Assembly (NCBI RefSeq): GCF_017743975.1
Contig: NZ_JAGHRC010000004.1
Location: 186,001-250,000 of the forward strand
DNA length: 64,000 nucleotides
Origin: Ruegeria sp. R14_0
GTDB taxonomy: Bacteria; Pseudomonadota; Alphaproteobacteria; Rhodobacterales; Rhodobacteraceae
Direction: 5' to 3'
In this document: one piece after another, positions 1 through 64,000 of the stretch
Numbering within the stretch: position 1 is the first letter of the stretch
Layout of the letters: every line of letters starts with the position of its first letter
Translations under genes and position numbers: made by a program
Notes under the pieces: generated by a model
What the model was told of the DNA's origin: nothing
The model's database searches: none
What the model saw: the letters and a program-made list of their open reading frames with translations, nothing else

Positions 1-2
1 AC

Positions 3-776
3 ATCAAAATGGACGCGCTGACCGACGATATCGCTGCCAATCCTGAAATCAAAAAGGTCTATGTCATCGGGCAGGATTATTCCTTTGGTAAGGCGGTCGC
101 GTCCGCTGCTCAGCGTTTCCTGAAAGAAAAACGTCCTGACATCGAAATCGTCGGAAACGAGTTGCACCCGATTGGGAAAGTCAAAGACTTTACACCATAT
201 GCGCGCAAAATCGTTGGTTCGGGCGCCGACGCCGTGATTACCGGCAACTGGGGCGGCGATATGGTTGGTCTGGGCAAGGCCGTGATGGGTGCTGGTTTTG
301 ATAAGCCGATTTACACTTATTACGGGGCAACATCGGGCATTACGGCCGCGTTCGGTGAAGAAGGCGATGGCATCGTCAAACTGGTCGGCGCTGGCCAGGT
401 GAACCCGGCACCGTCTCCGGACGCACAGGCGTTTATCGAGTCTTTCTATGAAAGTTTCCCGGACCTGGACTTGGGGCAGCCTCAGATGGCGAATGTCGCG
501 CCGATGCTGGCCGCCGCAATCAACGAAGTTGGAAATGCTTCCGATATCAAGGCGATCGCATATGCGCTTGAAGGTATGGAGCACGACGGCATCCTCACCG
601 GCAAAACGGTCATGCGTGAAAGCGACCACCAGGCGATCCAAACGGTGACCGTTCAGGGCCAGACGCCGGGCGTCACGTTCGAGTATGACAAGTCAGGCCG
701 TGGCATGAATGCCCAGACCATCGTCGAGATGGCGTCCAAGGACTCGGCCACGACATGCGAAATGAAGCGTCCATAA
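3..776 (+). CDS. Branched-chain amino acid-type ABC transporter substrate-binding protein (C-terminal part)
   Basis: Periplasmic ligand-binding protein of the LivK/type-1 periplasmic binding fold, feeding the HMGF-type transporter encoded directly downstream. The frame is open through the left edge of the window, so the signal peptide and N-terminal lobe lie outside. About 258 residues remain of a family that is usually 380-440 residues long. Visible family features are the VYVIGQDYSFG stretch (strand and helix after the first hinge) and the region reading GADAVITGNWGGD. The permease gene follows after about 78 bases, which fits a livK-livHMGF operon. The ligand cannot be read from sequence. 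The linked acyl-CoA ligase and aldehyde dehydrogenase make an aromatic or short acyl acid as plausible as an amino acid. Confidence 0.9.
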   Translation: MKMDALTDDIAANPEIKKVYVIGQDYSFGKAVASAAQRFLKEKRPDIEIVGNELHPIGKVKDFTPYARKIVGSGADAVITGNWGGDMVGLGKAVMGAGFDKPIYTYYGATSGITAAFGEEGDGIVKLVGAGQVNPAPSPDAQAFIESFYESFPDLDLGQPQMANVAPMLAAAINEVGNASDIKAIAYALEGMEHDGILTGKTVMRESDHQAIQTVTVQGQTPGVTFEYDKSGRGMNAQTIVEMASKDSATTCEMKRP

Positions 777-854
777 CCCTTTGACACATCTTGCCGGGCC
801 TCAGGCGACTGGCGGCCCGCAAGACCACCACTCTATAAATGCAGGGAGACAACT

Positions 855-1811
855 ATGGCGCTGTTCCTCGTGAACGTGTTGGATGGGTTCGTCACCGGAT
901 TGCTGCTGTTCATGTTGTGCAGCGGTCTGACACTGATCTTTTCCATGATGGGCGTTCTGAACTTTGCCCATGCCAGTTTTTATATGCTGGGTGCTTACTT
1001 CGCCTATCAGATCAGCCTTGTTACAGGTTTCTGGGCGGGTTTGCTCATCGCGCCGCTTATTGTCGGGGTTATCGGAGCGCTGGTCGAGCGATACGGGTTG
1101 AGGCGTGTCCATAAATACGGCCACGTACCTGAACTGATCTTTACCTTTGGGCTGGCCTTGCTGATCGAAGAGACAATTCAGTTCTTCTGGGGCAAAAGCC
1201 AGCTGCCTTTCTCAGAGCCCGCAGCGCTTGATTTCGCGGCTTTTTCCATCGCTGGAAACGCCTTTCCTGCATACAAGGTTTTCATGATCGCGGTGGCCAT
1301 GGGGATCTTCTTGACCTTGCTGTACATCCTGACCAAGACCCGCATCGGCATGACCATCCAGGCTGCGCTCAGCTATCCTGAGACCGTCCAGAACCTGGGC
1401 CATAACGTCCCGTTGGTCTTTATGTGTGTCTTCGGCGTCGGCACAGCGATGGCTGGCCTAGCCGGTGTGATCGCAGGTCCGGTGCTTGGGGTTTTCCCGG
1501 GTATGGCCGTGCAGCTAGGTTCGATTGTTTTCGTGACCATCGTTATCGGTGGGCTGGGGTCTCTCTGGGGGGCGCTTGTTGCCTCACTGATCATTGGTTG
1601 GATGCAGACCTTCGCCACCGCGTATAACGTGACGGCCGAACAGGTGCTGACCGCCATGGGCTTTACCAAGCCTGAACTGATCTGGGATCACCCGCTACAG
1701 GATCTGTGGACGCTGACCCTGCCGCAGCTGGGCCCGATCCTGCCTTATCTGTTGATGATCATCGTGCTCGTCCTGCGCCCGCAGGGACTGATGGGGAACC
1801 GTGAGTCATGA
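855..1811 (+). CDS. livH: Branched-chain amino acid-type ABC transporter permease, LivH family
   Basis: Inner-membrane permease, 318 residues, normal length for LivH. It is hydrophobic throughout with about eight membrane segments, and the N-terminal stretch MCSGLTLIFSMMGVLNFAHA is the diagnostic LivH motif. A good ribosome site (AGGGAGA) lies 6-8 bases before the ATG. Its stop overlaps the start of the livM-type gene by ATGA, so the two permeases are translationally coupled and presumably form the heterodimeric channel. Family is certain; the solute is not known. Confidence 0.93.
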   Translation: MALFLVNVLDGFVTGLLLFMLCSGLTLIFSMMGVLNFAHASFYMLGAYFAYQISLVTGFWAGLLIAPLIVGVIGALVERYGLRRVHKYGHVPELIFTFGLALLIEETIQFFWGKSQLPFSEPAALDFAAFSIAGNAFPAYKVFMIAVAMGIFLTLLYILTKTRIGMTIQAALSYPETVQNLGHNVPLVFMCVFGVGTAMAGLAGVIAGPVLGVFPGMAVQLGSIVFVTIVIGGLGSLWGALVASLIIGWMQTFATAYNVTAEQVLTAMGFTKPELIWDHPLQDLWTLTLPQLGPILPYLLMIIVLVLRPQGLMGNRES

Positions 1812-3094
1812 GTATTGCAAGCAAGACGCGTTTGACAGCGGGAACGGCACGGCTGATTACGCTTTCCAGCACGATGCCGTGGGCTTTTGCCATGCTGTTT
1901 CTGCTGTGCCTGCCATTTGTGTTTCAGACCAGTTCAGCGCTGACAATCATGAACCAGATGGCGATCACCATCGTCTTTGCGCTCAGCTACAACATGCTTC
2001 TGGGGCAGGGCGGGATGCTGTCTTTCGGCCACGCGGTTTATATGGGGCTGGGCGGGTTCTTTGCCATGCACGTCATGAACATGGTCGAGGATGGCCTTTG
2101 GCTGCCCCTGCCGCTGTTGCCGATTGTCGGCGGCCTGTTTGGTTTGCTGTTTGCGTTCATCATCGGCAGCTTTTCAACGCGGCGGGCGGGCACAGTGTTT
2201 GCGATGATCTCGCTGGGCGTCGGAGAGCTAATCGCGGCCTGCTCTGTTATCCTAGTCGTGTTCTTTGGAGGCGAAGAAGGGATTTCGGGCGACCGCACAA
2301 TGGGGCCGCCGGTTTTCGGCTATGAGTTCCTGTCGCAGCAGGAAGTCTATTACCTGACGGTTTTTTGGCTGCTGCTGGCTACGCTGTTGATGTACCTGTT
2401 TTCGCGCACTCCGATTGGGCGAATTGCCAACGCGGTGCGCGATAACGAAGAACGGGCCGAGTTCCTGGGCTATTCCCAGCGCAACGTGCGTTGGATCTCC
2501 TTCTGTGCCTCGGGCTTTTTTGCGGGTGTCGCCGGATCTCTGTTCGCGATCAACTTTGAAATCCTGACCGAAGAAAACCTGAACCTCGCAACCTCGGGGT
2601 CGATCCTGCTGGTGACATTCATCGGAGGAGTCGGGTTCTTTGTGGGGCCAATTATTGGAGCCATCGTTTTTACCTTTCTGCAAACGGTTTTGGGTCTGCA
2701 TACCGAACTTTGGGCGCTGTATCTCGGCATCCTGTTCGTTGGCTGTGTTATGTTCTTTCCGTCAGGGTTTGCCGGGTTGATCGCGATGCACCGCCGCCCG
2801 CTTGCCTTGGGTAAACTGAACCTGCTGTTCAAACCCTATCTCAAGGTCGCGCTCCCAGCGATCACCAGCGTTTTGTCACTGGCTGCGATACTGGAGATTC
2901 TCTTCCACAAGCGTCATGGGTACGGCGGCGATCATGAAATGGTGCTGTATGGCATCTCGTTTGACAGCACGGGCTACCACGCGCTGGTCATGGCGGCAGC
3001 GATTGCAGCGGTCTCACTCTTCCTTGTGTTCCGCCTATTGCCGGAAATCCGCGCGGCCTGGGACAATGCGAACCATGCGGAGGCCCAGGCATGA
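1808..3094 (+). CDS. livM: Branched-chain amino acid-type ABC transporter permease, LivM family, with C-terminal extension
   Basis: Second inner-membrane permease, 428 residues. The core (about residues 25-330) matches LivM, including the motif NMLLGQGGMLSFGHA near residue 61. Beyond about residue 330, where most LivM proteins end, about 95 further residues follow with two extra hydrophobic segments (around 347-365 and 390-412). Start overlaps the livH stop and its own stop overlaps livG, so translation is coupled. The extension may be characteristic of a LivM subfamily rather than of this strain. Confidence 0.92.
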   Translation: MSIASKTRLTAGTARLITLSSTMPWAFAMLFLLCLPFVFQTSSALTIMNQMAITIVFALSYNMLLGQGGMLSFGHAVYMGLGGFFAMHVMNMVEDGLWLPLPLLPIVGGLFGLLFAFIIGSFSTRRAGTVFAMISLGVGELIAACSVILVVFFGGEEGISGDRTMGPPVFGYEFLSQQEVYYLTVFWLLLATLLMYLFSRTPIGRIANAVRDNEERAEFLGYSQRNVRWISFCASGFFAGVAGSLFAINFEILTEENLNLATSGSILLVTFIGGVGFFVGPIIGAIVFTFLQTVLGLHTELWALYLGILFVGCVMFFPSGFAGLIAMHRRPLALGKLNLLFKPYLKVALPAITSVLSLAAILEILFHKRHGYGGDHEMVLYGISFDSTGYHALVMAAAIAAVSLFLVFRLLPEIRAAWDNANHAEAQA

Positions 3095-3855
3095 GCGTTC
3101 CTGCCATCGAGCTGAGAAACCTTGAGAAAAGCTTTGGTCTGGCCAAGATCATCCAAGGTGTGAACCTGCAGATTGCCAAAGGTGAACGCCATGCGGTCAT
3201 TGGGCCGAACGGGGCCGGAAAATCGACCCTGTTCAACCTGATCACAGGTCGTTTCGCACCAACTTCGGGCGGCGTGTTTCTGCATGGCGAAGACGTCACT
3301 GGCATGAAGCCGTTCGAGATCAATCGACGCGGGCTGAGCCGGTCGTTCCAGATCACCAATATTTTCCCCAACATGACCGTGTTCGAGAACATTCGCTGCG
3401 GTTTGTTGTGGACGATGGGATATCGATACTCGTTCTGGCACATGATCGGACGGCAACAGGACGTGACCGAGAAGGCCGAGGAAATTCTGGCGCAGATCAA
3501 TCTGACGCAACGCCGGAATGAACTGGCGGGGACGCTGGCCTATGCCGAGCAGCGCGCGCTTGAGATCGGAATCACGATCGCAGGCGGGGCCGACATCATC
3601 CTGCTGGACGAGCCCTGCGCCGGGATGAGCCATTCGGAAACCGACCTGATCGTGGACCTGATCCGCAACGTGACCGAGGACAAGACGCTGTTGATCGTAG
3701 AACATGACATGGGTGTGATCTTTGACCTGGCCGACAAGATCTCGGTCCTTGTTTATGGCGAAGTGATCGAATCCAGCACGCCGGACGTCGTGCGTGCCTC
3801 GGCAAAAGTGAAAGAAGCCTATTTGGGCGCAAGTTTGGAAGAGGAGGCGGTGTGA
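3091..3855 (+). CDS. livG: Branched-chain amino acid-type ABC transporter ATP-binding protein, LivG family
   Basis: Cytoplasmic ATPase, 254 residues, usual LivG length. Walker A is GPNGAGKST near residue 37, the signature region is degenerate (LAYAEQRALEIG, where LivG proteins usually have LSYGQQR), Walker B is IILLDEPCAGMS, and the switch histidine sits in VEHDMGV. Start overlaps the livM-type stop; the end overlaps the next ATPase gene. It should pair with the LivF-type protein to energise the LivH/LivM channel. Confidence 0.93.
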   Translation: MSVPAIELRNLEKSFGLAKIIQGVNLQIAKGERHAVIGPNGAGKSTLFNLITGRFAPTSGGVFLHGEDVTGMKPFEINRRGLSRSFQITNIFPNMTVFENIRCGLLWTMGYRYSFWHMIGRQQDVTEKAEEILAQINLTQRRNELAGTLAYAEQRALEIGITIAGGADIILLDEPCAGMSHSETDLIVDLIRNVTEDKTLLIVEHDMGVIFDLADKISVLVYGEVIESSTPDVVRASAKVKEAYLGASLEEEAV

Positions 3856-4556
3856 TGCTTCAGGTCACCGACTTGCACGCCTACTACGGCAAAAGCCACA
3901 TCCTTCAGGGCGTAAACCTTGAGGTGGGTGAGGGTGAGATTGTCTCGCTGCTGGGTCGCAACGGGGTGGGTCGATCCACCACCTGCAAGGCTATTATGGG
4001 CGAGGTCGCGCCGCATGGTTCGATCCAGTTCCGGGGCAAGGAAATCGCAGGGCGCAAGAGCTTTGAGATTGCTAAATCCGGTATCGGCTATGTGCCCGAG
4101 AACCGGGATATCTTTCCAGGTCTCACGACCCGGCAGAACCTGATGCTGGGCCTGAAGCCCGGTCAAAAGGATGGTGACGGGCGTTGGTGCATGGAAGATA
4201 TGTTTGAGATGTTCCCGAACCTGCGCAATCGCGCAGACGTGGACGCTTCGGTCATGTCAGGCGGCGAAAAGCAGATGCTGACCATCTGTCGCGCGCTAAT
4301 GGGTGACCCGGATTTCATCATGATCGACGAACCGACCGAGGGTCTGGCCCCCAAGATCGTCGAGCAGGTCGGCGACTTGCTGCTGCAGATCGCCGAGCGT
4401 GGTGTGTCAATTCTATTGGTTGAACAAAAGCTGACCATTGCCTTGCGGGTGACGCATCGGGTTTACGTTATGGGTCATGGCCACATGGTTTACGAGGGGA
4501 CGCCCCAAGAGCTTAAGGAAAACGCAGCCATCCGTCAGGAATGGCTTGAGGTCTGA
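3855..4556 (+). CDS. livF: Branched-chain amino acid-type ABC transporter ATP-binding protein, LivF family, with Arg in Walker A
   Basis: Second ATPase, about 233 residues. The ATG at 3855 overlaps the livG stop; a GTG three bases earlier is an alternative. Signature MSGGEKQML and Walker B FIMIDEPTEGL are normal. The P-loop reads GRNGVGRST, so the invariant lysine that contacts the ATP phosphates is replaced by arginine. I see no frameshift or decay, so the substitution is probably tolerated and perhaps typical of a subfamily. The partner LivG-type ATPase has an intact Walker A. Last gene of the operon, followed by a strong terminator. Confidence 0.92.
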   Translation: MLQVTDLHAYYGKSHILQGVNLEVGEGEIVSLLGRNGVGRSTTCKAIMGEVAPHGSIQFRGKEIAGRKSFEIAKSGIGYVPENRDIFPGLTTRQNLMLGLKPGQKDGDGRWCMEDMFEMFPNLRNRADVDASVMSGGEKQMLTICRALMGDPDFIMIDEPTEGLAPKIVEQVGDLLLQIAERGVSILLVEQKLTIALRVTHRVYVMGHGHMVYEGTPQELKENAAIRQEWLEV

Positions 4557-4575
4557 CGATCCGCTTTCACCAATG

Positions 4576-4612
4576 AAAGAGGGAGCGCCCGAGAGCTCCC
4601 TCTTTTGTTTTC
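4576..4612 (+). terminator. Rho-independent terminator after the liv-type operon
   Basis: An 11-bp perfect stem (AAAGAGGGAGC pairing with GCTCCCTCTTT, 8-base loop) is followed by TTTTGTTTT. It lies 19 bases after the last ATPase gene and just before the convergent dehydrogenase gene. The A-rich 5' flank means it may also work in the opposite direction. Confidence 0.9.
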
Positions 4613-4619
4613 GACAGGC

Positions 4620-6059
4620 TTACTTTTTCAGGAAAGGACCCATAGTCTTAAAGAACTTCTCGCCATAGGGCGGGCGCACGGCCTTGAAGAAACCGTCCAT
4701 GTTGATCTGCTTATAAACCGCTTTTGCATGGCTGAACCGCTTGAAGCCGTGCTCGCCGTGGTACGAGCCTATACCACTGGCGCCGACGCCGCCAAAGGGC
4801 AGGGACATTTGGGTCATGTGCATAATCGTGTCGTTCACCGTGGCTCCGCCTGAGATGGTGTCTTCCATCACTTTTTCCTGCTCGGCCTTGTCCTTGGCGA
4901 ACACATAGGTCGCCAATGGGCGCGGGCGGGCATTGGCGAAGGCAATCGCATCGTCCAGCGAGTCATAGGGCATTATCGCGAGGATCGGGCCGAAGATTTC
5001 GTTCTGCATCAGTTCAAGATCTGGGTCCGCATCGATGACTAAAGTGGGAGGCAGAATTTTCTCATTCGAGGCCGAGAGGTCCTCGTTCGCGGGGTTCACT
5101 TCGACAATGCGTGCGCCTGCTGATCGTGCCTGATCTACCAAACCCTTCAGGCGATCGAATTGACGGTCTGTCACAATATGGGTGACGTCAGGGTTGCCAG
5201 AGAGGGTGGGGAAATACTCGGCAAACTTATCGGCCAGCGCAGTTGCAAAGTCTTCCATCTTTGCGCGCGGAACGAATACGTAGTCAGGTGCAAGGCAGAC
5301 CTGACCGGCGTTGAAAATCTTGCCTGCAGCAATCCGGGCAACGGCAAGGTTCATATCGGCACTAGGGGCGACAATGGCTGGGTTCTTTCCTCCCAGTTCC
5401 AGTGTCGTCGGAACCATGTTATCGGCGGCGGCGCGCAGGATGTGCGGGGCGATGCTGGTGGCGCCCGTGAACAGTAAGTGGTCGAACGGCAAGCTGGTAA
5501 AGGCCTGCCCGACCTCGATCCCGCCGGTGGAGACGGTCACCTCATGTGGCGCGAACTTGGCTTCAAGCAGATTTTTCATCAGCTCTGAGGTGCGTGGCGT
5601 GAACTCTGATGGTTTCATCATTACCGAGTTGCCGGCGGCTATGGCTTCGGCCATTGGTCCGACGGACAGGATGATGGGAAAGTTCCACGGGCTGACGATC
5701 CCGATCACGCCCAGTGGTTGATACTGAATACGGGCGCGGGCACCAAACAATCCCAGCGGAAACTCTGGCTTTGCCTTTTCGGGGCGCATCCAGCGATCAA
5801 GGTTCTTGCGTGCATACTTGATCTCTTTCAGTGTTCCGACGATATCGGCTGCAATGGTCTCGTGGCGCGATCGGTTGCCAAAGTCAGCCGAGATCGCGTC
5901 AACGATTGCATCCTGATTGTCCACCATCAGATCGATCAGACGCGTCAGACGATCCTTTCGCTCTGCAGCGCTTGGCGCGCCATGGGCGGCATGATGGGCC
6001 TTTTGCATATCCAGAAGGTTCGAAAGTGTCTCGAATGACTGGGGATTTTGCTGGTTCAC
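4620..6059 (-). CDS. Coniferyl-aldehyde-type NAD(P)-dependent aldehyde dehydrogenase
   Basis: Aldehyde dehydrogenase superfamily enzyme oxidising an aldehyde to the acid. The family features are ELGGKNPAIV (catalytic Glu region), FNAGQVCLAPDYVFVP with the catalytic cysteine, and the LPFGGVGASGIGSYHG motif near the C-terminus; this combination is closest to CalB-type coniferyl aldehyde dehydrogenases. I start it at the GTG at 6059 (479 residues), where the message carries AGGAG 8 bases upstream. The open frame extends further upstream but that part is low-quality sequence running toward the divergent promoter. Convergent with the liv-type operon. Substrate (coniferyl aldehyde or a simpler aldehyde) is inference. 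Confidence 0.88.
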   Translation of the reverse strand: MNQQNPQSFETLSNLLDMQKAHHAAHGAPSAAERKDRLTRLIDLMVDNQDAIVDAISADFGNRSRHETIAADIVGTLKEIKYARKNLDRWMRPEKAKPEFPLGLFGARARIQYQPLGVIGIVSPWNFPIILSVGPMAEAIAAGNSVMMKPSEFTPRTSELMKNLLEAKFAPHEVTVSTGGIEVGQAFTSLPFDHLLFTGATSIAPHILRAAADNMVPTTLELGGKNPAIVAPSADMNLAVARIAAGKIFNAGQVCLAPDYVFVPRAKMEDFATALADKFAEYFPTLSGNPDVTHIVTDRQFDRLKGLVDQARSAGARIVEVNPANEDLSASNEKILPPTLVIDADPDLELMQNEIFGPILAIMPYDSLDDAIAFANARPRPLATYVFAKDKAEQEKVMEDTISGGATVNDTIMHMTQMSLPFGGVGASGIGSYHGEHGFKRFSHAKAVYKQINMDGFFKAVRPPYGEKFFKTMGPFLKK

Positions 6060-6202
6060 TGTGTGTCTCCTGCGGTCAAAACCGCCTTCCTGTTGATCGG
6101 TTTGCCTTCTTTGTTTCCTTGGCTTCAAGTGTGAAGACATTTTTTTCCATGTTTGCTGGCGGTGAAGTCTGCATTGACAATCGCTCTGCAACGTGGAAGG
6201 TA

Positions 6203-6216
6203 AGTGATCGTTCACT
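6203..6216. promoter_or_regulatory. Inverted repeat in the divergent promoter region
   Basis: AGTGA-TCGT-TCACT lies about 20 bases before the flavin reductase start and about 145 bases before the dehydrogenase start. Five-base arms with a four-base spacer have the size of a TetR-family or similar repressor site. No regulator gene is adjacent, and no second copy was found in the window. Confidence 0.3.
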
Positions 6217-6234
6217 AATTAGCAAGAGCACAGT

Positions 6235-6732
6235 ATGACCCTGACCACAGAAGACAGGTTCAAGACCGGCATGCAGTTGCTTGCTGCCTCGACAACGATC
6301 ATCACCTCCGAATTCGAAGGCGCGCGTGCCGGTATGGCGGCGACGGCTGTTTGTTCGCTGACGGCGGATCCACCCGCACTGCTTGTATGCATAAACCGTA
6401 CGGCGCGTACCTATGGCTATGTGATGGACAGTCGCCGATTTGCCGTGAACCTCGTGCCTGATGATTTGACGGAGGTCGTCGGAGCGTTCTCGTCGAAAAT
6501 GGACAAGGAACAACAGTTCCAAGTCGCAGGAACCTGGATCAAAGGAGACTTGGACATCCCTGTCCTGCAAGAGGCGGTCGTGTCCTTCGAATGCGTTGTC
6601 GACAATTGGGCCAACACAAAAACCCACGCCGTCTTTTTTGGTATGGTCAAACAGGTTCACCTTAATCCTGAAAAATCCGCGCTGATCTATGGGCGCAAAG
6701 GGTTTCACAAGCTTACTCCGCTAGACGCGTGA
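6235..6732 (+). CDS. Flavin reductase-like (FMN-binding split-barrel) protein
   Basis: 165 residues, matching the small NAD(P)H:flavin oxidoreductases (HpaC type) that supply reduced FMN or FAD to two-component monooxygenases. Typical features are the N-terminal AASTTIITSEFEGARAGM stretch, the AVCSLTADPPALLVCINR core motif and the conserved FAVNLV segment. No oxygenase partner gene is adjacent, so the recipient of the reduced flavin is unknown. Divergent from the aldehyde dehydrogenase and about 135 bases before the acyl-CoA ligase gene on the same strand. Confidence 0.85.
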   Translation: MTLTTEDRFKTGMQLLAASTTIITSEFEGARAGMAATAVCSLTADPPALLVCINRTARTYGYVMDSRRFAVNLVPDDLTEVVGAFSSKMDKEQQFQVAGTWIKGDLDIPVLQEAVVSFECVVDNWANTKTHAVFFGMVKQVHLNPEKSALIYGRKGFHKLTPLDA

Positions 6733-6868
6733 CGCTGATTTCGGGTGCCCGAAGCTGTCAGGGGCGGCCAATGCAAGAACCGAATTTTGCACGTCTTTAG
6801 GCCCTGAACGATAGCTTGCTGGCGATAGATCATTAACAAGAGAAACGACCTCCAGGGAGGAGAAATCA

Positions 6869-8416
6869 ATGCCAACCCTTGGCCACCTTATCGATCGGAA
6901 CGCCGACCGTTTTGGCGATCTGGATGCATATGTGGAACTGGACCGCCGTCGCAGCTGGCGCGATCTGGGTGCGCGTACCGATGCGCTGGCGTATGCGTTG
7001 CGCGGGCTGAGCATCCGTAAGGGCGATCGCGTAGGTGTTATCCTTTCCGACTGCATTGAAGTGGTCGAGACGATCGGGGCCTGCGCTAAGGCAGGAGCAA
7101 TCCGGGTGGGTCTCAATTATCGTCTGGCACCCCGTGAAATAGGTGAGTTGATAGATGATTCCGGGACGGACGTTCTGTTCGTTCAGGACACAAAGATTGC
7201 CATTGCCCAAGAGGCGCTGACGTTCAGCACGCGCCAGCCCAAGTTGATCGGCATCGGAACGCATGAGCTTGAGTTGGATTTCGAAATACTGATTTCGACC
7301 GAGCTTGCCCGTGGCGCATTTGCACACACGCCGCATGAACAGTTGATGATTTGCTACACGACGGGTTCGACGGGGCTGCCGAAAGGCGCAATTTATCCGC
7401 ACGAATTGATGATGGATTCGATGGCGGCTGTGGCTTTGGCAGAAGGGGCGGGTCCTGATGACGTATGGCTGCATGCCATGCCAGCGTCAGGTGTTCCGAT
7501 CATGCATTTGTTGCGCAACCTGTTCCACGGCACCAAATGCGCGATCATTGGTGAGTGGAATGCCGAGACAGCATTGACATTGATTGACCGCGAACAGGCC
7601 ACAATCTGCGTTTTGGTTCCGACAATGTTGAATGATCTGTTGTCATCGGGCCTGATCACGAAATTTAATTGTTCGTCCATTCGTCAGCTGGGGTATGGGT
7701 CTGCACCGATCCCACCGGCGACGGTGCGGGATGCGCTCAAGGCATTTGGATGTGAATTCCTGCAGATGTTCGGAACGACCGAACTGATGGGCATGGGCAT
7801 GATGCTGACGGCAACCGATCACGAACGCGCGCTGAAAGACGGCCACAATTGTCTCGAAAGCGCGGGGCGGCCGTTGTACTACGTGGATGTCCGCGCCGTG
7901 GATGACGAGGGCAACGATCTGCCCGACGGAGAGGCGGGCGAATTGTTGATCCATTCGCCCTACGTGATTCCGGGCTATTGGAACCAGGCTGTGGAGTATT
8001 CGGAAACGGTACGCGACGGTTGGCTGCACACAGGGGACATTGCCGTGATCGACGCCGAGGGTTTTGTTCATCTGAAGGACCGTGCCAAGTTCCGCATCAA
8101 GTCCGGCGGTTACAATGTCTTTCCGGTGGAAGTCGAGAACTGCCTGGCCGAGCATGATGCCGTGGATGAAGTCAGCGTCGTCGGCCTGCCTGACCCGAAA
8201 TGGGGCGACCGTATTCATGCGGTTGTCACGTTGAGCGCGGGATCGGTGGTGACCGGTGCGGAATTGCGTGAATACTGCCGGGGTAAGATCGCCAACTTCA
8301 AGATTCCGAAAGAGATCGAGATTTGGGAGGCCTTGCCCAAAGGACCGACCGGCAAGATCCAAAAACGTGAAGTTATCGACATTTGCAGCCGAACGAGCCA
8401 AAGCGGCGCAGCCTGA
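6869..8416 (+). CDS. Acyl-CoA synthetase (AMP-forming), class I adenylate-forming enzyme
   Basis: 515 residues, full length for the ANL superfamily. It activates a carboxylic acid to acyl-AMP and then acyl-CoA. The P-loop reads CYTTGSTGLPKG near residue 169, the A5 motif is MFGTTE, the A7 motif GWLHTGD, the hinge KFRIKSGGYNVFPVEVE, and the catalytic lysine sits in PKGPTGKIQKRE. A strong ribosome site (AGGGAGGAGA) precedes the ATG. With the adjacent aldehyde dehydrogenase and importer, an aromatic or medium-chain acid is a reasonable substrate guess, but the specificity residues cannot be interpreted here. Confidence 0.92.
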   Translation: MPTLGHLIDRNADRFGDLDAYVELDRRRSWRDLGARTDALAYALRGLSIRKGDRVGVILSDCIEVVETIGACAKAGAIRVGLNYRLAPREIGELIDDSGTDVLFVQDTKIAIAQEALTFSTRQPKLIGIGTHELELDFEILISTELARGAFAHTPHEQLMICYTTGSTGLPKGAIYPHELMMDSMAAVALAEGAGPDDVWLHAMPASGVPIMHLLRNLFHGTKCAIIGEWNAETALTLIDREQATICVLVPTMLNDLLSSGLITKFNCSSIRQLGYGSAPIPPATVRDALKAFGCEFLQMFGTTELMGMGMMLTATDHERALKDGHNCLESAGRPLYYVDVRAVDDEGNDLPDGEAGELLIHSPYVIPGYWNQAVEYSETVRDGWLHTGDIAVIDAEGFVHLKDRAKFRIKSGGYNVFPVEVENCLAEHDAVDEVSVVGLPDPKWGDRIHAVVTLSAGSVVTGAELREYCRGKIANFKIPKEIEIWEALPKGPTGKIQKREVIDICSRTSQSGAA

Positions 8417-8422
8417 TTGGTC

Positions 8423-8454
8423 TTTTGGCCCGGCCTTCTGTTGCCGGGTCAAAA
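8423..8454. repeat. Long stem-loop directly after the acyl-CoA ligase stop
   Basis: Twelve-base arms (TTTTGGCCCGGC and GCCGGGTCAAAA, one G-T wobble, 8-base loop) begin six bases after the stop codon. The T-run lies 5' and the A-run 3' within the stem, the reverse of a classic terminator, so it may act as a 3'-end stabiliser rather than an intrinsic terminator. Confidence 0.5.
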
Positions 8455-8563
8455 GCTTTATTCAAAAAGTGCTTTGATCAAGAGCATGTGCCAACGCCCC
8501 TGGATGACGACCTCAACCTTCCATGCGGCGCATAACGGATCGCTGAAAGGATGTCAGCGGAGA

Positions 8564-8600
8564 CCCGGCCCTTTGGCCGGGTGCTATTTTCCTTTTTGTC
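8564..8600 (+). terminator. Probable rho-independent terminator
   Basis: A perfect 7-bp GC stem (CCCGGCC, loop CTTT, GGCCGGG) is followed by a T-rich run, TGCTATTTTCCTTTTTG. It lies 148 bases after the acyl-CoA ligase stop and repeats the CCCGG...CCGGG theme of the earlier stem-loop. It probably ends the ligase transcript. Confidence 0.7.
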
Positions 8601-8669
8601 GATGTCGGGGAAGCATGGTTTTTTTAACGGAATCTCTCGCAGCGCGCCGTCCGGGCCAAAGGTCCAAGA

Positions 8670-8819
8670 ATGGTAATGGAAAAGAATGGTCTTTCCGGTG
8701 TTGCCGCAGCCGCGGTGATATTGTCACCGGCGTTGGCGACTTTGGCTTCGGGCATTCGTTTCTGGGTTGCGACCTCTGGTATCTGGCTGGGATTTTGCGG
8801 TTTCGCGTCTCGCAATTGA
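8670..8819 (+). CDS. Possible small membrane protein (49 residues)
   Basis: Short frame ATG-GTA-ATG to TGA at 8817 in the gap between the acyl-CoA ligase terminator and the LysR gene. The product begins MVMEKNGLSGVAAAAVILSP, is strongly hydrophobic with two short potential membrane segments (about 9-25 and 31-45) and ends in FASRN. Codon choice (GTT GCC GCA GCC GCG GTG) looks like the neighbouring genes. AAAGGT 7 bases upstream is a weak ribosome site; the second ATG at 8676 is an alternative start. No recognised family; it may be chance. Confidence 0.35.
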   Translation: MVMEKNGLSGVAAAAVILSPALATLASGIRFWVATSGIWLGFCGFASRN

Positions 8820-8973
8820 CTGGATGCAAATTTAATTGATACAAAATACCAATGAAATGAGCGTGCGCGTCACAAGTAAAACTGACATTCGGTCCATTGC
8901 GCCAGGGCACCGAACTCTGTCACCAGATTGGCTCAGTTGGAAAGTTGAGGCTCAGACGTTTACTGCAGCGGAG

Positions 8974-9885
8974 TCAGCGCGGCAGTCCCTCTTCGGGTTG
9001 GGCCTGAGTGGCCAGCCAATGCCGAAAGCTGCGCAAGGACGGATCGTCCGACTTGGTTTTTGGCCAAACCAGATAATAGGCGCCCATCATCTCGACCGCA
9101 TCGGGAAAGGCTGCAATAAGTTTGCCGGTCGCCAGATCCTGTTCAATCAAATAGTTCGGCAGCAGCGCGACACCCAAACCATGCACCGCAGCCTGATTGA
9201 TCGTGGTGTATTGGTCGTAAATCGTGCCCTGCAACGCCTCGGGATGGGGGGTTCCCATATGATCGAACCAATCCTGCCAGGCGCGCGGACGGGTTTGAAT
9301 ATGCAGCAAGGGGAGCTTCAGCAGGTCGCCAGGCGATTCCGGTGTTCCATTTGGCAGCAATGACGGTGCGCAAACTGGCAAAACGCTTTCGGCCCGAAGT
9401 AATAGCCGGTCTGTACCTGGCCAGTCCGGCTCACCAAAGTGTAGCGCTGCGTCAAAAGGTTCGTTCGTGAAACTGAAGGGGCGCAGGCGTGTGGACATAT
9501 TGATCGTGATGTCCGGGTGTAGACGGGCGAACTCGGGCAGTCTGGGCACCAGCCATCGCATCCCAAATGTCGGCAGTATGGCGAGGTTCAGCGTACCACC
9601 GGCCGGTGCCACATGCAGCTTCAAGGAAGCCTGAGCAATCTGGTTCAACCCTTGACGGACCTCGGCCACATAATCTTGTGCCACCGGTGTCAGCAGCAGC
9701 CTCTTGCGATCGCGGCGGATCAGGTCGACGCCCAACTGGGCTTCTAGTGCCTGTAATTGTCGGCTTACTGCGCTTTGGGTCAGGGCAAGCTCGTCGGCGA
9801 CCGCGGATGCCGAGCCCAGCCTGTCTAACGCTTCCAGCGCGCGAAGGGACGAGATTGAGGGGAAAAGGCGGCGAGGCGTTACCAT
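8974..9885 (-). CDS. LysR-family transcriptional regulator, GcvA-like
   Basis: 303 residues. The N-terminal winged helix-turn-helix covers about residues 9-66 (SSLRALEALDRLGSASAVADELALTQSAVSRQLQALEAQLG), followed by a substrate-binding-like effector domain with TLNLAILPTFGMRWLVPRLPEF at its start, a GcvA-type feature. Same strand as, and 88 bases downstream of, the patatin gene, so it may be cotranscribed with it. No divergent target gene is evident; the nearest upstream-facing gene on the other strand is over 1 kb away. Confidence 0.9.
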   Translation of the reverse strand: MVTPRRLFPSISSLRALEALDRLGSASAVADELALTQSAVSRQLQALEAQLGVDLIRRDRKRLLLTPVAQDYVAEVRQGLNQIAQASLKLHVAPAGGTLNLAILPTFGMRWLVPRLPEFARLHPDITINMSTRLRPFSFTNEPFDAALHFGEPDWPGTDRLLLRAESVLPVCAPSLLPNGTPESPGDLLKLPLLHIQTRPRAWQDWFDHMGTPHPEALQGTIYDQYTTINQAAVHGLGVALLPNYLIEQDLATGKLIAAFPDAVEMMGAYYLVWPKTKSDDPSLRSFRHWLATQAQPEEGLPR

Positions 9886-9973
9886 CTATGCGATCTGCTC
9901 ATGATTTTGGCCATCACTTTGCAGTTATTTGCGTTTTGTTCAAACACCAAATTATTCGCCAACGCCGTCGTGC

Positions 9974-11155
9974 TCAATACTCCCAGTCTTGCGCGTCATA
10001 AAACCATCCGTCCTTTTGCTGTCCGACCCAATATCCGACAGCGAAGAGTTCGGTCATGTATTCGGGGTCAAAGGGTTCGTCCGGCTTTGTTTGGAACTCT
10101 TTGGGGATGTACGTGATGTTTGCCTGAAATCCGTCTCGGTTTGCCAAAGCCAGAATGCTTTCAATGTTGCCCAGGCTTTGAGAGCGGATCAGCATTTCGA
10201 ACGCGCGGCTTGCCACCGCTGTGGCATTTCCGGGCAACGGATCGAAGGTTGGTTCCAGTTTTTTGTTGTGGATCAGCCAGATGCGGTTCTTCTGGTTGCT
10301 TAGCCCTGCTTCGCGCAGCAGTTGGCGCATTTGTAAGTCATGCGGGTAGGCGAAAATCTCACGCGTTAGCCCGCCATCCACATGCAATTCTTCGCGCTGT
10401 ACCTCGCCATTTGTGACGTCAATTGGCACGGGTTGAAATACGACAGGTATCGAGGCCGATGCCAGAATGACTTCCCGGATCAGATCCCGCGCTTTCGGTG
10501 TGTCGGATTGGGCGATCGCCCCGATGTTCCAAAGCACAGGTCGCTCGGCGTCGATATTGGTGGTTCCGATTAACAACTGGCGACCTTGTCTGTGCTGCTC
10601 TGCGATCTTTCTGATCAGATCATCCGTCAGTTCTTGACGGATTGCCTCTTGCAGCGGGGTCGCCCTCGTCAGAAAGCCGCGCCCAAAGATCGCGCCCGTC
10701 AGGTCCAGCCGGACGACGTCTCGCGTTGCCGTTTCGGTGTAGAACCGTTGTAAGCGGTCGTCATAGTCCGAGCCGAGAAAGGCAAAGGGTGCGATCAGCG
10801 CGCCGGTTGAGATACCAGTGACCACATCAAAGGACGGGCGCGTACCTATATCGCTCCACCCGTTAAGGACTCCGGCGCCATACGCCCCGTGTTGACCACC
10901 GTCCGACAGGGCGAGAATGTTAAGGCCGCGGCCTTTGGGAACCTGCGCCAGCGTTTTACGCGTTTCTTTGTTCAGTGAGGCCAACCGCTCGCGGTTGTCA
11001 TCTTCAAAATACCGGCTTTCCGGTCGGGCACCGACTGGCTGAAAGGTTTCATAGTTTTCGGCCGTAGGTGTAAGGTTCGTCCGGTCATAGCTGGCGGCAC
11101 AGGCGGTCAGAACCAGTGCGAGCGTAACAGACACGAAAATCTTGAACGAGGGCAT
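9974..11155 (-). CDS. Patatin-like phospholipase family lipoprotein
   Basis: 393 residues. An N-terminal signal with lipobox LTAC (Cys19) predicts a lipid-anchored protein in the outer membrane or periplasm. The catalytic dyad is visible: GISTG with Ser116 and the DGG motif with Asp260; the oxyanion-hole glycines lie in DGGQHGAYGAG near residues 85-95. The family hydrolyses phospholipid or lysophospholipid esters. Divergent from the Rieske gene across a 325-base gap. Physiological substrate is unknown; envelope lipid turnover is the natural guess. Confidence 0.88.
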   Translation of the reverse strand: MPSFKIFVSVTLALVLTACAASYDRTNLTPTAENYETFQPVGARPESRYFEDDNRERLASLNKETRKTLAQVPKGRGLNILALSDGGQHGAYGAGVLNGWSDIGTRPSFDVVTGISTGALIAPFAFLGSDYDDRLQRFYTETATRDVVRLDLTGAIFGRGFLTRATPLQEAIRQELTDDLIRKIAEQHRQGRQLLIGTTNIDAERPVLWNIGAIAQSDTPKARDLIREVILASASIPVVFQPVPIDVTNGEVQREELHVDGGLTREIFAYPHDLQMRQLLREAGLSNQKNRIWLIHNKKLEPTFDPLPGNATAVASRAFEMLIRSQSLGNIESILALANRDGFQANITYIPKEFQTKPDEPFDPEYMTELFAVGYWVGQQKDGWFYDAQDWEY

Positions 11156-11480
11156 AGCTGCGATCCGTATCGAAAGAGTTGCGGCTCTTTATCTGCACCC
11201 GAGCCACGTGTTGAGTCAGGATTGCCAGATCGCGAAGACCTATGATCGAAACCCCGGATCATGCGCAAGATGACACCGACGTGTGGTGACTGGCTTTGCA
11301 ATCAAGCGCCGAGATGGCACAGGTTTCAGGAGGCAAAAACTGTCACTATTGACAGTTCCATTCTGTTTACCTATCTCGCTTCGAGGCATCGTTGCGGCCC
11401 AGCTTGTGCAAAAGACTGCATCTGGCGTCAAATTGATCAGTTTGCCAACCGTAAGTTCTACGGCCCAAGGAGGGGATAGC
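11156..11480. other. Intergenic region between patatin and Rieske genes
   Basis: 325 bases without a convincing gene. An open frame continuous with the Rieske gene extends back to 11283, but it lacks a ribosome site and includes the operator and promoter, so I treat it as untranslated. The useful content is the inverted repeat at 11338-11357, with TTGACA overlapping its right arm. Confidence 0.6.
11338..11357 (+). promoter_or_regulatory. Candidate TetR operator overlapping the -35 of the Rieske operon
   Basis: AACTGTC-ACTATT-GACAGTT, perfect 7-base arms with a 6-base spacer. Its right arm contains TTGACA (11349-11354), a consensus -35 element; 17 bases on, TATCTC (11372-11377) is a weak -10. 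The same core TGTC-N6-GACA occurs upstream of the tetR-type gene and of the symporter gene, so occupancy here would block the polymerase at the Rieske promoter. Confidence 0.7.
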
Positions 11481-12632
11481 ATGCCACAAATGTACCATGA
11501 GCTTCCCGTAGAAGCGTACACTTCGCAGGAATGGTTCGACCGCGAGCAGCGCGATATTTTTTCGAAAACCTGGCGTTTTGCGGGCTTTATGGAAGATGTG
11601 CCCGAACCCGGCCACTATATTTCGGTTCAGGCGGGGCTGAACAATCTGTTCATCGTGATGGGCCGTGATCGCAGGTTGCGGGCGTTTCACAATATTTGCC
11701 GGCATCGGGGCACACAATTGATCCGGGCTGTGGGCAAGACACAAAAGGCGCTGACCTGCCCGTATCATGACTGGACCTATGACCTTGAAGGCAACTTGGT
11801 CTCGGTACCGGATGAAGATCGCGAATACGGCTCGGTCGATAAGTCCTGTCTTGGTCTGAAACCGGCCTCGGTCGACATCTGGAAGGGCATGCTGTTTGTG
11901 CATCCTGACCCCAACGCAGGGTCGATCATGAAATGGTACGGCGATGTTGATGACAAGGTTGGCCCACATGTGCCCGAAGAGTTGATGGAACATGATGGCA
12001 CTTCGAACACGTATGAGATCAAGGCAAACTGGAAGATCGTCATCGAGAATTATATTGATGTCTATCACCTGAGCCACCTGCATTCGAACACGTTGCAGAT
12101 GTATGACCACGCCAAGGCCCAGTATGGCTGGTATGGGCCGCATTACATCTTTTGGGAACCGCCGGTCGAAGAGTTCGCAAAAGATCAGAACAAAAAGCTG
12201 CAGATGCCGCGGGTCGTGCCCGAAGATCAGAACGGAGCTTGGGTGCCGATGCTGTTTCCAGGGGTTGGAATCGGCGCGTCCGAAGACGTATGGAACGTTT
12301 TCATCGTCACGCCACTGGCGCCGGACAGAACGCGGATTCTGAACCGGACCCGCGTGGCCAATGCCTCAACCTGGGAGTTTACGCGACAAGCAAGCCGCTC
12401 GGCCTCCTTCTGGAACGGCTTCGAGATCAAAGGAAAATACGAGGGCGACGACGCCCATGACGAAAACGATCCGATGGCGTCTGGGGATTTTACGCAAGAA
12501 GACATCTATGCCTGCGAACAACAGCAAAAATCCCTGACCTCGCCCTATTTCGAGGTCGGTCCGGCCTCTGTGGGTGAAAGCCCCGTGGTGGAGCATCAAA
12601 GGGTGGTGCGCGATTGGTTGCAGGAAAAATGA
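11481..12632 (+). CDS. Rieske non-heme iron oxygenase, alpha subunit
   Basis: 383 residues from the ATG at 11481, which has a strong ribosome site (AAGGAGGGG). Rieske [2Fe-2S] ligands are Cys73, His75, Cys93 and His96 in CRH...CPYH. The mononuclear iron site is the D-x2-H-x4-H motif at Asp193, His196 and His201 in ENYIDVYHLSHLH. This architecture fits ring-hydroxylating or N-demethylating oxygenases; enzymes acting on quaternary amines also look like this. The electron partner is the reductase at 13589. No beta subunit gene is present, so it is probably an alpha-only enzyme. Substrate unknown. Confidence 0.92.
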   Translation: MPQMYHELPVEAYTSQEWFDREQRDIFSKTWRFAGFMEDVPEPGHYISVQAGLNNLFIVMGRDRRLRAFHNICRHRGTQLIRAVGKTQKALTCPYHDWTYDLEGNLVSVPDEDREYGSVDKSCLGLKPASVDIWKGMLFVHPDPNAGSIMKWYGDVDDKVGPHVPEELMEHDGTSNTYEIKANWKIVIENYIDVYHLSHLHSNTLQMYDHAKAQYGWYGPHYIFWEPPVEEFAKDQNKKLQMPRVVPEDQNGAWVPMLFPGVGIGASEDVWNVFIVTPLAPDRTRILNRTRVANASTWEFTRQASRSASFWNGFEIKGKYEGDDAHDENDPMASGDFTQEDIYACEQQQKSLTSPYFEVGPASVGESPVVEHQRVVRDWLQEK

Positions 12633-13504
12633 TTGGACCGAAAGACCGACTGTCCATAGCGACCTTGTTGCGGGTTTTCCGAGCCAAGATCGCGATGACC
12701 TGGGGCCTGACGCTTGTGGAAACGGCGTTGTTTGCCATGCTCCCGCTGCTGATCGGCTATTCGATCGATGGTTTGTCGAGTGGTGACTACACGTCGTTCG
12801 TCCATTTCGGAATCGCCATGGCACTGCTGTTGGTGGTCGGGATTGTGCGGCGTGTGTATGACACACGGGCGTACGGTACGATCCGGGTCAAACTGGGTGA
12901 GGCGCAGGCCAAGAGGGGTGCGTCCCTGGAGGTTTCGGTTCTGAACGCTCGTGTTCTTATGGGGCGGGAGTTGGTCGACTTTCTCGAAGGCGAAGCTCCG
13001 GAGTCGATGGGGGCGGCGGTACAGGTCGTTGTCTCAGTCGGTATCCTTCTGTCGTTCCACGGGGCGCTGGCAACGGCAGCGGGTACCGCCGCAGTCCTTA
13101 TTTTGATCATCTTCGGTCTGTTTTCGCGTCGTTTCTTCCGTTTGAACGGGTTGCTCAACCAGCAGTCCGAGCGACAGGTGACGGCGTTGCAAGGTATGGA
13201 CCTGAAGAAGATCGGCCAGCACTTTCTGAGACTGCGTTCGCACGAAGTTCGGCTGTCGGACGCTGAGGCGTTTGTGTACGGCGCGATTTTTGCCGTCTTG
13301 CTTAGTATGCTGGCCTTCAATCTTTGGTTCGCGGCAACACAAAGCGGCGCGACGGCAGGTCAAATTTTCTCGGTCGTTACCTATTCGTTTGAATTCGTAC
13401 AATCAGTCGTCGTTTTGCCCATGGTTTTGCAAAGCCTCGCGCGCTTGTCCGAAATAACCGAGCGGATCAATGCTCCTGCAACAAAAGACGCTGCCAATGC
13501 TTGA
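12629..13504 (+). CDS. ABC exporter-type six-span membrane domain protein without ATPase
   Basis: 291 residues, starting at an ATG that overlaps the oxygenase stop (ATGA). Six hydrophobic segments (around 23-47, 60-78, 128-146, 149-171, 223-245 and 250-275) and the spacing of the cytoplasmic helices resemble the membrane half of type-1 ABC exporters. The protein stops where the nucleotide-binding domain would begin, and no separate ATPase gene lies in the operon. Coupled translation suggests a role with the oxygenase, perhaps moving substrate or product or forming a scaffold. The function is not established. Confidence 0.75.
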   Translation: MIGPKDRLSIATLLRVFRAKIAMTWGLTLVETALFAMLPLLIGYSIDGLSSGDYTSFVHFGIAMALLLVVGIVRRVYDTRAYGTIRVKLGEAQAKRGASLEVSVLNARVLMGRELVDFLEGEAPESMGAAVQVVVSVGILLSFHGALATAAGTAAVLILIIFGLFSRRFFRLNGLLNQQSERQVTALQGMDLKKIGQHFLRLRSHEVRLSDAEAFVYGAIFAVLLSMLAFNLWFAATQSGATAGQIFSVVTYSFEFVQSVVVLPMVLQSLARLSEITERINAPATKDAANA

Positions 13505-13588
13505 AATGCCTGTCTCAAACATGCGTTGCAAATTAGATAACGTCACACATCATGCCCCATCTCTAGGCTCGAAATCTGGAGGCCCCCA

Positions 13589-14650
13589 ATGACCAGAGAC
13601 TTCCATCCGCTGACGGTGCGTGACGTTCGTGAGGAAATCGGCGGACAGGCCAAGTCCGTTATGTTCGACGTTCCGCCCCATTTGACGCAGGCCTTTGCGT
13701 GGCGAGCTGGACAGCATGTCACACTGCGCTTTCAGATCAAGGGCGAAGAGGTGCGCAGAAGCTACTCTATCTCTTCTTCGCCTGTGTCGGGTGATCCCCT
13801 GCGCATCACCGTCAAACGGGTGAAGAAAGGGTTGGTCAGCAACCACATCAATGACACGGTGCAGCCTGGCGATGTGATTTATGTGATGCCCCCGTTTGGC
13901 AGCTTTTGTCTGGACACGGACCCGACGGAGCGGCGTACGCATTACTTTCTTGGTGCGGGGAGCGGGATCACACCTCTGCACTCTATGCTTCAATCGGTTC
14001 TGTTGGCGGAACCGTGGTCTTTTGTGCATCTGGTCTATGGCAATGCAAACGCGGATAGTATCCTGTTCAAAGACGCGTTCGCGGAATACCAAGAGGGCTT
14101 CGCTGGTCGTCTTACCGTGCAGCACGTGCTGTCCAAGCCCTCGATGTGGTCCAGCTTCGACTACTGGCGACGGGGCAACATCGACAAGGACGCGGTTCAG
14201 GCATTCCTGGCCGAAAATCCGCCATATGCCCAAAATGCGCAGTACTACATCTGCGGCCCCGGAGGTATGAATGGGTCGGTGAAAGAGGCGTTGATGTTGT
14301 TGGACGTGCCTGCGAACCGGATCCATTTGGAAAGCTATAGTGGCGCGCCGGTCGCGGATGACGGCATCAAGGGTGTTAATGCAGTTGTGGACATTACCCT
14401 GAACGGCCAGCGGCAGTCCGTTGAGATAACGTCTGGACAAACGATTTTGCAAGCAGCCCAAAAGGCAGGGCTGGAACCTCCTTACTCGTGCCAGTCCGGT
14501 GTCTGCGGAGCGTGTCGTTGCAAGTTGAAGAAAGGTTCAGTTCATATGCGCGCACGAACTGCCTTGGATGACGCCGAAATCGCCAAAGGGGCTGTTCTGT
14601 CTTGTCAGGCTGTTGCTACTGCGGAAAAGGTGGCCGTCACCTACGATTGA
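13589..14650 (+). CDS. Oxygenase reductase: FAD/NAD(P) domain plus C-terminal plant-type [2Fe-2S] ferredoxin
   Basis: 353 residues. FAD-binding motif RSYS at 57-60, NAD(P) motif GAGSGITPLHSM near 122, and four ferredoxin cysteines at 301, 306, 309 and 339 (CQSGVCGAC...SC). This FNR-then-ferredoxin order is that of class IA/IB-type and KshB/CntB/GbcB-like reductases that hand electrons to Rieske oxygenases. Ribosome site CTGGAGG precedes the ATG. It lies 84 bases after the membrane-domain gene and completes a two-component oxygenase with the protein at 11481. Confidence 0.92.
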   Translation: MTRDFHPLTVRDVREEIGGQAKSVMFDVPPHLTQAFAWRAGQHVTLRFQIKGEEVRRSYSISSSPVSGDPLRITVKRVKKGLVSNHINDTVQPGDVIYVMPPFGSFCLDTDPTERRTHYFLGAGSGITPLHSMLQSVLLAEPWSFVHLVYGNANADSILFKDAFAEYQEGFAGRLTVQHVLSKPSMWSSFDYWRRGNIDKDAVQAFLAENPPYAQNAQYYICGPGGMNGSVKEALMLLDVPANRIHLESYSGAPVADDGIKGVNAVVDITLNGQRQSVEITSGQTILQAAQKAGLEPPYSCQSGVCGACRCKLKKGSVHMRARTALDDAEIAKGAVLSCQAVATAEKVAVTYD

Positions 14651-14659
14651 TCCACGTTT

Positions 14660-15250
14660 TCAGGGTTTGGATTCCAGGGTTTCCGCCAACTTCAGTGCGG
14701 CAAAGTAGGACGAATAAGCCCATGTCTTTGGGGGTTTAAGCGGAATGAACGCGTCCGTCGTGATGTACAGGTTAACGATGCCGTGGGCGACGATTTCACA
14801 TGCCTGCCTGTCCGCTTTGGGGTGCGACGCAAAAACGATGTCCATAGCAACTTTGTAAAAAACGTCCATCGAATCCAGCAAAGGCTGGCGCAGTTCCGGA
14901 TAAATCTCGACTGAATTGACCAGAGACTGGTAGCAGATGTTGATCCGTGGATCCAACTCACCTTCTGAATTGAACAGCGCTTCGATCAAACTCCTGACGC
15001 CGGGATGATCGGCCAGCGCCAGACGTAGCGCCTCACTTTGAGTGGTTAGCGTTTCGGCAATGTGGTTCCCAAGGGCCAGAACCATGGCTTTGCGGTTGCC
15101 AAGGTGGTGCCGGATCAGTGGTCGTTTCAGCCCGGCTGCAGCGGCGATATGTTCCAGCGTTGCCCCTTCAACGCCGTATGACACCACGCACGTCATGAAC
15201 GCGTCCAGGACTTCTTTCTTCCGTTGATCTTGTACCGAAGGTCGACCCAT
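14660..15250 (-). CDS. TetR-family transcriptional regulator
   Basis: 196 residues. The N-terminal helix-turn-helix covers about residues 10-56 (GVEGATLEHIAAAAGLKRPLIRHHLGNRKAMV), followed by a helical ligand-binding domain with no clear family assignment. Convergent with the oxygenase reductase gene with a 9-base gap. An inverted repeat overlaps its own presumed -35, and the same core lies at the oxygenase and symporter promoters, so it is probably an autoregulated repressor lifted by the oxygenase substrate. Confidence 0.9.
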   Translation of the reverse strand: MGRPSVQDQRKKEVLDAFMTCVVSYGVEGATLEHIAAAAGLKRPLIRHHLGNRKAMVLALGNHIAETLTTQSEALRLALADHPGVRSLIEALFNSEGELDPRINICYQSLVNSVEIYPELRQPLLDSMDVFYKVAMDIVFASHPKADRQACEIVAHGIVNLYITTDAFIPLKPPKTWAYSSYFAALKLAETLESKP

Positions 15251-15297
15251 GCGAATACTCTACTAGTTCTCAATTTCTTCAGGGTACCTTGTATTTG

Positions 15298-15323
15298 ATA
15301 GATTGTCAATATGGACAATCTAT
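15298..15323 (-). promoter_or_regulatory. Candidate TetR operator at the regulator's own promoter
   Basis: Perfect 10-base arms (ATAGATTGTC and GACAATCTAT) around the 6-base spacer AATATG. Read on the minus strand, TTGACA sits across the spacer and second arm, and the regulator ATG is 48 bases further. This is the most extended of the three TGTC-N6-GACA sites in the window, as expected for an autoregulated gene. Confidence 0.75.
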
Positions 15324-15447
15324 ATTGGTCTTTTGACGTTTGCGCTGATCAAATGACCTATAGCGTGATTGTCGTTCGATAATCCAGTCGGTTCGAAAGA
15401 GCGATACGTGTCGCCCGCGCGCCTGTCAGGCTGCACGAGCATTTGTT

Positions 15448-16866
15448 TCACTTCTGCAAGGCCAGCAGTTCGTCGAACTGGGCTTTATCCAACCGATAGA
15501 ACATCAGTGCGATGACCGAGGCCATATACACCACAAGCGTCAGGCAGGCGTAGTTCCAGCCAAGGGCCCGCGTGACCTCGGCGGTCAGGTTTGATTGGTC
15601 CGGAGATTCCGGGAAGCCGACAAAAGCCAAAAATAGACCTGATGTCGCCAATCCGCCTGCGGTTCCGGCTTTGAGCACGAATGTGATGACCGAGGTAATG
15701 ATCCCTTCGTTCTGAAAGCCGTTTTGGCTCATGCCCAGCTCGACAACGTCAGCGGTCATCGAGGTCAAAAGGGCTGTCGTCCAGACGATCAGGGTAATTT
15801 GCAAAATGCCGTGCGCGAAGAGCAGCCAGATCAAAAGCTCGGTTCCATTCGCAGGAAAAAACCCGATGTCGCGGAGCAGATAGGGTGCAGCGCCGACCAC
15901 GGCCGAAAGGATCGACAGAACAATCGCGCTGGTCTTTTTGTCGCCGGATCGGGAAATCATCCTGATCGTTACGCCTCCGACGATCGCCCCGATCAGGTTG
16001 GCAACTAGGATCAACGAGATCTGATCGTTGTTCAACTCCCAGAAGAACGACGTCAGATAGGTCCACAGCGCAGCACCGATCCCAGCTCCCACAGCATAGA
16101 TGGCCGAGCTGACGAAAATCGCTCGAAGGGCGGGAAGTTTGAAGGCAGAAATGGATTGTTTGAAGAACCCGGATGCGCTGTAGGTCGCGTCATGAGAGAT
16201 ATCCGTCATCCGATCCTGCCAGCGGCGCGTGCCCAGTGCAGTGATGGCGATGGCCAGGGCTAAAATAATAGCGCCAACGAGCCCGGCCTCTTGATACCCA
16301 GCTTGATTGAGGATGCCGTAGGGCATTGTATCCGTAGGCACGAGCCAGATCACATACATGGCGATGACCATAATCTGACCTGCGATCCAGCCGATCGAAA
16401 CCTTCAGCCCCGACAACGTGGTCCGCCCGCCATAATCCTTGGTCAATTCCGGCACCATTGCGTTATGCGGCACGTCATACAGGGTCATTGCTGTGCGTAG
16501 CAAGATCGTGGTGATCAGCAGGAACCAGAACTGCTGCGTCTGGGTTGTCAGCGTCTCAGGCGGGTTCCAGATGAACCAGTACAGAAAGGCGATCGGGATA
16601 ATCGCCAGGTAAATGAACGGGTGCCTTTTGCCACTGCGCGAACGTGTATTGTCCGATAGGTACCCGACCAGCGGGTCTGAAACAGCGTCAAATATTAGAG
16701 CGACCGACAGGGCAAACCCAACGACTTCTGCGGGCAGCCCGATAACCAGGTTGTAGTAGATCAGTAGGAAAAAGCTGAGCCCGTTCGTCAATATGCCATT
16801 GGCAACGCCGCCTAACCCGTAGAATAGCTGCATACGTGTCGACGGACTGTCGGTCCTGGTGTTCAT
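15448..16866 (-). CDS. Major facilitator transporter, GPH (glycoside-pentoside-hexuronide):cation symporter family
   Basis: 472 residues from the ATG at 16866, which has a GGGAGG ribosome site 7 bases upstream; the frame is open further upstream but without support. About twelve membrane segments; the MelB-type motifs are LIFDAVSDPLVGYLSDNTRSRSG near residue 60 and the PHNAM(V)PELTKDY stretch near 140. A candidate TetR operator about 300 bases upstream links it to the oxygenase block, so it may import the oxygenase substrate or export its product. The GPH family name does not prove a sugar substrate. Confidence 0.88.
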   Translation of the reverse strand: MNTRTDSPSTRMQLFYGLGGVANGILTNGLSFFLLIYYNLVIGLPAEVVGFALSVALIFDAVSDPLVGYLSDNTRSRSGKRHPFIYLAIIPIAFLYWFIWNPPETLTTQTQQFWFLLITTILLRTAMTLYDVPHNAMVPELTKDYGGRTTLSGLKVSIGWIAGQIMVIAMYVIWLVPTDTMPYGILNQAGYQEAGLVGAIILALAIAITALGTRRWQDRMTDISHDATYSASGFFKQSISAFKLPALRAIFVSSAIYAVGAGIGAALWTYLTSFFWELNNDQISLILVANLIGAIVGGVTIRMISRSGDKKTSAIVLSILSAVVGAAPYLLRDIGFFPANGTELLIWLLFAHGILQITLIVWTTALLTSMTADVVELGMSQNGFQNEGIITSVITFVLKAGTAGGLATSGLFLAFVGFPESPDQSNLTAEVTRALGWNYACLTLVVYMASVIALMFYRLDKAQFDELLALQK

Positions 16867-17418
16867 ATGTGTCCTCCCGTTATCCGAAGTCCTTTTTTGT
16901 TTGGGATCTCCGGATTGCGCTGGCGCGTTTCTTCGCGGCCTCTGTGCGCAGCCCACGGCACTTGTTTTGTTGTCAGTTTGAGTGCTCGTGGAAGGTGAGC
17001 CTGGTCGGAATAAGCCTGAGCCGGGCGCGCATTTGGTGAATTTTCTTGCTTTAGGTTTTGATCCGTCACTGCAGTGTCGGTTGATTGAGTGAGGTGAGCG
17101 TCCCTTTTTCGTATGCAGTTACGTCCGGAATGGATTTGGGTATTCTGGATCGCACGAAACTTGCACATTTATTGTCTATAATGACAATATTAGTCACATG
17201 AAGCCTGTACTATTTCAATACATTTGTGTTTTAGGCGCATCAAATGTTTCAAAGCACTACAAACCTGATCGAAATTATATGAGAAATGAAGTTGTGTTTG
17301 CCCCATCAGCCCAGCAAGACAAAGCCGGCATGGACAGACAAGGCCTGTGCCGGAAAGCAATTCCTGGTTTAATTGTCACATGCGAAAGCCTCGGCGCAGA
17401 ACACTGCCGCGGTGTGAC
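16867..17418. other. Gene-free stretch upstream of the symporter
   Basis: About 550 bases. Short frames here (for example 16863-17168 minus and 17198-17422 plus) have no ribosome site, no recognisable domain and atypical codon use, so I do not call genes. The stretch contains the operator at 17170-17189, and a weak imperfect stem (CCGGCA...TGCCGG, about 17320-17355) that could end the leftward CurA-like transcript. The symporter message would have a leader of roughly 300 bases. Confidence 0.55.
17170..17189 (-). promoter_or_regulatory. Candidate TetR operator upstream of the symporter
   Basis: TATTGTC-TATAAT-GACAATA, perfect 7-base arms around a 6-base spacer, sharing TGTC-N6-GACA with the sites at 11338 and 15298. 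It is in an AT-rich stretch suited to a promoter, about 300 bases before the symporter ATG. No other candidate promoter is obvious closer to the gene. Confidence 0.65.
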
Positions 17419-18426
17419 TTAGTCCACGCGGATCAACAGCTTGCCGGTATTTTCTCCGCGATAAAGCATCGCGATCGCGTCTGGCGCGGCATCTGCTCCG
17501 TTCAGGATGTGCTCATTGGCTGACAACTGGCCAGAGCGGACCCAATCCGCCAAATTCGCAATCGCTTCGGGAAACTGCGGTCTATAGTCAAAAGCAATAA
17601 AGCCTTGCATGCGGGCCCGAGCGACCAATAGTTGTCGGTGCACCCGGGGGCCCAACGGGATCGGGTCCCAATCGGCCAGCGCAGCTGTGCCACAGATTGC
17701 AATGCGTGCGCCCTGCGCCAGATTCGCCATAACCGCGTCCGAGATCGGCCCACAGGTGTTGTCGAAATAGCAATCGACCCCATCCGGGCAGGTGGTTCGA
17801 ATGGCTTGGGCGACGTCCTGTTCTTTGTAGTTGATGGTCGCGTCATATCCGAACTTGTCTGCGCACAATTCCATCTTTTGTGTGCTGGAGGTAATGCCGA
17901 CTGTCCGGCACCCTACTACTTTGGCGATCTGCCCAACCGCAGATCCAACGGCTCCGGCGGCGGTTGAGACTACAACAGTGTCGCCTGCCTTGGCCTGGCA
18001 TATGTCGAGCAGGCCAAAATAGGCGGTTACGCCGTTCAGGCCCAAAATCCCCAGTGACATAGAGGGTGACAGATCCGTTTCGGTTACTTTTCTGTCGATA
18101 TTCGATCCATCTGATACCGCATAGCGGCTCCAGCCTAGCATGCCTGAAACGAGCTCACCTTCCGCATAATCGGGGTTCCGTGACGCGACGACCTCACCCA
18201 CCGCAAACCCACGCATGGGTGCGCCGATTTCGACCGGGGGCAGATAGTTGGGCGCATCATTGGCCCATCCCCTTTGCGCCGGATCAGCCGACCAAAAAGA
18301 GGTTTTGACCAATACTGATCCGTCCGGCAGTTCTGGCACAGGGTGATCTTGAACGGTGAAGTGTTCGGCTTGAGGGATACCTTTAGGGCGGCTGGACAGG
18401 ATTACGCTGCGGTTGGTCAGTGTCAT
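17419..18426 (-). CDS. NADP-dependent oxidoreductase, zinc-independent medium-chain (CurA/leukotriene-B4-dehydrogenase-like)
   Basis: 335 residues from the ATG at 18426. The start region MTLTNRSVILSSRPKG and the segment SFWSADPAQRGW match the CurA (curcumin/alkenal reductase) group; the Rossmann motif is STAAGAVGSAVGQIAK near residue 155. The zinc-binding cysteines of true alcohol dehydrogenases are absent. These enzymes reduce the double bond of alpha,beta-unsaturated aldehydes and ketones with NADPH. It follows the cis/trans isomerase gene by 11 bases, so both are probably cotranscribed, consistent with a membrane-lipid or oxidative-stress role. Confidence 0.87.
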   Translation of the reverse strand: MTLTNRSVILSSRPKGIPQAEHFTVQDHPVPELPDGSVLVKTSFWSADPAQRGWANDAPNYLPPVEIGAPMRGFAVGEVVASRNPDYAEGELVSGMLGWSRYAVSDGSNIDRKVTETDLSPSMSLGILGLNGVTAYFGLLDICQAKAGDTVVVSTAAGAVGSAVGQIAKVVGCRTVGITSSTQKMELCADKFGYDATINYKEQDVAQAIRTTCPDGVDCYFDNTCGPISDAVMANLAQGARIAICGTAALADWDPIPLGPRVHRQLLVARARMQGFIAFDYRPQFPEAIANLADWVRSGQLSANEHILNGADAAPDAIAMLYRGENTGKLLIRVD

Positions 18427-18437
18427 GACTGTTTCTC

Positions 18438-20798
18438 TCAATTGTTGTCCGGGTTGCCGTCGGGGCGGGGGTCTTTGTATCGGTTCAGATCCAACACACC
18501 GGCTTGAACGGGGTTGTTTGCTAAAAACATGGCCATAACCTGATCGCTTGTCTGCCAAAATTCAGGGCTTGTTCGGCGCAGGCCATATGTCTCGGCGAAT
18601 TTTACCCAATCCACCTGTGAACGCACTTCTTTGGCAGCATTCACAAAAGGGTCCAGCTGATCCTGCCGGATCTTGAAGAAAAAATTCGGATAGCTTCCGA
18701 CTATCCCTGGAAGGATTGACAGAACGTCTGCCTGTGGGTCCCGGCGATCTTCCTCATTGAACAAAAAGGCCACGTTGTAGTGGGCCTTGTCGTGGATCAA
18801 AGTGTAAAGCGTTGGCGGCTCATCCTCAGTTTCGACCAATAGAATCGAGGCATCCGGAAAAAACTGGACCCACTCACCAGTTTGATTTGCCAACGCGCGC
18901 AGTCTGGTCGGATCGTCATCAGAACAGGCGGGTTTTTTGCATCTGTTGATCGGATCGTTAATCGCCCACAGCCCGTTGCCGCGATTTAGCAACTCAAGAA
19001 GGAACTCCTGTTTGGGTGTGTCAGTTTCAAACTGGATGCCGGTTGGAAAGCTTGGGTCGACATAACGGCGGTGCCAATAGGTGTGCAGTTCGGCAAGGGT
19101 ACCTTGATACCAGGTTTCATGCAGTGTTGGACGGACGTCAGGGGGCATAAAGAACAGAAACGTATCCTCGCTCTCCATTCTCAACTCGTCCATGTACAGC
19201 CGGGTCGAAAGCTGGTGCTCAACCCGGCCGAATACATCGTAGCCAGCGACCAGATCGTAATAGATGCGTTCAAAAACCGGAAAGTCGATGACCCAGGCGG
19301 TTTCGGGAATTCCGCCGTGGAACCCGGTCATGGCCGAGGCATTGTCGAAATGGCGAAAAACAGTAATCAGTGCTTGCGGATTGGTGCCGTCGCCGTCCCA
19401 GATGGCATCATAGCTGAACCCGGTCTCATGAACGGCGCTTTCGCGATACCGGGTCTCTCGAAATTCCAAGTATTTGACCTGATTTTCGTGCGACAAGCCT
19501 TGCAGGTCCCCCAAGACTCGACCATCCAGAGCTCCGACGGGCAGTTCCAGAAAGGCCGCGCTATCGGCGAGAAAGCTTGGGTCCGTAACGGACAGATCTG
19601 CGTCGGGATCCAGGAAACTGACCCAGAACCGGTCTTCGATCACATCAACAGCCGTTTCACCGTGACAGACCGGGCCTCGAATGAAGCTGCGCACAAAGAA
19701 CAGAGCATCATCCAGCAGAAACTGGTAACGGCTGCGGGCCGGGATTTCTGCGAAGGTACTGAACGGGTTGCCGCCCTCATCCTCGCCATAGGACGGCAGG
19801 TTTTCCACGGTCCAAGTCGGGTCTAGGAACAGTTGGTGATAGCGCGCCATGCGTTCTGGGCCGAACGGGTAGACCAGGTGATCCTTGTGCACGATCGTTT
19901 CGTTAAACGGCTCAATCCGATAATAGAACGGTGCGGAACCGGGATCGTCGAACGGGCGTCGTGTGGCGATGATGTCTATCTCGGACCCAGGGGGGGTTGC
20001 AGATCGGACCAGCTGAAAAAACTGTCGCGGGTCTGTGCCCGGAAAGTGCAACCGGGCCAAAAACAGATGTTCGTAGATGTAACGGCTCATCAATTGGTTA
20101 CGCGGGTCGGGCGAGTTCAAAAACTCTTCCCAAGATGCGATCTGCGCTTGGACCTCTTCCGATAATTCTGGCGTTGCCGCAGGCGTGGGGGCACCACTTT
20201 GCGCCCATGTCATCAACAGCTGATATTCGTTTTCGGAAAGCGGTGCGGCCGCATAGGGCATTCCCGCCTTGGGGTTCGACGCGCTGTATGTATCGAATTC
20301 CTGTGGCGTTGGGCAGGCCAACCGGCGATCCAGGGCGAGGCCAAGTTCCGGTGGGATCGGTACATTCGCAGCCAGCGGTTCTTGGCGCCCTAGGGTGAGG
20401 TAACGTTCCAGCAGCGACCCATCTTCATCCTTCTGATCGGACGACGGGAGAACCGAGAAAAACCCAAGCGCGCGCCACTCGGGAACAGTCTGTGCGTCAA
20501 TGCCCAGCCGTGTCGGTTGTGCGTCGGTCAGTCGTTCGGTGTGATAGACCGCCTGCTTGCTGGCGCCACGCAGCAGGCCATCGGGCGACGTCAGTTTGAG
20601 CTGGCAGGGCGCATCATAGCAACTGTGACAGACCACGCAGCGATGGTTCAGGATGTCTTGGACATCTGCCCATGGGGCGCTTTGGTCCTCATCCGTGTTG
20701 GAATCCGACTGAGCAGCGGCTTGATCAAGAACCGGAAACCCAAACACGGCCACAAGGGCATAGGCCAAAAGACGCCTGTTTCGTAGTGTTCGCAGCAT
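18438..20798 (-). CDS. cti: Fatty acid cis/trans isomerase (Cti), cytochrome c-like
   Basis: 786 residues from the ATG at 20798 (GGGGG ribosome site). A signal peptide (about residues 1-30, ending QAAAQ) predicts periplasmic location. The single heme motif CVVCH (Cys54, Cys57, His58) near the N-terminus is the hallmark of Cti, which converts cis-unsaturated acyl chains of membrane phospholipids to trans under solvent or heat stress. Length fits the family. Divergent from the Crp/Fnr regulator across about 210 bases. The identification is by motif and overall sequence impression. Confidence 0.88.
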   Translation of the reverse strand: MLRTLRNRRLLAYALVAVFGFPVLDQAAAQSDSNTDEDQSAPWADVQDILNHRCVVCHSCYDAPCQLKLTSPDGLLRGASKQAVYHTERLTDAQPTRLGIDAQTVPEWRALGFFSVLPSSDQKDEDGSLLERYLTLGRQEPLAANVPIPPELGLALDRRLACPTPQEFDTYSASNPKAGMPYAAAPLSENEYQLLMTWAQSGAPTPAATPELSEEVQAQIASWEEFLNSPDPRNQLMSRYIYEHLFLARLHFPGTDPRQFFQLVRSATPPGSEIDIIATRRPFDDPGSAPFYYRIEPFNETIVHKDHLVYPFGPERMARYHQLFLDPTWTVENLPSYGEDEGGNPFSTFAEIPARSRYQFLLDDALFFVRSFIRGPVCHGETAVDVIEDRFWVSFLDPDADLSVTDPSFLADSAAFLELPVGALDGRVLGDLQGLSHENQVKYLEFRETRYRESAVHETGFSYDAIWDGDGTNPQALITVFRHFDNASAMTGFHGGIPETAWVIDFPVFERIYYDLVAGYDVFGRVEHQLSTRLYMDELRMESEDTFLFFMPPDVRPTLHETWYQGTLAELHTYWHRRYVDPSFPTGIQFETDTPKQEFLLELLNRGNGLWAINDPINRCKKPACSDDDPTRLRALANQTGEWVQFFPDASILLVETEDEPPTLYTLIHDKAHYNVAFLFNEEDRRDPQADVLSILPGIVGSYPNFFFKIRQDQLDPFVNAAKEVRSQVDWVKFAETYGLRRTSPEFWQTSDQVMAMFLANNPVQAGVLDLNRYKDPRPDGNPDNN

Positions 20799-21010
20799 GG
20801 ATGCCCCCTGATTTGGATGATCAGAAAACGCGCAACATCGCGTCCAGTTCAAAGCTATGTCCGGTTTATACTACTGATTTCAGAGCACTTGTCGCGCTGT
20901 GTTTTTTGCCGATACAGGCAGTGTGCGTTTGTCGCAGTGTCACATGCGATAAAATCGATGTATTGAGGTTCAAGTTCACCAGAAAACGTTTTGATCAGGG
21001 ATTTCCGACT

Positions 21011-21685
21011 ATGGACGCGTCATGGATTGATCGATTTAAAGGGCTCAGCCAGCTGCCACCTGACATCCGGGATGAGCTTGAAGCAGGCAGCCAGATCGTC
21101 AGCGTTTCGGCAGGCACGCAAGTTTTTGCGCCGGGGCAGACGGCGGACAACCTGCTGTTGCTGCTGGACGGGACAATCCGCGTTCAGCAAAAGTCGGAAA
21201 CAGGGCGGGAAGTGTTTCTGTATCGCGTCCACGCAGGCGAAAGCTGTGTGCTGACCACGGCATGTATGCTGGCGTTCGAGGACTACTCGGCCGACGGGAT
21301 TGCCGAAACGGATGTGCGCGCGGTAGCGATTCCGCGTACGACATTTGACGATCTGGTCGCAAAATCATCCGTTTTTCGCACATTCGTTTTCGCGGCCTAT
21401 TCGCGCAGGATTTCGGATCTGTTTGCGCTGATTGATGACATCGTGTTTCGGCGCATGGATGTCCGGCTCGCGTCCCGTTTGCTGGAGCTGTCGGACGCGC
21501 ACAGTGTTGTTCATGCGACCCATGCAGTGCTTGGCAATGAGCTCGGCACCGCGCGAGAGGTCGTTTCGCGCACGTTGTCGGAATTCCACCGCAGGGGTTG
21601 GATCGAACAGTCCCGTGGTGAAGTTCATCTGACGGATCGTGCGGCGCTCGAGCATATGGTCCGATCATCTGGCATGCATTTTTAA
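21011..21685 (+). CDS. Crp/Fnr-family transcriptional regulator of the sulfide module
   Basis: 224 residues from the ATG at 21011; the open frame extends back to 20672 across the divergent cti gene start and is not expected to be translated. A cyclic-nucleotide-binding-like beta barrel covers about residues 20-125, and the C-terminal helix-turn-helix includes LGTAREVVSRTLSEF near 178-192. It lacks the Fnr four-cysteine cluster but has two cysteines close together (Cys79 and Cys85 in ESCVLTTAC), which could form a disulfide or polysulfide link. Being next to persulfide genes makes a sulfur-sensing role plausible but unproven. Confidence 0.88.
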   Translation: MDASWIDRFKGLSQLPPDIRDELEAGSQIVSVSAGTQVFAPGQTADNLLLLLDGTIRVQQKSETGREVFLYRVHAGESCVLTTACMLAFEDYSADGIAETDVRAVAIPRTTFDDLVAKSSVFRTFVFAAYSRRISDLFALIDDIVFRRMDVRLASRLLELSDAHSVVHATHAVLGNELGTAREVVSRTLSEFHRRGWIEQSRGEVHLTDRAALEHMVRSSGMHF

Positions 21686-21696
21686 AAAAATCCGGG

Positions 21697-21717
21697 TTTG
21701 GTGACCAAGTCACCAAA
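21697..21717. promoter_or_regulatory. Palindromic operator upstream of the sulfide operon
   Basis: Perfect 9-base arms TTTGGTGAC and GTCACCAAA around the 3-base spacer CAA. It starts 11 bases after the regulator stop and ends 55 bases before the DUF2892 start. It is probably bound by the Crp/Fnr-family regulator encoded just upstream: GTGA-N5-TCAC resembles but does not match Crp (TGTGA-N6-TCACA) or Fnr (TTGAT-N4-ATCAA) sites. Confidence 0.65.
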
Positions 21718-21771
21718 GGTTGCAGGACCGTCATGGCAAGAACGCTTCATCGCATCTTGATGGAGTGAATC

Positions 21772-21984
21772 GTGACAACGAATATGGGAAAATTTGACCG
21801 GGCCGCGCGCATCGCTGTCGCGGGTGTTTTGGTGTTCCTGGCCTTCAGTAGTGGGCTTTTGGCATCGGGCTTATTGTTTTGGGTCGCGCTGGCCATCGCG
21901 GCGATTTTCACCCTGACTGCCCTGGTGGGCAATTGCCCGATCTACAGTGTGATTGGCCTGAAAACCTGCCGCAATTGTGGGTGA
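21772..21984 (+). CDS. DUF2892 (YgaP-like) small membrane protein
   Basis: 70 residues from a GTG at 21772 (TGGAG 7 bases upstream); the ATG at 21784 is an alternative. Two membrane segments (about 11-30 and 32-50) followed by the family's C-terminal GNCPIYSVIGLKTC. Such proteins are found free or fused to rhodanese domains and often lie next to sulfur-oxidation genes. The cysteines near the C-terminus (CPIY and TCRNCG) might handle sulfane sulfur; function is not established. Confidence 0.83.
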   Translation: MTTNMGKFDRAARIAVAGVLVFLAFSSGLLASGLLFWVALAIAAIFTLTALVGNCPIYSVIGLKTCRNCG

Positions 21985-22031
21985 CAGACCAGCGCTAGCG
22001 CCTTGGCCTGTAACTGGAGGAGACATTCGAT

Positions 22032-22916
22032 ATGACAGATTACCCCGTGAACCTTGAGACAAAGCCGGTCGTTCAGGCCTTTTTTGATGAGGCAACGAAC
22101 ACCATCAGCTATATTGTCAAGGACCCAACATCGCCCGCCTGTGCGATTGTTGATAGCGTCATGGATATCGACTATGCGGCCGGCCGTATCACATATGATC
22201 ACGCGGATGAGCTGATCCGGCAGATACAGGACCAGGGCCTGAGGCTGGAGTGGATCATCGAAACCCATGTCCACGCCGACCACCTGTCTGCCGCTCCTTA
22301 CATTCAGGAAAAGCTGGGTGGTAAAATTGGCATCGGGTCCAAGATCATGGTGGTGCAGGACACATTCGGTAAAGTGTTCAACGAAGGCACCGAGTTCCAG
22401 CGTGATGGGTCGCAGTTCGATGCCCTGTTCGACGATGGTGACACCTACATGGTCGGAAATATGCAGGCCTTTGCCATGTATACGCCCGGTCATACTCCGG
22501 CCTGTATGGTTCATGTGATGGGTGACGCGGCCTTTGTTGGGGATACGCTGTTCATGCCTGATGGCGGCTCTGCGCGTGCAGATTTCCCGGGGGGTGATGC
22601 GGGCACGCTGTATGACTCGATTCAAAAGGTTCTGGCCCTGCCGGACGAGACACGTTTGTTCATGTGTCATGACTATGGGCCCAATGGCCGCGACATTGCG
22701 TGGCAAACCACGGTAGCCGAGGAGAAGGCGCAAAACATCCATGTCGGCGGCGGCAAGACAAAGGAAGAGTTCGTCAAGTTCCGGACAGAACGTGACGCGG
22801 TTCTGGATATGCCCAAGCTCATTATCCCTTCGCTGCAGGTCAATATGCGCGCGGGCGAGGTGCCGACCGATGGTGACGGCAACCCGATGCTCAAAGTCCC
22901 AGTAAACACTCTTTGA
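22032..22916 (+). CDS. Metallo-beta-lactamase-fold persulfide dioxygenase-like hydrolase (Blh/PDO group)
   Basis: 294 residues with a strong ribosome site (GGAGGAG). The metal motif is HVHADH (His79, His81, Asp83, His84), with further ligands in TPGHTPAC and the MCHDYGP segment that is typical of ETHE1/Blh enzymes. These oxidise glutathione persulfide to sulfite with one iron. It is followed by the DUF442-SQR gene, the usual neighbour of this group: SQR generates persulfide and the dioxygenase removes it. Confidence 0.88.
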   Translation: MTDYPVNLETKPVVQAFFDEATNTISYIVKDPTSPACAIVDSVMDIDYAAGRITYDHADELIRQIQDQGLRLEWIIETHVHADHLSAAPYIQEKLGGKIGIGSKIMVVQDTFGKVFNEGTEFQRDGSQFDALFDDGDTYMVGNMQAFAMYTPGHTPACMVHVMGDAAFVGDTLFMPDGGSARADFPGGDAGTLYDSIQKVLALPDETRLFMCHDYGPNGRDIAWQTTVAEEKAQNIHVGGGKTKEEFVKFRTERDAVLDMPKLIIPSLQVNMRAGEVPTDGDGNPMLKVPVNTL

Positions 22917-22933
22917 TCTCGGAGGGCAGAGAT

Positions 22934-24613
22934 ATGGATCTCAGGAAAATCACACCGCAATTCACGGTCAGCCCGCAGATTTCGATTGAGGATATTGCGG
23001 TTATAGCCGCCAACGGATACCGGGCCATACTTTGCAACCGTCCAGATGGAGAGGCCCCCGACCAGCCGTCTTTCGAAGAGATCGAGGCCGCAGCCAAAGC
23101 GGTCGGCCTCGAAGCGCGATATGTCCCTATCCAAAGCGGGATGGTGAAAGATGACGATGTGCATGCGTTCGGGGTTGCCCTGCAAGACTTGCCGAAACCA
23201 GTTCTGGCCTATTGCCGCACCGGTACACGGTCGGTCACCTTGTGGTCGTTCTTTGAGGCCCCGACGCGCCCTATGGCCGAAATCCTCTCGGCGACTGCGA
23301 CGGCCGGGTACGACATGAAGGGGGTCGCGCGCCGGATTGCCAACGGGGGCAAGACGCCAACGGACACCGGTGACGCCCATTTCGACGTGGTCATTGTCGG
23401 CGGTGGTGCAGGCGGCATTTCGGTTGCCGCAAGTCTGAGATCGCGCAAACCTGACCTGAACATCGCAGTAATAGACCCGGCTGATATTCACTATTACCAA
23501 CCGGGATGGACGATGGTAGGCGGCGGCATTTTTGATGCGCAAACCACCGCAAGAACCATGGGCAGCTTGATCCCAAAGGGAGTGCATTGGCTCAAGTCAG
23601 CAGTGGCGGCGTTCGAGCCCGAAAACAACGCGGTGATCCTGGATGGGTGCCGGGTTGTGAAGTATGACCGTCTGGTAGTCTGCCCGGGCCTCAAGCTGGA
23701 TTGGGGTGCGGTCGAAGGGTTGGAGGAGACTCTGGGCCGAAACGGAGTCACCTCGAATTACCGCTACGATCTGGCACCCTATACTTGGCAATTGGTACAG
23801 CAGATGCAACGCGGTCGGGCCGTTTTTACCCAACCGCCGATGCCAATCAAATGCGCGGGCGCTCCGCAGAAGGCAATGTATCTGTCTGGTGATGCGTGGT
23901 TTCGCAGCGGAGCGCTAAAGGATATCGATATTCAGTTCATGAATGCGGGCGGGGTGCTGTTTGGCGTCAAGGACTATGTCCCTGCTCTTGAGGCTTATGT
24001 CGAAAAGTATGGGGCCGCGTTGAACTTCTTCCACAATCTGGTCGCAGTGGATGGGCCGGCCAAAACAGCCCGTTTCGAAATCGCCAAACCGGAAGCCGAT
24101 AAGGAAAGTGTCGAGGTCGAGTTTGACATGATGCATGTCTGCCCACCCCAGACAGCGCCGGATTTCATCCGCGTATCGCCCTTGGCGGATGTGGCAGGAT
24201 GGGTCGATGTGGATCAATCAACGCTGCGCCACAAAAGCTATGACAACATCTGGTCTCTGGGCGATGTCATGAACGCACCGAATGCCAAAACCGCCGCAGC
24301 GGCGCGGAAACAAGCTCCAACAGTGGCGGAAAATATCGCCGCTGATATCGAGGGGCGGTCTGCACTGGCACAATATGATGGGTATGGATCGTGCCCATTG
24401 ACAGTCGAGCGCGGCAAGATCGTATTGGCCGAATTTGGCTATGGCGGAGCTTTGAAGCCCAGCTTCCCTTCTTTCCTGATCGATGGCACCAAACCCTCGC
24501 GCCTTGCATGGCTATTGAAGGAAAGACTGCTGCCGCCGATCTACTGGCAAGCAATGCTGCGCGGTAAAGAGTGGCTGGCCAAGCCCGAAAAGCTGACAGT
24601 AGCCGCGGACTGA
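22934..24613 (+). CDS. DUF442 domain fused to sulfide:quinone oxidoreductase
   Basis: 559 residues from the ATG at 22934 (GGAGG 8 bases upstream). Residues 1 to about 140 are a DUF442 (beta-lactamase-hydrolase-associated, phosphatase-like) domain with signature CRTGTRS (Cys94). From about residue 150 comes an FAD-dependent oxidoreductase with GGGAGG at 156-161, redox cysteines at 250 and 403, and the PPMPIKCAGAPQK motif. The oxidoreductase part is SQR-like: it oxidises sulfide and passes electrons to quinone. The gene starts 17 bases after the dioxygenase stop. Confidence 0.9.
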   Translation: MDLRKITPQFTVSPQISIEDIAVIAANGYRAILCNRPDGEAPDQPSFEEIEAAAKAVGLEARYVPIQSGMVKDDDVHAFGVALQDLPKPVLAYCRTGTRSVTLWSFFEAPTRPMAEILSATATAGYDMKGVARRIANGGKTPTDTGDAHFDVVIVGGGAGGISVAASLRSRKPDLNIAVIDPADIHYYQPGWTMVGGGIFDAQTTARTMGSLIPKGVHWLKSAVAAFEPENNAVILDGCRVVKYDRLVVCPGLKLDWGAVEGLEETLGRNGVTSNYRYDLAPYTWQLVQQMQRGRAVFTQPPMPIKCAGAPQKAMYLSGDAWFRSGALKDIDIQFMNAGGVLFGVKDYVPALEAYVEKYGAALNFFHNLVAVDGPAKTARFEIAKPEADKESVEVEFDMMHVCPPQTAPDFIRVSPLADVAGWVDVDQSTLRHKSYDNIWSLGDVMNAPNAKTAAAARKQAPTVAENIAADIEGRSALAQYDGYGSCPLTVERGKIVLAEFGYGGALKPSFPSFLIDGTKPSRLAWLLKERLLPPIYWQAMLRGKEWLAKPEKLTVAAD

Positions 24614-24615
24614 AC

Positions 24616-26361
24616 ATGAACGCACCCCAAAAGGCATTGCGCCGCTATGTTCCCATTCTGGATTGGGGGCGGACCTACACAAAATCGGCTCTGTCGAACG
24701 ACCTGATTGCCGCAGTGATCGTAACGATCATGTTGATCCCGCAATCGCTGGCTTATGCTTTGCTGGCAGGGCTGCCGCCAGAGGCGGGTCTTTACGCCTC
24801 GATCGTGCCGATCTTGTTGTATGCCATCTTTGGCACAAGTCGTTCCTTGGCCGTCGGTCCGGTCGCGGTTGTGTCATTGTTGACGGCATCGGCCGTAGGG
24901 CAGGTGGCCGAGCAGGGGACGGCAGGATATGCCGTGGCGGCTCTGACACTGGCATTCATGTCTGGTGGGTTTTTGATGCTGATGGGCGTCCTGCGCCTTG
25001 GGTTGCTTGCGAATTTCCTCAGCCATCCGGTGATCGCCGGGTTCATCACCGCATCGGGTATCCTCATCGCCACCAGTCAACTCAAGCACATTCTCGGGAT
25101 CGATGCCCACGGGCACACGCTGCCCGAGATGGTGATGTCGATCCTGTCTCATTTGCCTCAGTTGAACTGGATTACGGTCACAATCGGCGTCTTTGCAACG
25201 ATGTTCTTGTTTTGGGTTCGCGTGTCACTAAAACCCACGCTTCGTGCGCTGCGAGTGCCTGCGCTGCTCGCTGATGTTTTGACAAAGGCGGGGCCCGTTG
25301 CCGCTGTTGTCGCAACCACGGTTTGCGTCTGGGCTTTTGATCTGGCCGGACAGGGAGTCAAAATCGTGGGTTCCGTCCCGCAAAGCTTGCCGCCCCTGAC
25401 GATGCCGGGATTTTCGCTGGATCTTGTGAACGCGCTGCTGGTGCCAGCCATCCTGATCTCGGTCATCGGTTTTGTCGAAAGCGTGTCGGTGGCGCAAACG
25501 CTGGCGGCCAAGAAACGTCAGAGAATTGATCCGGATCAGGAGTTGATTGGTCTGGGTGCTGCCAATCTTGGTGCGGCCTTTACCGGAGGGTATCCGGTGA
25601 CCGGTGGCTTTGCGCGGTCTGTCGTGAACTTCGATGCGGGCGCCGAAACACCCGCGGCAGGCGCATTCACGGCGATTGGTTTGGCCATCGCGGCCATGGC
25701 GCTGACACCGCTGGTCTACTTCCTTCCCAATGCGACGCTGGCGGCAACAATCATTGTCGCCGTGCTGGGCCTTGTTGATCTGTCGATCCTGAAAAAGACC
25801 TGGGACTATTCGCGCGCCGACTTTGCCGCCGTCGCGGCAACGATCGTGCTGACCCTCGGGCTAGGGGTCGAAGTGGGTGTAGCTTCTGGTGTTGTACTGT
25901 CCGTCGTGCTGCATCTTTACAAGACATCAAAGCCGCATGTGGCCGAGGTTGGATTGGTGCCGGACACTCAGCATTTCCGCAATATCCTTCGTCATGATGT
26001 GTTGAGCGATCCAACTGTTGTGACACTGCGCGTTGACGAAAGTCTGTACTTTGTGAATGCGCGCTTTCTTGAGGATTTGGTGCAGAACCGCGTGACGGAT
26101 GGCAGCACGGTTCGACATGTCGTTTTAATGTTCTCAGCTGTGAATGAGGTCGACTTTTCGGCCTTGGAAAGCCTCGAGACGATCAACCGCCGACTAGCCG
26201 ATATGTGCATCGGGTTGCACCTGTCCGAGGTAAAAGGCCCTGTGATGGACCGACTAACGCGGTCGCACTTTCTTGAGGAACTGAACGGACACGTGTTCCT
26301 GTCGCAATATGATGCGTGGATCAGGCTTTCACCTTCCACCACGCCAGATGTTGCGGCATAA
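24616..26361 (+). CDS. SulP-family inorganic anion transporter with STAS domain
   Basis: 581 residues from the ATG at 24616, two bases after the SQR stop, so translation is coupled. The SulP core has ten or more membrane segments (from LIAAVIVTIMLIPQSLAYALLAGLPPEAGLYASIVP onward), followed by a cytoplasmic STAS domain from about residue 440. The family moves sulfate, bicarbonate and other anions. In this operon, export of sulfite or sulfate from sulfide oxidation is a reasonable inference. Confidence 0.9.
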   Translation: MNAPQKALRRYVPILDWGRTYTKSALSNDLIAAVIVTIMLIPQSLAYALLAGLPPEAGLYASIVPILLYAIFGTSRSLAVGPVAVVSLLTASAVGQVAEQGTAGYAVAALTLAFMSGGFLMLMGVLRLGLLANFLSHPVIAGFITASGILIATSQLKHILGIDAHGHTLPEMVMSILSHLPQLNWITVTIGVFATMFLFWVRVSLKPTLRALRVPALLADVLTKAGPVAAVVATTVCVWAFDLAGQGVKIVGSVPQSLPPLTMPGFSLDLVNALLVPAILISVIGFVESVSVAQTLAAKKRQRIDPDQELIGLGAANLGAAFTGGYPVTGGFARSVVNFDAGAETPAAGAFTAIGLAIAAMALTPLVYFLPNATLAATIIVAVLGLVDLSILKKTWDYSRADFAAVAATIVLTLGLGVEVGVASGVVLSVVLHLYKTSKPHVAEVGLVPDTQHFRNILRHDVLSDPTVVTLRVDESLYFVNARFLEDLVQNRVTDGSTVRHVVLMFSAVNEVDFSALESLETINRRLADMCIGLHLSEVKGPVMDRLTRSHFLEELNGHVFLSQYDAWIRLSPSTTPDVAA

Positions 26362-26442
26362 CTCGGGGTCAAAAACGTCGTTGCAGGATGCCCAAGAGCG
26401 GATGGGTCCCCGTCCGCCCGATCATTCAATTGCGGTCCAGCC

Positions 26443-26700
26443 TCAGACCGTTGCGCCCTTGATACGAATGGCCGACCCCAGGCTGCCCGCACAGAGGCCA
26501 ATGACAACTGCGATCAACAGTTCAAACGTATTGACCTCGGCAAATGATCCATGGGCAAAGATCACGGTTTGCAGCAACGCGACAATGCCCCCCATCAATG
26601 CACCCAGCCAGACGCGACGTGTCATCATGCCCAAAGCCAGCCCAAGGATTCCCGGCAGGCTGATGATGTTGGCTCCGACTGTTCCCAGAAATTCCAGCAT
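26443..26700 (-). CDS. Small membrane protein at the end of the nap operon
   Basis: 85 residues, unrecognised. About three hydrophobic segments (5-22, 27-48, 60-80), beginning MLEFLGTVGANIISLPGILG and ending RIKGATV. The gene begins 12 bases after the napC stop, so it is probably cotranscribed with nap. Good codon use and a clear alternation of hydrophobic blocks argue that it is real. A role in assembling or anchoring the nitrate reductase electron path would be inference only. Confidence 0.65.
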   Translation of the reverse strand: MLEFLGTVGANIISLPGILGLALGMMTRRVWLGALMGGIVALLQTVIFAHGSFAEVNTFELLIAVVIGLCAGSLGSAIRIKGATV

Positions 26701-26712
26701 ATCGTGTCCCTT

Positions 26713-27414
26713 TTAATCTGCGCGCGAGGTCAGGAATGACTTGATGTCGTCGCCGTCTGTTGCAGCGTGGTGTTGCAGCTGACTTGGTGTCTTTCCGGCC
26801 AGAGTTTCGATGACTTCCTGATAGCGTTCTTGATGGCCCGGTGGCAGGCTGTGGGCAATGCCTTGGTGGCAATCGATGCAGGTCATGTTTTCGTCGATGG
26901 CGCGCTGGTGCTCCGAGGCGGCGCGCGCCTCTTGCAGCGTAAAGTCCATATAGTCGAAGTTGTGACAGTTGCGGCATTCGCGGCTGTCAGACGCCTTCAT
27001 CTTTTTCCAGACGGCCGTCGCCATGCTCAGACGATGCTCTTCGTATTTTTCGGGCGTGCTGATCGTCCCGACAAGCTCGTGATAGACGTCCTTGACCGCC
27101 ATGATCTTGGCTTTGATCTTGTGGTTCCATTCGTGCGGCACGTGGCAATCGGAACAGATGGCCCGCACACCCGAGTGGTTGTTGTAGTGGATCGTTTCAC
27201 GGTATTCGCCGAGGTTGGTTTCCATCGTATGGCAGGAAACGCAGAATTCTTCGGTGTTGGTCAGCTCAAGCGTCCAGTGGAACCCGCCCCAGAACAGGAT
27301 GCCGGCCAAAAATCCCGCGAGGATCAGAAAGCCAGAGCTAAATGCAACCGCGGGCGTCCAGATCCAGTTCCAGAGGCGGCCAATCCAACCGCGCTTTTCA
27401 GGGGAGTCTGCCAT
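26713..27414 (-). CDS. napC: NapC/NirT-type tetraheme cytochrome c
   Basis: 233 residues. One N-terminal membrane anchor (about 22-45, WIWTPAVAFSSGFLILAGFL) and four CxxCH heme motifs (CVSCH, CSDCH, CRNCH, CIDCH). It transfers electrons from the quinol pool to the periplasmic NapAB complex. The gene starts 29 bases after the napB stop and ends the recognisable nap set. Confidence 0.95.
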   Translation of the reverse strand: MADSPEKRGWIGRLWNWIWTPAVAFSSGFLILAGFLAGILFWGGFHWTLELTNTEEFCVSCHTMETNLGEYRETIHYNNHSGVRAICSDCHVPHEWNHKIKAKIMAVKDVYHELVGTISTPEKYEEHRLSMATAVWKKMKASDSRECRNCHNFDYMDFTLQEARAASEHQRAIDENMTCIDCHQGIAHSLPPGHQERYQEVIETLAGKTPSQLQHHAATDGDDIKSFLTSRAD

Positions 27415-27443
27415 GTCGGTGCTCCTTTCAATCTTGCGTTGGA

Positions 27444-27881
27444 TTAATTGCCCGAGGACGGCTGAAAGACGTTTTCAACCAATGGCGGCGCGTCGGCTTG
27501 CGGAACGTGGCACTGGTTGCAGAAATAGCGGGTGCCCGCGATGTGATCCAATTCGTTGCCATCGCGATCCAGATAGTGGGTCATCGAAAGGGTCGGTGCG
27601 TTGCGTTCCCCGGCCTTGGTCCAATCGTGACAGGACAGGCACTGGTTTGTGCGTGTGTCGATCTGGTATTGCTCGATCGAATGTGGGATCAACGGCGGCT
27701 GCTGGCGGTAATTGCGCTGCATGCGTCCTTCGACGTTCTTGTGAACTTTATTAAGGGGGATAAGCTCATCCACTTCGGCCCCGCGCAGGGTTTCGACATT
27801 GGCAGATTGCGCAAGAGCGAACCCGCCCAAGAGTAATACGGGAATAAGGGCTAAAAGGCCTGTACGGATTGGCTTGTTCAT
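27444..27881 (-). CDS. napB: Periplasmic nitrate reductase diheme subunit NapB
   Basis: 145 residues. Signal peptide (about residues 1-25, MNKPIRTGLLALIPVLLLGG) and two heme motifs, CLSCH and CNQCH. It receives electrons from the quinol-side cytochrome and passes them to NapA in the periplasm. The gene lies 12 bases after napH and 29 before napC. Confidence 0.95.
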   Translation of the reverse strand: MNKPIRTGLLALIPVLLLGGFALAQSANVETLRGAEVDELIPLNKVHKNVEGRMQRNYRQQPPLIPHSIEQYQIDTRTNQCLSCHDWTKAGERNAPTLSMTHYLDRDGNELDHIAGTRYFCNQCHVPQADAPPLVENVFQPSSGN

Positions 27882-27893
27882 CTTGGCACTCCC

Positions 27894-28811
27894 TTAGATA
27901 GGTCTGGCTTCGCGCGGATCGGGCGCGGGAACTGGATCGGAAGGCTCGGCGATCTGGTCGTCGAACCGGTGAGTAAATCTGAAGACGTCAACAGCGCAGA
28001 CGTCGATGCAACGCCCACATGTGGTGCAGTCGGGGGACAGGATCAGGGGCGTTGATCCCGATTTGCCTTTCAGTGCGGGCGAGATGACCTGATTTTCGGG
28101 GCAAACTGCATAGCAATCCATGCAGTCATCGCAGGCCGCACGGTTTGCGGCGCTGACCCTCAGCAGGCCCTTTGCACCAATCAGCCCATAGAAGGCGCCG
28201 ACCGGGCAGATGTGACCGCACCAACCGTGGCGGGCCACAAAAACATCGAAGACAAAGATCGCCACAATCATGGCCCATACGAACCCTGCGCCGAAGATCA
28301 GACCGCGGTGTAACATGGTGATCGGGTTAACCAATTCCCACGCAATCACGCCCGTCGCGCCCGAGACGATCAGCACAGTGGCCAATATCCAAAGGCGCGT
28401 GCCGCGCTTGGGTTGCCAACCCTTCGGCAGGTCAAGTCGTCTGTGAAGCCAGTTGGCCGCATCGGTGACCGGGTTGATTGGGCAGACCCACGAGCAATAG
28501 ATGCGCCCACCGATCAGAGCGTATGCGACCAGAACGATCAATCCACCGATCAGCGCGGTCATCTCGGGCCAGTGCCCAGCTACCACGCTTTGCAGCAGGA
28601 TCAGCGGGTCCGTTAGTGGCAATACGCCCAGTGTCAGAGACCCGGCAAGAGTGCCCTGAACGATCCAAACTCCGAACCACGGCCCCATCAGGAACAGGAC
28701 AAGAAAGCAAACCTGGCTTGCTCGACGCAACAACAGGTATTTGTGGGCGCGCACCCAGCCTTTCTCGTCGATAGCCTCTTGACCGACCGGGATTTGTGTG
28801 CGGGCGCTCAT
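27894..28811 (-). CDS. napH: NapH membrane ferredoxin-type quinol dehydrogenase subunit
   Basis: 305 residues with four or more membrane segments, a cytoplasmic CxxxCP motif region ([13 protein letters not shown], and [10 protein letters not shown]) typical of NapH, and two 4Fe-4S clusters near the C-terminus ([12 protein letters not shown] and [11 protein letters not shown]). With NapG it forms an alternative route of electrons from quinol to NapB. Start overlaps the napG stop by four bases. Confidence 0.95.
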
Positions 28812-29626
28812 TGTCCGGCCCCCGGCAAATTATAAGTGGGCGCGAAGCCGCCGGGTGTGGTCAGGTTGTCTGTGCCTGGTCCGGGCAGGCGGTCGGGCAA
28901 GTCGATGATACCTTCGACGAGGGGGCCGCCTTTGGCCTCTTTCTCTTCCCAGCCCCTGCGGTAGTGATCGGCGCTGCTACCCCGCGCCAGACGGGCAGGC
29001 AGAACCTTGATGGCCGCCTCGGGCAAGACACAGCTTTTCTCGCACATGCCGCAGCCCGTGCAGCGATCGGCGTGAACGGTCGGGATGAACATCGCATGAT
29101 GGCCCGAGCGTTCGTTGTGGGCCGTTTCCAGCGTAATCGCCTCGTCAATCACCGGGCAAACCCGGTAACAGACGTCGCAGCGCAGCCCGAGGAAGTTCAG
29201 GCAGTTTTCCTGATCGACCAGAACAGCGACACCCATCTTGGCGTCGTCAATATCATCGAGATCTGGATCAAGCGCGCCAGTAGGGCATGCGGCCACGCAA
29301 GGGATGTCGTCACACATTTCGCACGGCACGTCGCGCGCGGTGAAATAGGGTGTTCCGGTTGCCACCGCATCCGACCCCAATTCTGCCAGTTTCAGCGTGT
29401 CGTAGGGACAGTCCCGAACGCACAGCCCGCAGCGGATGCATGCCGATAGAAACTCCTTTTCGGGTAGTGCGCCGGGGGGGCGCAATGCCTCGGCCGGCAA
29501 TGCGCGGGCGTCGCGGGCAAGCCAGGCCAGCAATGACCCGGCGACCACGCAGCCACCCGTCGCCCGCGCCGCATCCTGCAGGAAGCGACGCCTTTGCGGC
29601 GAAAGGGGTTTACCTTCGAAGGGCAT
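28808..29626 (-). CDS. napG: NapG ferredoxin-type electron carrier
   Basis: 272 residues with four cysteine clusters ([26 protein letters not shown], a CDVCYRVCP region, [11 protein letters not shown]). The N-terminal RRRFLQ with a following hydrophobic stretch is a Tat signal, so the protein is periplasmic. Works with NapH. The start is 27 bases after the napA stop. Confidence 0.94.
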
Positions 29627-29653
29627 GGGGACGACCTTTGCCTCGCTAGTCCG

Positions 29654-32146
29654 TTACGCGCGCTCGACCTTGCAGGCGCATTTCTTGTAGTCGGTCTCTT
29701 TCGACAACGGGCAGGTTGCGTCCAGCGTCAGCTTGTTGGTCAACTGGTGCTCGTCGAACCAAGGCATAAAGACCAACCCGCGCGGTACCTTGTTGCGACC
29801 GCGGGTCTCGACCCGGCTGGTAACCTCGCCCCGGCGGGTGGACAGAACGATCTCCTGCCCGCGGCGCAAACCGCGATCCTTTGCGTCCTCTGGATGCATG
29901 TAGACGACAGCGGACGGATAAGCGCGGTGCAGTTCCGGAACGCGGCGTGTCATCGAGCCAGAATGCCAGTGCTCGAGCACGCGACCAGTGGACAGCCACA
30001 GATCGTACTCGTCATCCGGAACCTCAGCAGCTGGTTCATAAGGCGCAAAGATGATCTTGGCCTTGCCGTCTTTGTGGCCGTAGAACTTCACGCCCGCGCC
30101 TTCGGGCACGTAAGGATCGAAGCCTTCGCGGAAACGATAGAGCGTTTCTTTGCCGTCGACGACCGGCCAGCGCATGCCGCGGGCTTCGTGGTACATCTCG
30201 AACGGGGCCAGATCGTGTGCGTGGCCGCGACCGAAATCGGCGTATTCTTCGAACAGCCCTTTCTGCACATAGAAGCCGAAGTGTTCGGCATCGTCGTTAT
30301 GGAACCCTTCTGCCGTTTCGGACAGCGGGAACTGATCGACCTTGCCGTTGGCATAAAGCACGTCGAACATTGTCTTACCACGGTGCTCGGGCATTTTGGC
30401 CAGCAGTTCCTCGCCCCAGACCTCTTCGACGGTGAAGCGCTTGGAAAACTCCATCAATTGCCACAGGTCGGATTTTGCTTCACCCGGTGCCTGTACCTGC
30501 TGCCGCCAGAATTGAGTGCGGCGTTCTGCGTTGCCGTAGGCACCTTCCTTTTCAACCCACATGGCGGTGGGCAGGATCAGGTCCGCGGAGACGGCGGTGA
30601 CCGTCGGGTAAGGGTCGGACACGGTGATGAAGTTGTCCGGGTTGCGATAGCCGGGATAGCCTTCTTCGTTGATATTGGGCGCGGCCTGCATGTTGTTGTT
30701 GCATTGCACCCAGTAAGCGTTCAGGTCGCCATCCTTCAACTTGCGGTGCTGTAGCACGGCGTGGAAGCCGGGCTTGGGCGGAATGGTGCCCTCGGGGATG
30801 TTCCATGCGGTTTCGCAAATCTTGCGGTGCTCATCATTGGCCACGACCATGTCAGCAGGCAGGCGGTGGGCAAAGGTGCCAACCTCACGCGCGGTGCCGC
30901 AGGCCGAGGGCTGGCCGGTCAGCGAGAAGGGCGAGTTGCCGGGTTCGGAGATTTTACCAACCAGAAGGTGCACGTTGTACATCAGCGAATTCACCCACGA
31001 TCCACGGGTGTGCTGGTTGAAACCCATCGTCCAAAGGCTCATGACCTTGCGGGTCGGGTCGGCATATTGTTGCGCGAGTTTCTCGAGCTTTTCAGCCGGA
31101 ACACCGGACAGTTCCGAAGTATACTCCAGCGTGTAGGGCGCAACCGCTTCGGCGTATTCCTCAAAGCTGATTGTTTCGAGTTTACCTGAGTCCGGGTTCT
31201 CGGCCTCTTGTTGCAATGGGTTGGTCTCACGCAGGCCATAGCCGATGTCGGTCGCGGTCTTTGTGATGTTCACGTGGTTGCGGACGAAGTATTCGTTCAC
31301 CGCGTTGTTTTGGATAATGTAATTGGCGATGTAGTTCAGGATCGCCAGATCGGTCTGCGGTTCAAACACGATACCATTGTCGGCCAGTTCGAAGGAGCGG
31401 TGTTCAAAGGTCGACAGAACGTGCACCTCACAACCCGGCTTTGTCAGGCGCGTATCGGTCAGGCGCGACCACAGGATCGGGTGCATTTCGGCCATGTTCG
31501 AGCCCCACAGCACAAAGGTGTCCGCGTGCTCGAGGTCGTCATAACAGCCCATCGGCTCATCAATGCCAAAGGTGCGCATAAAGCCCACCACGGCCGAGGC
31601 CATGCAGTGGCGCGCGTTGGGGTCAATGTTGTTCGATCGGAAACCTGCCTTCATCAACTTGGAGGCAGCGTAGCCTTCCCAGACGGTCCACTGACCGGAC
31701 CCGAACATGCCGACGCTGGTCGGACCTTTCTTGGCCAGAGCCTCTTTCCACTTGGCGGCCATGATATCAAAAGCCTCGTCCCAGCTGACGGGCTCGAACT
31801 CGCCATTCTTGTCGTATTCGCCATTGGTTTTGCGCAGCAAAGGTGTCGTCAGGCGGTCCTTGCCATACATGATTTTGGACAGGAAATAGCCCTTGATGCA
31901 GTTCAGGCCCCGGTTCACAGGCGCATCAGGGTCGCCTTGAGTTGCGACAACGCGACCATCTTTTGTGCCAACAAGAACGGAACAACCAGTGCCACAGAAA
32001 CGGCACGCGGCCTTGTCCCAGCGGATATCTGGCACACCAACCTGGGCACTGGCCTGACCAGCCGCAAGCGGGATGCCGGCAGCTGACGCCGTTGCTGCGG
32101 CTGCTGAGGCCTTTAGAAAAGTCCGACGAGATTCAGAATGTGTCAT
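29654..32146 (-). CDS. napA: Periplasmic nitrate reductase catalytic subunit NapA
   Basis: 830 residues, full length. A Tat signal (SRRTFLK, cleaved near QASAQ), 4Fe-4S ligands Cys48, Cys51, Cys55 and Cys83, and the molybdenum-ligating cysteine probably Cys181 (NARHCMASA). It reduces nitrate to nitrite with a bis-MGD molybdenum centre. The start overlaps napD by ATGA. No decay is visible. In an aerobic marine host it can serve redox balancing as well as anaerobic respiration. Confidence 0.97.
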
Positions 32147-32436
32147 TGCTTGGGCCTCCGGCTGGTGGTTGGGCTTGGGGCATCGGGCTGCGGATCGGCA
32201 TCCGCGAGATCCTCGAAATGATGATAGGTAAGAGTCAGTGAGATCACGCCCGGAATTTGGTGCAGTTCCATGATGGTTTCGGACGCAAGTCGGGTAGGGG
32301 TGTCCTCGACAACGACAACGAAACGCCCATCTTCCGTTTCGGCGTGTATCTCGACACCTTGTGTATCGTTCATCGCGCGCGCTGCGGCGCTGGCGTGGTC
32401 AGGGGCGACATGGGCAAGGCAACCGCAGATGTTCAT
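32143..32436 (-). CDS. napD: NapD chaperone for the NapA Tat signal
   Basis: 97 residues, with the family's [17 protein letters not shown] start and the [12 protein letters not shown] segment. It binds the NapA twin-arginine signal before export. Overlaps the start of napA and the end of napF by ATGA. Confidence 0.92.
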
Positions 32437-32948
32437 TGAAGGGCTTCCATTTGAGCTTCGGGTTGACGTTCAAGGGCAATTGCGTCGGCAGGGCACAGGC
32501 CTGGGCAAATCCCGCACCCGTTGCACAGGGCGGCGTCCAGCCTGGGTTCTGCGCGCCCCCCGGTCAGCAGTGTGAATCGGATCGCGTTTTGTTCGCAGTT
32601 GTCCTGGCAAATGCGGCAGCTTACCCCGTTCATGGACAGACAACTCTCGGGCTTCAGCGCAGCCCGCCACGGCCAGTCAGACAGGCGGTCGATGTTTAGT
32701 GCATCCGTTGGGCAGGTCTGCGCGCAATCTCCGCAGAATGTGCAGGGGTCATCGGTGGGTTGAAATCGGGGGAAGCCATCAGCACCAATGGCGATTACAT
32801 CTTCGGGGCAAACCTCTGCGCAGTCACCGCATCTTGTACACAACTGGGGAAAGCTATGATCAATCGCACCCGGAGGTCTGGCAATTGGACCAGCCTCTTG
32901 TCGAATCCTAGCGCTTAGAAACGCGCGTCGGCTGGTCATTTGTTGCAT
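32433..32948 (-). CDS. napF: NapF ferredoxin-type protein
   Basis: 171 residues with several 4Fe-4S motifs (CTRCGDCAEVCP, CTFCGDCAQTCP, CNGCGICPGLCP). It is thought to assist cytoplasmic maturation of NapA. The first gene of the operon; the ATG at 32939 is an alternative start with no clearly better ribosome site. No napE gene was seen upstream. Confidence 0.93.
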   Translation of the reverse strand: MQQMTSRRAFLSARIRQEAGPIARPPGAIDHSFPQLCTRCGDCAEVCPEDVIAIGADGFPRFQPTDDPCTFCGDCAQTCPTDALNIDRLSDWPWRAALKPESCLSMNGVSCRICQDNCEQNAIRFTLLTGGRAEPRLDAALCNGCGICPGLCPADAIALERQPEAQMEALQ

Positions 32949-33019
32949 TGCATGCGACCTGGCTACACTCGATTCCTGTCATCAAGTGTATCGCATACCG
33001 CGATCCACATAGGATTTTT

Positions 33020-33033
33020 TTGATTCAGGTCAA
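33020..33033 (-). promoter_or_regulatory. FNR-like box upstream of nap
   Basis: TTGAT-TCAG-GTCAA, differing from the TTGAT-N4-ATCAA consensus by one base, about 72 bases before the napF start. The site is palindromic and in AT-rich DNA, so an Fnr/Dnr-type regulator probably activates nap under low oxygen. The Crp/Fnr gene at 21011 lacks the Fnr iron-sulfur cysteines and is not the obvious candidate. Confidence 0.6.
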
Positions 33034-33095
33034 TTTCGTGCCTAAAAAATAGGCTTATTGAGAAAATACTTATTCATATAAGTGATTTGTTCCAG

Positions 33096-34109
33096 TCAAC
33101 GACGCGGCCGCGCGGTTCGGATCAAAAGGATAAATACAAAAACGGACCCCAGCGATGTGGTCACGATCCCGACCGGCAGCTCCTGCGGCGCAAGTAGAAG
33201 GCGGCTCAGAATATCAGAGCCGGTCAGCAATGCGGCACCGACCACGGCAGCAGTTGGGACAAGCTGACGGTGTAGCGGGCCGGCAATCCCTCGTGCGATA
33301 TGGGGGACCATCAACCCAACAAATCCAATGACCCCGGCAACCGAGACAAAGACCGCTGTCGCAAGCGCCGCCACGAAGAACATTCGAAACCGCAGGCCCT
33401 GTACCGGCACACCAAGGGTGCTGGCTGTCAGATCTCCGGTCAGCAGGGCGTCCAGCCACCGGCTGCGGTACATGGCGTAGGCCAGGATCAATGCCAGACC
33501 GGCGATGACCAAGGGGAAGGTTTCCCACCGGGCAAGGCCCAGACCGCCCAGCATCCAAAAGATCACCGAATGCGCAGCACGGCTGTCGCCCGCGAAAATG
33601 AGGTAGTTGGTGATCGCAGAAAACAAAAACGACACCGCCAGCCCGGCCAGGATCAGTTTTTCAGGCGCGCTGGTGCGCAGTCCATGAACAAGTGCCAACA
33701 CAATCCCCGAGGCGACAAGACCGCCGCAAAACGCAGCAAGGGGGAGGGTCCAAAAGCCCAGCACATCCCCAGTTACCGTAATTACAAAAACAGCACCCGC
33801 CGCTGCGCCAGAGGACAGGCCGAACAGAAAGGGGTCAGCCAGATCGTTGCGCGTCGTCGTTTGCAAGACCACACCGACGATCCCCAATCCCGCACCAATC
33901 ACGGCGGCGAACAACGCGCGCGGCAGGCGCAGGTCAAACACGATTCGGTGGAGTGGGGACATCTCTCCGTCAACCAAACCGGTTCCAAGCAGGACACCGG
34001 TCAGCGCATCCGCGGCAGGGATTGAGGTGGTTCCGTAGACAGTCGAAATCAGCAAGAGGGCGGCCAAAACAGCCGCCCCCAGCAAAAGTGTCAGGCCCAG
34101 TCGGCCCAT
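33096..34109 (-). CDS. FecCD-type ABC transporter permease (cobalamin/corrinoid uptake, inferred)
   Basis: 337 residues with about ten membrane segments and the FecCD/BtuC hallmarks (LPRALFAAVIGAGLGIVGVVLQTTTRNDLADPFLFGLSSGAA near residue 58 and GLMVPHIAR near 268). Last gene of the riboswitch-controlled operon; it starts two bases after the binding-protein stop. The cobalamin riboswitch upstream makes a corrinoid the probable cargo, rather than a ferric siderophore as the family name suggests. Confidence 0.85.
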   Translation of the reverse strand: MGRLGLTLLLGAAVLAALLLISTVYGTTSIPAADALTGVLLGTGLVDGEMSPLHRIVFDLRLPRALFAAVIGAGLGIVGVVLQTTTRNDLADPFLFGLSSGAAAGAVFVITVTGDVLGFWTLPLAAFCGGLVASGIVLALVHGLRTSAPEKLILAGLAVSFLFSAITNYLIFAGDSRAAHSVIFWMLGGLGLARWETFPLVIAGLALILAYAMYRSRWLDALLTGDLTASTLGVPVQGLRFRMFFVAALATAVFVSVAGVIGFVGLMVPHIARGIAGPLHRQLVPTAAVVGAALLTGSDILSRLLLAPQELPVGIVTTSLGSVFVFILLIRTARPRR

Positions 34110-34110
34110 A

Positions 34111-35061
34111 TCAGTTCAGGCCCGGGTGCATGGCCTCGGCCATTTTCGCAATCGCTTCGATGTTTGCCGGTCCGGGGGTCAGCTCCTCATAGCGCAGACC
34201 GATCCAGCGTTCGTTTTTGACCGCGTCTGTCTGAGACATCACCGGATGTTCTTGCAGGAACTTGAACGTGTCCGCGGCTCCGTTGCCGGTCTGGTAGTCC
34301 AGAAGAACAAGGAATTCGGGGTTCGAGGCGGCGACGGCCTCCCACGAGGTGCGGCCCCAGCTGGTATCCATGTCGTGGGTGACGTTCTCACCACCTGCGG
34401 CTGCGATCATTGCGTCAGGGATGGCAAATTTGCCAGCGGTAAACGGCGCGTCGGCAGGGCCATCCAACAGGAAAACGCGCGGTTTCGCCAGATCGGCAGT
34501 CTTTGCCTCGATGGCCGCCAATTGTTCTTTCCAGCCGTCGACCAGCGCGTTGGCCTTATCTTCGACATGCATCACCGTGCCCAGACGCAGGACGTCATTG
34601 AACAACAGGTCCATGCTGGCCTCGGGGCGGTTTTTGTCCAGATGAACGCAGCTTTCGGTCAGGATCATCGTCTTGATGCCAAACGGCTCAAGCGTGTCCG
34701 GGGTCACATCGCCGCCGGGCTTCATGCCATAGTACCAACCGGCAAAGAACAGGTCAGGCTCGACCGCGACCAGATTTTCCACGGTCGGGTATTTCGGGGC
34801 CAGCTCGGGGATGTCACCGCGCAGCGTATCGAATTCTGGGCTGGTCTTGTACCAACCGGTGATGCCGGTGAGGCCGACGATATTGTCCTGCAGACCCAGC
34901 GCAAAAGCCATGTCGGTCATGTTCATGTCGTGGACGACCAGCCGCTCGGGCTGTGTTTCAAAGACCAGGGGTTCACCGCAATTGTCGACAGTGATCTCGT
35001 GCGCCGTCGCAGTGGTGGCCAAGCCGCCAATCAGGGCTGCGTACCAAAATGTGTTTTTCAT
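34111..35061 (-). CDS. ABC transporter periplasmic binding protein, FepB/BtuF-type (corrinoid, inferred)
   Basis: 316 residues. Signal peptide about residues 1-20 (ending TATAHE) and two lobes joined by a long helix, class III periplasmic-binding fold with VVHDMNMTDMAFALGL near residue 42. The ligand is inferred from the riboswitch to be cobalamin or a corrinoid; homologous proteins bind ferric chelates and cobalamin alike. It lies 10 bases after the ATPase stop. Confidence 0.85.
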   Translation of the reverse strand: MKNTFWYAALIGGLATTATAHEITVDNCGEPLVFETQPERLVVHDMNMTDMAFALGLQDNIVGLTGITGWYKTSPEFDTLRGDIPELAPKYPTVENLVAVEPDLFFAGWYYGMKPGGDVTPDTLEPFGIKTMILTESCVHLDKNRPEASMDLLFNDVLRLGTVMHVEDKANALVDGWKEQLAAIEAKTADLAKPRVFLLDGPADAPFTAGKFAIPDAMIAAAGGENVTHDMDTSWGRTSWEAVAASNPEFLVLLDYQTGNGAADTFKFLQEHPVMSQTDAVKNERWIGLRYEELTPGPANIEAIAKMAEAMHPGLN

Positions 35062-35071
35062 GCTCGGTTCC

Positions 35072-35848
35072 TTAATTTGAGCGTTTGGTTCTTCGGATAT
35101 CCAGCGCCGGGATCACGCGGCCTTCGTGTTGAAAGCACAGGTAGTCGACACCAAAAGTTTCACGGACCCGTTCTGGGGTCAGAACGTCGGGCACCAGTCC
35201 AAATCCGGTCAGGTGCGCGGATTTCATCAAGGCGACATGAGTGGCGAATTCCGGGATCATGACCAGATCGTGGACGATCATGACCACCGTGATGCCAAGC
35301 TCAGCCACCAGCGACAGCATCCGGCCTTTGGCGTCCGGGTCGAGGTGGTTGGTGGGCTCGTCCAGAAAAAGCAGGGACGGGTTCTGCGCCAGTGCCCGCG
35401 CAATATGCGCGCGCTGGCGTTCGCCGCCTGACAGCACGCCCATTCGCTTGTCTTCCAGGGTGCTCAGGCCGGTCAGTTGCAGAATGCGGTCCAGTTCTGC
35501 GGCATGCTCATTGGCAGATCGATCTGCTCGGATCGGAATTTGACCCAGCGCCACATAGTCCCGCAGGAACAAGCGTCCGTCAGGCGTTTCCTGCTGACCA
35601 ACGACTGCAATCATGCGCGCGCGATCCACGGCAGATAGTTGCCTCAGACTGCGCCCTTTCAAAAGGACGTCGCCCAGCACGATCTCTTCGATCCCACACA
35701 GCAGATTGAGCAATGTCGTTTTGCCCGCCCCGTTTGGACCGGCAATCGCCAGGATCGCGCCCTCTTCCAGATCGAAATTGATGTCTTTCAACAGGATGTC
35801 GCCGTTCAGCGCGTAGTATTCCAGCCCGTGCGCTTCAAGGAAAGTCAT
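35072..35848 (-). CDS. ABC transporter ATP-binding protein, FepC/BtuD-type (corrinoid, inferred)
   Basis: 258 residues. Walker A is GPNGAGKTT near residue 38, signature LSGGERQRA, Walker B LLFLDEPTNHLD. The start overlaps the DUF1636 gene by ATGA. This energises the permease encoded at 33096. The specificity is inferred from the cobalamin riboswitch. Confidence 0.9.
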   Translation of the reverse strand: MTFLEAHGLEYYALNGDILLKDINFDLEEGAILAIAGPNGAGKTTLLNLLCGIEEIVLGDVLLKGRSLRQLSAVDRARMIAVVGQQETPDGRLFLRDYVALGQIPIRADRSANEHAAELDRILQLTGLSTLEDKRMGVLSGGERQRAHIARALAQNPSLLFLDEPTNHLDPDAKGRMLSLVAELGITVVMIVHDLVMIPEFATHVALMKSAHLTGFGLVPDVLTPERVRETFGVDYLCFQHEGRVIPALDIRRTKRSN

Positions 35849-36201
35849 AGGCTGTCCTCCTGCGGGATCCGCGGTAGTCGTGCGAGCGTTTTGTCGTACA
35901 ACGCGCGCGGTCGTTGGGTCGCGTTTGTCCAGCCATCTTCGGTGTCGCGGTACTGGCCGGCAAATTCAACCAAAGCCTCCACGTCCTGGTCTGACAGGAT
36001 GTCACCGAACAGGTATTGCGCTTTGCCTTCTGCCTGAAAGCCAACAGTCGTGGGCCGTTCGCAGCCTGCCATGCAGTTCACCCTGCGAATTTCAAAGTCA
36101 GCAGGTAGCTTCTGCGCAAGCGCTTGGTGCATTGCTTCTGCACGAATATCACCTTCGCAGGTTTCACAGATAAGTAGAAAATGATCGGGTTTAATTTGCA
36201 T
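35845..36201 (-). CDS. DUF1636 protein, ferredoxin-like (thioredoxin-fold [2Fe-2S] type)
   Basis: 118 residues. Four cysteines in the order C-x2-C (CETC near residue 12) and C-x3-C (CMAGC near 43) match the [2Fe-2S] thioredoxin-like ferredoxin arrangement. The DUF1636 family is common beside cobalamin genes. The start codon lies inside a stem-loop with the upstream leader ORF. The role may be electron transfer for corrinoid reduction, but it has not been shown. Confidence 0.82.
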   Translation of the reverse strand: MQIKPDHFLLICETCEGDIRAEAMHQALAQKLPADFEIRRVNCMAGCERPTTVGFQAEGKAQYLFGDILSDQDVEALVEFAGQYRDTEDGWTNATQRPRALYDKTLARLPRIPQEDSL

Positions 36202-36239
36202 TTCTCGCTCCGCTTACCGCCGAGTCGAGCGAAATGCAA
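36196..36239 (-). promoter_or_regulatory. Stem-loop covering the DUF1636 start codon
   Basis: On the minus strand, 9+4 base arms (TTGCATTTC/GAAATGCAA and GCTC/GAGC, with a two-base bulge and a 16-base loop) enclose the leader ORF's stop in the loop and the DUF1636 ATG in the 3' arm. Part of the DUF1636 ribosome site (GGAGCGAG) lies in the stem. Translation of the leader would pass through the 5' arm and open the structure. Confidence 0.6.
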
Positions 36240-36264
36240 TGTTATAACGTCTCAGACGTTTCAT
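36214..36264 (-). CDS. 16-residue leader peptide between cobalamin riboswitch and DUF1636 gene
   Basis: ATG to TAA encoding MKRLRRYNIAFRSTRR, with a strong ribosome site (GGAAGGAGG) 4-5 bases before the ATG, stronger than that of the following gene. Just after its start is a 7-base inverted repeat (AACGTCT-AGACGTT, one base apart). Its stop lies in the loop of the stem that hides the DUF1636 start. Basic, not membrane-like, so it is probably a translational switch and not a functional protein. Confidence 0.6.
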   Translation of the reverse strand: MKRLRRYNIAFRSTRR

Positions 36265-36310
36265 ATCGCCTCCTTCCAGGACGCCCCGCCCTGGGTTGGT
36301 TGAACACTTG

Positions 36311-36486
36311 ATGGCAGGTCTCCTGACTTGCGGGTCATGGCTTGGCCAACCTTCCCGGCCCTTTTGGCCAGTGGATATTTTGGCGTCGCTTACCGCTTAC
36401 AGTTGCGGGGGCAGTCACGGACTTGGCGCCTGTCGGCAACCTCACCGTATTCCCTTTTCATCCCTTGGCGAACCAGAGGGAACCAT
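36311..36486 (-). promoter_or_regulatory. Cobalamin (B12) riboswitch
   Basis: On the minus strand the B12 box AGTCAGGAGACCTGCCAT lies at 36328-36311. Upstream are GATGAAAAGGGAATACGGTG (the conserved P3-side core near 36458), the GCCCCCGCAACTGTAAGCGG segment near 36410, and the 5' part of P1 near 36484. The order and spacing of conserved elements fit the AdoCbl/cobalamin riboswitch, and the downstream operon is an ABC importer of the BtuCDF type, so adenosylcobalamin or cobalamin would repress its expression. Confidence 0.92.
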
Positions 36487-36779
36487 CGTGGATGATGAGT
36501 GCCTGAGTTCAGAATTTGGGTCAAGAATAAACCTGCGTGCGCCAGGACACGCCTGCGCGATGCGGTCTGCCGCATCAGTGTCACAGACCTCTGCTAGGCC
36601 ATGTGACGCGGTATCACAGGCGTGGTTGTATCGGGGCTAACCAATTGTCATTCGCAAAGAACTTGAATACGCTGCAGCGCAGAAAAGCTGGAAGTCGAGG
36701 AAAGTGATCAACACGATCCAGGGCCAGAGACCTGGCCACGAGCATTGACATCATCATTCAAAAACCAAAGCCAAACATC

Positions 36780-38174
36780 ATGAAGATTGAAGAAAACCGA
36801 ACATATTCGCAGGTCAAAGTCGGCGACACGGCGCAGGTTACTCGTTTGTGCACGGTGGATGATCTGTACGCCTTTGCCTCGGCCTCGGGGGATCACAATC
36901 CGTTGCATTTGGCGGTCTATGACGGTGACGGTGACGGCCGCCCTGAGGCCGTAGCACCCGCCCTTTGGCCTGCCGGTCTGGTCGCTGCAGTGATTGGAAA
37001 CATCCTGCCGGGCGCGGGGACGCAAACGCGCCGCGCAGACCTAAGCTTTCACGCGCCGGTTCTTGCGGGCGAGGAACTGACAGCCTTTGTTTCGGTACTG
37101 GACAAGCGTGAAGACGGTGATGTGACCTTGTCAGCCGAAGTGCGTCGGATCGGGGATGATGCATTGATCCTGAGTGGGACGGTTCAGGTCACTCCGCCCA
37201 CCCAGCATTTGACCTTCGACTCGGTCGAAGTGCCGGGACTCATCGTGCAAAGGCACCAGCATTTCGATGCCCTTCTGGAAAAAGCGCGGCCATTGGATCC
37301 GATGCCGACCGCCGTCGTTGCACCGGAAGAGCCGAACTCGCTGGGTGGGGCATTGCTGGCGCAGGCCAACAGCATCATTACGCCGATACTGGTGGGCGAC
37401 CCTGCCAAGATCACCGCTGCCGCGGTCGAGCTTGGTGCAGACCTTTCCGGGGTAGAAATCGTTGCCGCGCAAAGCCACGATGTGGCCGCCCATATCGCCG
37501 TCGATTTGGTGGTTGAAGGAAAGGCCCGGATGCTGATGAAAGGGCATTTGCATACGGATGTCCTATTGCGCGCTGCGCTTCGCCGGGAAAAGGGGCTCAG
37601 AACCGGGCGGCGTCTGTCGCATGTGTTTGTCATGGACGTTCCGGGCATGTCACGGCCGATCATGGTCACCGATGCTGCCGTGAATATCGCACCCGACCTT
37701 GAGACCAAAGCCGACATTGTTCAAAACGCAATCCATCTGGCGCACTCGATTGGTATCGGTCTGCCCAAGGTGGGCGTCCTGTCGGCGGTTGAAACGATCA
37801 ACCCACATATGCCCTCATCCGTGGATGCCGCTTTACTGTCAAAAATGGCGGAACGCGGTCAGATCACCGGCGGGATCGTTGACGGGCCGCTGGCCATGGA
37901 CAACGCCGTCGACCTGAATGCGGCGCGGACCAAGGGCATCACATCCGAGGTCGCCGGTGTCGCAGATATCCTGGTGGTTCCGAATATCGAGGCGGGTAAT
38001 ATGGTTGCCAAGCAACTGACCTATATTTCGCATGCCGAAGCTGCTGGTGTCGTTGTTGGCGCGGCTGCACCTATCATCCTGACCTCGCGCGCGGATGATG
38101 ACGCATCAAGGCTGGCCTCTTGTGCGGTCGCGGCACTCCATGCACTGGAAAACAAGGATGAATTCCGTGGCTGA
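36780..38174 (+). CDS. MaoC-type hydratase domain fused to phosphate acetyl/butyryltransferase
   Basis: 464 residues. Residues 1-140 form a MaoC-like hot-dog fold with the catalytic ASGDHNPLH motif near residue 39, as in (R)-specific enoyl-CoA hydratases. From about 165 comes the PTA/PTB domain (LANS..PILVGDP, ending GVVVGAAAPIILTSRADDDASR). Exchange of acyl-CoA with phosphate gives an acyl-phosphate, which the next gene, an acetate kinase, turns into ATP and the acid. The next gene overlaps this one. Confidence 0.9.
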   Translation: MKIEENRTYSQVKVGDTAQVTRLCTVDDLYAFASASGDHNPLHLAVYDGDGDGRPEAVAPALWPAGLVAAVIGNILPGAGTQTRRADLSFHAPVLAGEELTAFVSVLDKREDGDVTLSAEVRRIGDDALILSGTVQVTPPTQHLTFDSVEVPGLIVQRHQHFDALLEKARPLDPMPTAVVAPEEPNSLGGALLAQANSIITPILVGDPAKITAAAVELGADLSGVEIVAAQSHDVAAHIAVDLVVEGKARMLMKGHLHTDVLLRAALRREKGLRTGRRLSHVFVMDVPGMSRPIMVTDAAVNIAPDLETKADIVQNAIHLAHSIGIGLPKVGVLSAVETINPHMPSSVDAALLSKMAERGQITGGIVDGPLAMDNAVDLNAARTKGITSEVAGVADILVVPNIEAGNMVAKQLTYISHAEAAGVVVGAAAPIILTSRADDDASRLASCAVAALHALENKDEFRG

Positions 38175-39336
38175 GCATGTTCTGGCCCTGAATGCCGGGT
38201 CTTCATCTTTGAAGTTTGCATTGTATGAATTGCTGGAAGATCGCCGCCCCAGCATGCGATGGCGCGGTCAGATCGAACGACTGGGCGATGCTCCGCGCCT
38301 GTTGGCGCAGTCGGCAGGGGGCCGGTCGGTTGACCGGCAACTGTCCGGCACAAAAACACATGATGAGGCCATAAATGCGTTTCTCGAGCTAACCCGCGAA
38401 TATCTTCCAGACGTTCAGGTTCGGGCTGTCGGTCACCGGGTCGTGCATGGCGGGCCGGTCTATTCGGAACCGGTGGTGGTGGATGAGCGGGTGATTGACA
38501 CTCTCAGCGGATTTATTCCGTTTGCGCCGTTGCACCAGCCCTACAGCCTTGCCGGGATCCGGGCGGCCAGCGCGGCCTTTCCGGGAACGACTCAGGTCGC
38601 GTGTTTTGATACCGCCTTTCACCGCACGCACCCGTGGGTGAATGACACCTTCGCTCTGCCTCAGAGCTTTTACGACAAGGGTGTGCGCAGGTATGGTTTC
38701 CACGGGTTGAGCTATGATTACGTTTCGCAAAAGCTAAAGGAAATCGCGCCTGGTCTCTATGACGGGCGCGTTGTTATTGCGCATCTTGGGAATGGCGCGT
38801 CGATGTGTGCGGTATCCGGCGGGCGCGCGGTCGCCTCAACCATGGGTTCCTCGGCGTTGGACGGTTTGCCGATGGGAACGCGCAGCGGGCAGCTTGATCC
38901 CGGCGTGGTGCTTTACATGATGCAACAAGAAGGGATGTCGGCTGACGAAATCGCCGAGACGTTGTATCGGAAATCCGGCCTGTTGGGGCTGTCCGGGATG
39001 TCCTCGGACATGCGCACCTTGCTGGCCGCCGACACGCCCGAAGCGCGAAGAGCAATTGACTACTATGTCTTCCGTATCCGCCGAGAGTTGGGGGCGTTAT
39101 CTGCGGCGCTGGAAGGCATCGACGCTTTGGTCTTCACCGGTGGCATCGGCGAAAATGCGGCCCGTATCCGTCAGATGGTGTGCGAAGGCATGCGCTGGAT
39201 CGGGATTGAGATGGACCCCAACCGAAACGCTGACAATGGCACGGTTCTGTCCACAGATTTCAGCCGCGTTCGCATTCTGGCCATTCCGACGAACGAAGAG
39301 ATGGTAATAGCCCGCGCAGCGGCCAGGTTGAGCTAG
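38158..39336 (+). CDS. ackA: Acetate kinase
   Basis: 392 residues from the ATG at 38158; a GTG at 38167, with AAGGA 8 bases upstream, is an equally good start (389 residues). Motifs are NAGSSSLKF near the N-terminus, HLGNGAS in the middle and FTGGIGENAARIR near the C-terminus, all ASKHA-type acetate kinase signatures. It converts acyl-phosphate and ADP to acid and ATP. It overlaps the preceding transferase gene by 8-17 bases, so the pair probably makes ATP by substrate-level phosphorylation or scavenges acetate. Confidence 0.92.
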   Translation: MNSVAEHVLALNAGSSSLKFALYELLEDRRPSMRWRGQIERLGDAPRLLAQSAGGRSVDRQLSGTKTHDEAINAFLELTREYLPDVQVRAVGHRVVHGGPVYSEPVVVDERVIDTLSGFIPFAPLHQPYSLAGIRAASAAFPGTTQVACFDTAFHRTHPWVNDTFALPQSFYDKGVRRYGFHGLSYDYVSQKLKEIAPGLYDGRVVIAHLGNGASMCAVSGGRAVASTMGSSALDGLPMGTRSGQLDPGVVLYMMQQEGMSADEIAETLYRKSGLLGLSGMSSDMRTLLAADTPEARRAIDYYVFRIRRELGALSAALEGIDALVFTGGIGENAARIRQMVCEGMRWIGIEMDPNRNADNGTVLSTDFSRVRILAIPTNEEMVIARAAARLS

Positions 39337-39342
39337 GTCCTG

Positions 39343-39813
39343 TCAATCCGATTTGTTGCGTCCCTGTCGTGCGTATTTGAGGACGATCCTGAGAACCGTA
39401 CTAATAATGTCCGGGGACAAAACGCCGATTGGGTCCCGCCGCAGGCCCTCGAGCGTTTTGCGCGCTTCGGCCATGTTTTCGCTGACCTCGTCCTCGATGT
39501 CTTGCAGTGCAAGGTCCCGTAATTCGATAACTGCAGACGTATCGCTGTCGGCGGACATTGAATTGGCGACCACGGCAAGCAGAACTGCCAGGATCAGGTT
39601 AGTCCCGGCCATGATCATTGCGGCTGAGGATTTGGTCATTGTCTCGGCCAGCCAGAAGAAACCGGCCACGTTCAGCATGATGATGGCCAGCCCGACGGCG
39701 AGTCCAGCGGCGGCAAACAGTCCCGTGCGCTTGGCAGCAACCGCCAGTTGCCGACGAGCGATCAGCCGTTCAGCGCGTAGGATGGTCGAAATGTTGCGAG
39801 AAATGCGACTCAT
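39343..39813 (-). CDS. Phage holin-family (DUF1469-like) membrane protein
   Basis: 156 residues with two central membrane segments (about 28-52 and 63-85) flanked by basic N-terminal and acidic C-terminal tails. The family name is holin-like but the chromosomal members are not lysis proteins. It lies 10 bases after the tailed helical protein gene upstream and the two look like an operon. Function not established; envelope stress is often suggested for such pairs. Convergent with ackA with a 6-base gap. Confidence 0.72.
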   Translation of the reverse strand: MSRISRNISTILRAERLIARRQLAVAAKRTGLFAAAGLAVGLAIIMLNVAGFFWLAETMTKSSAAMIMAGTNLILAVLLAVVANSMSADSDTSAVIELRDLALQDIEDEVSENMAEARKTLEGLRRDPIGVLSPDIISTVLRIVLKYARQGRNKSD

Positions 39814-39823
39814 ATGCGGGCTC

Positions 39824-40078
39824 CTACCGGGAACGTCCTAGAAGATAACCAACCGCAAAGATGCCAAGGGCGAAGAGGATCGGCTTTTTGTGCGGAAACT
39901 CCTCTAGCTCGGTCATGACATCCTCAAGTTGCGCGGACCATGCTTCAAGGTTTTCTACCAAACCTTCGGGTTCTATGTCTGCCTCTTGAGATTCGTTTGC
40001 AGTCTGCTCTTTGGCTTGTTCGGCCAACTGGCGGCGCAGGTCTGCCACTTCGGCCTCTAGCTGTGCTTTGGTTACCAT
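39824..40078 (-). CDS. Coiled-coil protein with C-terminal membrane anchor (YqjD/DUF883-like)
   Basis: 84 residues from the ATG at 40078, which has AAGGGA 8 bases upstream. An earlier GTG at 40135 has no ribosome site and I did not use it. Residues 4-35 form a charged coiled coil (EVADLRRQLAEQAKEQ), and the last 25 residues (KPILFALGIFAVGYLLGRS) are a hydrophobic anchor with a GRSR end, as in inner-membrane ribosome-associated DUF883 proteins. Same operon as the holin-family gene. Confidence 0.7.
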   Translation of the reverse strand: MVTKAQLEAEVADLRRQLAEQAKEQTANESQEADIEPEGLVENLEAWSAQLEDVMTELEEFPHKKPILFALGIFAVGYLLGRSR

Positions 40079-40192
40079 TCCTGTCGTCCCTTGAAGGCCG
40101 CGTAGCATTAGGTGTGCGACTTTTTCCTTTGTCACACACCATGTTACTTCGATCTTTTGCGTTCGGGAAAGGGGGGTACGCCGAATTAGGTT

Positions 40193-41194
40193 TCAAACCG
40201 TCGCCTGGCACCAGACGCAGTCGTGATCGGACAGGGGCGTCCCTTCGTCGGAAATCGAGGTTAAAACGCCCGTGTCACGGCAAGTCAAATCGCGACCGGC
40301 AAGCCAATCCAGCTTCATCACTCGGTCGGGGTGAGGCGTGATCAGGCTGGGGCGTGTGGTTGTTCCCGGCGCAGTAAAGGCCCACGAATATCCACGCTCT
40401 TCGGCCAGTGTGAACAACGTTTCCCGCTGCCAGTTAAAATCCGGCGGCAGATGGTTGCCGGTGTTCAGATCCCCGCCAATCATTACAGGCAAACCCGGGG
40501 CAAAAGCGTCGATTGCGTCCATCAGGCAATCGAACTGCTGATGTCGGTGGGCCGCGTCTGCATTGCTTTCCAAATGGGTCGAGACGAAACAAATAGGCCC
40601 TTTGACCCCCGGAACGATTGCGGCGATAGCGTTGCGACCGCCGACGCGCGGCTGATCGGGGTCCGCGGCACCTGCGTCGGCAGAGAACCAGTGGCCATGG
40701 TCATCCAGTCGGATCAGAGCCGTGCGTTCAAACGGGACGGAAGACAGGATTGCATTGCCGTGCCAGCCAAGCGTGTTGAAGCTGTCGGCGCAGAATGCGC
40801 GCTCGGTCGGGCCACCAAGATCAAGCTCATGAAACTCCACTCCGAACGCGTAGGCCATGCCCAGCTCAGCGGCGACCACTTCGGTGGTATGTCGCTGAGC
40901 CGTACGAGCCATACCGTGGTCGACCTCGGACAGCAGCACGACATCCGGTGATAATTTTGACAGATGAGCCGCCGTCGCCTCGGGAAACAGACAGCGTTCC
41001 ACGTTCCACGCGGCAACGGTGAAGTCTTCGGCCAGCTGCTCGGTTCTGGCTGCGCCGCCCAATTGCACGGCGTTCATCGCAGGAAGCTCTGCAAGCAACT
41101 TTCGATGAGATTGCGCAGTGCGAGGGGCGGCAAGAATGCTGCCCCGCTGATCGTCCGTGACGGCGGGAAATTCTGTAACAGTATGTGTAATCAC
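40193..41194 (-). CDS. Endonuclease/exonuclease/phosphatase-family hydrolase in the ugp-type operon
   Basis: 333 residues. The fold is marked by AAWNVERC near residue 65, [10 protein letters not shown] near 90, an [10 protein letters not shown] motif near 245 and a C-terminal SDHDCVW motif, as in metal-dependent phosphodiesterases of the EEP superfamily. The start overlaps the ugpC-type ATPase stop by four bases. In related loci this place is taken by UgpQ, a glycerophosphodiester phosphodiesterase, so an analogous role on an imported phosphodiester is plausible. Whether the substrate is DNA or a lipid headgroup cannot be decided. Confidence 0.82.
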
Positions 41195-42237
41195 AGTTTT
41201 TGTCCCGTGGCCTTGTCGAACAGCCGCAGTGCTTCAGGCTTGAGGGTTATGCGTGTTTCGCCGGTCTCTGCGGTGTCGTCCTTGCCAATCATCACGGTAA
41301 ATGGTTGATCAGCGATCGCGCCATGCAGCAGGCGATGGGCGCCCAGCTCTTCCAGAATGTCCACGCGGAAGGTGACGCTACCCCGATCGTCCAGAACCAC
41401 ATCCTCGGGCCGGATACCCATGGTAACCGAACCAGCATACGTCTCGGGCACGGGCAACAGCTGGTCATAGCCGTTGATCCGAACCTGGCCCTGACCCATT
41501 TCGGCCTCGATCAGGTTCATCGGTGGTGCCCCCATGAAGGAGGCGACGAAGGTTGAGGCCGGGTTGTGATAGATCTCGGACGGAGTGCCGATCTGTTCGA
41601 TTTTACCCGCGTTCAGAACTATAATACGGTCTGCCATGGTCATCGCTTCGACCTGATCGTGGGTCACGTAGACTGCCGTAGTTCCAAGCCGACGTTGCAG
41701 GGCTTTGATCTCGATCCGCATTTGATTGCGCAGCTTGGCGTCAAGGTTCGACAGCGGCTCATCAAACAGGAAAAGCGCCGGGTCCCGTACGACAGCCCGC
41801 CCCATAGCGACGCGCTGGCGTTGACCGCCCGACAGCTGGGCTGGTTTGCGGTCCAGATACTCGGCCAGATTCAGCATCTTGGCGGCGTCTTCGACCTTGG
41901 CCGCAATCTCGGCCGTCGGGGTGCCGCGGTTTTTCAAACCGTAGCCGATGTTCTTGCGAACCGTCATATGCGGATACAAAGCGTAGTTCTGAAAGACCAT
42001 CGCGATGTCCCGATCCGCGGGGTCCACATCGTTGACCACCCGGTCGCCGATCTTCAGCGTCCCTTCGGTGATATCCTCCAGCCCTGCTATCATTCGCAGC
42101 AGTGTGGACTTGCCACAGCCCGAGGGGCCGACCAGAACGACGAACTCGCCGTCCTGAATGGTGAAACTGGTGGTCTCAACCGCCTGAAAGCCGTTGGGAT
42201 AGACCTTGCGGATGCCCTCTAATGAAACCTGAGCCAT
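41191..42237 (-). CDS. ugpC: sn-Glycerol-3-phosphate-type ABC transporter ATP-binding protein
   Basis: 348 residues from the ATG at 42237 (AAGGAA ribosome site); the frame is open upstream but overlaps the permease gene. Walker [10 protein letters not shown] near residue 36, signature LSGGQRQRV, Walker [13 protein letters not shown], and a C-terminal MOI-type regulatory domain from about 240. Family is the MalK/UgpC group. Ugp specificity rests on the binding protein and gene order. Confidence 0.9.
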
Positions 42238-42248
42238 GCGCGTATTCC

Positions 42249-43142
42249 TTATTTGTCGGATTCTGTGAGGCCCTTGACGAACCAGTTCTGGAAAAAGACG
42301 ACGATTGCCACCGGTGGGATCATCGCAACGATCGCCAGCGCCAAGGCCTGTCCATGTTCCGGGATCTGACTGTCGGTATAGGACAGCACGATCTGCTTGA
42401 TGCCCCGGACCAAAGTGAAAAAGCTCTCGTCCGTGGTGATCAGCGTTGGCCATAGGTACTGGTTCCAGCCAAAGACAAACATGATGATGAAGATCGCTGC
42501 GATCATCGTTCGGCTAAGCGGGACAAGGATGTCGATGAAGAACTTCCACGGACCTGCGCCGTCAATCCGGGCGGCCTCGGCCAGTTCCTCGGGGACGGAC
42601 ATGAAGAACTGACGGAAGAAAAACGTTCCCGTCGCCGAAGCGATCAGCGGGACGATCAGGCCGGTATAGGTGTTCGTCAGGCCGAGCTTCTGGATCGCTT
42701 CGTAGGACGGCAGGATGCGCACCTCGAGCGGTAGCAGCAGGGTGGTGAAGATCACCCAAAAAGCCAGCGTAGCAAAGCGCAGGCGGAAATAGACGATGGC
42801 ATAGGCGGCCATCATCGAGATAACGATTTTGCCCACCGCAAAACCGATGCCCAAAATGAACGAGTTCATCAGCATCAGCGTGCCGTCGACCGTCTGGGTA
42901 AAGCCGCCCTTTTCGAACATTGCGGCGTTGAAGTTCTTGCCCAGATCGTCGCCCAGCGTCAGTTGCAGCCCTTCGCGGTGGATCGTCACGGCATCATGGC
43001 TTGCCGTAGTCAGTGCCAGGAGGGGGGGCAACATCATCAGTAGTGAGCCCAAGATCAGGACGGTGTGATCTCCGATCGTCGCCCATTTGATCTTGCGGCG
43101 GGGGCGGGTGACTGCGGGTGTTTCAAGGGTTGTATCAGCCAT
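42249..43142 (-). CDS. ugpE: sn-Glycerol-3-phosphate-type ABC transporter permease UgpE
   Basis: 297 residues, six membrane segments, and the inner-membrane EAA loop [29 protein letters not shown] that contacts the ATPase. Starts 11 bases after the UgpA-type stop. Closest overall to UgpE of the ugpBAEC system. Confidence 0.9.
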
Positions 43143-43153
43143 TCTCAGCCCCC

Positions 43154-44035
43154 TCAGGTATAGTGAATCCGGCGTTCAACCAGCCGGAACTGAAAGACGG
43201 TCAGGATCAGGACAAGCACCATCAGAACAACGGACTGCGCCGAAGAACCGCCCAGATCGTTGCCGCGGAACCCGTCCAGATAGACCTTGTAGACCAGTGT
43301 CATCGGGTTGTTGCCGGGCTCGCCTTTCATCAGCGCGTCAATGATGCCGAACGTATCAAACAGGGCGTAGGTGATGTTGATGATCAGCAGGAAAAACGCG
43401 GTCGGGGCCAGCAACGGGAAAGTCACCTGCCAGAACCGTCCGGTGGCCGATCGATTGTCGATCATCGCCGCCTCGCGCACCGAGCGCGGGATGGATTGCA
43501 AGCCGGACAGAAAGAATATGAAGTTCACCGGGATTTGCTTCCACACAGCAACAATTACCATTGCTGTCGCGGTGGCGTTATAGTCCACGCCCAGTTTGAA
43601 GTCCCATCCAAACATCTGAAAGAACTTGGTCATCGGACCGGTGCTTTGATCGAAAAACAGGATACCCAGAAACCCGGCAACCGGTGGTGCGATGGCGTAC
43701 ACCCACATCAGCAACGTGCGATAGGTTTTGGCCCCGCGGATAACCTTGTCGGCTTTGACCGCAAGCAGCAGCGCGATGGCCAAAGACAGGAAAGTAACCA
43801 ATACTGAATAGATGATCGTGAAACCCGCCACCCGCTTATACTGATCATTGCCCAGCAAGGATGTGTAGTTTTCACCCCCCACAAAGGTCGAGCCAAACCC
43901 AAACGGGTCTTGCAGATAGAATGAGGATTGCAAAGCCCATCCTGCGGGCCAGTAGAAGAAGATTGCGATGATCATCAATTGCGGCATCAAGAGTGCCACA
44001 GGAAGCCAGATAGTGTCGAAGCCCGCGCGTTTCAT
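43154..44035 (-). CDS. ugpA: sn-Glycerol-3-phosphate-type ABC transporter permease UgpA
   Basis: 293 residues, six membrane segments, and the EAA-type loop SIPRSVREAAMIDNRSATGRFWQVTFPLLAP. Starts 72 bases after the binding-protein stop; the gap contains a strong hairpin. Pairs with UgpE. Confidence 0.9.
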   Translation of the reverse strand: MKRAGFDTIWLPVALLMPQLMIIAIFFYWPAGWALQSSFYLQDPFGFGSTFVGGENYTSLLGNDQYKRVAGFTIIYSVLVTFLSLAIALLLAVKADKVIRGAKTYRTLLMWVYAIAPPVAGFLGILFFDQSTGPMTKFFQMFGWDFKLGVDYNATATAMVIVAVWKQIPVNFIFFLSGLQSIPRSVREAAMIDNRSATGRFWQVTFPLLAPTAFFLLIINITYALFDTFGIIDALMKGEPGNNPMTLVYKVYLDGFRGNDLGGSSAQSVVLMVLVLILTVFQFRLVERRIHYT

Positions 44036-44060
44036 GAGTGGTCCATTGCGAGAAAAGAGT

Positions 44061-44089
44061 GATGGCCGCGCTCAAAAAGCGCGACCATC
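44061..44089 (-). repeat. Intercistronic hairpin between ugpB and ugpA
   Basis: Twelve-base arms (GATGGCCGCGCT and AGCGCGACCATC, one G-U pair on the transcribed strand, 5-base loop). It has no T-run, so it is more likely to stabilise the 3' end of the binding-protein message than to terminate. Confidence 0.75.
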
Positions 44090-44107
44090 CTGGGGGTGAT
44101 CCGGGGC

Positions 44108-45412
44108 TTAGCCCTGGGTCTTGGAGAAACGTGACAGCAGAGCGTTCGCTTCGGCCTCAATGGTCTTGAACGCGGTTTCCACGTCAGTTTCACCGGTCAG
44201 GATACGGCCATACTCGCGGTTCATGATGTCGCGGATCTGAACGTAGAAACCCATGCGGTAACCTTTGGTGTTCTCGCCAGCTTTGTCCTGCAGTTGGTTG
44301 ACGCCAACTTCGGCAGCAGGGAAGCGGTCATAATGGCCGTCTTTCTTGGCAACTTCATAAGCCGCTTCAGTGATCGGCACATAGCCGGTTTCCTGATGCC
44401 AGAAGTACTGAGTCTCGGGCGCGGTCAGGAAATCGAAGAAGGCCGCTGTCGCTTTGTTTTCGTCGTCCGACTTGCCGGACATGGCGAACAGAGCAGCACC
44501 GCCGATGAAGGTTTGGGTCGGCTCTGCGACGACAGCTTCCCAATAGGGCAGTTCGGTCGCGCTGAATTCAAAGGGCAGGTCTTTTTGCAGCAGACCACCG
44601 AAAGAGCCCGACGAGCCCAGCCACATGGCAACCTTGCCTTCTTCAAACGGTTTGGCGTTATCGCCCCAACCGGTGCCGTACCATTCGAACAGACCGTTTT
44701 CTTTCCAGTCGGTTACAGCGGTAAAGTGTGCTTTGATGGCGTCGTTGTTGACCAGGATCTGGGTGTCGTTGCCGTCATAGCCGTTGTTGTTGGTCGCGAA
44801 CGGCAGGTCGTGGCGCGACATGAAGTTCTCGGTGAAGATCCAGGGCAGGTGCGACTGACTGAGTGCGATGTAGCCTGCGTCTTTCAGAGCCGGAGCGGTG
44901 GTCGACTGGAACTCTTCCCAGGTTTTCGGCGGGGTCACGCCTGCGGCTTCCAGAGCGTCGACGTTGTAATACAGGATCGGGGTCGACGAGTTGAAGGGCA
45001 TGCCGATCATCTTGCCGTCGCTGTCGGCATAGAAGTAGCGAACACCTGCAATGTAATCGTTGATGTCGAATTCGACACCGTTGTTGGCCAGCAGATCCTG
45101 AACCGGGATGGTTGCGCCCTTTGCACCGATGACGGTGGCGGCACCTGCGTCGAACACCTGCATGATGTTGGGTTGCTCACCCGCACGGAAAGCGGCGATG
45201 CCGGCGGTCAGGGTCTCTTCGTAGCTGCCCTTGTAGACCGGAGTGATCTTGTATTCGTCCTGCGACGCGTTGAAGTCTTCGGCAAGCTTGTTGACGGTTT
45301 CACCCAGCTGGCCACCCATGGCGTGCCACCAGGTGATCTCGGTTTCAGCGAAGGCTGCGGTCGCGCTAAAGGCGACGGCGGCAGCTGTTGCACAGAGCTT
45401 AAGGTTGGTCAT
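44108..45412 (-). CDS. ugpB: sn-Glycerol-3-phosphate-type ABC transporter binding protein
   Basis: 434 residues from the ATG at 45412 (GGAG 7 bases upstream). Signal peptide MTNLKLCATAAAVAFSATAAFAE, then EITWWHAMGGQLGETVNKLAEDFNAS, which is the UgpB N-terminal signature. Extracellular solute-binding family 1. Divergent from the LacI regulator. The exact ligand (glycerol-3-phosphate or a glycerophosphodiester) is inferred. Confidence 0.9.
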   Translation of the reverse strand: MTNLKLCATAAAVAFSATAAFAETEITWWHAMGGQLGETVNKLAEDFNASQDEYKITPVYKGSYEETLTAGIAAFRAGEQPNIMQVFDAGAATVIGAKGATIPVQDLLANNGVEFDINDYIAGVRYFYADSDGKMIGMPFNSSTPILYYNVDALEAAGVTPPKTWEEFQSTTAPALKDAGYIALSQSHLPWIFTENFMSRHDLPFATNNNGYDGNDTQILVNNDAIKAHFTAVTDWKENGLFEWYGTGWGDNAKPFEEGKVAMWLGSSGSFGGLLQKDLPFEFSATELPYWEAVVAEPTQTFIGGAALFAMSGKSDDENKATAAFFDFLTAPETQYFWHQETGYVPITEAAYEVAKKDGHYDRFPAAEVGVNQLQDKAGENTKGYRMGFYVQIRDIMNREYGRILTGETDVETAFKTIEAEANALLSRFSKTQG

Positions 45413-45525
45413 TTCATAACTCCGGTTCAGCACCGGCCCCGTTCTTGGGCTGGCGCGTCAGGTTGCGGGGCATGCGCCCCTTGCAGCAAAAAGGTCAGTC
45501 GTAAGCAGGCGATTGCCGCATACGA

Positions 45526-45540
45526 TGCACATGATGTGCA
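45526..45540. promoter_or_regulatory. Palindrome between ugpB and the LacI-type regulator
   Basis: TGCACAT-G-ATGTGCA, a perfect 15-base palindrome in the divergent promoter gap. It lies 113 bases upstream of the ugpB start and 91 before the regulator start. It could be the operator of the LacI-family regulator next door; I found no other copy in the window. Confidence 0.4.
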
Positions 45541-45631
45541 CACGTGGGCAGATACGGGGAGTGTGTGACAGTTCGGTGAAGCTTTTGTAGTAATATTGAC
45601 AAATTGTTCCCAAACAGAGGACAGCTTATGC

Positions 45632-46645
45632 GTGAGTGATGATCAGAGCAAAACGACACACCGTCCGCGCCGGGTAACGGCGCAAACCGTGGCTGACGCC
45701 GCGGGTGTTTCCCGTTCGGCAGTGTCGCGCGCATTTACGCCAGGCGCGTATCTGGATGCAGGTAAACGAAAAAAGATCCACGAAGTTGCTGCCAACATGG
45801 GATACCAACCCAACGCTTTGGCGGCGGGGCTCAAGGATGGCCGGTCGCATCTTGTGGCCGTTTTTGTTGGGAATATGCGCAGCGCCTATGACACCGAGTT
45901 CGTCATGGCTTTGGTGGGAAAACTCAATGCGCTGAACAAGTGGCCGATTCTGATTGATGGCGCGGATCAAACGACCGAGCAGGCAATTCAGCAGGTGCTG
46001 CGATACCCGTTGGACGCTTTGATTCTGCGCGGTGGCAGTATGCAGGGCGAAATCGTAACCCATTGCAGCAAGATCGGTGTTCCCATGATTTCCGCGGGGC
46101 GCATCGTCGAGGCCAAGGGCGTGGATAACGTTTGCTGCCGCAACGCCGATGGAACTGGCCTTGCCACCACCGTGTTGATTGAGTCTGGGCGCAAAAGGTT
46201 CGGATACATCGGCGGACCAGCACAGTTCTACTCGTCCAATGACCGAAGACAGGGGGTGGAGGACGCGTTGTCCAAGGCCGGGTTGCAGTTGGAGGCCATC
46301 GCCGACGGGGATTTCACGGTAGATGCCGGGTTTCAGGCCGCGGCAGCATTGTTGAAAGAACGCAGTCTGGATGCGTTGGTTTGCGCCAATGACGCAACCG
46401 CTATAGGCGCATTGGCGGCGGCCCGAGACTTGGGAATCGCCGTGCCCCAAGAGTTGTCGGTTGTCGGGTTTGACGACATTGAAATGGCCGGATGGCCGAG
46501 CTTTGATCTCTCGACCGTGTGCAATCCGATCGATGACGCGGTCGAGCGCGTCATCAGCTTGTTGGAACAGCGCCTCGCCAACCCTTCAAAGCGAAGCGAA
46601 ACAGTTTTGATCGATCCGTATTTCGTGCCGCGCGGGACACACTGA
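45632..46645 (+). CDS. LacI-family transcriptional regulator (divergent from the ugp-type operon)
   Basis: 337 residues from the GTG at 45632 (AGAGGA upstream); the open frame begins at a TTG at 45596 inside the promoter. The helix-turn-helix is VTAQTVADAAGVSRSAVSRAF near residues 15-35, and the effector domain follows from about residue 70 with the C-terminal VVGFDDIEMAGW motif. By position it probably controls the ugp-type operon. Confidence 0.87.
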   Translation: MSDDQSKTTHRPRRVTAQTVADAAGVSRSAVSRAFTPGAYLDAGKRKKIHEVAANMGYQPNALAAGLKDGRSHLVAVFVGNMRSAYDTEFVMALVGKLNALNKWPILIDGADQTTEQAIQQVLRYPLDALILRGGSMQGEIVTHCSKIGVPMISAGRIVEAKGVDNVCCRNADGTGLATTVLIESGRKRFGYIGGPAQFYSSNDRRQGVEDALSKAGLQLEAIADGDFTVDAGFQAAAALLKERSLDALVCANDATAIGALAAARDLGIAVPQELSVVGFDDIEMAGWPSFDLSTVCNPIDDAVERVISLLEQRLANPSKRSETVLIDPYFVPRGTH

Positions 46646-46653
46646 GCAGAGCC

Positions 46654-47319
46654 TCAGTAGTCAGAGACCAGTAGAAAATCCGGCGCGGTATCCTCTTCGA
46701 TTGTCGCAAATCGCGGGATTGGGTCTTCGAACACATTGTCGGTTCGGTCATCATTCACCGTTGAAACTTCGCCAATCAGACAGTCGCCCTGTTCGGCCCA
46801 AAACGCATGCCAGATACCAGGCATCAGCGTCACGCTTTGACCCGGTTTCAACCGCAGCAGTTCGCCCGGTTGGATGGTCACAGGGCAGCTGTCGCTGGGA
46901 ACAACCACAGGATTGTCCCGGTCGATACCACCTTCGGGGTCCGAGGCGTAGATCTCCATCACCAGATCACCGCCGCCCCGATTGATGATATCTTCGGCTT
47001 TGATGATATGGCGATGCATCGGCGACAGTTGTTTTTCTCGCGAAATCAGCAGCTTTTCCGCGTAGAGCATACCGCGACCCTTATTGAGGTCCTGAACGTC
47101 GCCATTTCGCAGAGTGAACAGGAACAGACCAAGCTCATCGAACCGGCCCTGGCCATAATCGGTTATGTCCCAACCGAGCCCGCGGTCACGGATGCCCTGT
47201 GCCTGCGCGCTTCGCATCTGATCAGGCGACCAGTTGGCAAAAGGGGGCAGGACAGCGCCGAAAGAGCGGATAAACGCCTCGGCCTCCGTTTTGATGTTAT
47301 TGATGTCCGATCTTTTCAT
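46654..47319 (-). CDS. D-lyxose/D-mannose isomerase
   Basis: 221 residues from the ATG at 47319, preceded by GAGGG; an ATG at 47340 overlaps the kinase stop but lacks a ribosome site. Features are the cupin metal motif MHRHIIKAEDIINRGGGD near residue 106 (after the KQLSP segment) and the conserved GIWHAFWAEQGD stretch. It interconverts D-lyxose and D-xylulose, or D-mannose and D-fructose. In this operon, mannose to fructose would feed the neighbouring fructokinase-type kinase. Confidence 0.85.
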   Translation of the reverse strand: MKRSDINNIKTEAEAFIRSFGAVLPPFANWSPDQMRSAQAQGIRDRGLGWDITDYGQGRFDELGLFLFTLRNGDVQDLNKGRGMLYAEKLLISREKQLSPMHRHIIKAEDIINRGGGDLVMEIYASDPEGGIDRDNPVVVPSDSCPVTIQPGELLRLKPGQSVTLMPGIWHAFWAEQGDCLIGEVSTVNDDRTDNVFEDPIPRFATIEEDTAPDFLLVSDY

Positions 47320-47336
47320 CTTGGTCCCTCGTCGGG

Positions 47337-48263
47337 TCATAGTTCATGCGCCCAAGGCGGATTGGCTCCGGCGCGGGAAACGGTGATGGCGGCAACTTCT
47401 GCACCTTTGGCCAGAGCCGACCGCAGTTCGTCTAGGTCCAAATTTCGCAAATTGGCCTTGGTCAATTGACCTGCGCGATCCAATTCAGCCAGAACGCCAG
47501 CGTTGAATGTGTCACCCGCGCCGACAGTATCGACGACCTCGACCGGTTTTACGGGGATCGAGGTTTCTGACCCGTTTGCCAGGTAGCCTGATGCCCCCTC
47601 GCTGCCGCGTGTGACGATCACAACAGCAGGTCCGGCCTGAAGAAGTAACGGAACTTTCTGTTCCAGAGGCTCAGGGCCGGGAATGATCCAGTCCAGATCT
47701 TCATCCGAAACCTTTATGATGTCGGACTGCGCGATCATATGGTTCAGCCGTGTGCGATACCGGGTCTGGTCTTTTATAAAATCGGGCCGGATGTTTGGGT
47801 CCAGCATTACAGCGCGGTCTGGTCCATGGCGGTCCAGTAAGGCAGCATAGGCGTCGGCGCAGGGTTCGCACGCCAGACTGATGCCACCGAAATACAGCGC
47901 TGACACCGCTGGCAGCTGTTTGGGTATGTCCTCAGGCGCCAGCATCCGACCTGCCGAGTTTTCGTCGATAAAACTGTAGGTTGCGTGCCCGTCCTTTAGC
48001 TGGACAAAGGCCAGCGTTGTCGGGCGGTCAGACCGGATCACATTGCTTGCATCGACATGACTGGCTTTAAGCGCGTCTGCCAGTTGTTGCCCGAACATGT
48101 CTGATGAGAGGCCAGTCAGCATACCTGCCGATGTATCAAGGCGGCCCAATGCGATGGCTGTATTGAAGATGGCACCGCCCGAATGGGGCACGAACCCTTG
48201 TGCCCCGGAAACGGTGGGCTCGGCGATCATGTCGATCAGTGCTTCACCGCAGCACAGTATCAT
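47337..48263 (-). CDS. PfkB-family sugar kinase, fructokinase-like
   Basis: 308 residues. PfkB signature near the C-terminus, DTVGAGDTFNAGVLAELD, and the N-terminal segment GGAIFNTAIALGRLD. This group contains fructokinases (ATP plus fructose gives fructose-6-phosphate). It is 37 bases downstream of the beta-glucosidase-glucokinase fusion. A sucrose-derived fructose pool would be a natural substrate; ribokinase or ketogluconate kinase activity cannot be ruled out. Confidence 0.85.
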   Translation of the reverse strand: MILCCGEALIDMIAEPTVSGAQGFVPHSGGAIFNTAIALGRLDTSAGMLTGLSSDMFGQQLADALKASHVDASNVIRSDRPTTLAFVQLKDGHATYSFIDENSAGRMLAPEDIPKQLPAVSALYFGGISLACEPCADAYAALLDRHGPDRAVMLDPNIRPDFIKDQTRYRTRLNHMIAQSDIIKVSDEDLDWIIPGPEPLEQKVPLLLQAGPAVVIVTRGSEGASGYLANGSETSIPVKPVEVVDTVGAGDTFNAGVLAELDRAGQLTKANLRNLDLDELRSALAKGAEVAAITVSRAGANPPWAHEL

Positions 48264-48300
48264 GCCGTGGTCCTTTCTGTAACGGGATCAGGCGGCCAGT

Positions 48301-50625
48301 TTACCGCGCGAGCGCACTTTTGCAGAAATTGTTAGCGCCAACAATGCCAAATTCGCTCTGTTCCGACACATAAAGGTTCATGGAACGCCGCAGATCGCTG
48401 AATCGCCCACCGGCATTGAACGCATCCCGGAAGGCATCCTTAAACAGCCACCGGTTCTTTTCGGCCACGCCACCCACAAGAAAAACGCCACCTGTAGGCA
48501 TGAAAGCTACAGCAAGATCGCCCATCAACGCCCCTAGATGGGTTGTGAACATATGCGCGGTCTTTACCGCAACCGGATCGGACTCTGCCAGAGCATCTGC
48601 AAGGATGTCTTTTGCGTTGCGCGTCGGTAAGTCGAGTTGACCTGCGGCCATGCAGGCTGCCTGATACAAGATCGGCAAGCCCGTTCCGCTCAGGAACATT
48701 TCGGCCTCCAGTACGAGGCTGTCATCAAAGAAACACTCTGGCGCGATCTGGCGCGCGGCTTTGAAGATTGCCACTTCATCCTCGTGGCGGGGTGCCAGGC
48801 CGACATGGCCACCTTCGCCGGATGCGGTATGGAAGCGCCCTTGGGAATACAACAACGCGCCTACGCCCAGACCCGTGCCGGGCCCAACCACCAGTCGGGT
48901 TCCAGTTGGGGGCGTTTCAGCCCCTTGTAGAACTTCGACATCATTGGCAGTGATTTCCGCGACCGACCATGCCGCAGCGGTGAAGTCATTGATAACAAAC
49001 GTGTGCTGTGCGCCGGTCGCCTTGCCAATGTCGCGCTCGGACAAGTCCAGGTGAGCGTTTGTCAGCCGGATGGTGCCATCCTTGACCGGTCCTGCGCCAG
49101 CAGCGACGACGGCGCGAGGGTCGGTGCCGATTTCGTCGCGAAGGCTATGGAATGCCTCCAGCAGTTCAGGAAGCGTGCCGGTTGGGTGCTTGCGCAGATC
49201 GGTGAGCTTTCCATCCGAGATGACGCCCAAACGCGTGTTTGTCCCGCCGATATCCGCCACAAGGTTCCAATGCTCATGCATGGTGCCGGCAGGCTGCGCC
49301 ATCGGTACGGAGACAGAGCCTCCGGCCAGTGCGGACTTTAGCGCGATGTATGAGGCTTTGGGCCTTCGTTCCAGGGTTTCAAAGTCTACGTCCACCAGAC
49401 CAAACCGCTTTTCATAGCCGAACGACCACTCGTAGTTGTCCAGCAGAGACCAGATGAAGTAGCCCTTGACCGGAACACCTTGGTCCAGCGCGTCCTGAAC
49501 CGCTGCTAGGTGTTGGTCGAGGTATTCGATACGGTCGTCATCCTGCCGACGCTCGGGGCTGGCCATGCCGTTTTCAGTGACGTAGATCGGCAGGTCTCCG
49601 GTATAGTCCTGCTTGGCGCGGGTCAGGAAGCGAGTCAGCGCGCTCGGCTCGATTTCCCATTCCATCTGGGTTTTGGGCAGCGGGCCGGGGACCTCTTTCA
49701 AGCTCGGCCACGCGGTGTCAGCGGGCGCAATCAGTTTGCGGGTATAGTAGTTCAGGCCGCACCAATCGACAGGCGCGCCGATGATATCGAAGTCGTCCTG
49801 CCAGCCGGAGGGCAGGTAAGACTCGAGCCCATCCAGCACATTTTGCGGATAGGATTTGTTGAAGACACCCCCAAGAAAGAACCGGTTGTAGATCCCATCA
49901 TAAAGATCTGCGGCCTTGCGCGCGGCGGCGCTGTCATCAGCGGGTTCGGCCCATTCCAGATTGAACACTGCGCCCAAATTGGACATTCCCAGCCCGCGCA
50001 TCGCCTCAATCGCACGACCATGCGCAAGCAGGACATGGTGCATGGCGCGAGCCGTGGCGCGGATATCGCGCATGCCGGGCGCGTGATGCCCGTCAAAATG
50101 GCTCAGCCAGCTGACGCACCAAGGTTCGTTGATTGGTGCGACGCTGAACATGCGGTCGCCGATCCGGCCCATGATGATCTCGGTGAAATCGGCAAACCAG
50201 TTTGCAATGTCGCGATTGCGCCAGCCGCCCAGATCGGCCAGCGGAGAAGGCAGTTCCCAATGATACAAGGTCGCGCAGGGGCGAATGCCACGTTCCAACA
50301 GCGCGTCGGCAAGCCGGTCATAATAATCCAGACCTTCTTGGTTTACGGGGCCGCGCCCTTCGGGCAGGACGCGTGCCCAACTGGTCGAGAACCGGTAACA
50401 GTCGAACCCCGCGTCGCGAACCAGATCGAAATCCTGCGGAAAACGGTTCAGGTGGTCGCAGGCCAGGTCCCCGTTCTCATTTCGAACGACGTTGCCAGGA
50501 GAGGCCGCAAAGCTATCCCAATGGGTTTGCCCTGCGCCGCCCTGTGCGTGCCCTTCAATCTGGTAAGCTGAGGTTGCGACGCCAAAGAGGAAATCTTTGG
50601 GGAAGTCCGAACGTGTGTGTTTCAT
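48301..50625 (-). CDS. GH1 beta-glucosidase fused to Glk-type glucokinase
   Basis: 774 residues in one open frame. Residues 1 to about 432 are a GH1 beta-glucosidase with acid/base Glu167 (INEPW) and nucleophile Glu351 (VTENG). A linker of about 15 residues (433-448) leads to a complete glucokinase from about 449, with DIGGTNTRLG at 458, a GPGTGLGVGALL motif and GEGGHVGL near 630. Internal Met442 and Met449 have no usable ribosome site. The kinase would phosphorylate the glucose that the first domain releases. It starts 3 bases after the aglR-type stop, so it is coupled to it. Confidence 0.9.
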   Translation of the reverse strand: MKHTRSDFPKDFLFGVATSAYQIEGHAQGGAGQTHWDSFAASPGNVVRNENGDLACDHLNRFPQDFDLVRDAGFDCYRFSTSWARVLPEGRGPVNQEGLDYYDRLADALLERGIRPCATLYHWELPSPLADLGGWRNRDIANWFADFTEIIMGRIGDRMFSVAPINEPWCVSWLSHFDGHHAPGMRDIRATARAMHHVLLAHGRAIEAMRGLGMSNLGAVFNLEWAEPADDSAAARKAADLYDGIYNRFFLGGVFNKSYPQNVLDGLESYLPSGWQDDFDIIGAPVDWCGLNYYTRKLIAPADTAWPSLKEVPGPLPKTQMEWEIEPSALTRFLTRAKQDYTGDLPIYVTENGMASPERRQDDDRIEYLDQHLAAVQDALDQGVPVKGYFIWSLLDNYEWSFGYEKRFGLVDVDFETLERRPKASYIALKSALAGGSVSVPMAQPAGTMHEHWNLVADIGGTNTRLGVISDGKLTDLRKHPTGTLPELLEAFHSLRDEIGTDPRAVVAAGAGPVKDGTIRLTNAHLDLSERDIGKATGAQHTFVINDFTAAAWSVAEITANDVEVLQGAETPPTGTRLVVGPGTGLGVGALLYSQGRFHTASGEGGHVGLAPRHEDEVAIFKAARQIAPECFFDDSLVLEAEMFLSGTGLPILYQAACMAAGQLDLPTRNAKDILADALAESDPVAVKTAHMFTTHLGALMGDLAVAFMPTGGVFLVGGVAEKNRWLFKDAFRDAFNAGGRFSDLRRSMNLYVSEQSEFGIVGANNFCKSALAR

Positions 50626-50628
50626 TTT

Positions 50629-51660
50629 TCAGAGCCTGTTAGGTGCGGGGCCGGTCGAGCCGCCAACTACCAGCTCGGCCTCCAGCAATCTAGTTTTAAC
50701 CGGGTCGTTCGGAGATTTGATCCGTTCGATCAGCATTTCAGCGGCCATTTCTCCGGCTTTTCGCACAGATGACCGCGTAGCTGTGAAAATGGGCACGTCC
50801 TGCCCGTTCTTGAGATAGGACAGGTCGTCATCATGGGCGATGACCGAGACGTCCTTACCCATCTTCAATCCCGCCTCGTTCAGCGCGCGACGCACACCAA
50901 TGGCGGAAATCATGGATGAGGTCAGAATAGCGGTAGGTGGGTTATCAAGGCCAAGCATATCGCGCGTTTCATGGTGGCCGTATACCTCGGTCATCTCGGC
51001 GCTGCGCATCAGCTCCGGATCGGGGGATACGCCTGCCTCTCGCAACGCTTCGAGATACCCGTCCCGGCGGCGCTGTGCGAAATCCATATCCTCAAGTCCG
51101 TTGATCAGGGCGATGCGGCGATGCCCGAGGTCGATCAGAAATCGGGTGGCGCGTAGAAACGACCGTTTGTTGTTCACATCGATCCAGTCATAGGGCACGT
51201 CCAAACCGGTCGATCTGCCATGCACAATGAACGGCACGTTCATCCGGGTCAGAACTTCAATCCGATGTTCGTTGACCTTGGGACCTTGCAGCACGACGCC
51301 ATCGACCGCACCGCGTTGGAACAGGCTGCGATAGGCATCTTCGATCGACGTGTCGTCGGCATTGGTGAACATCAGATCATAGCCGTGATCTGCATATTTG
51401 CGAGCGGCACCGGCAACAAAGTCACCAAAGATGGGGTTCACCATTTCATGTCGGGATGAGCTTGGAATCACATGCCCGATCACCATGGATCGACCTGTCG
51501 CCAGCCCTTTGGCGCGGCTATTGGGCCGGTAGCCATGTCTTTCTGCGGCAGCCTGAACCCGAACGCGCGTATCCTCGTTCACCTCGGGATAACCGTTCAG
51601 CGCGCGGCTGACCGTCGTTTGGGAAAGCCCAAGGATTTCTGACAGCTGTTTCAGGTTCAT
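50629..51660 (-). CDS. aglR: LacI-family regulator AglR
   Basis: 343 residues. The helix-turn-helix MNLKQLSEILGLSQTTVSRALNGYPEVNEDTRVRVQ occupies residues 1-36; the effector domain starts near 60 and includes GHVIPSSSRHEM. It is divergent from the aglE-type gene with a LacI-type palindrome in between, so it probably represses the locus in the absence of alpha-glucoside. It heads the leftward operon with the fusion enzyme. Confidence 0.88.
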   Translation of the reverse strand: MNLKQLSEILGLSQTTVSRALNGYPEVNEDTRVRVQAAAERHGYRPNSRAKGLATGRSMVIGHVIPSSSRHEMVNPIFGDFVAGAARKYADHGYDLMFTNADDTSIEDAYRSLFQRGAVDGVVLQGPKVNEHRIEVLTRMNVPFIVHGRSTGLDVPYDWIDVNNKRSFLRATRFLIDLGHRRIALINGLEDMDFAQRRRDGYLEALREAGVSPDPELMRSAEMTEVYGHHETRDMLGLDNPPTAILTSSMISAIGVRRALNEAGLKMGKDVSVIAHDDDLSYLKNGQDVPIFTATRSSVRKAGEMAAEMLIERIKSPNDPVKTRLLEAELVVGGSTGPAPNRL

Positions 51661-51784
51661 CGGTACTTCAAAGCGCCTTCAAATTCTGCCTGACTGGTGC
51701 GTTGCGCGCGGCTTAGACGGCGTAGCCCATACGACGTAGACTGCTTTTTGAATATTAAGTTTAAGGCAATTCGTAAACAGATTA

Positions 51785-51813
51785 TTGACACAAATTGAAT
51801 GTTAGCGGATAAA
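51785..51813 (+). promoter_or_regulatory. Sigma-70-type promoter of aglE
   Basis: TTGACA at 51785-51790, a 17-base spacer, then GATAAA at 51808-51813. The operator starts 11 bases further, so a bound repressor would sit over the start of transcription. Confidence 0.6.
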
Positions 51814-51823
51814 GCATGATATC

Positions 51824-51835
51824 CAAAGCGCTTTG
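51824..51835. promoter_or_regulatory. LacI-family operator of the agl locus
   Basis: CAAAGCGCTTTG, a perfect 12-base palindrome with the central CG typical of LacI-family sites. A weaker partial copy (TTGAGCGCTTAG) lies near 51849. It is located just downstream of the predicted aglE promoter and about 45 bases before the aglE ATG. Confidence 0.75.
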
Positions 51836-51879
51836 AAAATGAGTCTTTTGAGCGCTTAGAAACGTTGGGAGGAATCTTC

Positions 51880-53148
51880 ATGAAACACTCGCTTTACGCA
51901 GGCGCGGCCACGTTCGCCCTGATGGCGGGCGCGGCGCATGCCGACAAGGTCACAGTGTTTGGTCCCTGGCTTGGGCCGGATCAGGAAAATGTCGAAAAGG
52001 TTCTGGACGGCTTTGCGGCAGCAACCGGGCACGAGTACGCCTATGTCGGCTCGGATAGTTTTGAGCAACAGATCAGAATCGACGCCGAAGCTGGGTCCGC
52101 TCCGAACGTTGCGGTGTTTCCCCAGCCCGGACTGGCATCTGACATGGCCAAGTCTGGCTTCCTGACGCCTCTGGGCGACGGAACGGCGGACTGGATTCGC
52201 GACAACTATGCGGCGGGGCAGTCTTGGGTTGATCTTGGCACCTATGCGGGCCCAGACGGTCAAGACCACCTGTACGGCTTCTTCTATAAAGTTGATGTGA
52301 AATCCCTCGTCTGGTTTGTGCCAGAGAACTTCGAAGATGCTGGTTACGAAGTGCCGACCACTATGGAAGAGCTAAAGGCGCTTTCGGATCAGATCGTCGC
52401 TGATGGTGAGACGCCTTGGTGCATCGGTTTGGGTTCCGGTGGCGCGACCGGCTGGCCTGCGACCGATTGGGTCGAGGACATGATGCTGCGCACTCAGTCA
52501 CCCGAGGATTACGATGCTTGGGTCGCCAATGAGCTAAAGTTCAACGATCCCAAGGTCGTCGGAGCAATTGAAGAATTCGGCGCGTTCGCGCGAAACGATG
52601 ACTACGTTGCCGGTGGTGCCGGCGCGGTTGCAACCACGGACTTCCGCGACAGCCCAAAGGGCATGTTCAGCTCGCCTCCGCAGTGCTACATGCATCGCCA
52701 GGCGTCGTTCATTCCGGCCTTCTTCCCAGAAGGAACGGTTGTGGGTGAAGATGCAGACTTCTTCTACTTCCCGGCTTACGAAAGCAAGGATCTGGGTAGC
52801 CCGGTTCTGGGTGCAGGCACCTTGTGGGCCATTACAAATGACAGCCCGGGCGCACATGCTTTGATCGAGTATCTGCAAACACCCGAGGCGCATGAAACAT
52901 GGATGCAACTGACCGGCTTCCTGACACCGCATAAGGGTGTCGATACCTCATTGTTCTCGGACCCGACGTTGAAGAAGATGAATGATATTCTTCTGGGGGC
53001 CACCACCTTCCGGTTCGACGGGTCTGACCTGATGCCGGGCGGCGTCGGTGCAGGCACCTTCTGGACTGGAATGGTCGACTATGCGGGCGGAACGTCCGCG
53101 CAAGAAGTCGCCGATGAAATCCAGTCCTCGTGGGATGCGCTGGACTAA
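51880..53148 (+). CDS. aglE: Alpha-glucoside ABC transporter binding protein AglE
   Basis: 422 residues from the ATG at 51880 (GGGAGGAA ribosome site). Signal peptide MKHSLYAGAATFALMAGAAHA; solute-binding family 1. The organisation with aglF, aglG, alpha-glucosidase and ATPase matches the aglEFGAK locus of rhizobia and roseobacters, which takes up sucrose, maltose and trehalose. A strong hairpin follows the stop. Confidence 0.88.
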   Translation: MKHSLYAGAATFALMAGAAHADKVTVFGPWLGPDQENVEKVLDGFAAATGHEYAYVGSDSFEQQIRIDAEAGSAPNVAVFPQPGLASDMAKSGFLTPLGDGTADWIRDNYAAGQSWVDLGTYAGPDGQDHLYGFFYKVDVKSLVWFVPENFEDAGYEVPTTMEELKALSDQIVADGETPWCIGLGSGGATGWPATDWVEDMMLRTQSPEDYDAWVANELKFNDPKVVGAIEEFGAFARNDDYVAGGAGAVATTDFRDSPKGMFSSPPQCYMHRQASFIPAFFPEGTVVGEDADFFYFPAYESKDLGSPVLGAGTLWAITNDSPGAHALIEYLQTPEAHETWMQLTGFLTPHKGVDTSLFSDPTLKKMNDILLGATTFRFDGSDLMPGGVGAGTFWTGMVDYAGGTSAQEVADEIQSSWDALD

Positions 53149-53162
53149 AGGCGTCTGAGACT

Positions 53163-53188
53163 GGGCAACCCGCGCCGTCGGGTTGCCC
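53163..53188 (+). repeat. Intercistronic hairpin between aglE and aglF
   Basis: Perfect 10-base arms (GGGCAACCCG and CGGGTTGCCC) with a 6-base loop, 15 bases after the aglE stop. No T-run; it resembles the hairpins after ugpB and the polyamine-type binding protein. Confidence 0.8.
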
Positions 53189-53215
53189 GAACCTACCGTC
53201 GCAAGGGAGAGCGGC

Positions 53216-54223
53216 ATGCATCCGGCATTTCAAGGCCTACTGACCATCGCAATCGGCGTGTCAGGTTGTGTGGGTTATTTCTACCTATCCAATCAGTTTC
53301 TGGACAAAGTTCTGTTCCCGCCCCGCGGGCCGAATGCCGGGCGCAATATCAATCGGGCCAACATAATCCGGCCATGGTTGTTCCTGTTTCCAGCGCTGGC
53401 CGCTTTGGGACTGTATCTGGCCTATCCCGTGGTCGAAACACTGCGCCTTTCGCTGACGGATCGGGTCCCGGGCGGTGGTTATGAGTGGGTTGGATTGGAA
53501 AACTACATCCAGATGGCAAACGAGCCCAAGTTCTGGGAAGCGATGCGCAACAACATGTTCTGGCTGATTATTGTGCCTGCAATGTCGACCGCGTTTGGTC
53601 TGCTGGTTGCGCAACTGACGGACCGTATTCGCTGGGGGAATGTTGCCAAGTCCTTGATCTTTATGCCCATGGCGATTTCGTTCGTCGGGGCTTCGGTTAT
53701 CTGGAAACTGGTTTACGATACGCGTCCTGCAGAGCAGGATCAGATAGGTATGCTCAATGCGCTCTACCTGTTTTTTGGCGGTACCGAGCCGCAGACATGG
53801 CTGACAATCCCATTCTGGAACAGTTTCTTACTGATGGTTGTTCTGATCTGGATTCAGACCGGCTTTGCGATGGTCATCCTTTCTGCCGCACTGCGCGGTA
53901 TCCCAGAGGAGACGATTGAGGCAGCCATTTTGGATGGTGCGAACCCGTTTCAGATCTTTTTCAAAATCAAGGTGCCGCAGATTAAGACGACGATCCTGGT
54001 CGTTTGGACCACGATCACCATCACTGTCCTCAAGGTCTTTGACATCGTCTTTGCCATGACAAACGGCCAATGGGAGACGCAGGTTCTGGCCAATTACATG
54101 TACGACAAGCTGTTTCGGGCGAACGACTGGGGCGTTGGCTCGGCCTCGGCCATGGTGATCATGCTGCTGGTTGCTCCGATCCTTGTCTGGAACGTGCGCA
54201 ACGCGCGTAAAGAGATGGAGTAG
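53216..54223 (+). CDS. aglF: Alpha-glucoside ABC transporter permease AglF
   Basis: 335 residues from the ATG at 53216 (AGGGAGAG ribosome site). Seven or eight hydrophobic segments, including an N-terminal extra span (about 5-25), and the EAA loop ETIEAAILDGANPFQIFFKIKVPQI. Pairs with AglG. Confidence 0.88.
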   Translation: MHPAFQGLLTIAIGVSGCVGYFYLSNQFLDKVLFPPRGPNAGRNINRANIIRPWLFLFPALAALGLYLAYPVVETLRLSLTDRVPGGGYEWVGLENYIQMANEPKFWEAMRNNMFWLIIVPAMSTAFGLLVAQLTDRIRWGNVAKSLIFMPMAISFVGASVIWKLVYDTRPAEQDQIGMLNALYLFFGGTEPQTWLTIPFWNSFLLMVVLIWIQTGFAMVILSAALRGIPEETIEAAILDGANPFQIFFKIKVPQIKTTILVVWTTITITVLKVFDIVFAMTNGQWETQVLANYMYDKLFRANDWGVGSASAMVIMLLVAPILVWNVRNARKEME

Positions 54224-54227
54224 GGCA

Positions 54228-55376
54228 ATGAGCGATATTGCAGGAACCAAGCCCGCCCTTAGATGGGTCGTGCATGCCTCAGTCATTTTCCTGGTTGTTC
54301 TTTGGGTCGTCCCCACACTTGGGTTGCTGATCTCATCCTTCCGCACGGCGGACCAGATCGCGACCAGCGGTTGGTGGAGATCGTTGTTCCCGTCGGAACA
54401 AAACCTGACACTTCGAAGTGCCGCCCCCGAAACGCAGGTGCAGGAAAACGGTCTTTATGTGATCGAAGGCAATTTGTTCGAGGGTGAATCCGCGGCAAAA
54501 ATCTCGAAATGGGGTGTCAGTTCGCGCGCGGTAGACGCTTTTGTGCCCGGCGAGACAGCCGAGTTGCGGCGCGGCGGTACGATCACCGTGGATGCCGACG
54601 GAAATTACCGCATGGAGAACCCCGAAGAGTTCACAGGAAGCCGGGGCGCGCGTGTCTTTGTCACCGCAGAATTGCCGCCTGAATTCACATTGGCTAACTA
54701 CCATAAGGTTCTGTTGGCCGAGGAAAGCACCGACAGTATGGGCCGGGCGTTTTTCAACACGCTGACCGTGACAATTCCCGCGACGATCATCCCGATCCTC
54801 GTGGCGGCGTTTGCGGCCTATGCCCTGGCTTGGATGGATTTTCCCGGACGGGCACTGCTGATTGCTGCGGTGGTTGGCCTGCTTGTGGTGCCTCTGCAGC
54901 TTGCCTTGATACCATTGCTGAAATTCCATCTGAATATCGGCATCGGCAAAGGGTATCTGGGCGTCTGGTTGGCCCATACCGGGTTTGGGATGCCGCTCGC
55001 GATTTACTTGCTGCGCAACTACATGGCCGGCCTGCCGCGAGACTTGATTGAGAACGCGCGCGTCGATGGCGCGACCGAGTTCCAGATTTTCACCAAGCTG
55101 ATCCTGCCGCTCAGCTTCCCGGCGCTGGCCTCGTTTGCGATCTTCCAGTTCTTGTGGACTTGGAACGATCTTCTGGTGGCCAAGGTCTTCCTGATCGACG
55201 CATCAGGCCAGACCACCGTCATGACCAACCGCATCGTCGAGCTTTTGGGCACGCGCGGCGGAAATTGGGAAATCCTCGCCACGGCTGCGTTCGTCTCGAT
55301 CGCCGTACCGTTGGCTGTCTTCTTCGCAATGCAGAAATATCTGGTCCGTGGCCTGTTGGCCGGATCCGTTAAATAG
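54228..55376 (+). CDS. aglG: Alpha-glucoside ABC transporter permease AglG
   Basis: 382 residues from the ATG at 54228. After the first membrane span (about 14-38) comes a long periplasmic loop of about 115 residues (roughly 40-155), typical of AglG, then the remaining spans and the EAA loop (DLIENARVDGATEFQIFTKLILPLSFPAL). It starts 4 bases after the aglF stop and ends 9 before aglA. Confidence 0.88.
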   Translation: MSDIAGTKPALRWVVHASVIFLVVLWVVPTLGLLISSFRTADQIATSGWWRSLFPSEQNLTLRSAAPETQVQENGLYVIEGNLFEGESAAKISKWGVSSRAVDAFVPGETAELRRGGTITVDADGNYRMENPEEFTGSRGARVFVTAELPPEFTLANYHKVLLAEESTDSMGRAFFNTLTVTIPATIIPILVAAFAAYALAWMDFPGRALLIAAVVGLLVVPLQLALIPLLKFHLNIGIGKGYLGVWLAHTGFGMPLAIYLLRNYMAGLPRDLIENARVDGATEFQIFTKLILPLSFPALASFAIFQFLWTWNDLLVAKVFLIDASGQTTVMTNRIVELLGTRGGNWEILATAAFVSIAVPLAVFFAMQKYLVRGLLAGSVK

Positions 55377-55385
55377 AGGCGTCTG

Positions 55386-57041
55386 ATGAACGTGCAGAAC
55401 ACCGTAGTACTCGAAAACGCAACCAAAGCATCCGCCGATTGGTGGCGGGGCGGCGTAATCTATCAAATCTACCCGCGCAGCTTTCAGGACAGTAATGGCG
55501 ATGGGATCGGCGACCTGCGGGGTATCACCCAGCGCCTGGACTACATCGCGTCGCTGGGCGTTGATGCGATCTGGATATCGCCCTTCTTCAAATCCCCGAT
55601 GAAGGATTTTGGTTATGACGTCAGCGATTACCGTGATGTCGACCCGATGTTCGGCACGATGGAGGATTTCAAAGAGCTTTTGGATCAGGCTCATGCGCGC
55701 GATCTGAAGATCATGATCGACCTTGTTTTGTCACATACGTCGGACCAACATCCGTGGTTCAAGGAAAGCCGGTCGAGCCGCGAAAACGACAAATCAGACT
55801 GGTACGTCTGGGCAGACCCCAAGCCCGATGGCACGCCGCCGAATAACTGGTTGTCCATCTTTGGGGGCTCTGCGTGGCAGTGGGATTCCCGGCGTCTGCA
55901 GTATTACCTGCACAATTTCCTGACCTCTCAGCCCGATTTGAACTTTCACTGCCGGGATGTTCAGGATGCGTTGCTGGACGTCGCGCGGTTCTGGTTGGAT
56001 CTGGGCGTGGATGGGTTCCGTTTGGACACAATCAACTTCTATTTCCATGACGAACAGCTGCGCGACAATCCGGGTCTGCCGCTGGATCAGCGCAACGCTT
56101 CCATCGCGCCTATGGTGAACCCCTATAACCATCAGGATCACCTTTATTCCAAAAGCCAGCCCGAGAATATCGCGTTTCTCGAGCGTCTGCGCGCCCTGAC
56201 TGACGAATACGAAGGCCGCGCCTGTCTGGGTGAGGTCGGTGACGCGCAGCGCGGGCTTGAGATCATGGGCGAATACACCAGCGGTGATAAACGCATGCAC
56301 ATGTGCTATGCGTTTGAGTTCCTGGAAAAGCGCGTATTGACAGCCGCTTATGCCAAACAAGTGTTTGACCAACTTGAGCAGAAGGCAGGCGATGCGTGGC
56401 CATGCTGGGCGTTTTCGAACCACGACGTACAGCGCCACGCCTCCCGGTGGGAGCTGAGCGATGCGGCGATCCGCCAGCACGCGGTTCTGATGATGTGCCT
56501 GCGTGGCTCGGCCTGCTTGTATCAGGGCGAAGAACTGGGCCTGCCTGAAGCCGATGTTGCGTTTGAGGACCTGCAAGATCCTTACGGCATCGAATTCTGG
56601 CCGGAATTCAAAGGCCGGGATGGTTGCCGTACTCCGATGGTCTGGGCGGCACAGGATGAACAATCCGGCTTTACGACCGGGGCCCCATGGCTGCCCGTCA
56701 GCCAAACACAGGCCGCAAGCGCAGTTGACCGGCTAGAGCATGAGCCGAACTCGATGCTGCACCACTATCGCCGCGCCATCGCGCTGCGCCACGCGAATTC
56801 TGCGCTGATGTCTGGACAGCAGATCGATATGTCACAATCGGGCCCGATCCTGACTTTCCTGCGTGAAGACAGCACCCAGCAGGTCTTTTGCGCGTTCAAT
56901 CTGGGCTCAAAAAGCGCAGAAATCACTCTGCCCGACGGCAATTGGAAGCATATCGGGGAGGAATTGGGCGGTGTCGCCGGGGCCGGAACAGCGACCCTCG
57001 ACCCCGCCCAGTTCTGCCTGATGATGCGCGAGAAGGAGTAA
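55386..57041 (+). CDS. aglA: GH13 alpha-glucosidase AglA
   Basis: 551 residues. Catalytic residues by motif: nucleophile Asp214 (GFRLDTINF), acid/base Glu283 (LGEVGD), stabiliser Asp347 (FSNHD). Cytoplasmic, since no signal peptide is present. It hydrolyses imported alpha-glucosides (maltose-, sucrose- or trehalose-type). Glucose and fructose then need the kinases encoded at 48301 and 47337. Confidence 0.92.
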   Translation: MNVQNTVVLENATKASADWWRGGVIYQIYPRSFQDSNGDGIGDLRGITQRLDYIASLGVDAIWISPFFKSPMKDFGYDVSDYRDVDPMFGTMEDFKELLDQAHARDLKIMIDLVLSHTSDQHPWFKESRSSRENDKSDWYVWADPKPDGTPPNNWLSIFGGSAWQWDSRRLQYYLHNFLTSQPDLNFHCRDVQDALLDVARFWLDLGVDGFRLDTINFYFHDEQLRDNPGLPLDQRNASIAPMVNPYNHQDHLYSKSQPENIAFLERLRALTDEYEGRACLGEVGDAQRGLEIMGEYTSGDKRMHMCYAFEFLEKRVLTAAYAKQVFDQLEQKAGDAWPCWAFSNHDVQRHASRWELSDAAIRQHAVLMMCLRGSACLYQGEELGLPEADVAFEDLQDPYGIEFWPEFKGRDGCRTPMVWAAQDEQSGFTTGAPWLPVSQTQAASAVDRLEHEPNSMLHHYRRAIALRHANSALMSGQQIDMSQSGPILTFLREDSTQQVFCAFNLGSKSAEITLPDGNWKHIGEELGGVAGAGTATLDPAQFCLMMREKE

Positions 57042-57044
57042 GCC

Positions 57045-58127
57045 ATGTCTGAACTCAACCTCACGGATGTGGCCAAAACCTACGGCAGCGTCGACGTCCT
57101 GAAGAATATCAATCTGGATATCGAACGTGGCGAACTGATTGTTTTTGTTGGGCCTTCGGGCTGTGGTAAATCCACGTTGCTGCGGATGATTGCGGGTCTT
57201 GAAAAGATCTCGGGCGGAACGCTTGAGATCGAGGGTCAGGTGATGAACGATGTGCCGCCCGCACAGCGAGGCATCGCCATGGTGTTCCAAAGCTATGCTT
57301 TGTACCCGCACATGACCGTGCGCGAGAACATGGCCTTTGCCCTGAAAATCGCCAAGATGCCATCCGCCGAGGTTGACGCCGCAGTCGAACGGGCTGCGCG
57401 CATTCTTCAGCTTGAACCGTTTTTGGATCGCTTGCCCAAGGCCCTGTCCGGCGGTCAACGTCAGCGTGTTGCGATTGGCCGGGCCATTGTGCGGGATCCC
57501 AAAGTCTATTTGTTCGACGAACCGCTTTCGAATCTGGATGCAGCGCTGCGTGTCGCCACGCGGATCGAAATCGCCCGCCTGAAAGAGGCGATGCCGGATA
57601 GCACGATGATTTACGTAACCCACGACCAGGTCGAGGCGATGACCTTGGCCAGCCGGATTGTTGTGCTGGCCAACAAGGGGGTTGCGCAGGTTGGCACTCC
57701 GCTTGAGCTGTATGAAACACCTGACAATGAGTTTGTGGCCCAGTTCATTGGCTCACCCGCAATGAACTTGTTGCCGGGTGTCATTACCAAGACGGGCGAG
57801 CGTACTGTGGTGCAGCTGGATGGCGGTGGAACAGCAGTGTCCAGCATTCCGACAGACTCCTCCGACGAAGGAAAAAAGGTCAACATTGGTGTCCGTCCCG
57901 AGGACTTTCTCCCAGTGGATAGCGATCCGATTTTGCAGGGACTTGTGGACTTTACCGAAGCCTTGGGTGAGGTGACGCTGCTGTATTTTGCAGCCAATGA
58001 GGGCGAAGACCCCACCATCGCAAAACTGCCCGGGGTGCAGCGGAATATGCGCGGTCAAACCGTCGCCGTTTCGGCGGAACCCGACAAGGTTCATCTGTTC
58101 CACGACGGGATTTCCATGCGCAAGTGA
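57045..58127 (+). CDS. aglK: Alpha-glucoside ABC transporter ATP-binding protein AglK
   Basis: 360 residues. Walker [10 protein letters not shown], signature LSGGQRQRV, Walker [11 protein letters not shown], and a C-terminal regulatory domain with IGVRPEDF. Starts 3 bases after aglA. It probably powers AglF/AglG; MalK-type ATPases can be shared between transporters. A clear terminator follows. Confidence 0.9.
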   Translation: MSELNLTDVAKTYGSVDVLKNINLDIERGELIVFVGPSGCGKSTLLRMIAGLEKISGGTLEIEGQVMNDVPPAQRGIAMVFQSYALYPHMTVRENMAFALKIAKMPSAEVDAAVERAARILQLEPFLDRLPKALSGGQRQRVAIGRAIVRDPKVYLFDEPLSNLDAALRVATRIEIARLKEAMPDSTMIYVTHDQVEAMTLASRIVVLANKGVAQVGTPLELYETPDNEFVAQFIGSPAMNLLPGVITKTGERTVVQLDGGGTAVSSIPTDSSDEGKKVNIGVRPEDFLPVDSDPILQGLVDFTEALGEVTLLYFAANEGEDPTIAKLPGVQRNMRGQTVAVSAEPDKVHLFHDGISMRK

Positions 58128-58665
58128 CGTGCTTGAGAGCAAACTCATAGAAATTGTCGAATCAAAGTCCTGCTGCGCATTTCCACAGCAGGACTTTTCG
58201 ATTTGCGGTCAGTGTATTCGTTTTTTCTTTTAAGGGATTGTTTTTTAATCAGTTACCCAAAATTGGGATCAAATTAGGGATCGCGAAAAAAGGCGACCGA
58301 AACGCATTAGGTTGAGACACAAGTCGCTTCTGTATAGCCCCGCTTTCTTCTGTCTTCGATTCTGATTGCTCTTTTGCCTGGACCGCGCAGGCAACCGGTT
58401 CGACCTTAGAATTAGTGACAAGTGGTGCGATTGGCTTCAGGAATGACCGTTCGACCGGCAAGTAAACCCCGAATTACCGGGACTGCTGTAAAGCCATGAA
58501 TGCCAAGGGCAGGTGGGCGCCAGATTGCTTGCGAACAAACAAGCCCGGGAATCTGGACTTACTAAAAATGGAAACTGTCACTTTTGGCCTGACAACGTCC
58601 TCGCAAAGTTCTAGCGTGACATCCATAACAACAAACAACACAGTCCAATAACGGGAGATCCTACT
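58128..58665. other. Gene-free stretch after aglK
   Basis: 538 bases. The terminator at 58164-58200 ends the agl operon. A 70-residue frame on the minus strand (58461-58249, TTG start) has neutral codon use, no domain and no convincing ribosome site, so I do not call it. The last 50 bases hold the promoter and leader of the next binding-protein gene; no clear -35/-10 pair was found. Confidence 0.55.
58164..58200 (+). terminator. Rho-independent terminator of the agl operon
   Basis: A perfect 12-base stem (AAAGTCCTGCTG and CAGCAGGACTTT, 10-base loop) with a short T-run, 37 bases after the aglK stop. Confidence 0.85.
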
Positions 58666-59790
58666 ATGGCTGAACGGAAAAACCTTTCCAGACGCTCGGT
58701 CCTGAAAGGCGCGGGTGCGGCTGCTTTGGCGGCACCTCTGTATAGCAAAAGCGCGCTGGCATCGTCGGGGGAAATCAACATTCTGATGTGGTCGGACTAT
58801 CTGCCGCCCACATTCCTGCAAGAGTTTGAAACTCTGACCGGAATCAAGGTGAATTACACCGGCATCGGGTCGAATGAAGAAATCATCAACAAGATGAAGG
58901 CGACCAAGGGTCAGGGCTTTGACATTGTCTCGCCCACGAACAACCGTTCGCTGCAGTGGGAGCCGCTGGAGCTGCTGCAGCCCTTCGATATGAACAAGGT
59001 CCCGATTGATCTGGTGAACCCGGCAATGGCGCAAATCGGCACCGATGCATGGAACTTTGGTGACAGCGGCGTGCACTGGCTGCCACATATCTGGGGTACC
59101 GAAGGTATCGCCTATCGCACCGACCTTTGGCTGCCTGAAGGTGATGCGCCATCTTATGGCGACGTCTGGTCGGAAGAGAACGCTGGCAAGACAATGGGTC
59201 GTGCGCATTCCATGATGCTGGGCGCTGGTCTCTACATGGAGCGGGCGGGCGAGATGGAGCCGGGCTCTGTTTGGGCCGCGTATGGTGACGAAGAAACCAT
59301 GCGTAAGGTTTGGGGTCAGATCACCGACTGGTGCATCGCGCGGAAAGACCGGATCAAGCTGATCTGGAACGACGCTGACACCCAGAAAAACGGCCTGCTG
59401 AACGAAGGCGTTGTGGTCGGTCAGACCTGGGACGGCCCGCCGCTGGCCCTGAAATCCGCTGGCGAGCCGGTGCATTATCAAGCTCCGGTCGAAGGTGCTA
59501 TGGCCTGGGTCGACGGCATCGCGATGCCAACCGGCGCTGCCAACATCGATCAGATCTATGCCTTCATCGACTTCGCCTATCAGGCGAAACCGGCTGGTGT
59601 GGCGATCGACAGCCACGGCTATAACTCGCCGGTTCTGGGCGCCGACCAGTATTCAGGCGACACCTACAAAAAGAACTTTGCCGAGGCCTATCCGGGCGAC
59701 TCGCTCGCGAACCTCAACCCGTGGCCTGCTGAGGCTCCGTGGTACGCCGAAACTCGGACCGAGTTCGTCAACAAGTTCAAAAGCGCCTGA
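58666..59790 (+). CDS. Polyamine-type ABC transporter binding protein (PotD/PotF-like) with Tat-type signal
   Basis: 374 residues. The N-terminus NLSRRSVLKGAG is a twin-arginine signal, then EINILMWSDYLPPTFLQEF, the PotD/PotF-type start of the mature protein. Extracellular solute-binding family 1, spermidine/putrescine group. Heads a four-gene operon with PotA-, PotB- and PotC-like genes. The ligand (polyamine or other cationic compound) is inferred only from family. Confidence 0.88.
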   Translation: MAERKNLSRRSVLKGAGAAALAAPLYSKSALASSGEINILMWSDYLPPTFLQEFETLTGIKVNYTGIGSNEEIINKMKATKGQGFDIVSPTNNRSLQWEPLELLQPFDMNKVPIDLVNPAMAQIGTDAWNFGDSGVHWLPHIWGTEGIAYRTDLWLPEGDAPSYGDVWSEENAGKTMGRAHSMMLGAGLYMERAGEMEPGSVWAAYGDEETMRKVWGQITDWCIARKDRIKLIWNDADTQKNGLLNEGVVVGQTWDGPPLALKSAGEPVHYQAPVEGAMAWVDGIAMPTGAANIDQIYAFIDFAYQAKPAGVAIDSHGYNSPVLGADQYSGDTYKKNFAEAYPGDSLANLNPWPAEAPWYAETRTEFVNKFKSA

Positions 59791-59804
59791 TCGCTATGAT
59801 AATC

Positions 59805-59830
59805 TGCCCTCCGCCTTTGTGCGGAGGGCA
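59805..59830 (+). repeat. Intercistronic hairpin after the polyamine-type binding protein
   Basis: Perfect 10-base arms (TGCCCTCCGC and GCGGAGGGCA) with a 6-base loop, 15 bases after the stop. No T-run, so transcription probably continues into the ATPase gene 78 bases on. Confidence 0.8.
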
Positions 59831-59908
59831 ATGAAACCGCACGCTCATTCGGCGTGACGGACCCTATTTCGGTGCGACGGGGACACGCACCAGACGGAGA
59901 TACCAAAA

Positions 59909-61021
59909 ATGAGTGCAGGGGTCGGTGTAGATCTTGAAAACCTGTGGATCCGTTTCGGAGACTTTGTGGCCGTACGGGACGCCAATGTGAACATCAACGG
60001 GGGCGATTTCTTTTCGTTCCTTGGGCCCTCGGGCTGCGGCAAGACGACGATCCTGCGCGCGGTGTCGGGTTTCCTGGACCCAAGCGAGGGCAGAGTTCTG
60101 ATCGGCGGCAACGACATGCGCGGTATCGGACCGAACAAACGCCCGACTGCCCTGATCTTTCAGAACCTCGCCCTGTTCCCCCTGATGAAAGTCTGGGAAA
60201 ACATCACGTTCTCGATGGAAATTAAAGGTGCCAGCGCATCCCAGCGTCGCAAACGCGCTGATGAGCTTTTGGATATGATTGCCCTGCCGGGGCAGGGGGA
60301 CAAGCTGCCCAGCGAGCTGTCGGGTGGTCAGCGTCAGCGGGTTGCAATTGCGCGTGCGCTTTGTGCCGAACCAGATGTGCTGTTGCTGGACGAACCGCTG
60401 TCGGCGCTTGACTTGAAGCTGCGCCAGCACATGCGCACCGAACTGCGCGAGATTCAGCAGCGCGTCGGGATCACCTTCATCTACATTACCCACGACCAGG
60501 GTGAAGCGCTGACCATGTCGGACAACATCGCCGTGATGCGGGCCGGTGTGATTGACCAGATTGCGGACGGCAAGACCATCTACAACGATCCCAACACTGC
60601 CTTTGCGGCCTCTTTCGTTGGGGAAAACAACGTCTTCCGCGGCAAGATTAAACAAGTCATGGGTAATGAGGCGATGATTGCCACCAACCGTTCCGGCGAT
60701 CTGGTAGCGCGGATTTCGACGGCGAACCAAGGCAAGCTGCAAGAGGGGGATGACGCAATGTTGTTCATTCGCCCCGAAGCATTCTCAATTGCCGCGGATG
60801 GTGCCACGGGCGACCATTTCGTCACTGCACGGGTGACCCACGAAGAGTTCGAAGGCAACGTCTATAACATCTTCACCGAAGGCGAGGGCGGCAAAGAGAT
60901 CAAGGTCTCGCTACCCAACCTCGGCCAGTCTTTTGAGGATCACACAGGTCAGAACATCACGCTGGAATATGAGACCCGCAACGCGGTGCTGGTTCCGGCG
61001 GGTGAACTGGCGGCAGAGTGA
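59909..61021 (+). CDS. Polyamine-type ABC transporter ATP-binding protein (PotA-like)
   Basis: 370 residues, with a CGGAGA ribosome site before the ATG. Walker A GPSGCGKTT near residue 40, signature LSGGQRQRV, Walker B LLLDEPLSALD, switch ITHDQGEAL, and a TOBE-type C-terminal domain from about 285. It would power the two permeases that follow. Confidence 0.9.
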   Translation: MSAGVGVDLENLWIRFGDFVAVRDANVNINGGDFFSFLGPSGCGKTTILRAVSGFLDPSEGRVLIGGNDMRGIGPNKRPTALIFQNLALFPLMKVWENITFSMEIKGASASQRRKRADELLDMIALPGQGDKLPSELSGGQRQRVAIARALCAEPDVLLLDEPLSALDLKLRQHMRTELREIQQRVGITFIYITHDQGEALTMSDNIAVMRAGVIDQIADGKTIYNDPNTAFAASFVGENNVFRGKIKQVMGNEAMIATNRSGDLVARISTANQGKLQEGDDAMLFIRPEAFSIAADGATGDHFVTARVTHEEFEGNVYNIFTEGEGGKEIKVSLPNLGQSFEDHTGQNITLEYETRNAVLVPAGELAAE

Positions 61022-61034
61022 GGGGTTAGAACCG

Positions 61035-61955
61035 ATGCCCCGATTTCTGAAAGACTTTTTCAATCGCAACGGTTTTGGCATGGGATTGGCGATCCTCGGC
61101 CTTGTCCTGTTCTGGACCGTCGGCCTGATCATCCTGCCGCAGCTGTCGATGCTGGACTTCTCTTTCCGTCCGAACCTGCCACCGCCAGAGATTGGCGGCC
61201 CCAAGGACGTCTATACGCTGGAGAACTACAAGTACCTGATCTACGGCCCGGAAGGCGGCAGCCAAGCCTATAACGCGGTCGATCTGAGGGTCTTTTTCCG
61301 CACCCTTCTGGCAGCGGTCTGTGTGACGATTTTCAACCTGATTCTGTGCTATCCGATTGCCTATTACCTCGGCCAGTCCAAGGGCAGCCACATTCGCATC
61401 TTCGCGATTATGCTGATCATTCCTTATTGGATTAACGAGATCCTGCGCGCCTTTGCCCTGCGCATCATCTTTGGCGAGACGGGTGTGCTGAACACGCTGT
61501 TCGTTGGTCTGGGGATTTGGGACACGCCGTTTGACTTCATCCGCAATGACATCGCGCTCTATGCAGGTCTCGGCTATGCCTACATCCTGTTGATGATTTT
61601 CCCGATGTACAACGTGATCGAAAGCCTGGATGGCAACCAGATCGAAGCCGCGCGCGACCTTGGTGCGCCGTGGTGGCGGATTCACTGGCGGGTGGTCATT
61701 CCCTATGCCAAACCGGGCATCAGCTCGGGCTGTACGATGGTGTTCATGCTAAGCGCCGGTGCGCTGGCTGCGCCGCAGATTTTGGGCGGGCCGTCCAGCT
61801 TGTGGTTCACGCAGCTGATCTATCAGCAGTTCAACGACAACAATGACTGGCCGCAGGGTGCCGCTTACGCCATCGTGCTTTTGGTGACCTGTATCCTGTT
61901 CGTGCTGGCGATGATGCGCCTGTTCAAAGTGAACATGGGGGATATCGGGAAATGA
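61035..61955 (+). CDS. Polyamine-type ABC transporter permease (PotB/PotH-like)
   Basis: 306 residues from the ATG at 61035; the frame extends upstream into the ATPase gene but lacks support there. Six membrane segments and the EAA loop SLDGNQIEAARDLGAPWWRIHWRVVIPYAKP. Its stop overlaps the next permease start by four bases. Confidence 0.88.
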   Translation: MPRFLKDFFNRNGFGMGLAILGLVLFWTVGLIILPQLSMLDFSFRPNLPPPEIGGPKDVYTLENYKYLIYGPEGGSQAYNAVDLRVFFRTLLAAVCVTIFNLILCYPIAYYLGQSKGSHIRIFAIMLIIPYWINEILRAFALRIIFGETGVLNTLFVGLGIWDTPFDFIRNDIALYAGLGYAYILLMIFPMYNVIESLDGNQIEAARDLGAPWWRIHWRVVIPYAKPGISSGCTMVFMLSAGALAAPQILGGPSSLWFTQLIYQQFNDNNDWPQGAAYAIVLLVTCILFVLAMMRLFKVNMGDIGK

Positions 61956-63217
61956 ATAATTCCTTCCTCCGTGTAAGCATCTGGGTCTATCTGGTCATCT
62001 TCTTCCTGTACCTGCTGGGCCCGCTGGTGATCATGTCGGTCACGGCATTCAACTCTTCGGCTTTCCCGAGAATGACGCCATGGGAATGCCTGACCTTTCA
62101 GTGGTTCGGCGAGCTGTTTCAAGACCAGCGTATCCTGAACGGCATCAAGAACTCGCTGATCATCGGGGCCGGGACGGTTGTTCTGTCGGTGGCAATGGGG
62201 CTGGCCGGGGCGCTGATGCTGACGCAGATCTGGCCCAAGTTGCGGGCGACCTACTATACGATCATCATCGCGCCGATCCTGATCCCGGGCGTTGTTCTGG
62301 GTATCTCGACGCTGGTGTTCTGGGACCGGATCAACCGGATGTTAGGGCTAGGCGCAGATAGCGTTTTGTCGAACGGGATCTTCCTGACGGTGATCGGCCA
62401 ATCCACCTTTATCGCCAGCTACTGCATGCTGGTTCTGGTGGCCCGGCTTCAGCGCTATGACGTGGCCCTGACCGAAGCAGCGCTGGACCTTGGTGCCACG
62501 CATGCGCAGGCCTTCCGCAAAATCCTGTTGCCCTTCATGCGCCCGGCGATTGCCTCGGCGGCGGTGTTGGCGTTCCTCGCTTCGTTCGAGAACTACAACA
62601 CTACCACTTTCACCTTCGGCGAATACCCGACGCTGACAATCGAATTGGCTCAAAAAGTTCGCTACGGGATCACCCCCGCAATCTCGGCTTTGGCGTTCAT
62701 CATCGTGGCGCTGACCGTGTTCTTTGCCCTTCTGAACGAGGCCAAGTTGAAGCGCCAGGAACTGGTGGCTGCTGCACGAAAAAAAGCGACCGTTGAGGAA
62801 CTGGCAGGCAAGATCAAGCTACCCAGCTTCTTTGCCGGGAACATGGCGGCAGTTCTGCTGGTTGTGTTCGCCGTGGCCACGATTACCGTTGTTGGTACCG
62901 CAACCGCCTATAACCCGGGCCAGTGCATCGCCAACGTCAAAGAGCAGAAACGCCTGGAAGCCGAACAGCGCATTCAAGAGCTGCGCAAGCAGCGCGAAGA
63001 GCAGCGCAAAAAGCGTGAGGCTGAAGAGGCCCAACAAGGTGGAGCTCAGCAATCTGCGCCGAAGCCGTCGAATAACAGCGGTTTTGGTAACGTGTTTGCG
63101 CCGAATACTCTGGGTGGTGACACCGAAGAAGAAAGCTCCGAGCCCGAAACTCCGCCGTCCAACAATGGCGGGTTCGGTGGGGCTTTTGACCCCAACAGCC
63201 TGCAAACCGATCAGTAG
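61952..63217 (+). CDS. Polyamine-type ABC transporter permease (PotC/PotI-like) with extra membrane span and repeated tail
   Basis: 421 residues where PotC/PotI proteins have about 265-280. The core has six membrane segments and the EAA loop LTEAALDLGATHAQAFRKILLP. From about residue 275 an unusual extension follows: a linker, a seventh span (about 295-318, MAAVLLVVFAVATITVVGTA), a Lys/Arg/Glu/Gln-rich coiled coil (about 328-362), and a C-terminal region with two copies of PSNN-G-FG--F-PN-L (about 372-387 and 402-417). If the core is standard, the seventh span puts this tail in the periplasm. The tail's role is unknown. Confidence 0.88.
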   Translation: MNNSFLRVSIWVYLVIFFLYLLGPLVIMSVTAFNSSAFPRMTPWECLTFQWFGELFQDQRILNGIKNSLIIGAGTVVLSVAMGLAGALMLTQIWPKLRATYYTIIIAPILIPGVVLGISTLVFWDRINRMLGLGADSVLSNGIFLTVIGQSTFIASYCMLVLVARLQRYDVALTEAALDLGATHAQAFRKILLPFMRPAIASAAVLAFLASFENYNTTTFTFGEYPTLTIELAQKVRYGITPAISALAFIIVALTVFFALLNEAKLKRQELVAAARKKATVEELAGKIKLPSFFAGNMAAVLLVVFAVATITVVGTATAYNPGQCIANVKEQKRLEAEQRIQELRKQREEQRKKREAEEAQQGGAQQSAPKPSNNSGFGNVFAPNTLGGDTEEESSEPETPPSNNGGFGGAFDPNSLQTDQ

Positions 63218-63241
63218 GCTGGAGGGATTACATAAGGGCCA

Positions 63242-63280
63242 CGCCCGAAGAGGTTACCCCTCTTCGGGCGTTTCTTTTTT
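63242..63280. terminator. Terminator shared by the permease operon and the convergent galactosidase gene
   Basis: A perfect 12-base stem (CGCCCGAAGAGG and CCTCTTCGGGCG, 5-base loop) with TTTCTTTTTT 3' on the plus strand. The stem's right arm and T-run encode the last residues of the minus-strand galactosidase, whose TAA lies in the loop. Confidence 0.9.
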
Positions 63281-64000
63281 CAGAACAACGACGCCGCAGG
63301 CATCCACAACCTGACCATTCCAGGCGACCGGCTGGGCGTTGTAGTTGATCAGGAACTCATGGGTCGCGGTTTCTCGGCGGCGCAAGCCATTGGGCAACGG
63401 ACGCAGTCGCACACCGGTTTCGCGCCCGGCCATATCAATCACCCGGTCCCACAATTGTTCGTCGGGGAATCCGGCCAGATACCAGAGACCGTTCTCACCC
63501 AGCAGCGCAGGGTTGCCGTCTGCAAAACGTATCAGACACGGAGACGTCCCAGAGATACGGTCGACCCAATGCTGCGCGGCGCCGCCGCCCTCAACATTGC
63601 GGTGCACGCTGGGTGGAAGGGACTCCACCAGTTCGACGTCACAATCCATTCCATTCAGACCGGGGCGTGCTTGCTGGATCTGGAAGTCATGCGTGATCGC
63701 CCCGCTGCGGGGCCCGACGATCGCCAGATCGCAGCCTTGGGTCAGGTCTCGTTGCAGATCACCGCCCATTGTGGCCAGCCCAGGCGCGAGAATGATTTTG
63801 TAACCAGCTTTCGGAATGTCAGTCGGAGATACAAAGTCCACGGACAAACCCGCTCGCCTCAAGGCGCGATAGGCCGAGAAAACCAATCGGAAATAGTCGA
63901 ACCCGGCCCCTTGCGGCTGTGTCGCCCAAGCCCAGTCCGATGCATAGTCGAACAGGATGGCAACGTCGGCTTGTTTCTGCACCACGTCACCAAGCCCAGA
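63254..64000 (-). CDS. GH42-type beta-galactosidase, C-terminal part
   Basis: The frame runs off the right edge. About 248 residues of the C-terminus are visible: a trimerisation-type domain (VAILFDYASDWAWATQPQGAG, ... FSAYRALRRAGLSVDFVSPTDI) followed by the beta-sandwich C-terminal domain with FLINYNAQPVAWNG. The catalytic TIM barrel is outside the window, so activity cannot be judged. The gene is convergent with the permease gene and ends inside the shared terminator. Confidence 0.85.
   Translation of the reverse strand, partial: SGLGDVVQKQADVAILFDYASDWAWATQPQGAGFDYFRLVFSAYRALRRAGLSVDFVSPTDIPKAGYKIILAPGLATMGGDLQRDLTQGCDLAIVGPRSGAITHDFQIQQARPGLNGMDCDVELVESLPPSVHRNVEGGGAAQHWVDRISGTSPCLIRFADGNPALLGENGLWYLAGFPDEQLWDRVIDMAGRETGVRLRPLPNGLRRRETATHEFLINYNAQPVAWNGQVVDACGVVVLKKETPEEG

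Follow-up and report, generated by a model that had tools for sequence, protein, structure and literature searches.

Which start codon does a cobalamin riboswitch control when a short open reading frame (ORF) stands between it and the first gene of an operon? This question is raised by a DUF1636–ABC transporter operon on the minus strand of the window, the whole 64,000-nt stretch of Ruegeria sp. R14_0 DNA analysed here. A sequence-only reading of this DNA had placed a cobalamin riboswitch at 36311–36486 (minus strand), a leader ORF at 36264–36214 with a stronger ribosome site than that of the DUF1636 gene, the leader stop in the loop of a hairpin whose 3′ arm holds the DUF1636 ATG and part of its Shine-Dalgarno (SD) sequence, and a second inverted repeat after the leader start. 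We recovered each of these elements, the riboswitch being slightly wider than had been read. The features, with positions in the window, are as follows.

36296–36502, minus strand: cobalamin riboswitch aptamer RF00174 (131.5 bits, E 8e-33, full model 1-189)
36405–36412, minus strand: aptamer loop L5, GCCCCCGC, putative partner of L13 in a kissing interaction
36276–36295, minus strand: P13/L13 hairpin, CCCAGG-GCGGGGCGT-CCTGG, assigned by sequence and abutting the leader SD
36269–36275, minus strand: leader SD (SD1), AAGGAGG, 0 nt 3′ of P13
36264 (ATG) to 36214 (TAA), minus strand: leader ORF of 16 codons, MKRLRRYNIAFRSTRR
36246–36260, minus strand: H1, start-proximal hairpin, AACGTC-TGA-GACGTT
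36196–36239, minus strand: H2, 44-nt hairpin hiding the DUF1636 SD and AUG
36208–36213, minus strand: DUF1636 SD (SD2), GCGGAG, in the 3′ arm of H2
35845–36201, minus strand: DUF1636 gene, first gene of the operon (PF07845, E 9e-23)
35072–35848, minus strand: FecE/BtuD-like ABC ATPase, with a 4-nt ATGA overlap with the DUF1636 stop
34111–35061, minus strand: periplasmic binding protein (Peripla_BP_2)
33096–34109, minus strand: FecCD-family permease (BtuC-like; BtuC model match below cut-off)

The aptamer score of 131.5 bits lies above the gathering threshold of 31.5 bits. By this match the element is a cobalamin riboswitch, with corrinoid binding and an effect on expression predicted. The leader has its own SD at L13, AAGGAGG adjoining P13 as in the uORF relay class; this SD matched at 7/7 positions versus only a run of 4 in GCGGAGC of DUF1636. 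The second inverted repeat is real and corresponds to H1, which begins at base 5 of the leader ORF; a covarying hairpin occupies that place in 38 relatives. A 61-nt piece carrying H2 (36250–36190) folded at −21.1 kcal/mol against a shuffle mean of −11.5 (z −3.74), and 0 of 200 shuffles were as stable. In this fold, the H2 loop GGUAA contains the leader TAA, and pairing in the 3′ arm takes up the AUG of DUF1636 together with most of its SD. Folding of 36500–36150 (minus strand) had been suggested as a check on the sequence-only reading. The local H2 proved stable, whereas the whole 351-nt region gave a marginal z of −1.5 (5 of 100 shuffles as stable). The folding signal is therefore local, since the region as a whole barely beats its shuffles.

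The NCBIfam matches listed for the three transporter genes (for the ATPase, 25 of 191) all fell below their cut-offs, and the transporter substrate was therefore left unassigned. After the transporter operon lie genes of a periplasmic nitrate reductase (28808–32948, minus strand; NapA 1573 bits), together with a NapF-like protein slightly under its cut-off and another ferredoxin-type protein. On the other side, a divergent gene (36780–38174, plus strand) encodes a MaoC-like domain fused to a phosphate acetyl/butyryl transferase, and an acetate kinase gene follows it.

We propose that a translational-OFF cobalamin riboswitch would control the DUF1636–ABC transporter operon via a relay ORF, and we give this model as a whole a probability of roughly three in four. 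With B12 bound, L5 would kiss L13 and stabilise P13, and the abutting SD1 would be blocked; B12 binding should block the leader because SD1 abuts P13. With SD1 blocked, the leader would stay untranslated and H2 would keep the SD and AUG of DUF1636 closed. When B12 is absent, the leader would be translated, and its ribosomes would open H1 and H2 and end near the DUF1636 AUG, at +14 nt in most relatives and at −15 nt in the window. DUF1636 would then be started by the terminating ribosome or by a new 30S subunit on the opened SD2, and the ABC ATPase would be translated next via the ATGA overlap. Such a riboswitch would gate ribosome traffic instead of the gene's own start codon. The ORF, its frame, the stop position, the hairpins, and the L5–L13 complementarity, all features of the sequence, support this relay model. 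Translation of the leader, the B12 response, and the sign of that response are predicted from the same features, as is the closing of the operon through H2 when SD1 is blocked. From the conservation of stop and frame, we infer that DUF1636 depends on leader translation.

CCCCG in L5 of the window is complementary to CGGGG in L13. In L163 and L216, L5 is changed to CCUCG (CCCUC) together with a change of L13 to CGAGG; L216 and L227 are one riboswitch, and the joint change thus occurs in two riboswitches. This joint change favours the putative kissing loop. L5–L13 kissing in other corrinoid riboswitches is described as stabilising P13 and favouring the hairpin at the ribosome-binding site (RBS) (PMC10653944).

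To compare this layout among relatives, we collected DUF1636 loci. A search at E 1e-10 identified homologues in 90 of 394 family genomes, and a scan of species genomes kept 80 named loci of 172; the nearest named relative was Ruegeria arenilitoris HKCCA4777 (L102; 86% identity). From 176 scanned loci, we kept 110 distinct ones in which both a B12 box and DUF1636 could be recognised. The 66 dropped loci comprised 6 duplicates and 60 without the box or the CMAGC motif by the pattern used, the latter including L055, L173, and L179, in which a leader is visible by eye. The 110 loci were split into 53 of Ruegeria type, 27 of a second type, at least 9 direct starts, and 21 of other or undetermined kind; L021, whose SD is weaker and which has an early stop together with an ATGA restart, was placed in neither type. 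A search of 54 genus genomes, 42 of which matched, gave 30 loci; 22 of these were already included, and the eight new ones brought the Ruegeria-type leaders to 61, a class that was drawn by us, in which many rows are congeners and whose loci were found via DUF1636.

The leader stop lay between −15 and +14 nt from the next start in 59 of the 61 Ruegeria-type leaders and at exactly +14 in 48, the next start being assigned by a rule independent of the stop. Stops were judged on the 61 because the 38 leaders used for covariation were selected at exactly 28 codons, which makes stop conservation circular in them. In the commonest form, a leader of 27–28 codons crosses the hairpin and ends 14 nt within the next gene. 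A less circular form of the test, tallied by hand, took the 52 leaders in which the spacing is standard and no stop comes earlier: 49 are 27–28 codons long and end at this site, the exceptions being L146 (TAA at +11, one codon earlier), L009 (+44), and L113 (+122). Where frame or stop has changed, a stop is again found close to the start. L008 and L141 have a shifted leader frame that ends at ATGA, L138 ends at TGATG, and L205, with an Asn codon in place of Asp, has TAA as its leader stop at the same position. The 16-codon form with a stop at −15 (TAA or TAG) was seen only in the window, L102, and L114. These three lack the +14 TGA and have CCC, CCA, and CCC there, respectively; in L114, the hairpin is weaker (−11.0 kcal/mol) and the AUG lies outside it. 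The stop-in-loop leader of the window is a derived variant. The sequence-only reading had stacked B12 control and translational coupling on this layout; the idea is well supported by the stop position, the frame, and the hairpins that covary in relatives at the leader start and at the DUF1636 SD, but the stop in the loop (3/61) is not general.

A stop at +14 forces NNT in the overlapping codon of the next gene, and this codon varied: nine codons for eight amino acids occurred in the 48 leaders (CCT 21, GCT 6, ACT 6, TCT 4, AGT 4, TGT 3, GTT 2, ATT 1, and CGT 1). On a quick DUF1636 tree (46 of its 59 rows labelled), the amino acid at this site changed 20 times or more, and among 23,067 flanking codons, the amino acids concerned are encoded by T-ending codons in 9–30% of cases. 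These counts bear on the possibility that the leader ORF is accidental, that is, that RNA elements alone are conserved and the open frame is a by-product. Conservation is indeed mainly at the RNA level, and where DUF1636 is not adjacent to the leader (L108, L110, L113, and L117), the site codon is GCA, TCT, GTT, and CAT; T-ending site codons are therefore not confined to coupled copies, since 3/4 uncoupled copies have them. However, an accidental ORF would not be expected to retain its +14 stop through the amino-acid changes in the overlapping codon, to acquire replacement stops near the start after a change of frame or stop, or to show spacings that mostly differ by threes, and we consider this explanation very unlikely.

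The reading frame gave a similar picture. An open frame of 22 codons was found in 44/45 Ruegeria-type leaders, compared with 13/45 and 22/45 in the other frames; this test omitted the window, L102, L114, L108, L110, L113, L117, and L146 and predates the eight genus loci. In the second type, the leader frame was open in 27/27 and the other frames in 9 and 13, and the spacing was 67, 70, 73, or 76 nt (1 mod 3) in 23/27 and 71 nt in four. The main rival of the relay model is translation at a distance, in which SD1 would recruit the 30S subunit for initiation some 70 nt further downstream, at the AUG of DUF1636, with the leader untranslated. It has a published precedent in an alphaproteobacterial riboswitch: in SAM-II metA of Sinorhizobium meliloti, the SD is needed, the start lies 74 nt downstream, the first AUG is dispensable, and the authors propose 30S recruitment without leader translation (PMC9373788). 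Our system resembles metA, as far as that account goes, in being an alphaproteobacterial riboswitch with an SD about 70 nt before the start, and differs in the ligand; the distance from the leader ATG to the next start, 70 nt in 48/61 leaders, is of the order of that in metA. Start at a distance nevertheless leaves the open leader frame, the fixed stop position, and the compensating stops unexplained, and we regard it as distinctly unlikely. Most leaders are one frame off DUF1636 without a stop in between. A programmed frameshift from the leader into DUF1636 was considered and dropped; a separate SD2 and AUG exist, and a +14 stop would be pointless.

A further possibility is that the leader is a peptide sensor whose nascent chain stalls ribosomes on B12 or another signal. 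A consensus, MARxxRVxMxGTFCPRLATSGAG, is discernible in the 38 leaders of 28 codons and speaks for such a sensor, but the window peptide lacks most of this motif. Identity at codon positions 1–3 in the 38 leaders was 0.71, 0.69, and 0.72, that is, without codon periodicity. The pN/pS over codons 2–22 was 0.90 in the leader frame and 1.03 and 0.83 in the other frames, compared with 0.48 for DUF1636 computed with the same code. Purifying selection on the leader peptide was thus not found by pN/pS or periodicity, and a stalling peptide is highly improbable. We propose no functional peptide because the codon positions are equally conserved and pN/pS is 0.90. Since the stop is kept despite codon changes, the hairpins covary, and the peptide is unconserved, the act and the end point of leader translation appear to be under selection, and the peptide does not.

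Covariation was examined in the alignment of the 38 leaders of exactly 28 codons. RNAalifold, unaided, predicted P13, H1 at the leader start, and H2 before the DUF1636 SD, and, in addition, a short helix between the tail of SD1 and the SD2 region. In H1 and upper H2, 86.8% of cells were paired versus 19–56% with partners slid, and both-side changes occurred in 24 cells versus 8.9 in shuffled alignments, a value reached by 0/500 of them. Counted by pairs, six H1/H2 pairs had a double change versus 4.8 in shuffles (135/500), which is not above chance. In lower H2, which reaches the AUG, 78.2% of cells were paired versus 36–48% with partners slid, and both-side changes in 16 cells versus 12.0 in shuffles (26/500) indicate weak covariation; 3 of its 11 pairs were unpaired in 16–19 of the 38 rows. 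The mean folding z was −1.68 for 50 Ruegeria-type stretches (35 below −1, 15 not) and −1.97 for 27 second-type stretches (19 below −1, 8 not). The SD and AUG of the next gene lie in a hairpin that is conserved and overlaps the leader, the signal being weak for the part that pairs with the AUG. When the sequence-only reading is held to conservation among relatives, the leader ORF, the near-start stop, H1, and upper H2 stand, but lower H2 does so weakly. A palindrome upstream of DUF1636 in L108, AATGTTATAACATT, present nearly in L110 and L117, was considered as an operator and set aside; no exact copy of its 13-mer AATGTTATAACAT was found in the window's own genome.

Leader translation could also act mainly by shielding RNA polymerase from Rho, as in polarity, rather than by opening H2. 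The massive drop in Mycobacterium tuberculosis metE mRNA under B12, which its authors put down to likely Rho-dependent termination (PMC11260477), speaks for such a route. On the other hand, polarity needs neither a stop beside the DUF1636 start nor a hairpin over SD2. As the main action of the leader we think it unlikely; Rho polarity and the opening of H2 are mutually compatible.

In L108, L110, L117, L202, and L205, an ORF of 29–51 codons follows the leader and DUF1636 lies further on, and the leader stop is kept; the relay would be re-pluggable onto other first ORFs in that these loci keep the stop over a different ORF. With L113 included, which does not keep the stop, the intervening ORFs are of 12–51 codons; some begin like the DUF1636 N-terminus and are perhaps a decayed duplicate. 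Leaders of the second type, which have a GGAGG-rich SD2 near the DUF1636 start, stop deep inside DUF1636 (+20 to +140), and a near-start stop is thus not universal. Because of these distant stops, coupling in the second type would need hairpin opening and not near-start termination. Nine loci of neither type have an SD and ATG after L13 (L031, L149, L152, L158, L159, L160, L162, L165, and L176), with stops at +50, −51, −17, −4, −4, +17, +131, −4, and none in the stretch read, respectively; with these nine added, 62/70 stops fall in −15 to +14.

In L013, L016, L036, L042, L044, L048, L050, L051, and L073, the SD at the riboswitch serves DUF1636 directly. Because direct-start and leader loci coexist, the SD beside the riboswitch is the constant element, and the ORF that it serves, gene or leader, varies. 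The nine direct-start loci share the riboswitch and the P13–SD layout and are natural leaderless controls. Among 40 DUF1636 loci in which no B12 box had been recognised (L098–L101 left out), L078 alone had an Rfam riboswitch, and viral contigs, scanned with DUF1636, gave no match. By eye, most of 27 other riboswitch loci had no short SD-ATG ORF 3′ of L13; these are 23 loci (two with the same site pair), taken regardless of DUF1636 adjacency, and L002–L005 of the window's own genome, which carries four B12 riboswitches besides that of the window. In L217, L219, L221, and L225, the riboswitch is followed by ORFs of 52–58 codons, perhaps small genes of the ordinary kind; L002 and L212 offer the clearest leader candidates. 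B12 riboswitches in general do not seem to share the leader layout.

Taken over these loci, we lean towards a broader reading, in which a form of the B12 riboswitch that is widespread in alphaproteobacteria would switch a "blank" relay ORF: the peptide would be free, the length, frame, and stop of the ORF and the start-proximal hairpin would be selected, and the unit could be plugged onto other first ORFs. Leaders with an intact stop were also seen beside unusual DUF1636 copies. The copy in L041 (701–1018) has an altered N-terminal Cys motif, and in L191 and L196 the ORF at the DUF1636 start is just 59 and 69 codons, respectively, with no CMAGC motif found within the stretch examined.

The sequence-only reading knew of no described case of such a layout, and this is too strong. 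In M. tuberculosis, the ppe2 B12 riboswitch masks the SD of uPPE2 in an L13-carrying hairpin, and PPE2 expression depends on translation of uPPE2, chiefly through termination-reinitiation at AUGA (PMC11260477); it is a published B12 riboswitch–uORF relay. As in uPPE2–PPE2, the switch here would be a B12 OFF switch acting by L13 at the SD of a uORF, with the dependence of the next gene inferred in our case. The junction differs: uPPE2 joins PPE2 by an AUGA overlap, whereas the leader stop lies at −15 in the window and most commonly at +14, and only L008 and L141 have the AUGA. In the published account, PPE2 lacks an SD that is obvious, and its start is not described as lying under a hairpin, whereas a hairpin covers SD2 and the AUG here. 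Unlike uPPE2 as described, the leader is mostly of fixed length, overlaps the next gene, and is common to several genera.

Opening of a hairpin by translation has precedents as well. Rhodobacter capsulatus belongs to the same bacterial order as the host of the window. In its CutF–CutO system, translation of an upstream ORF opens a stem-loop in which the SD of the following gene is hidden (PMC9973294). Hairpin opening is shared with the present system, but nascent CutF senses copper and delays the ribosome, and that account describes no riboswitch. Likewise, translation of the short ORF mgtQ of Salmonella frees the RBS of mgtB from a stem-loop (PMC8092293); freeing of the RBS is shared, whereas mgtQ–mgtB uses alternative hairpins and ribosome-destabilising codons, with no aptamer over mgtQ in the account. 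The Mbox of M. tuberculosis is a magnesium-sensing RNA with a conserved small uORF, a translational expression platform, and Rho-dependent termination (PMC12810186). It is likewise a case of a uORF controlled by an RNA element, as far as described, and differs in ligand and in the Rho-dependent termination. Among the matches listed from the open-licence PMC literature, no description of this DUF1636 leader system was found, and the riboswitch-controlled uORFs found there were from M. tuberculosis. We regard the system as a broadly conserved variation on the published riboswitch–uORF relay principle.

The dozens of natural variants, including those with moved or replaced stops, make the rules of riboswitch–uORF coupling testable in culturable marine bacteria. 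They also call for caution, as an SD and ATG after a riboswitch may not mean regulation of the annotated start codon. Blank leader ORFs could be searched for by the test applied here, a stop kept inside the overlapping gene while the overlapping codon changes. Within the window's own genome, the B12 riboswitch of L002 (C19:565660–568870) is followed by an SD and an ORF of 50–52 codons that overlaps a small ORF preceding a gene that starts MSAVLELRDLTL, and L002 may be a second relay.
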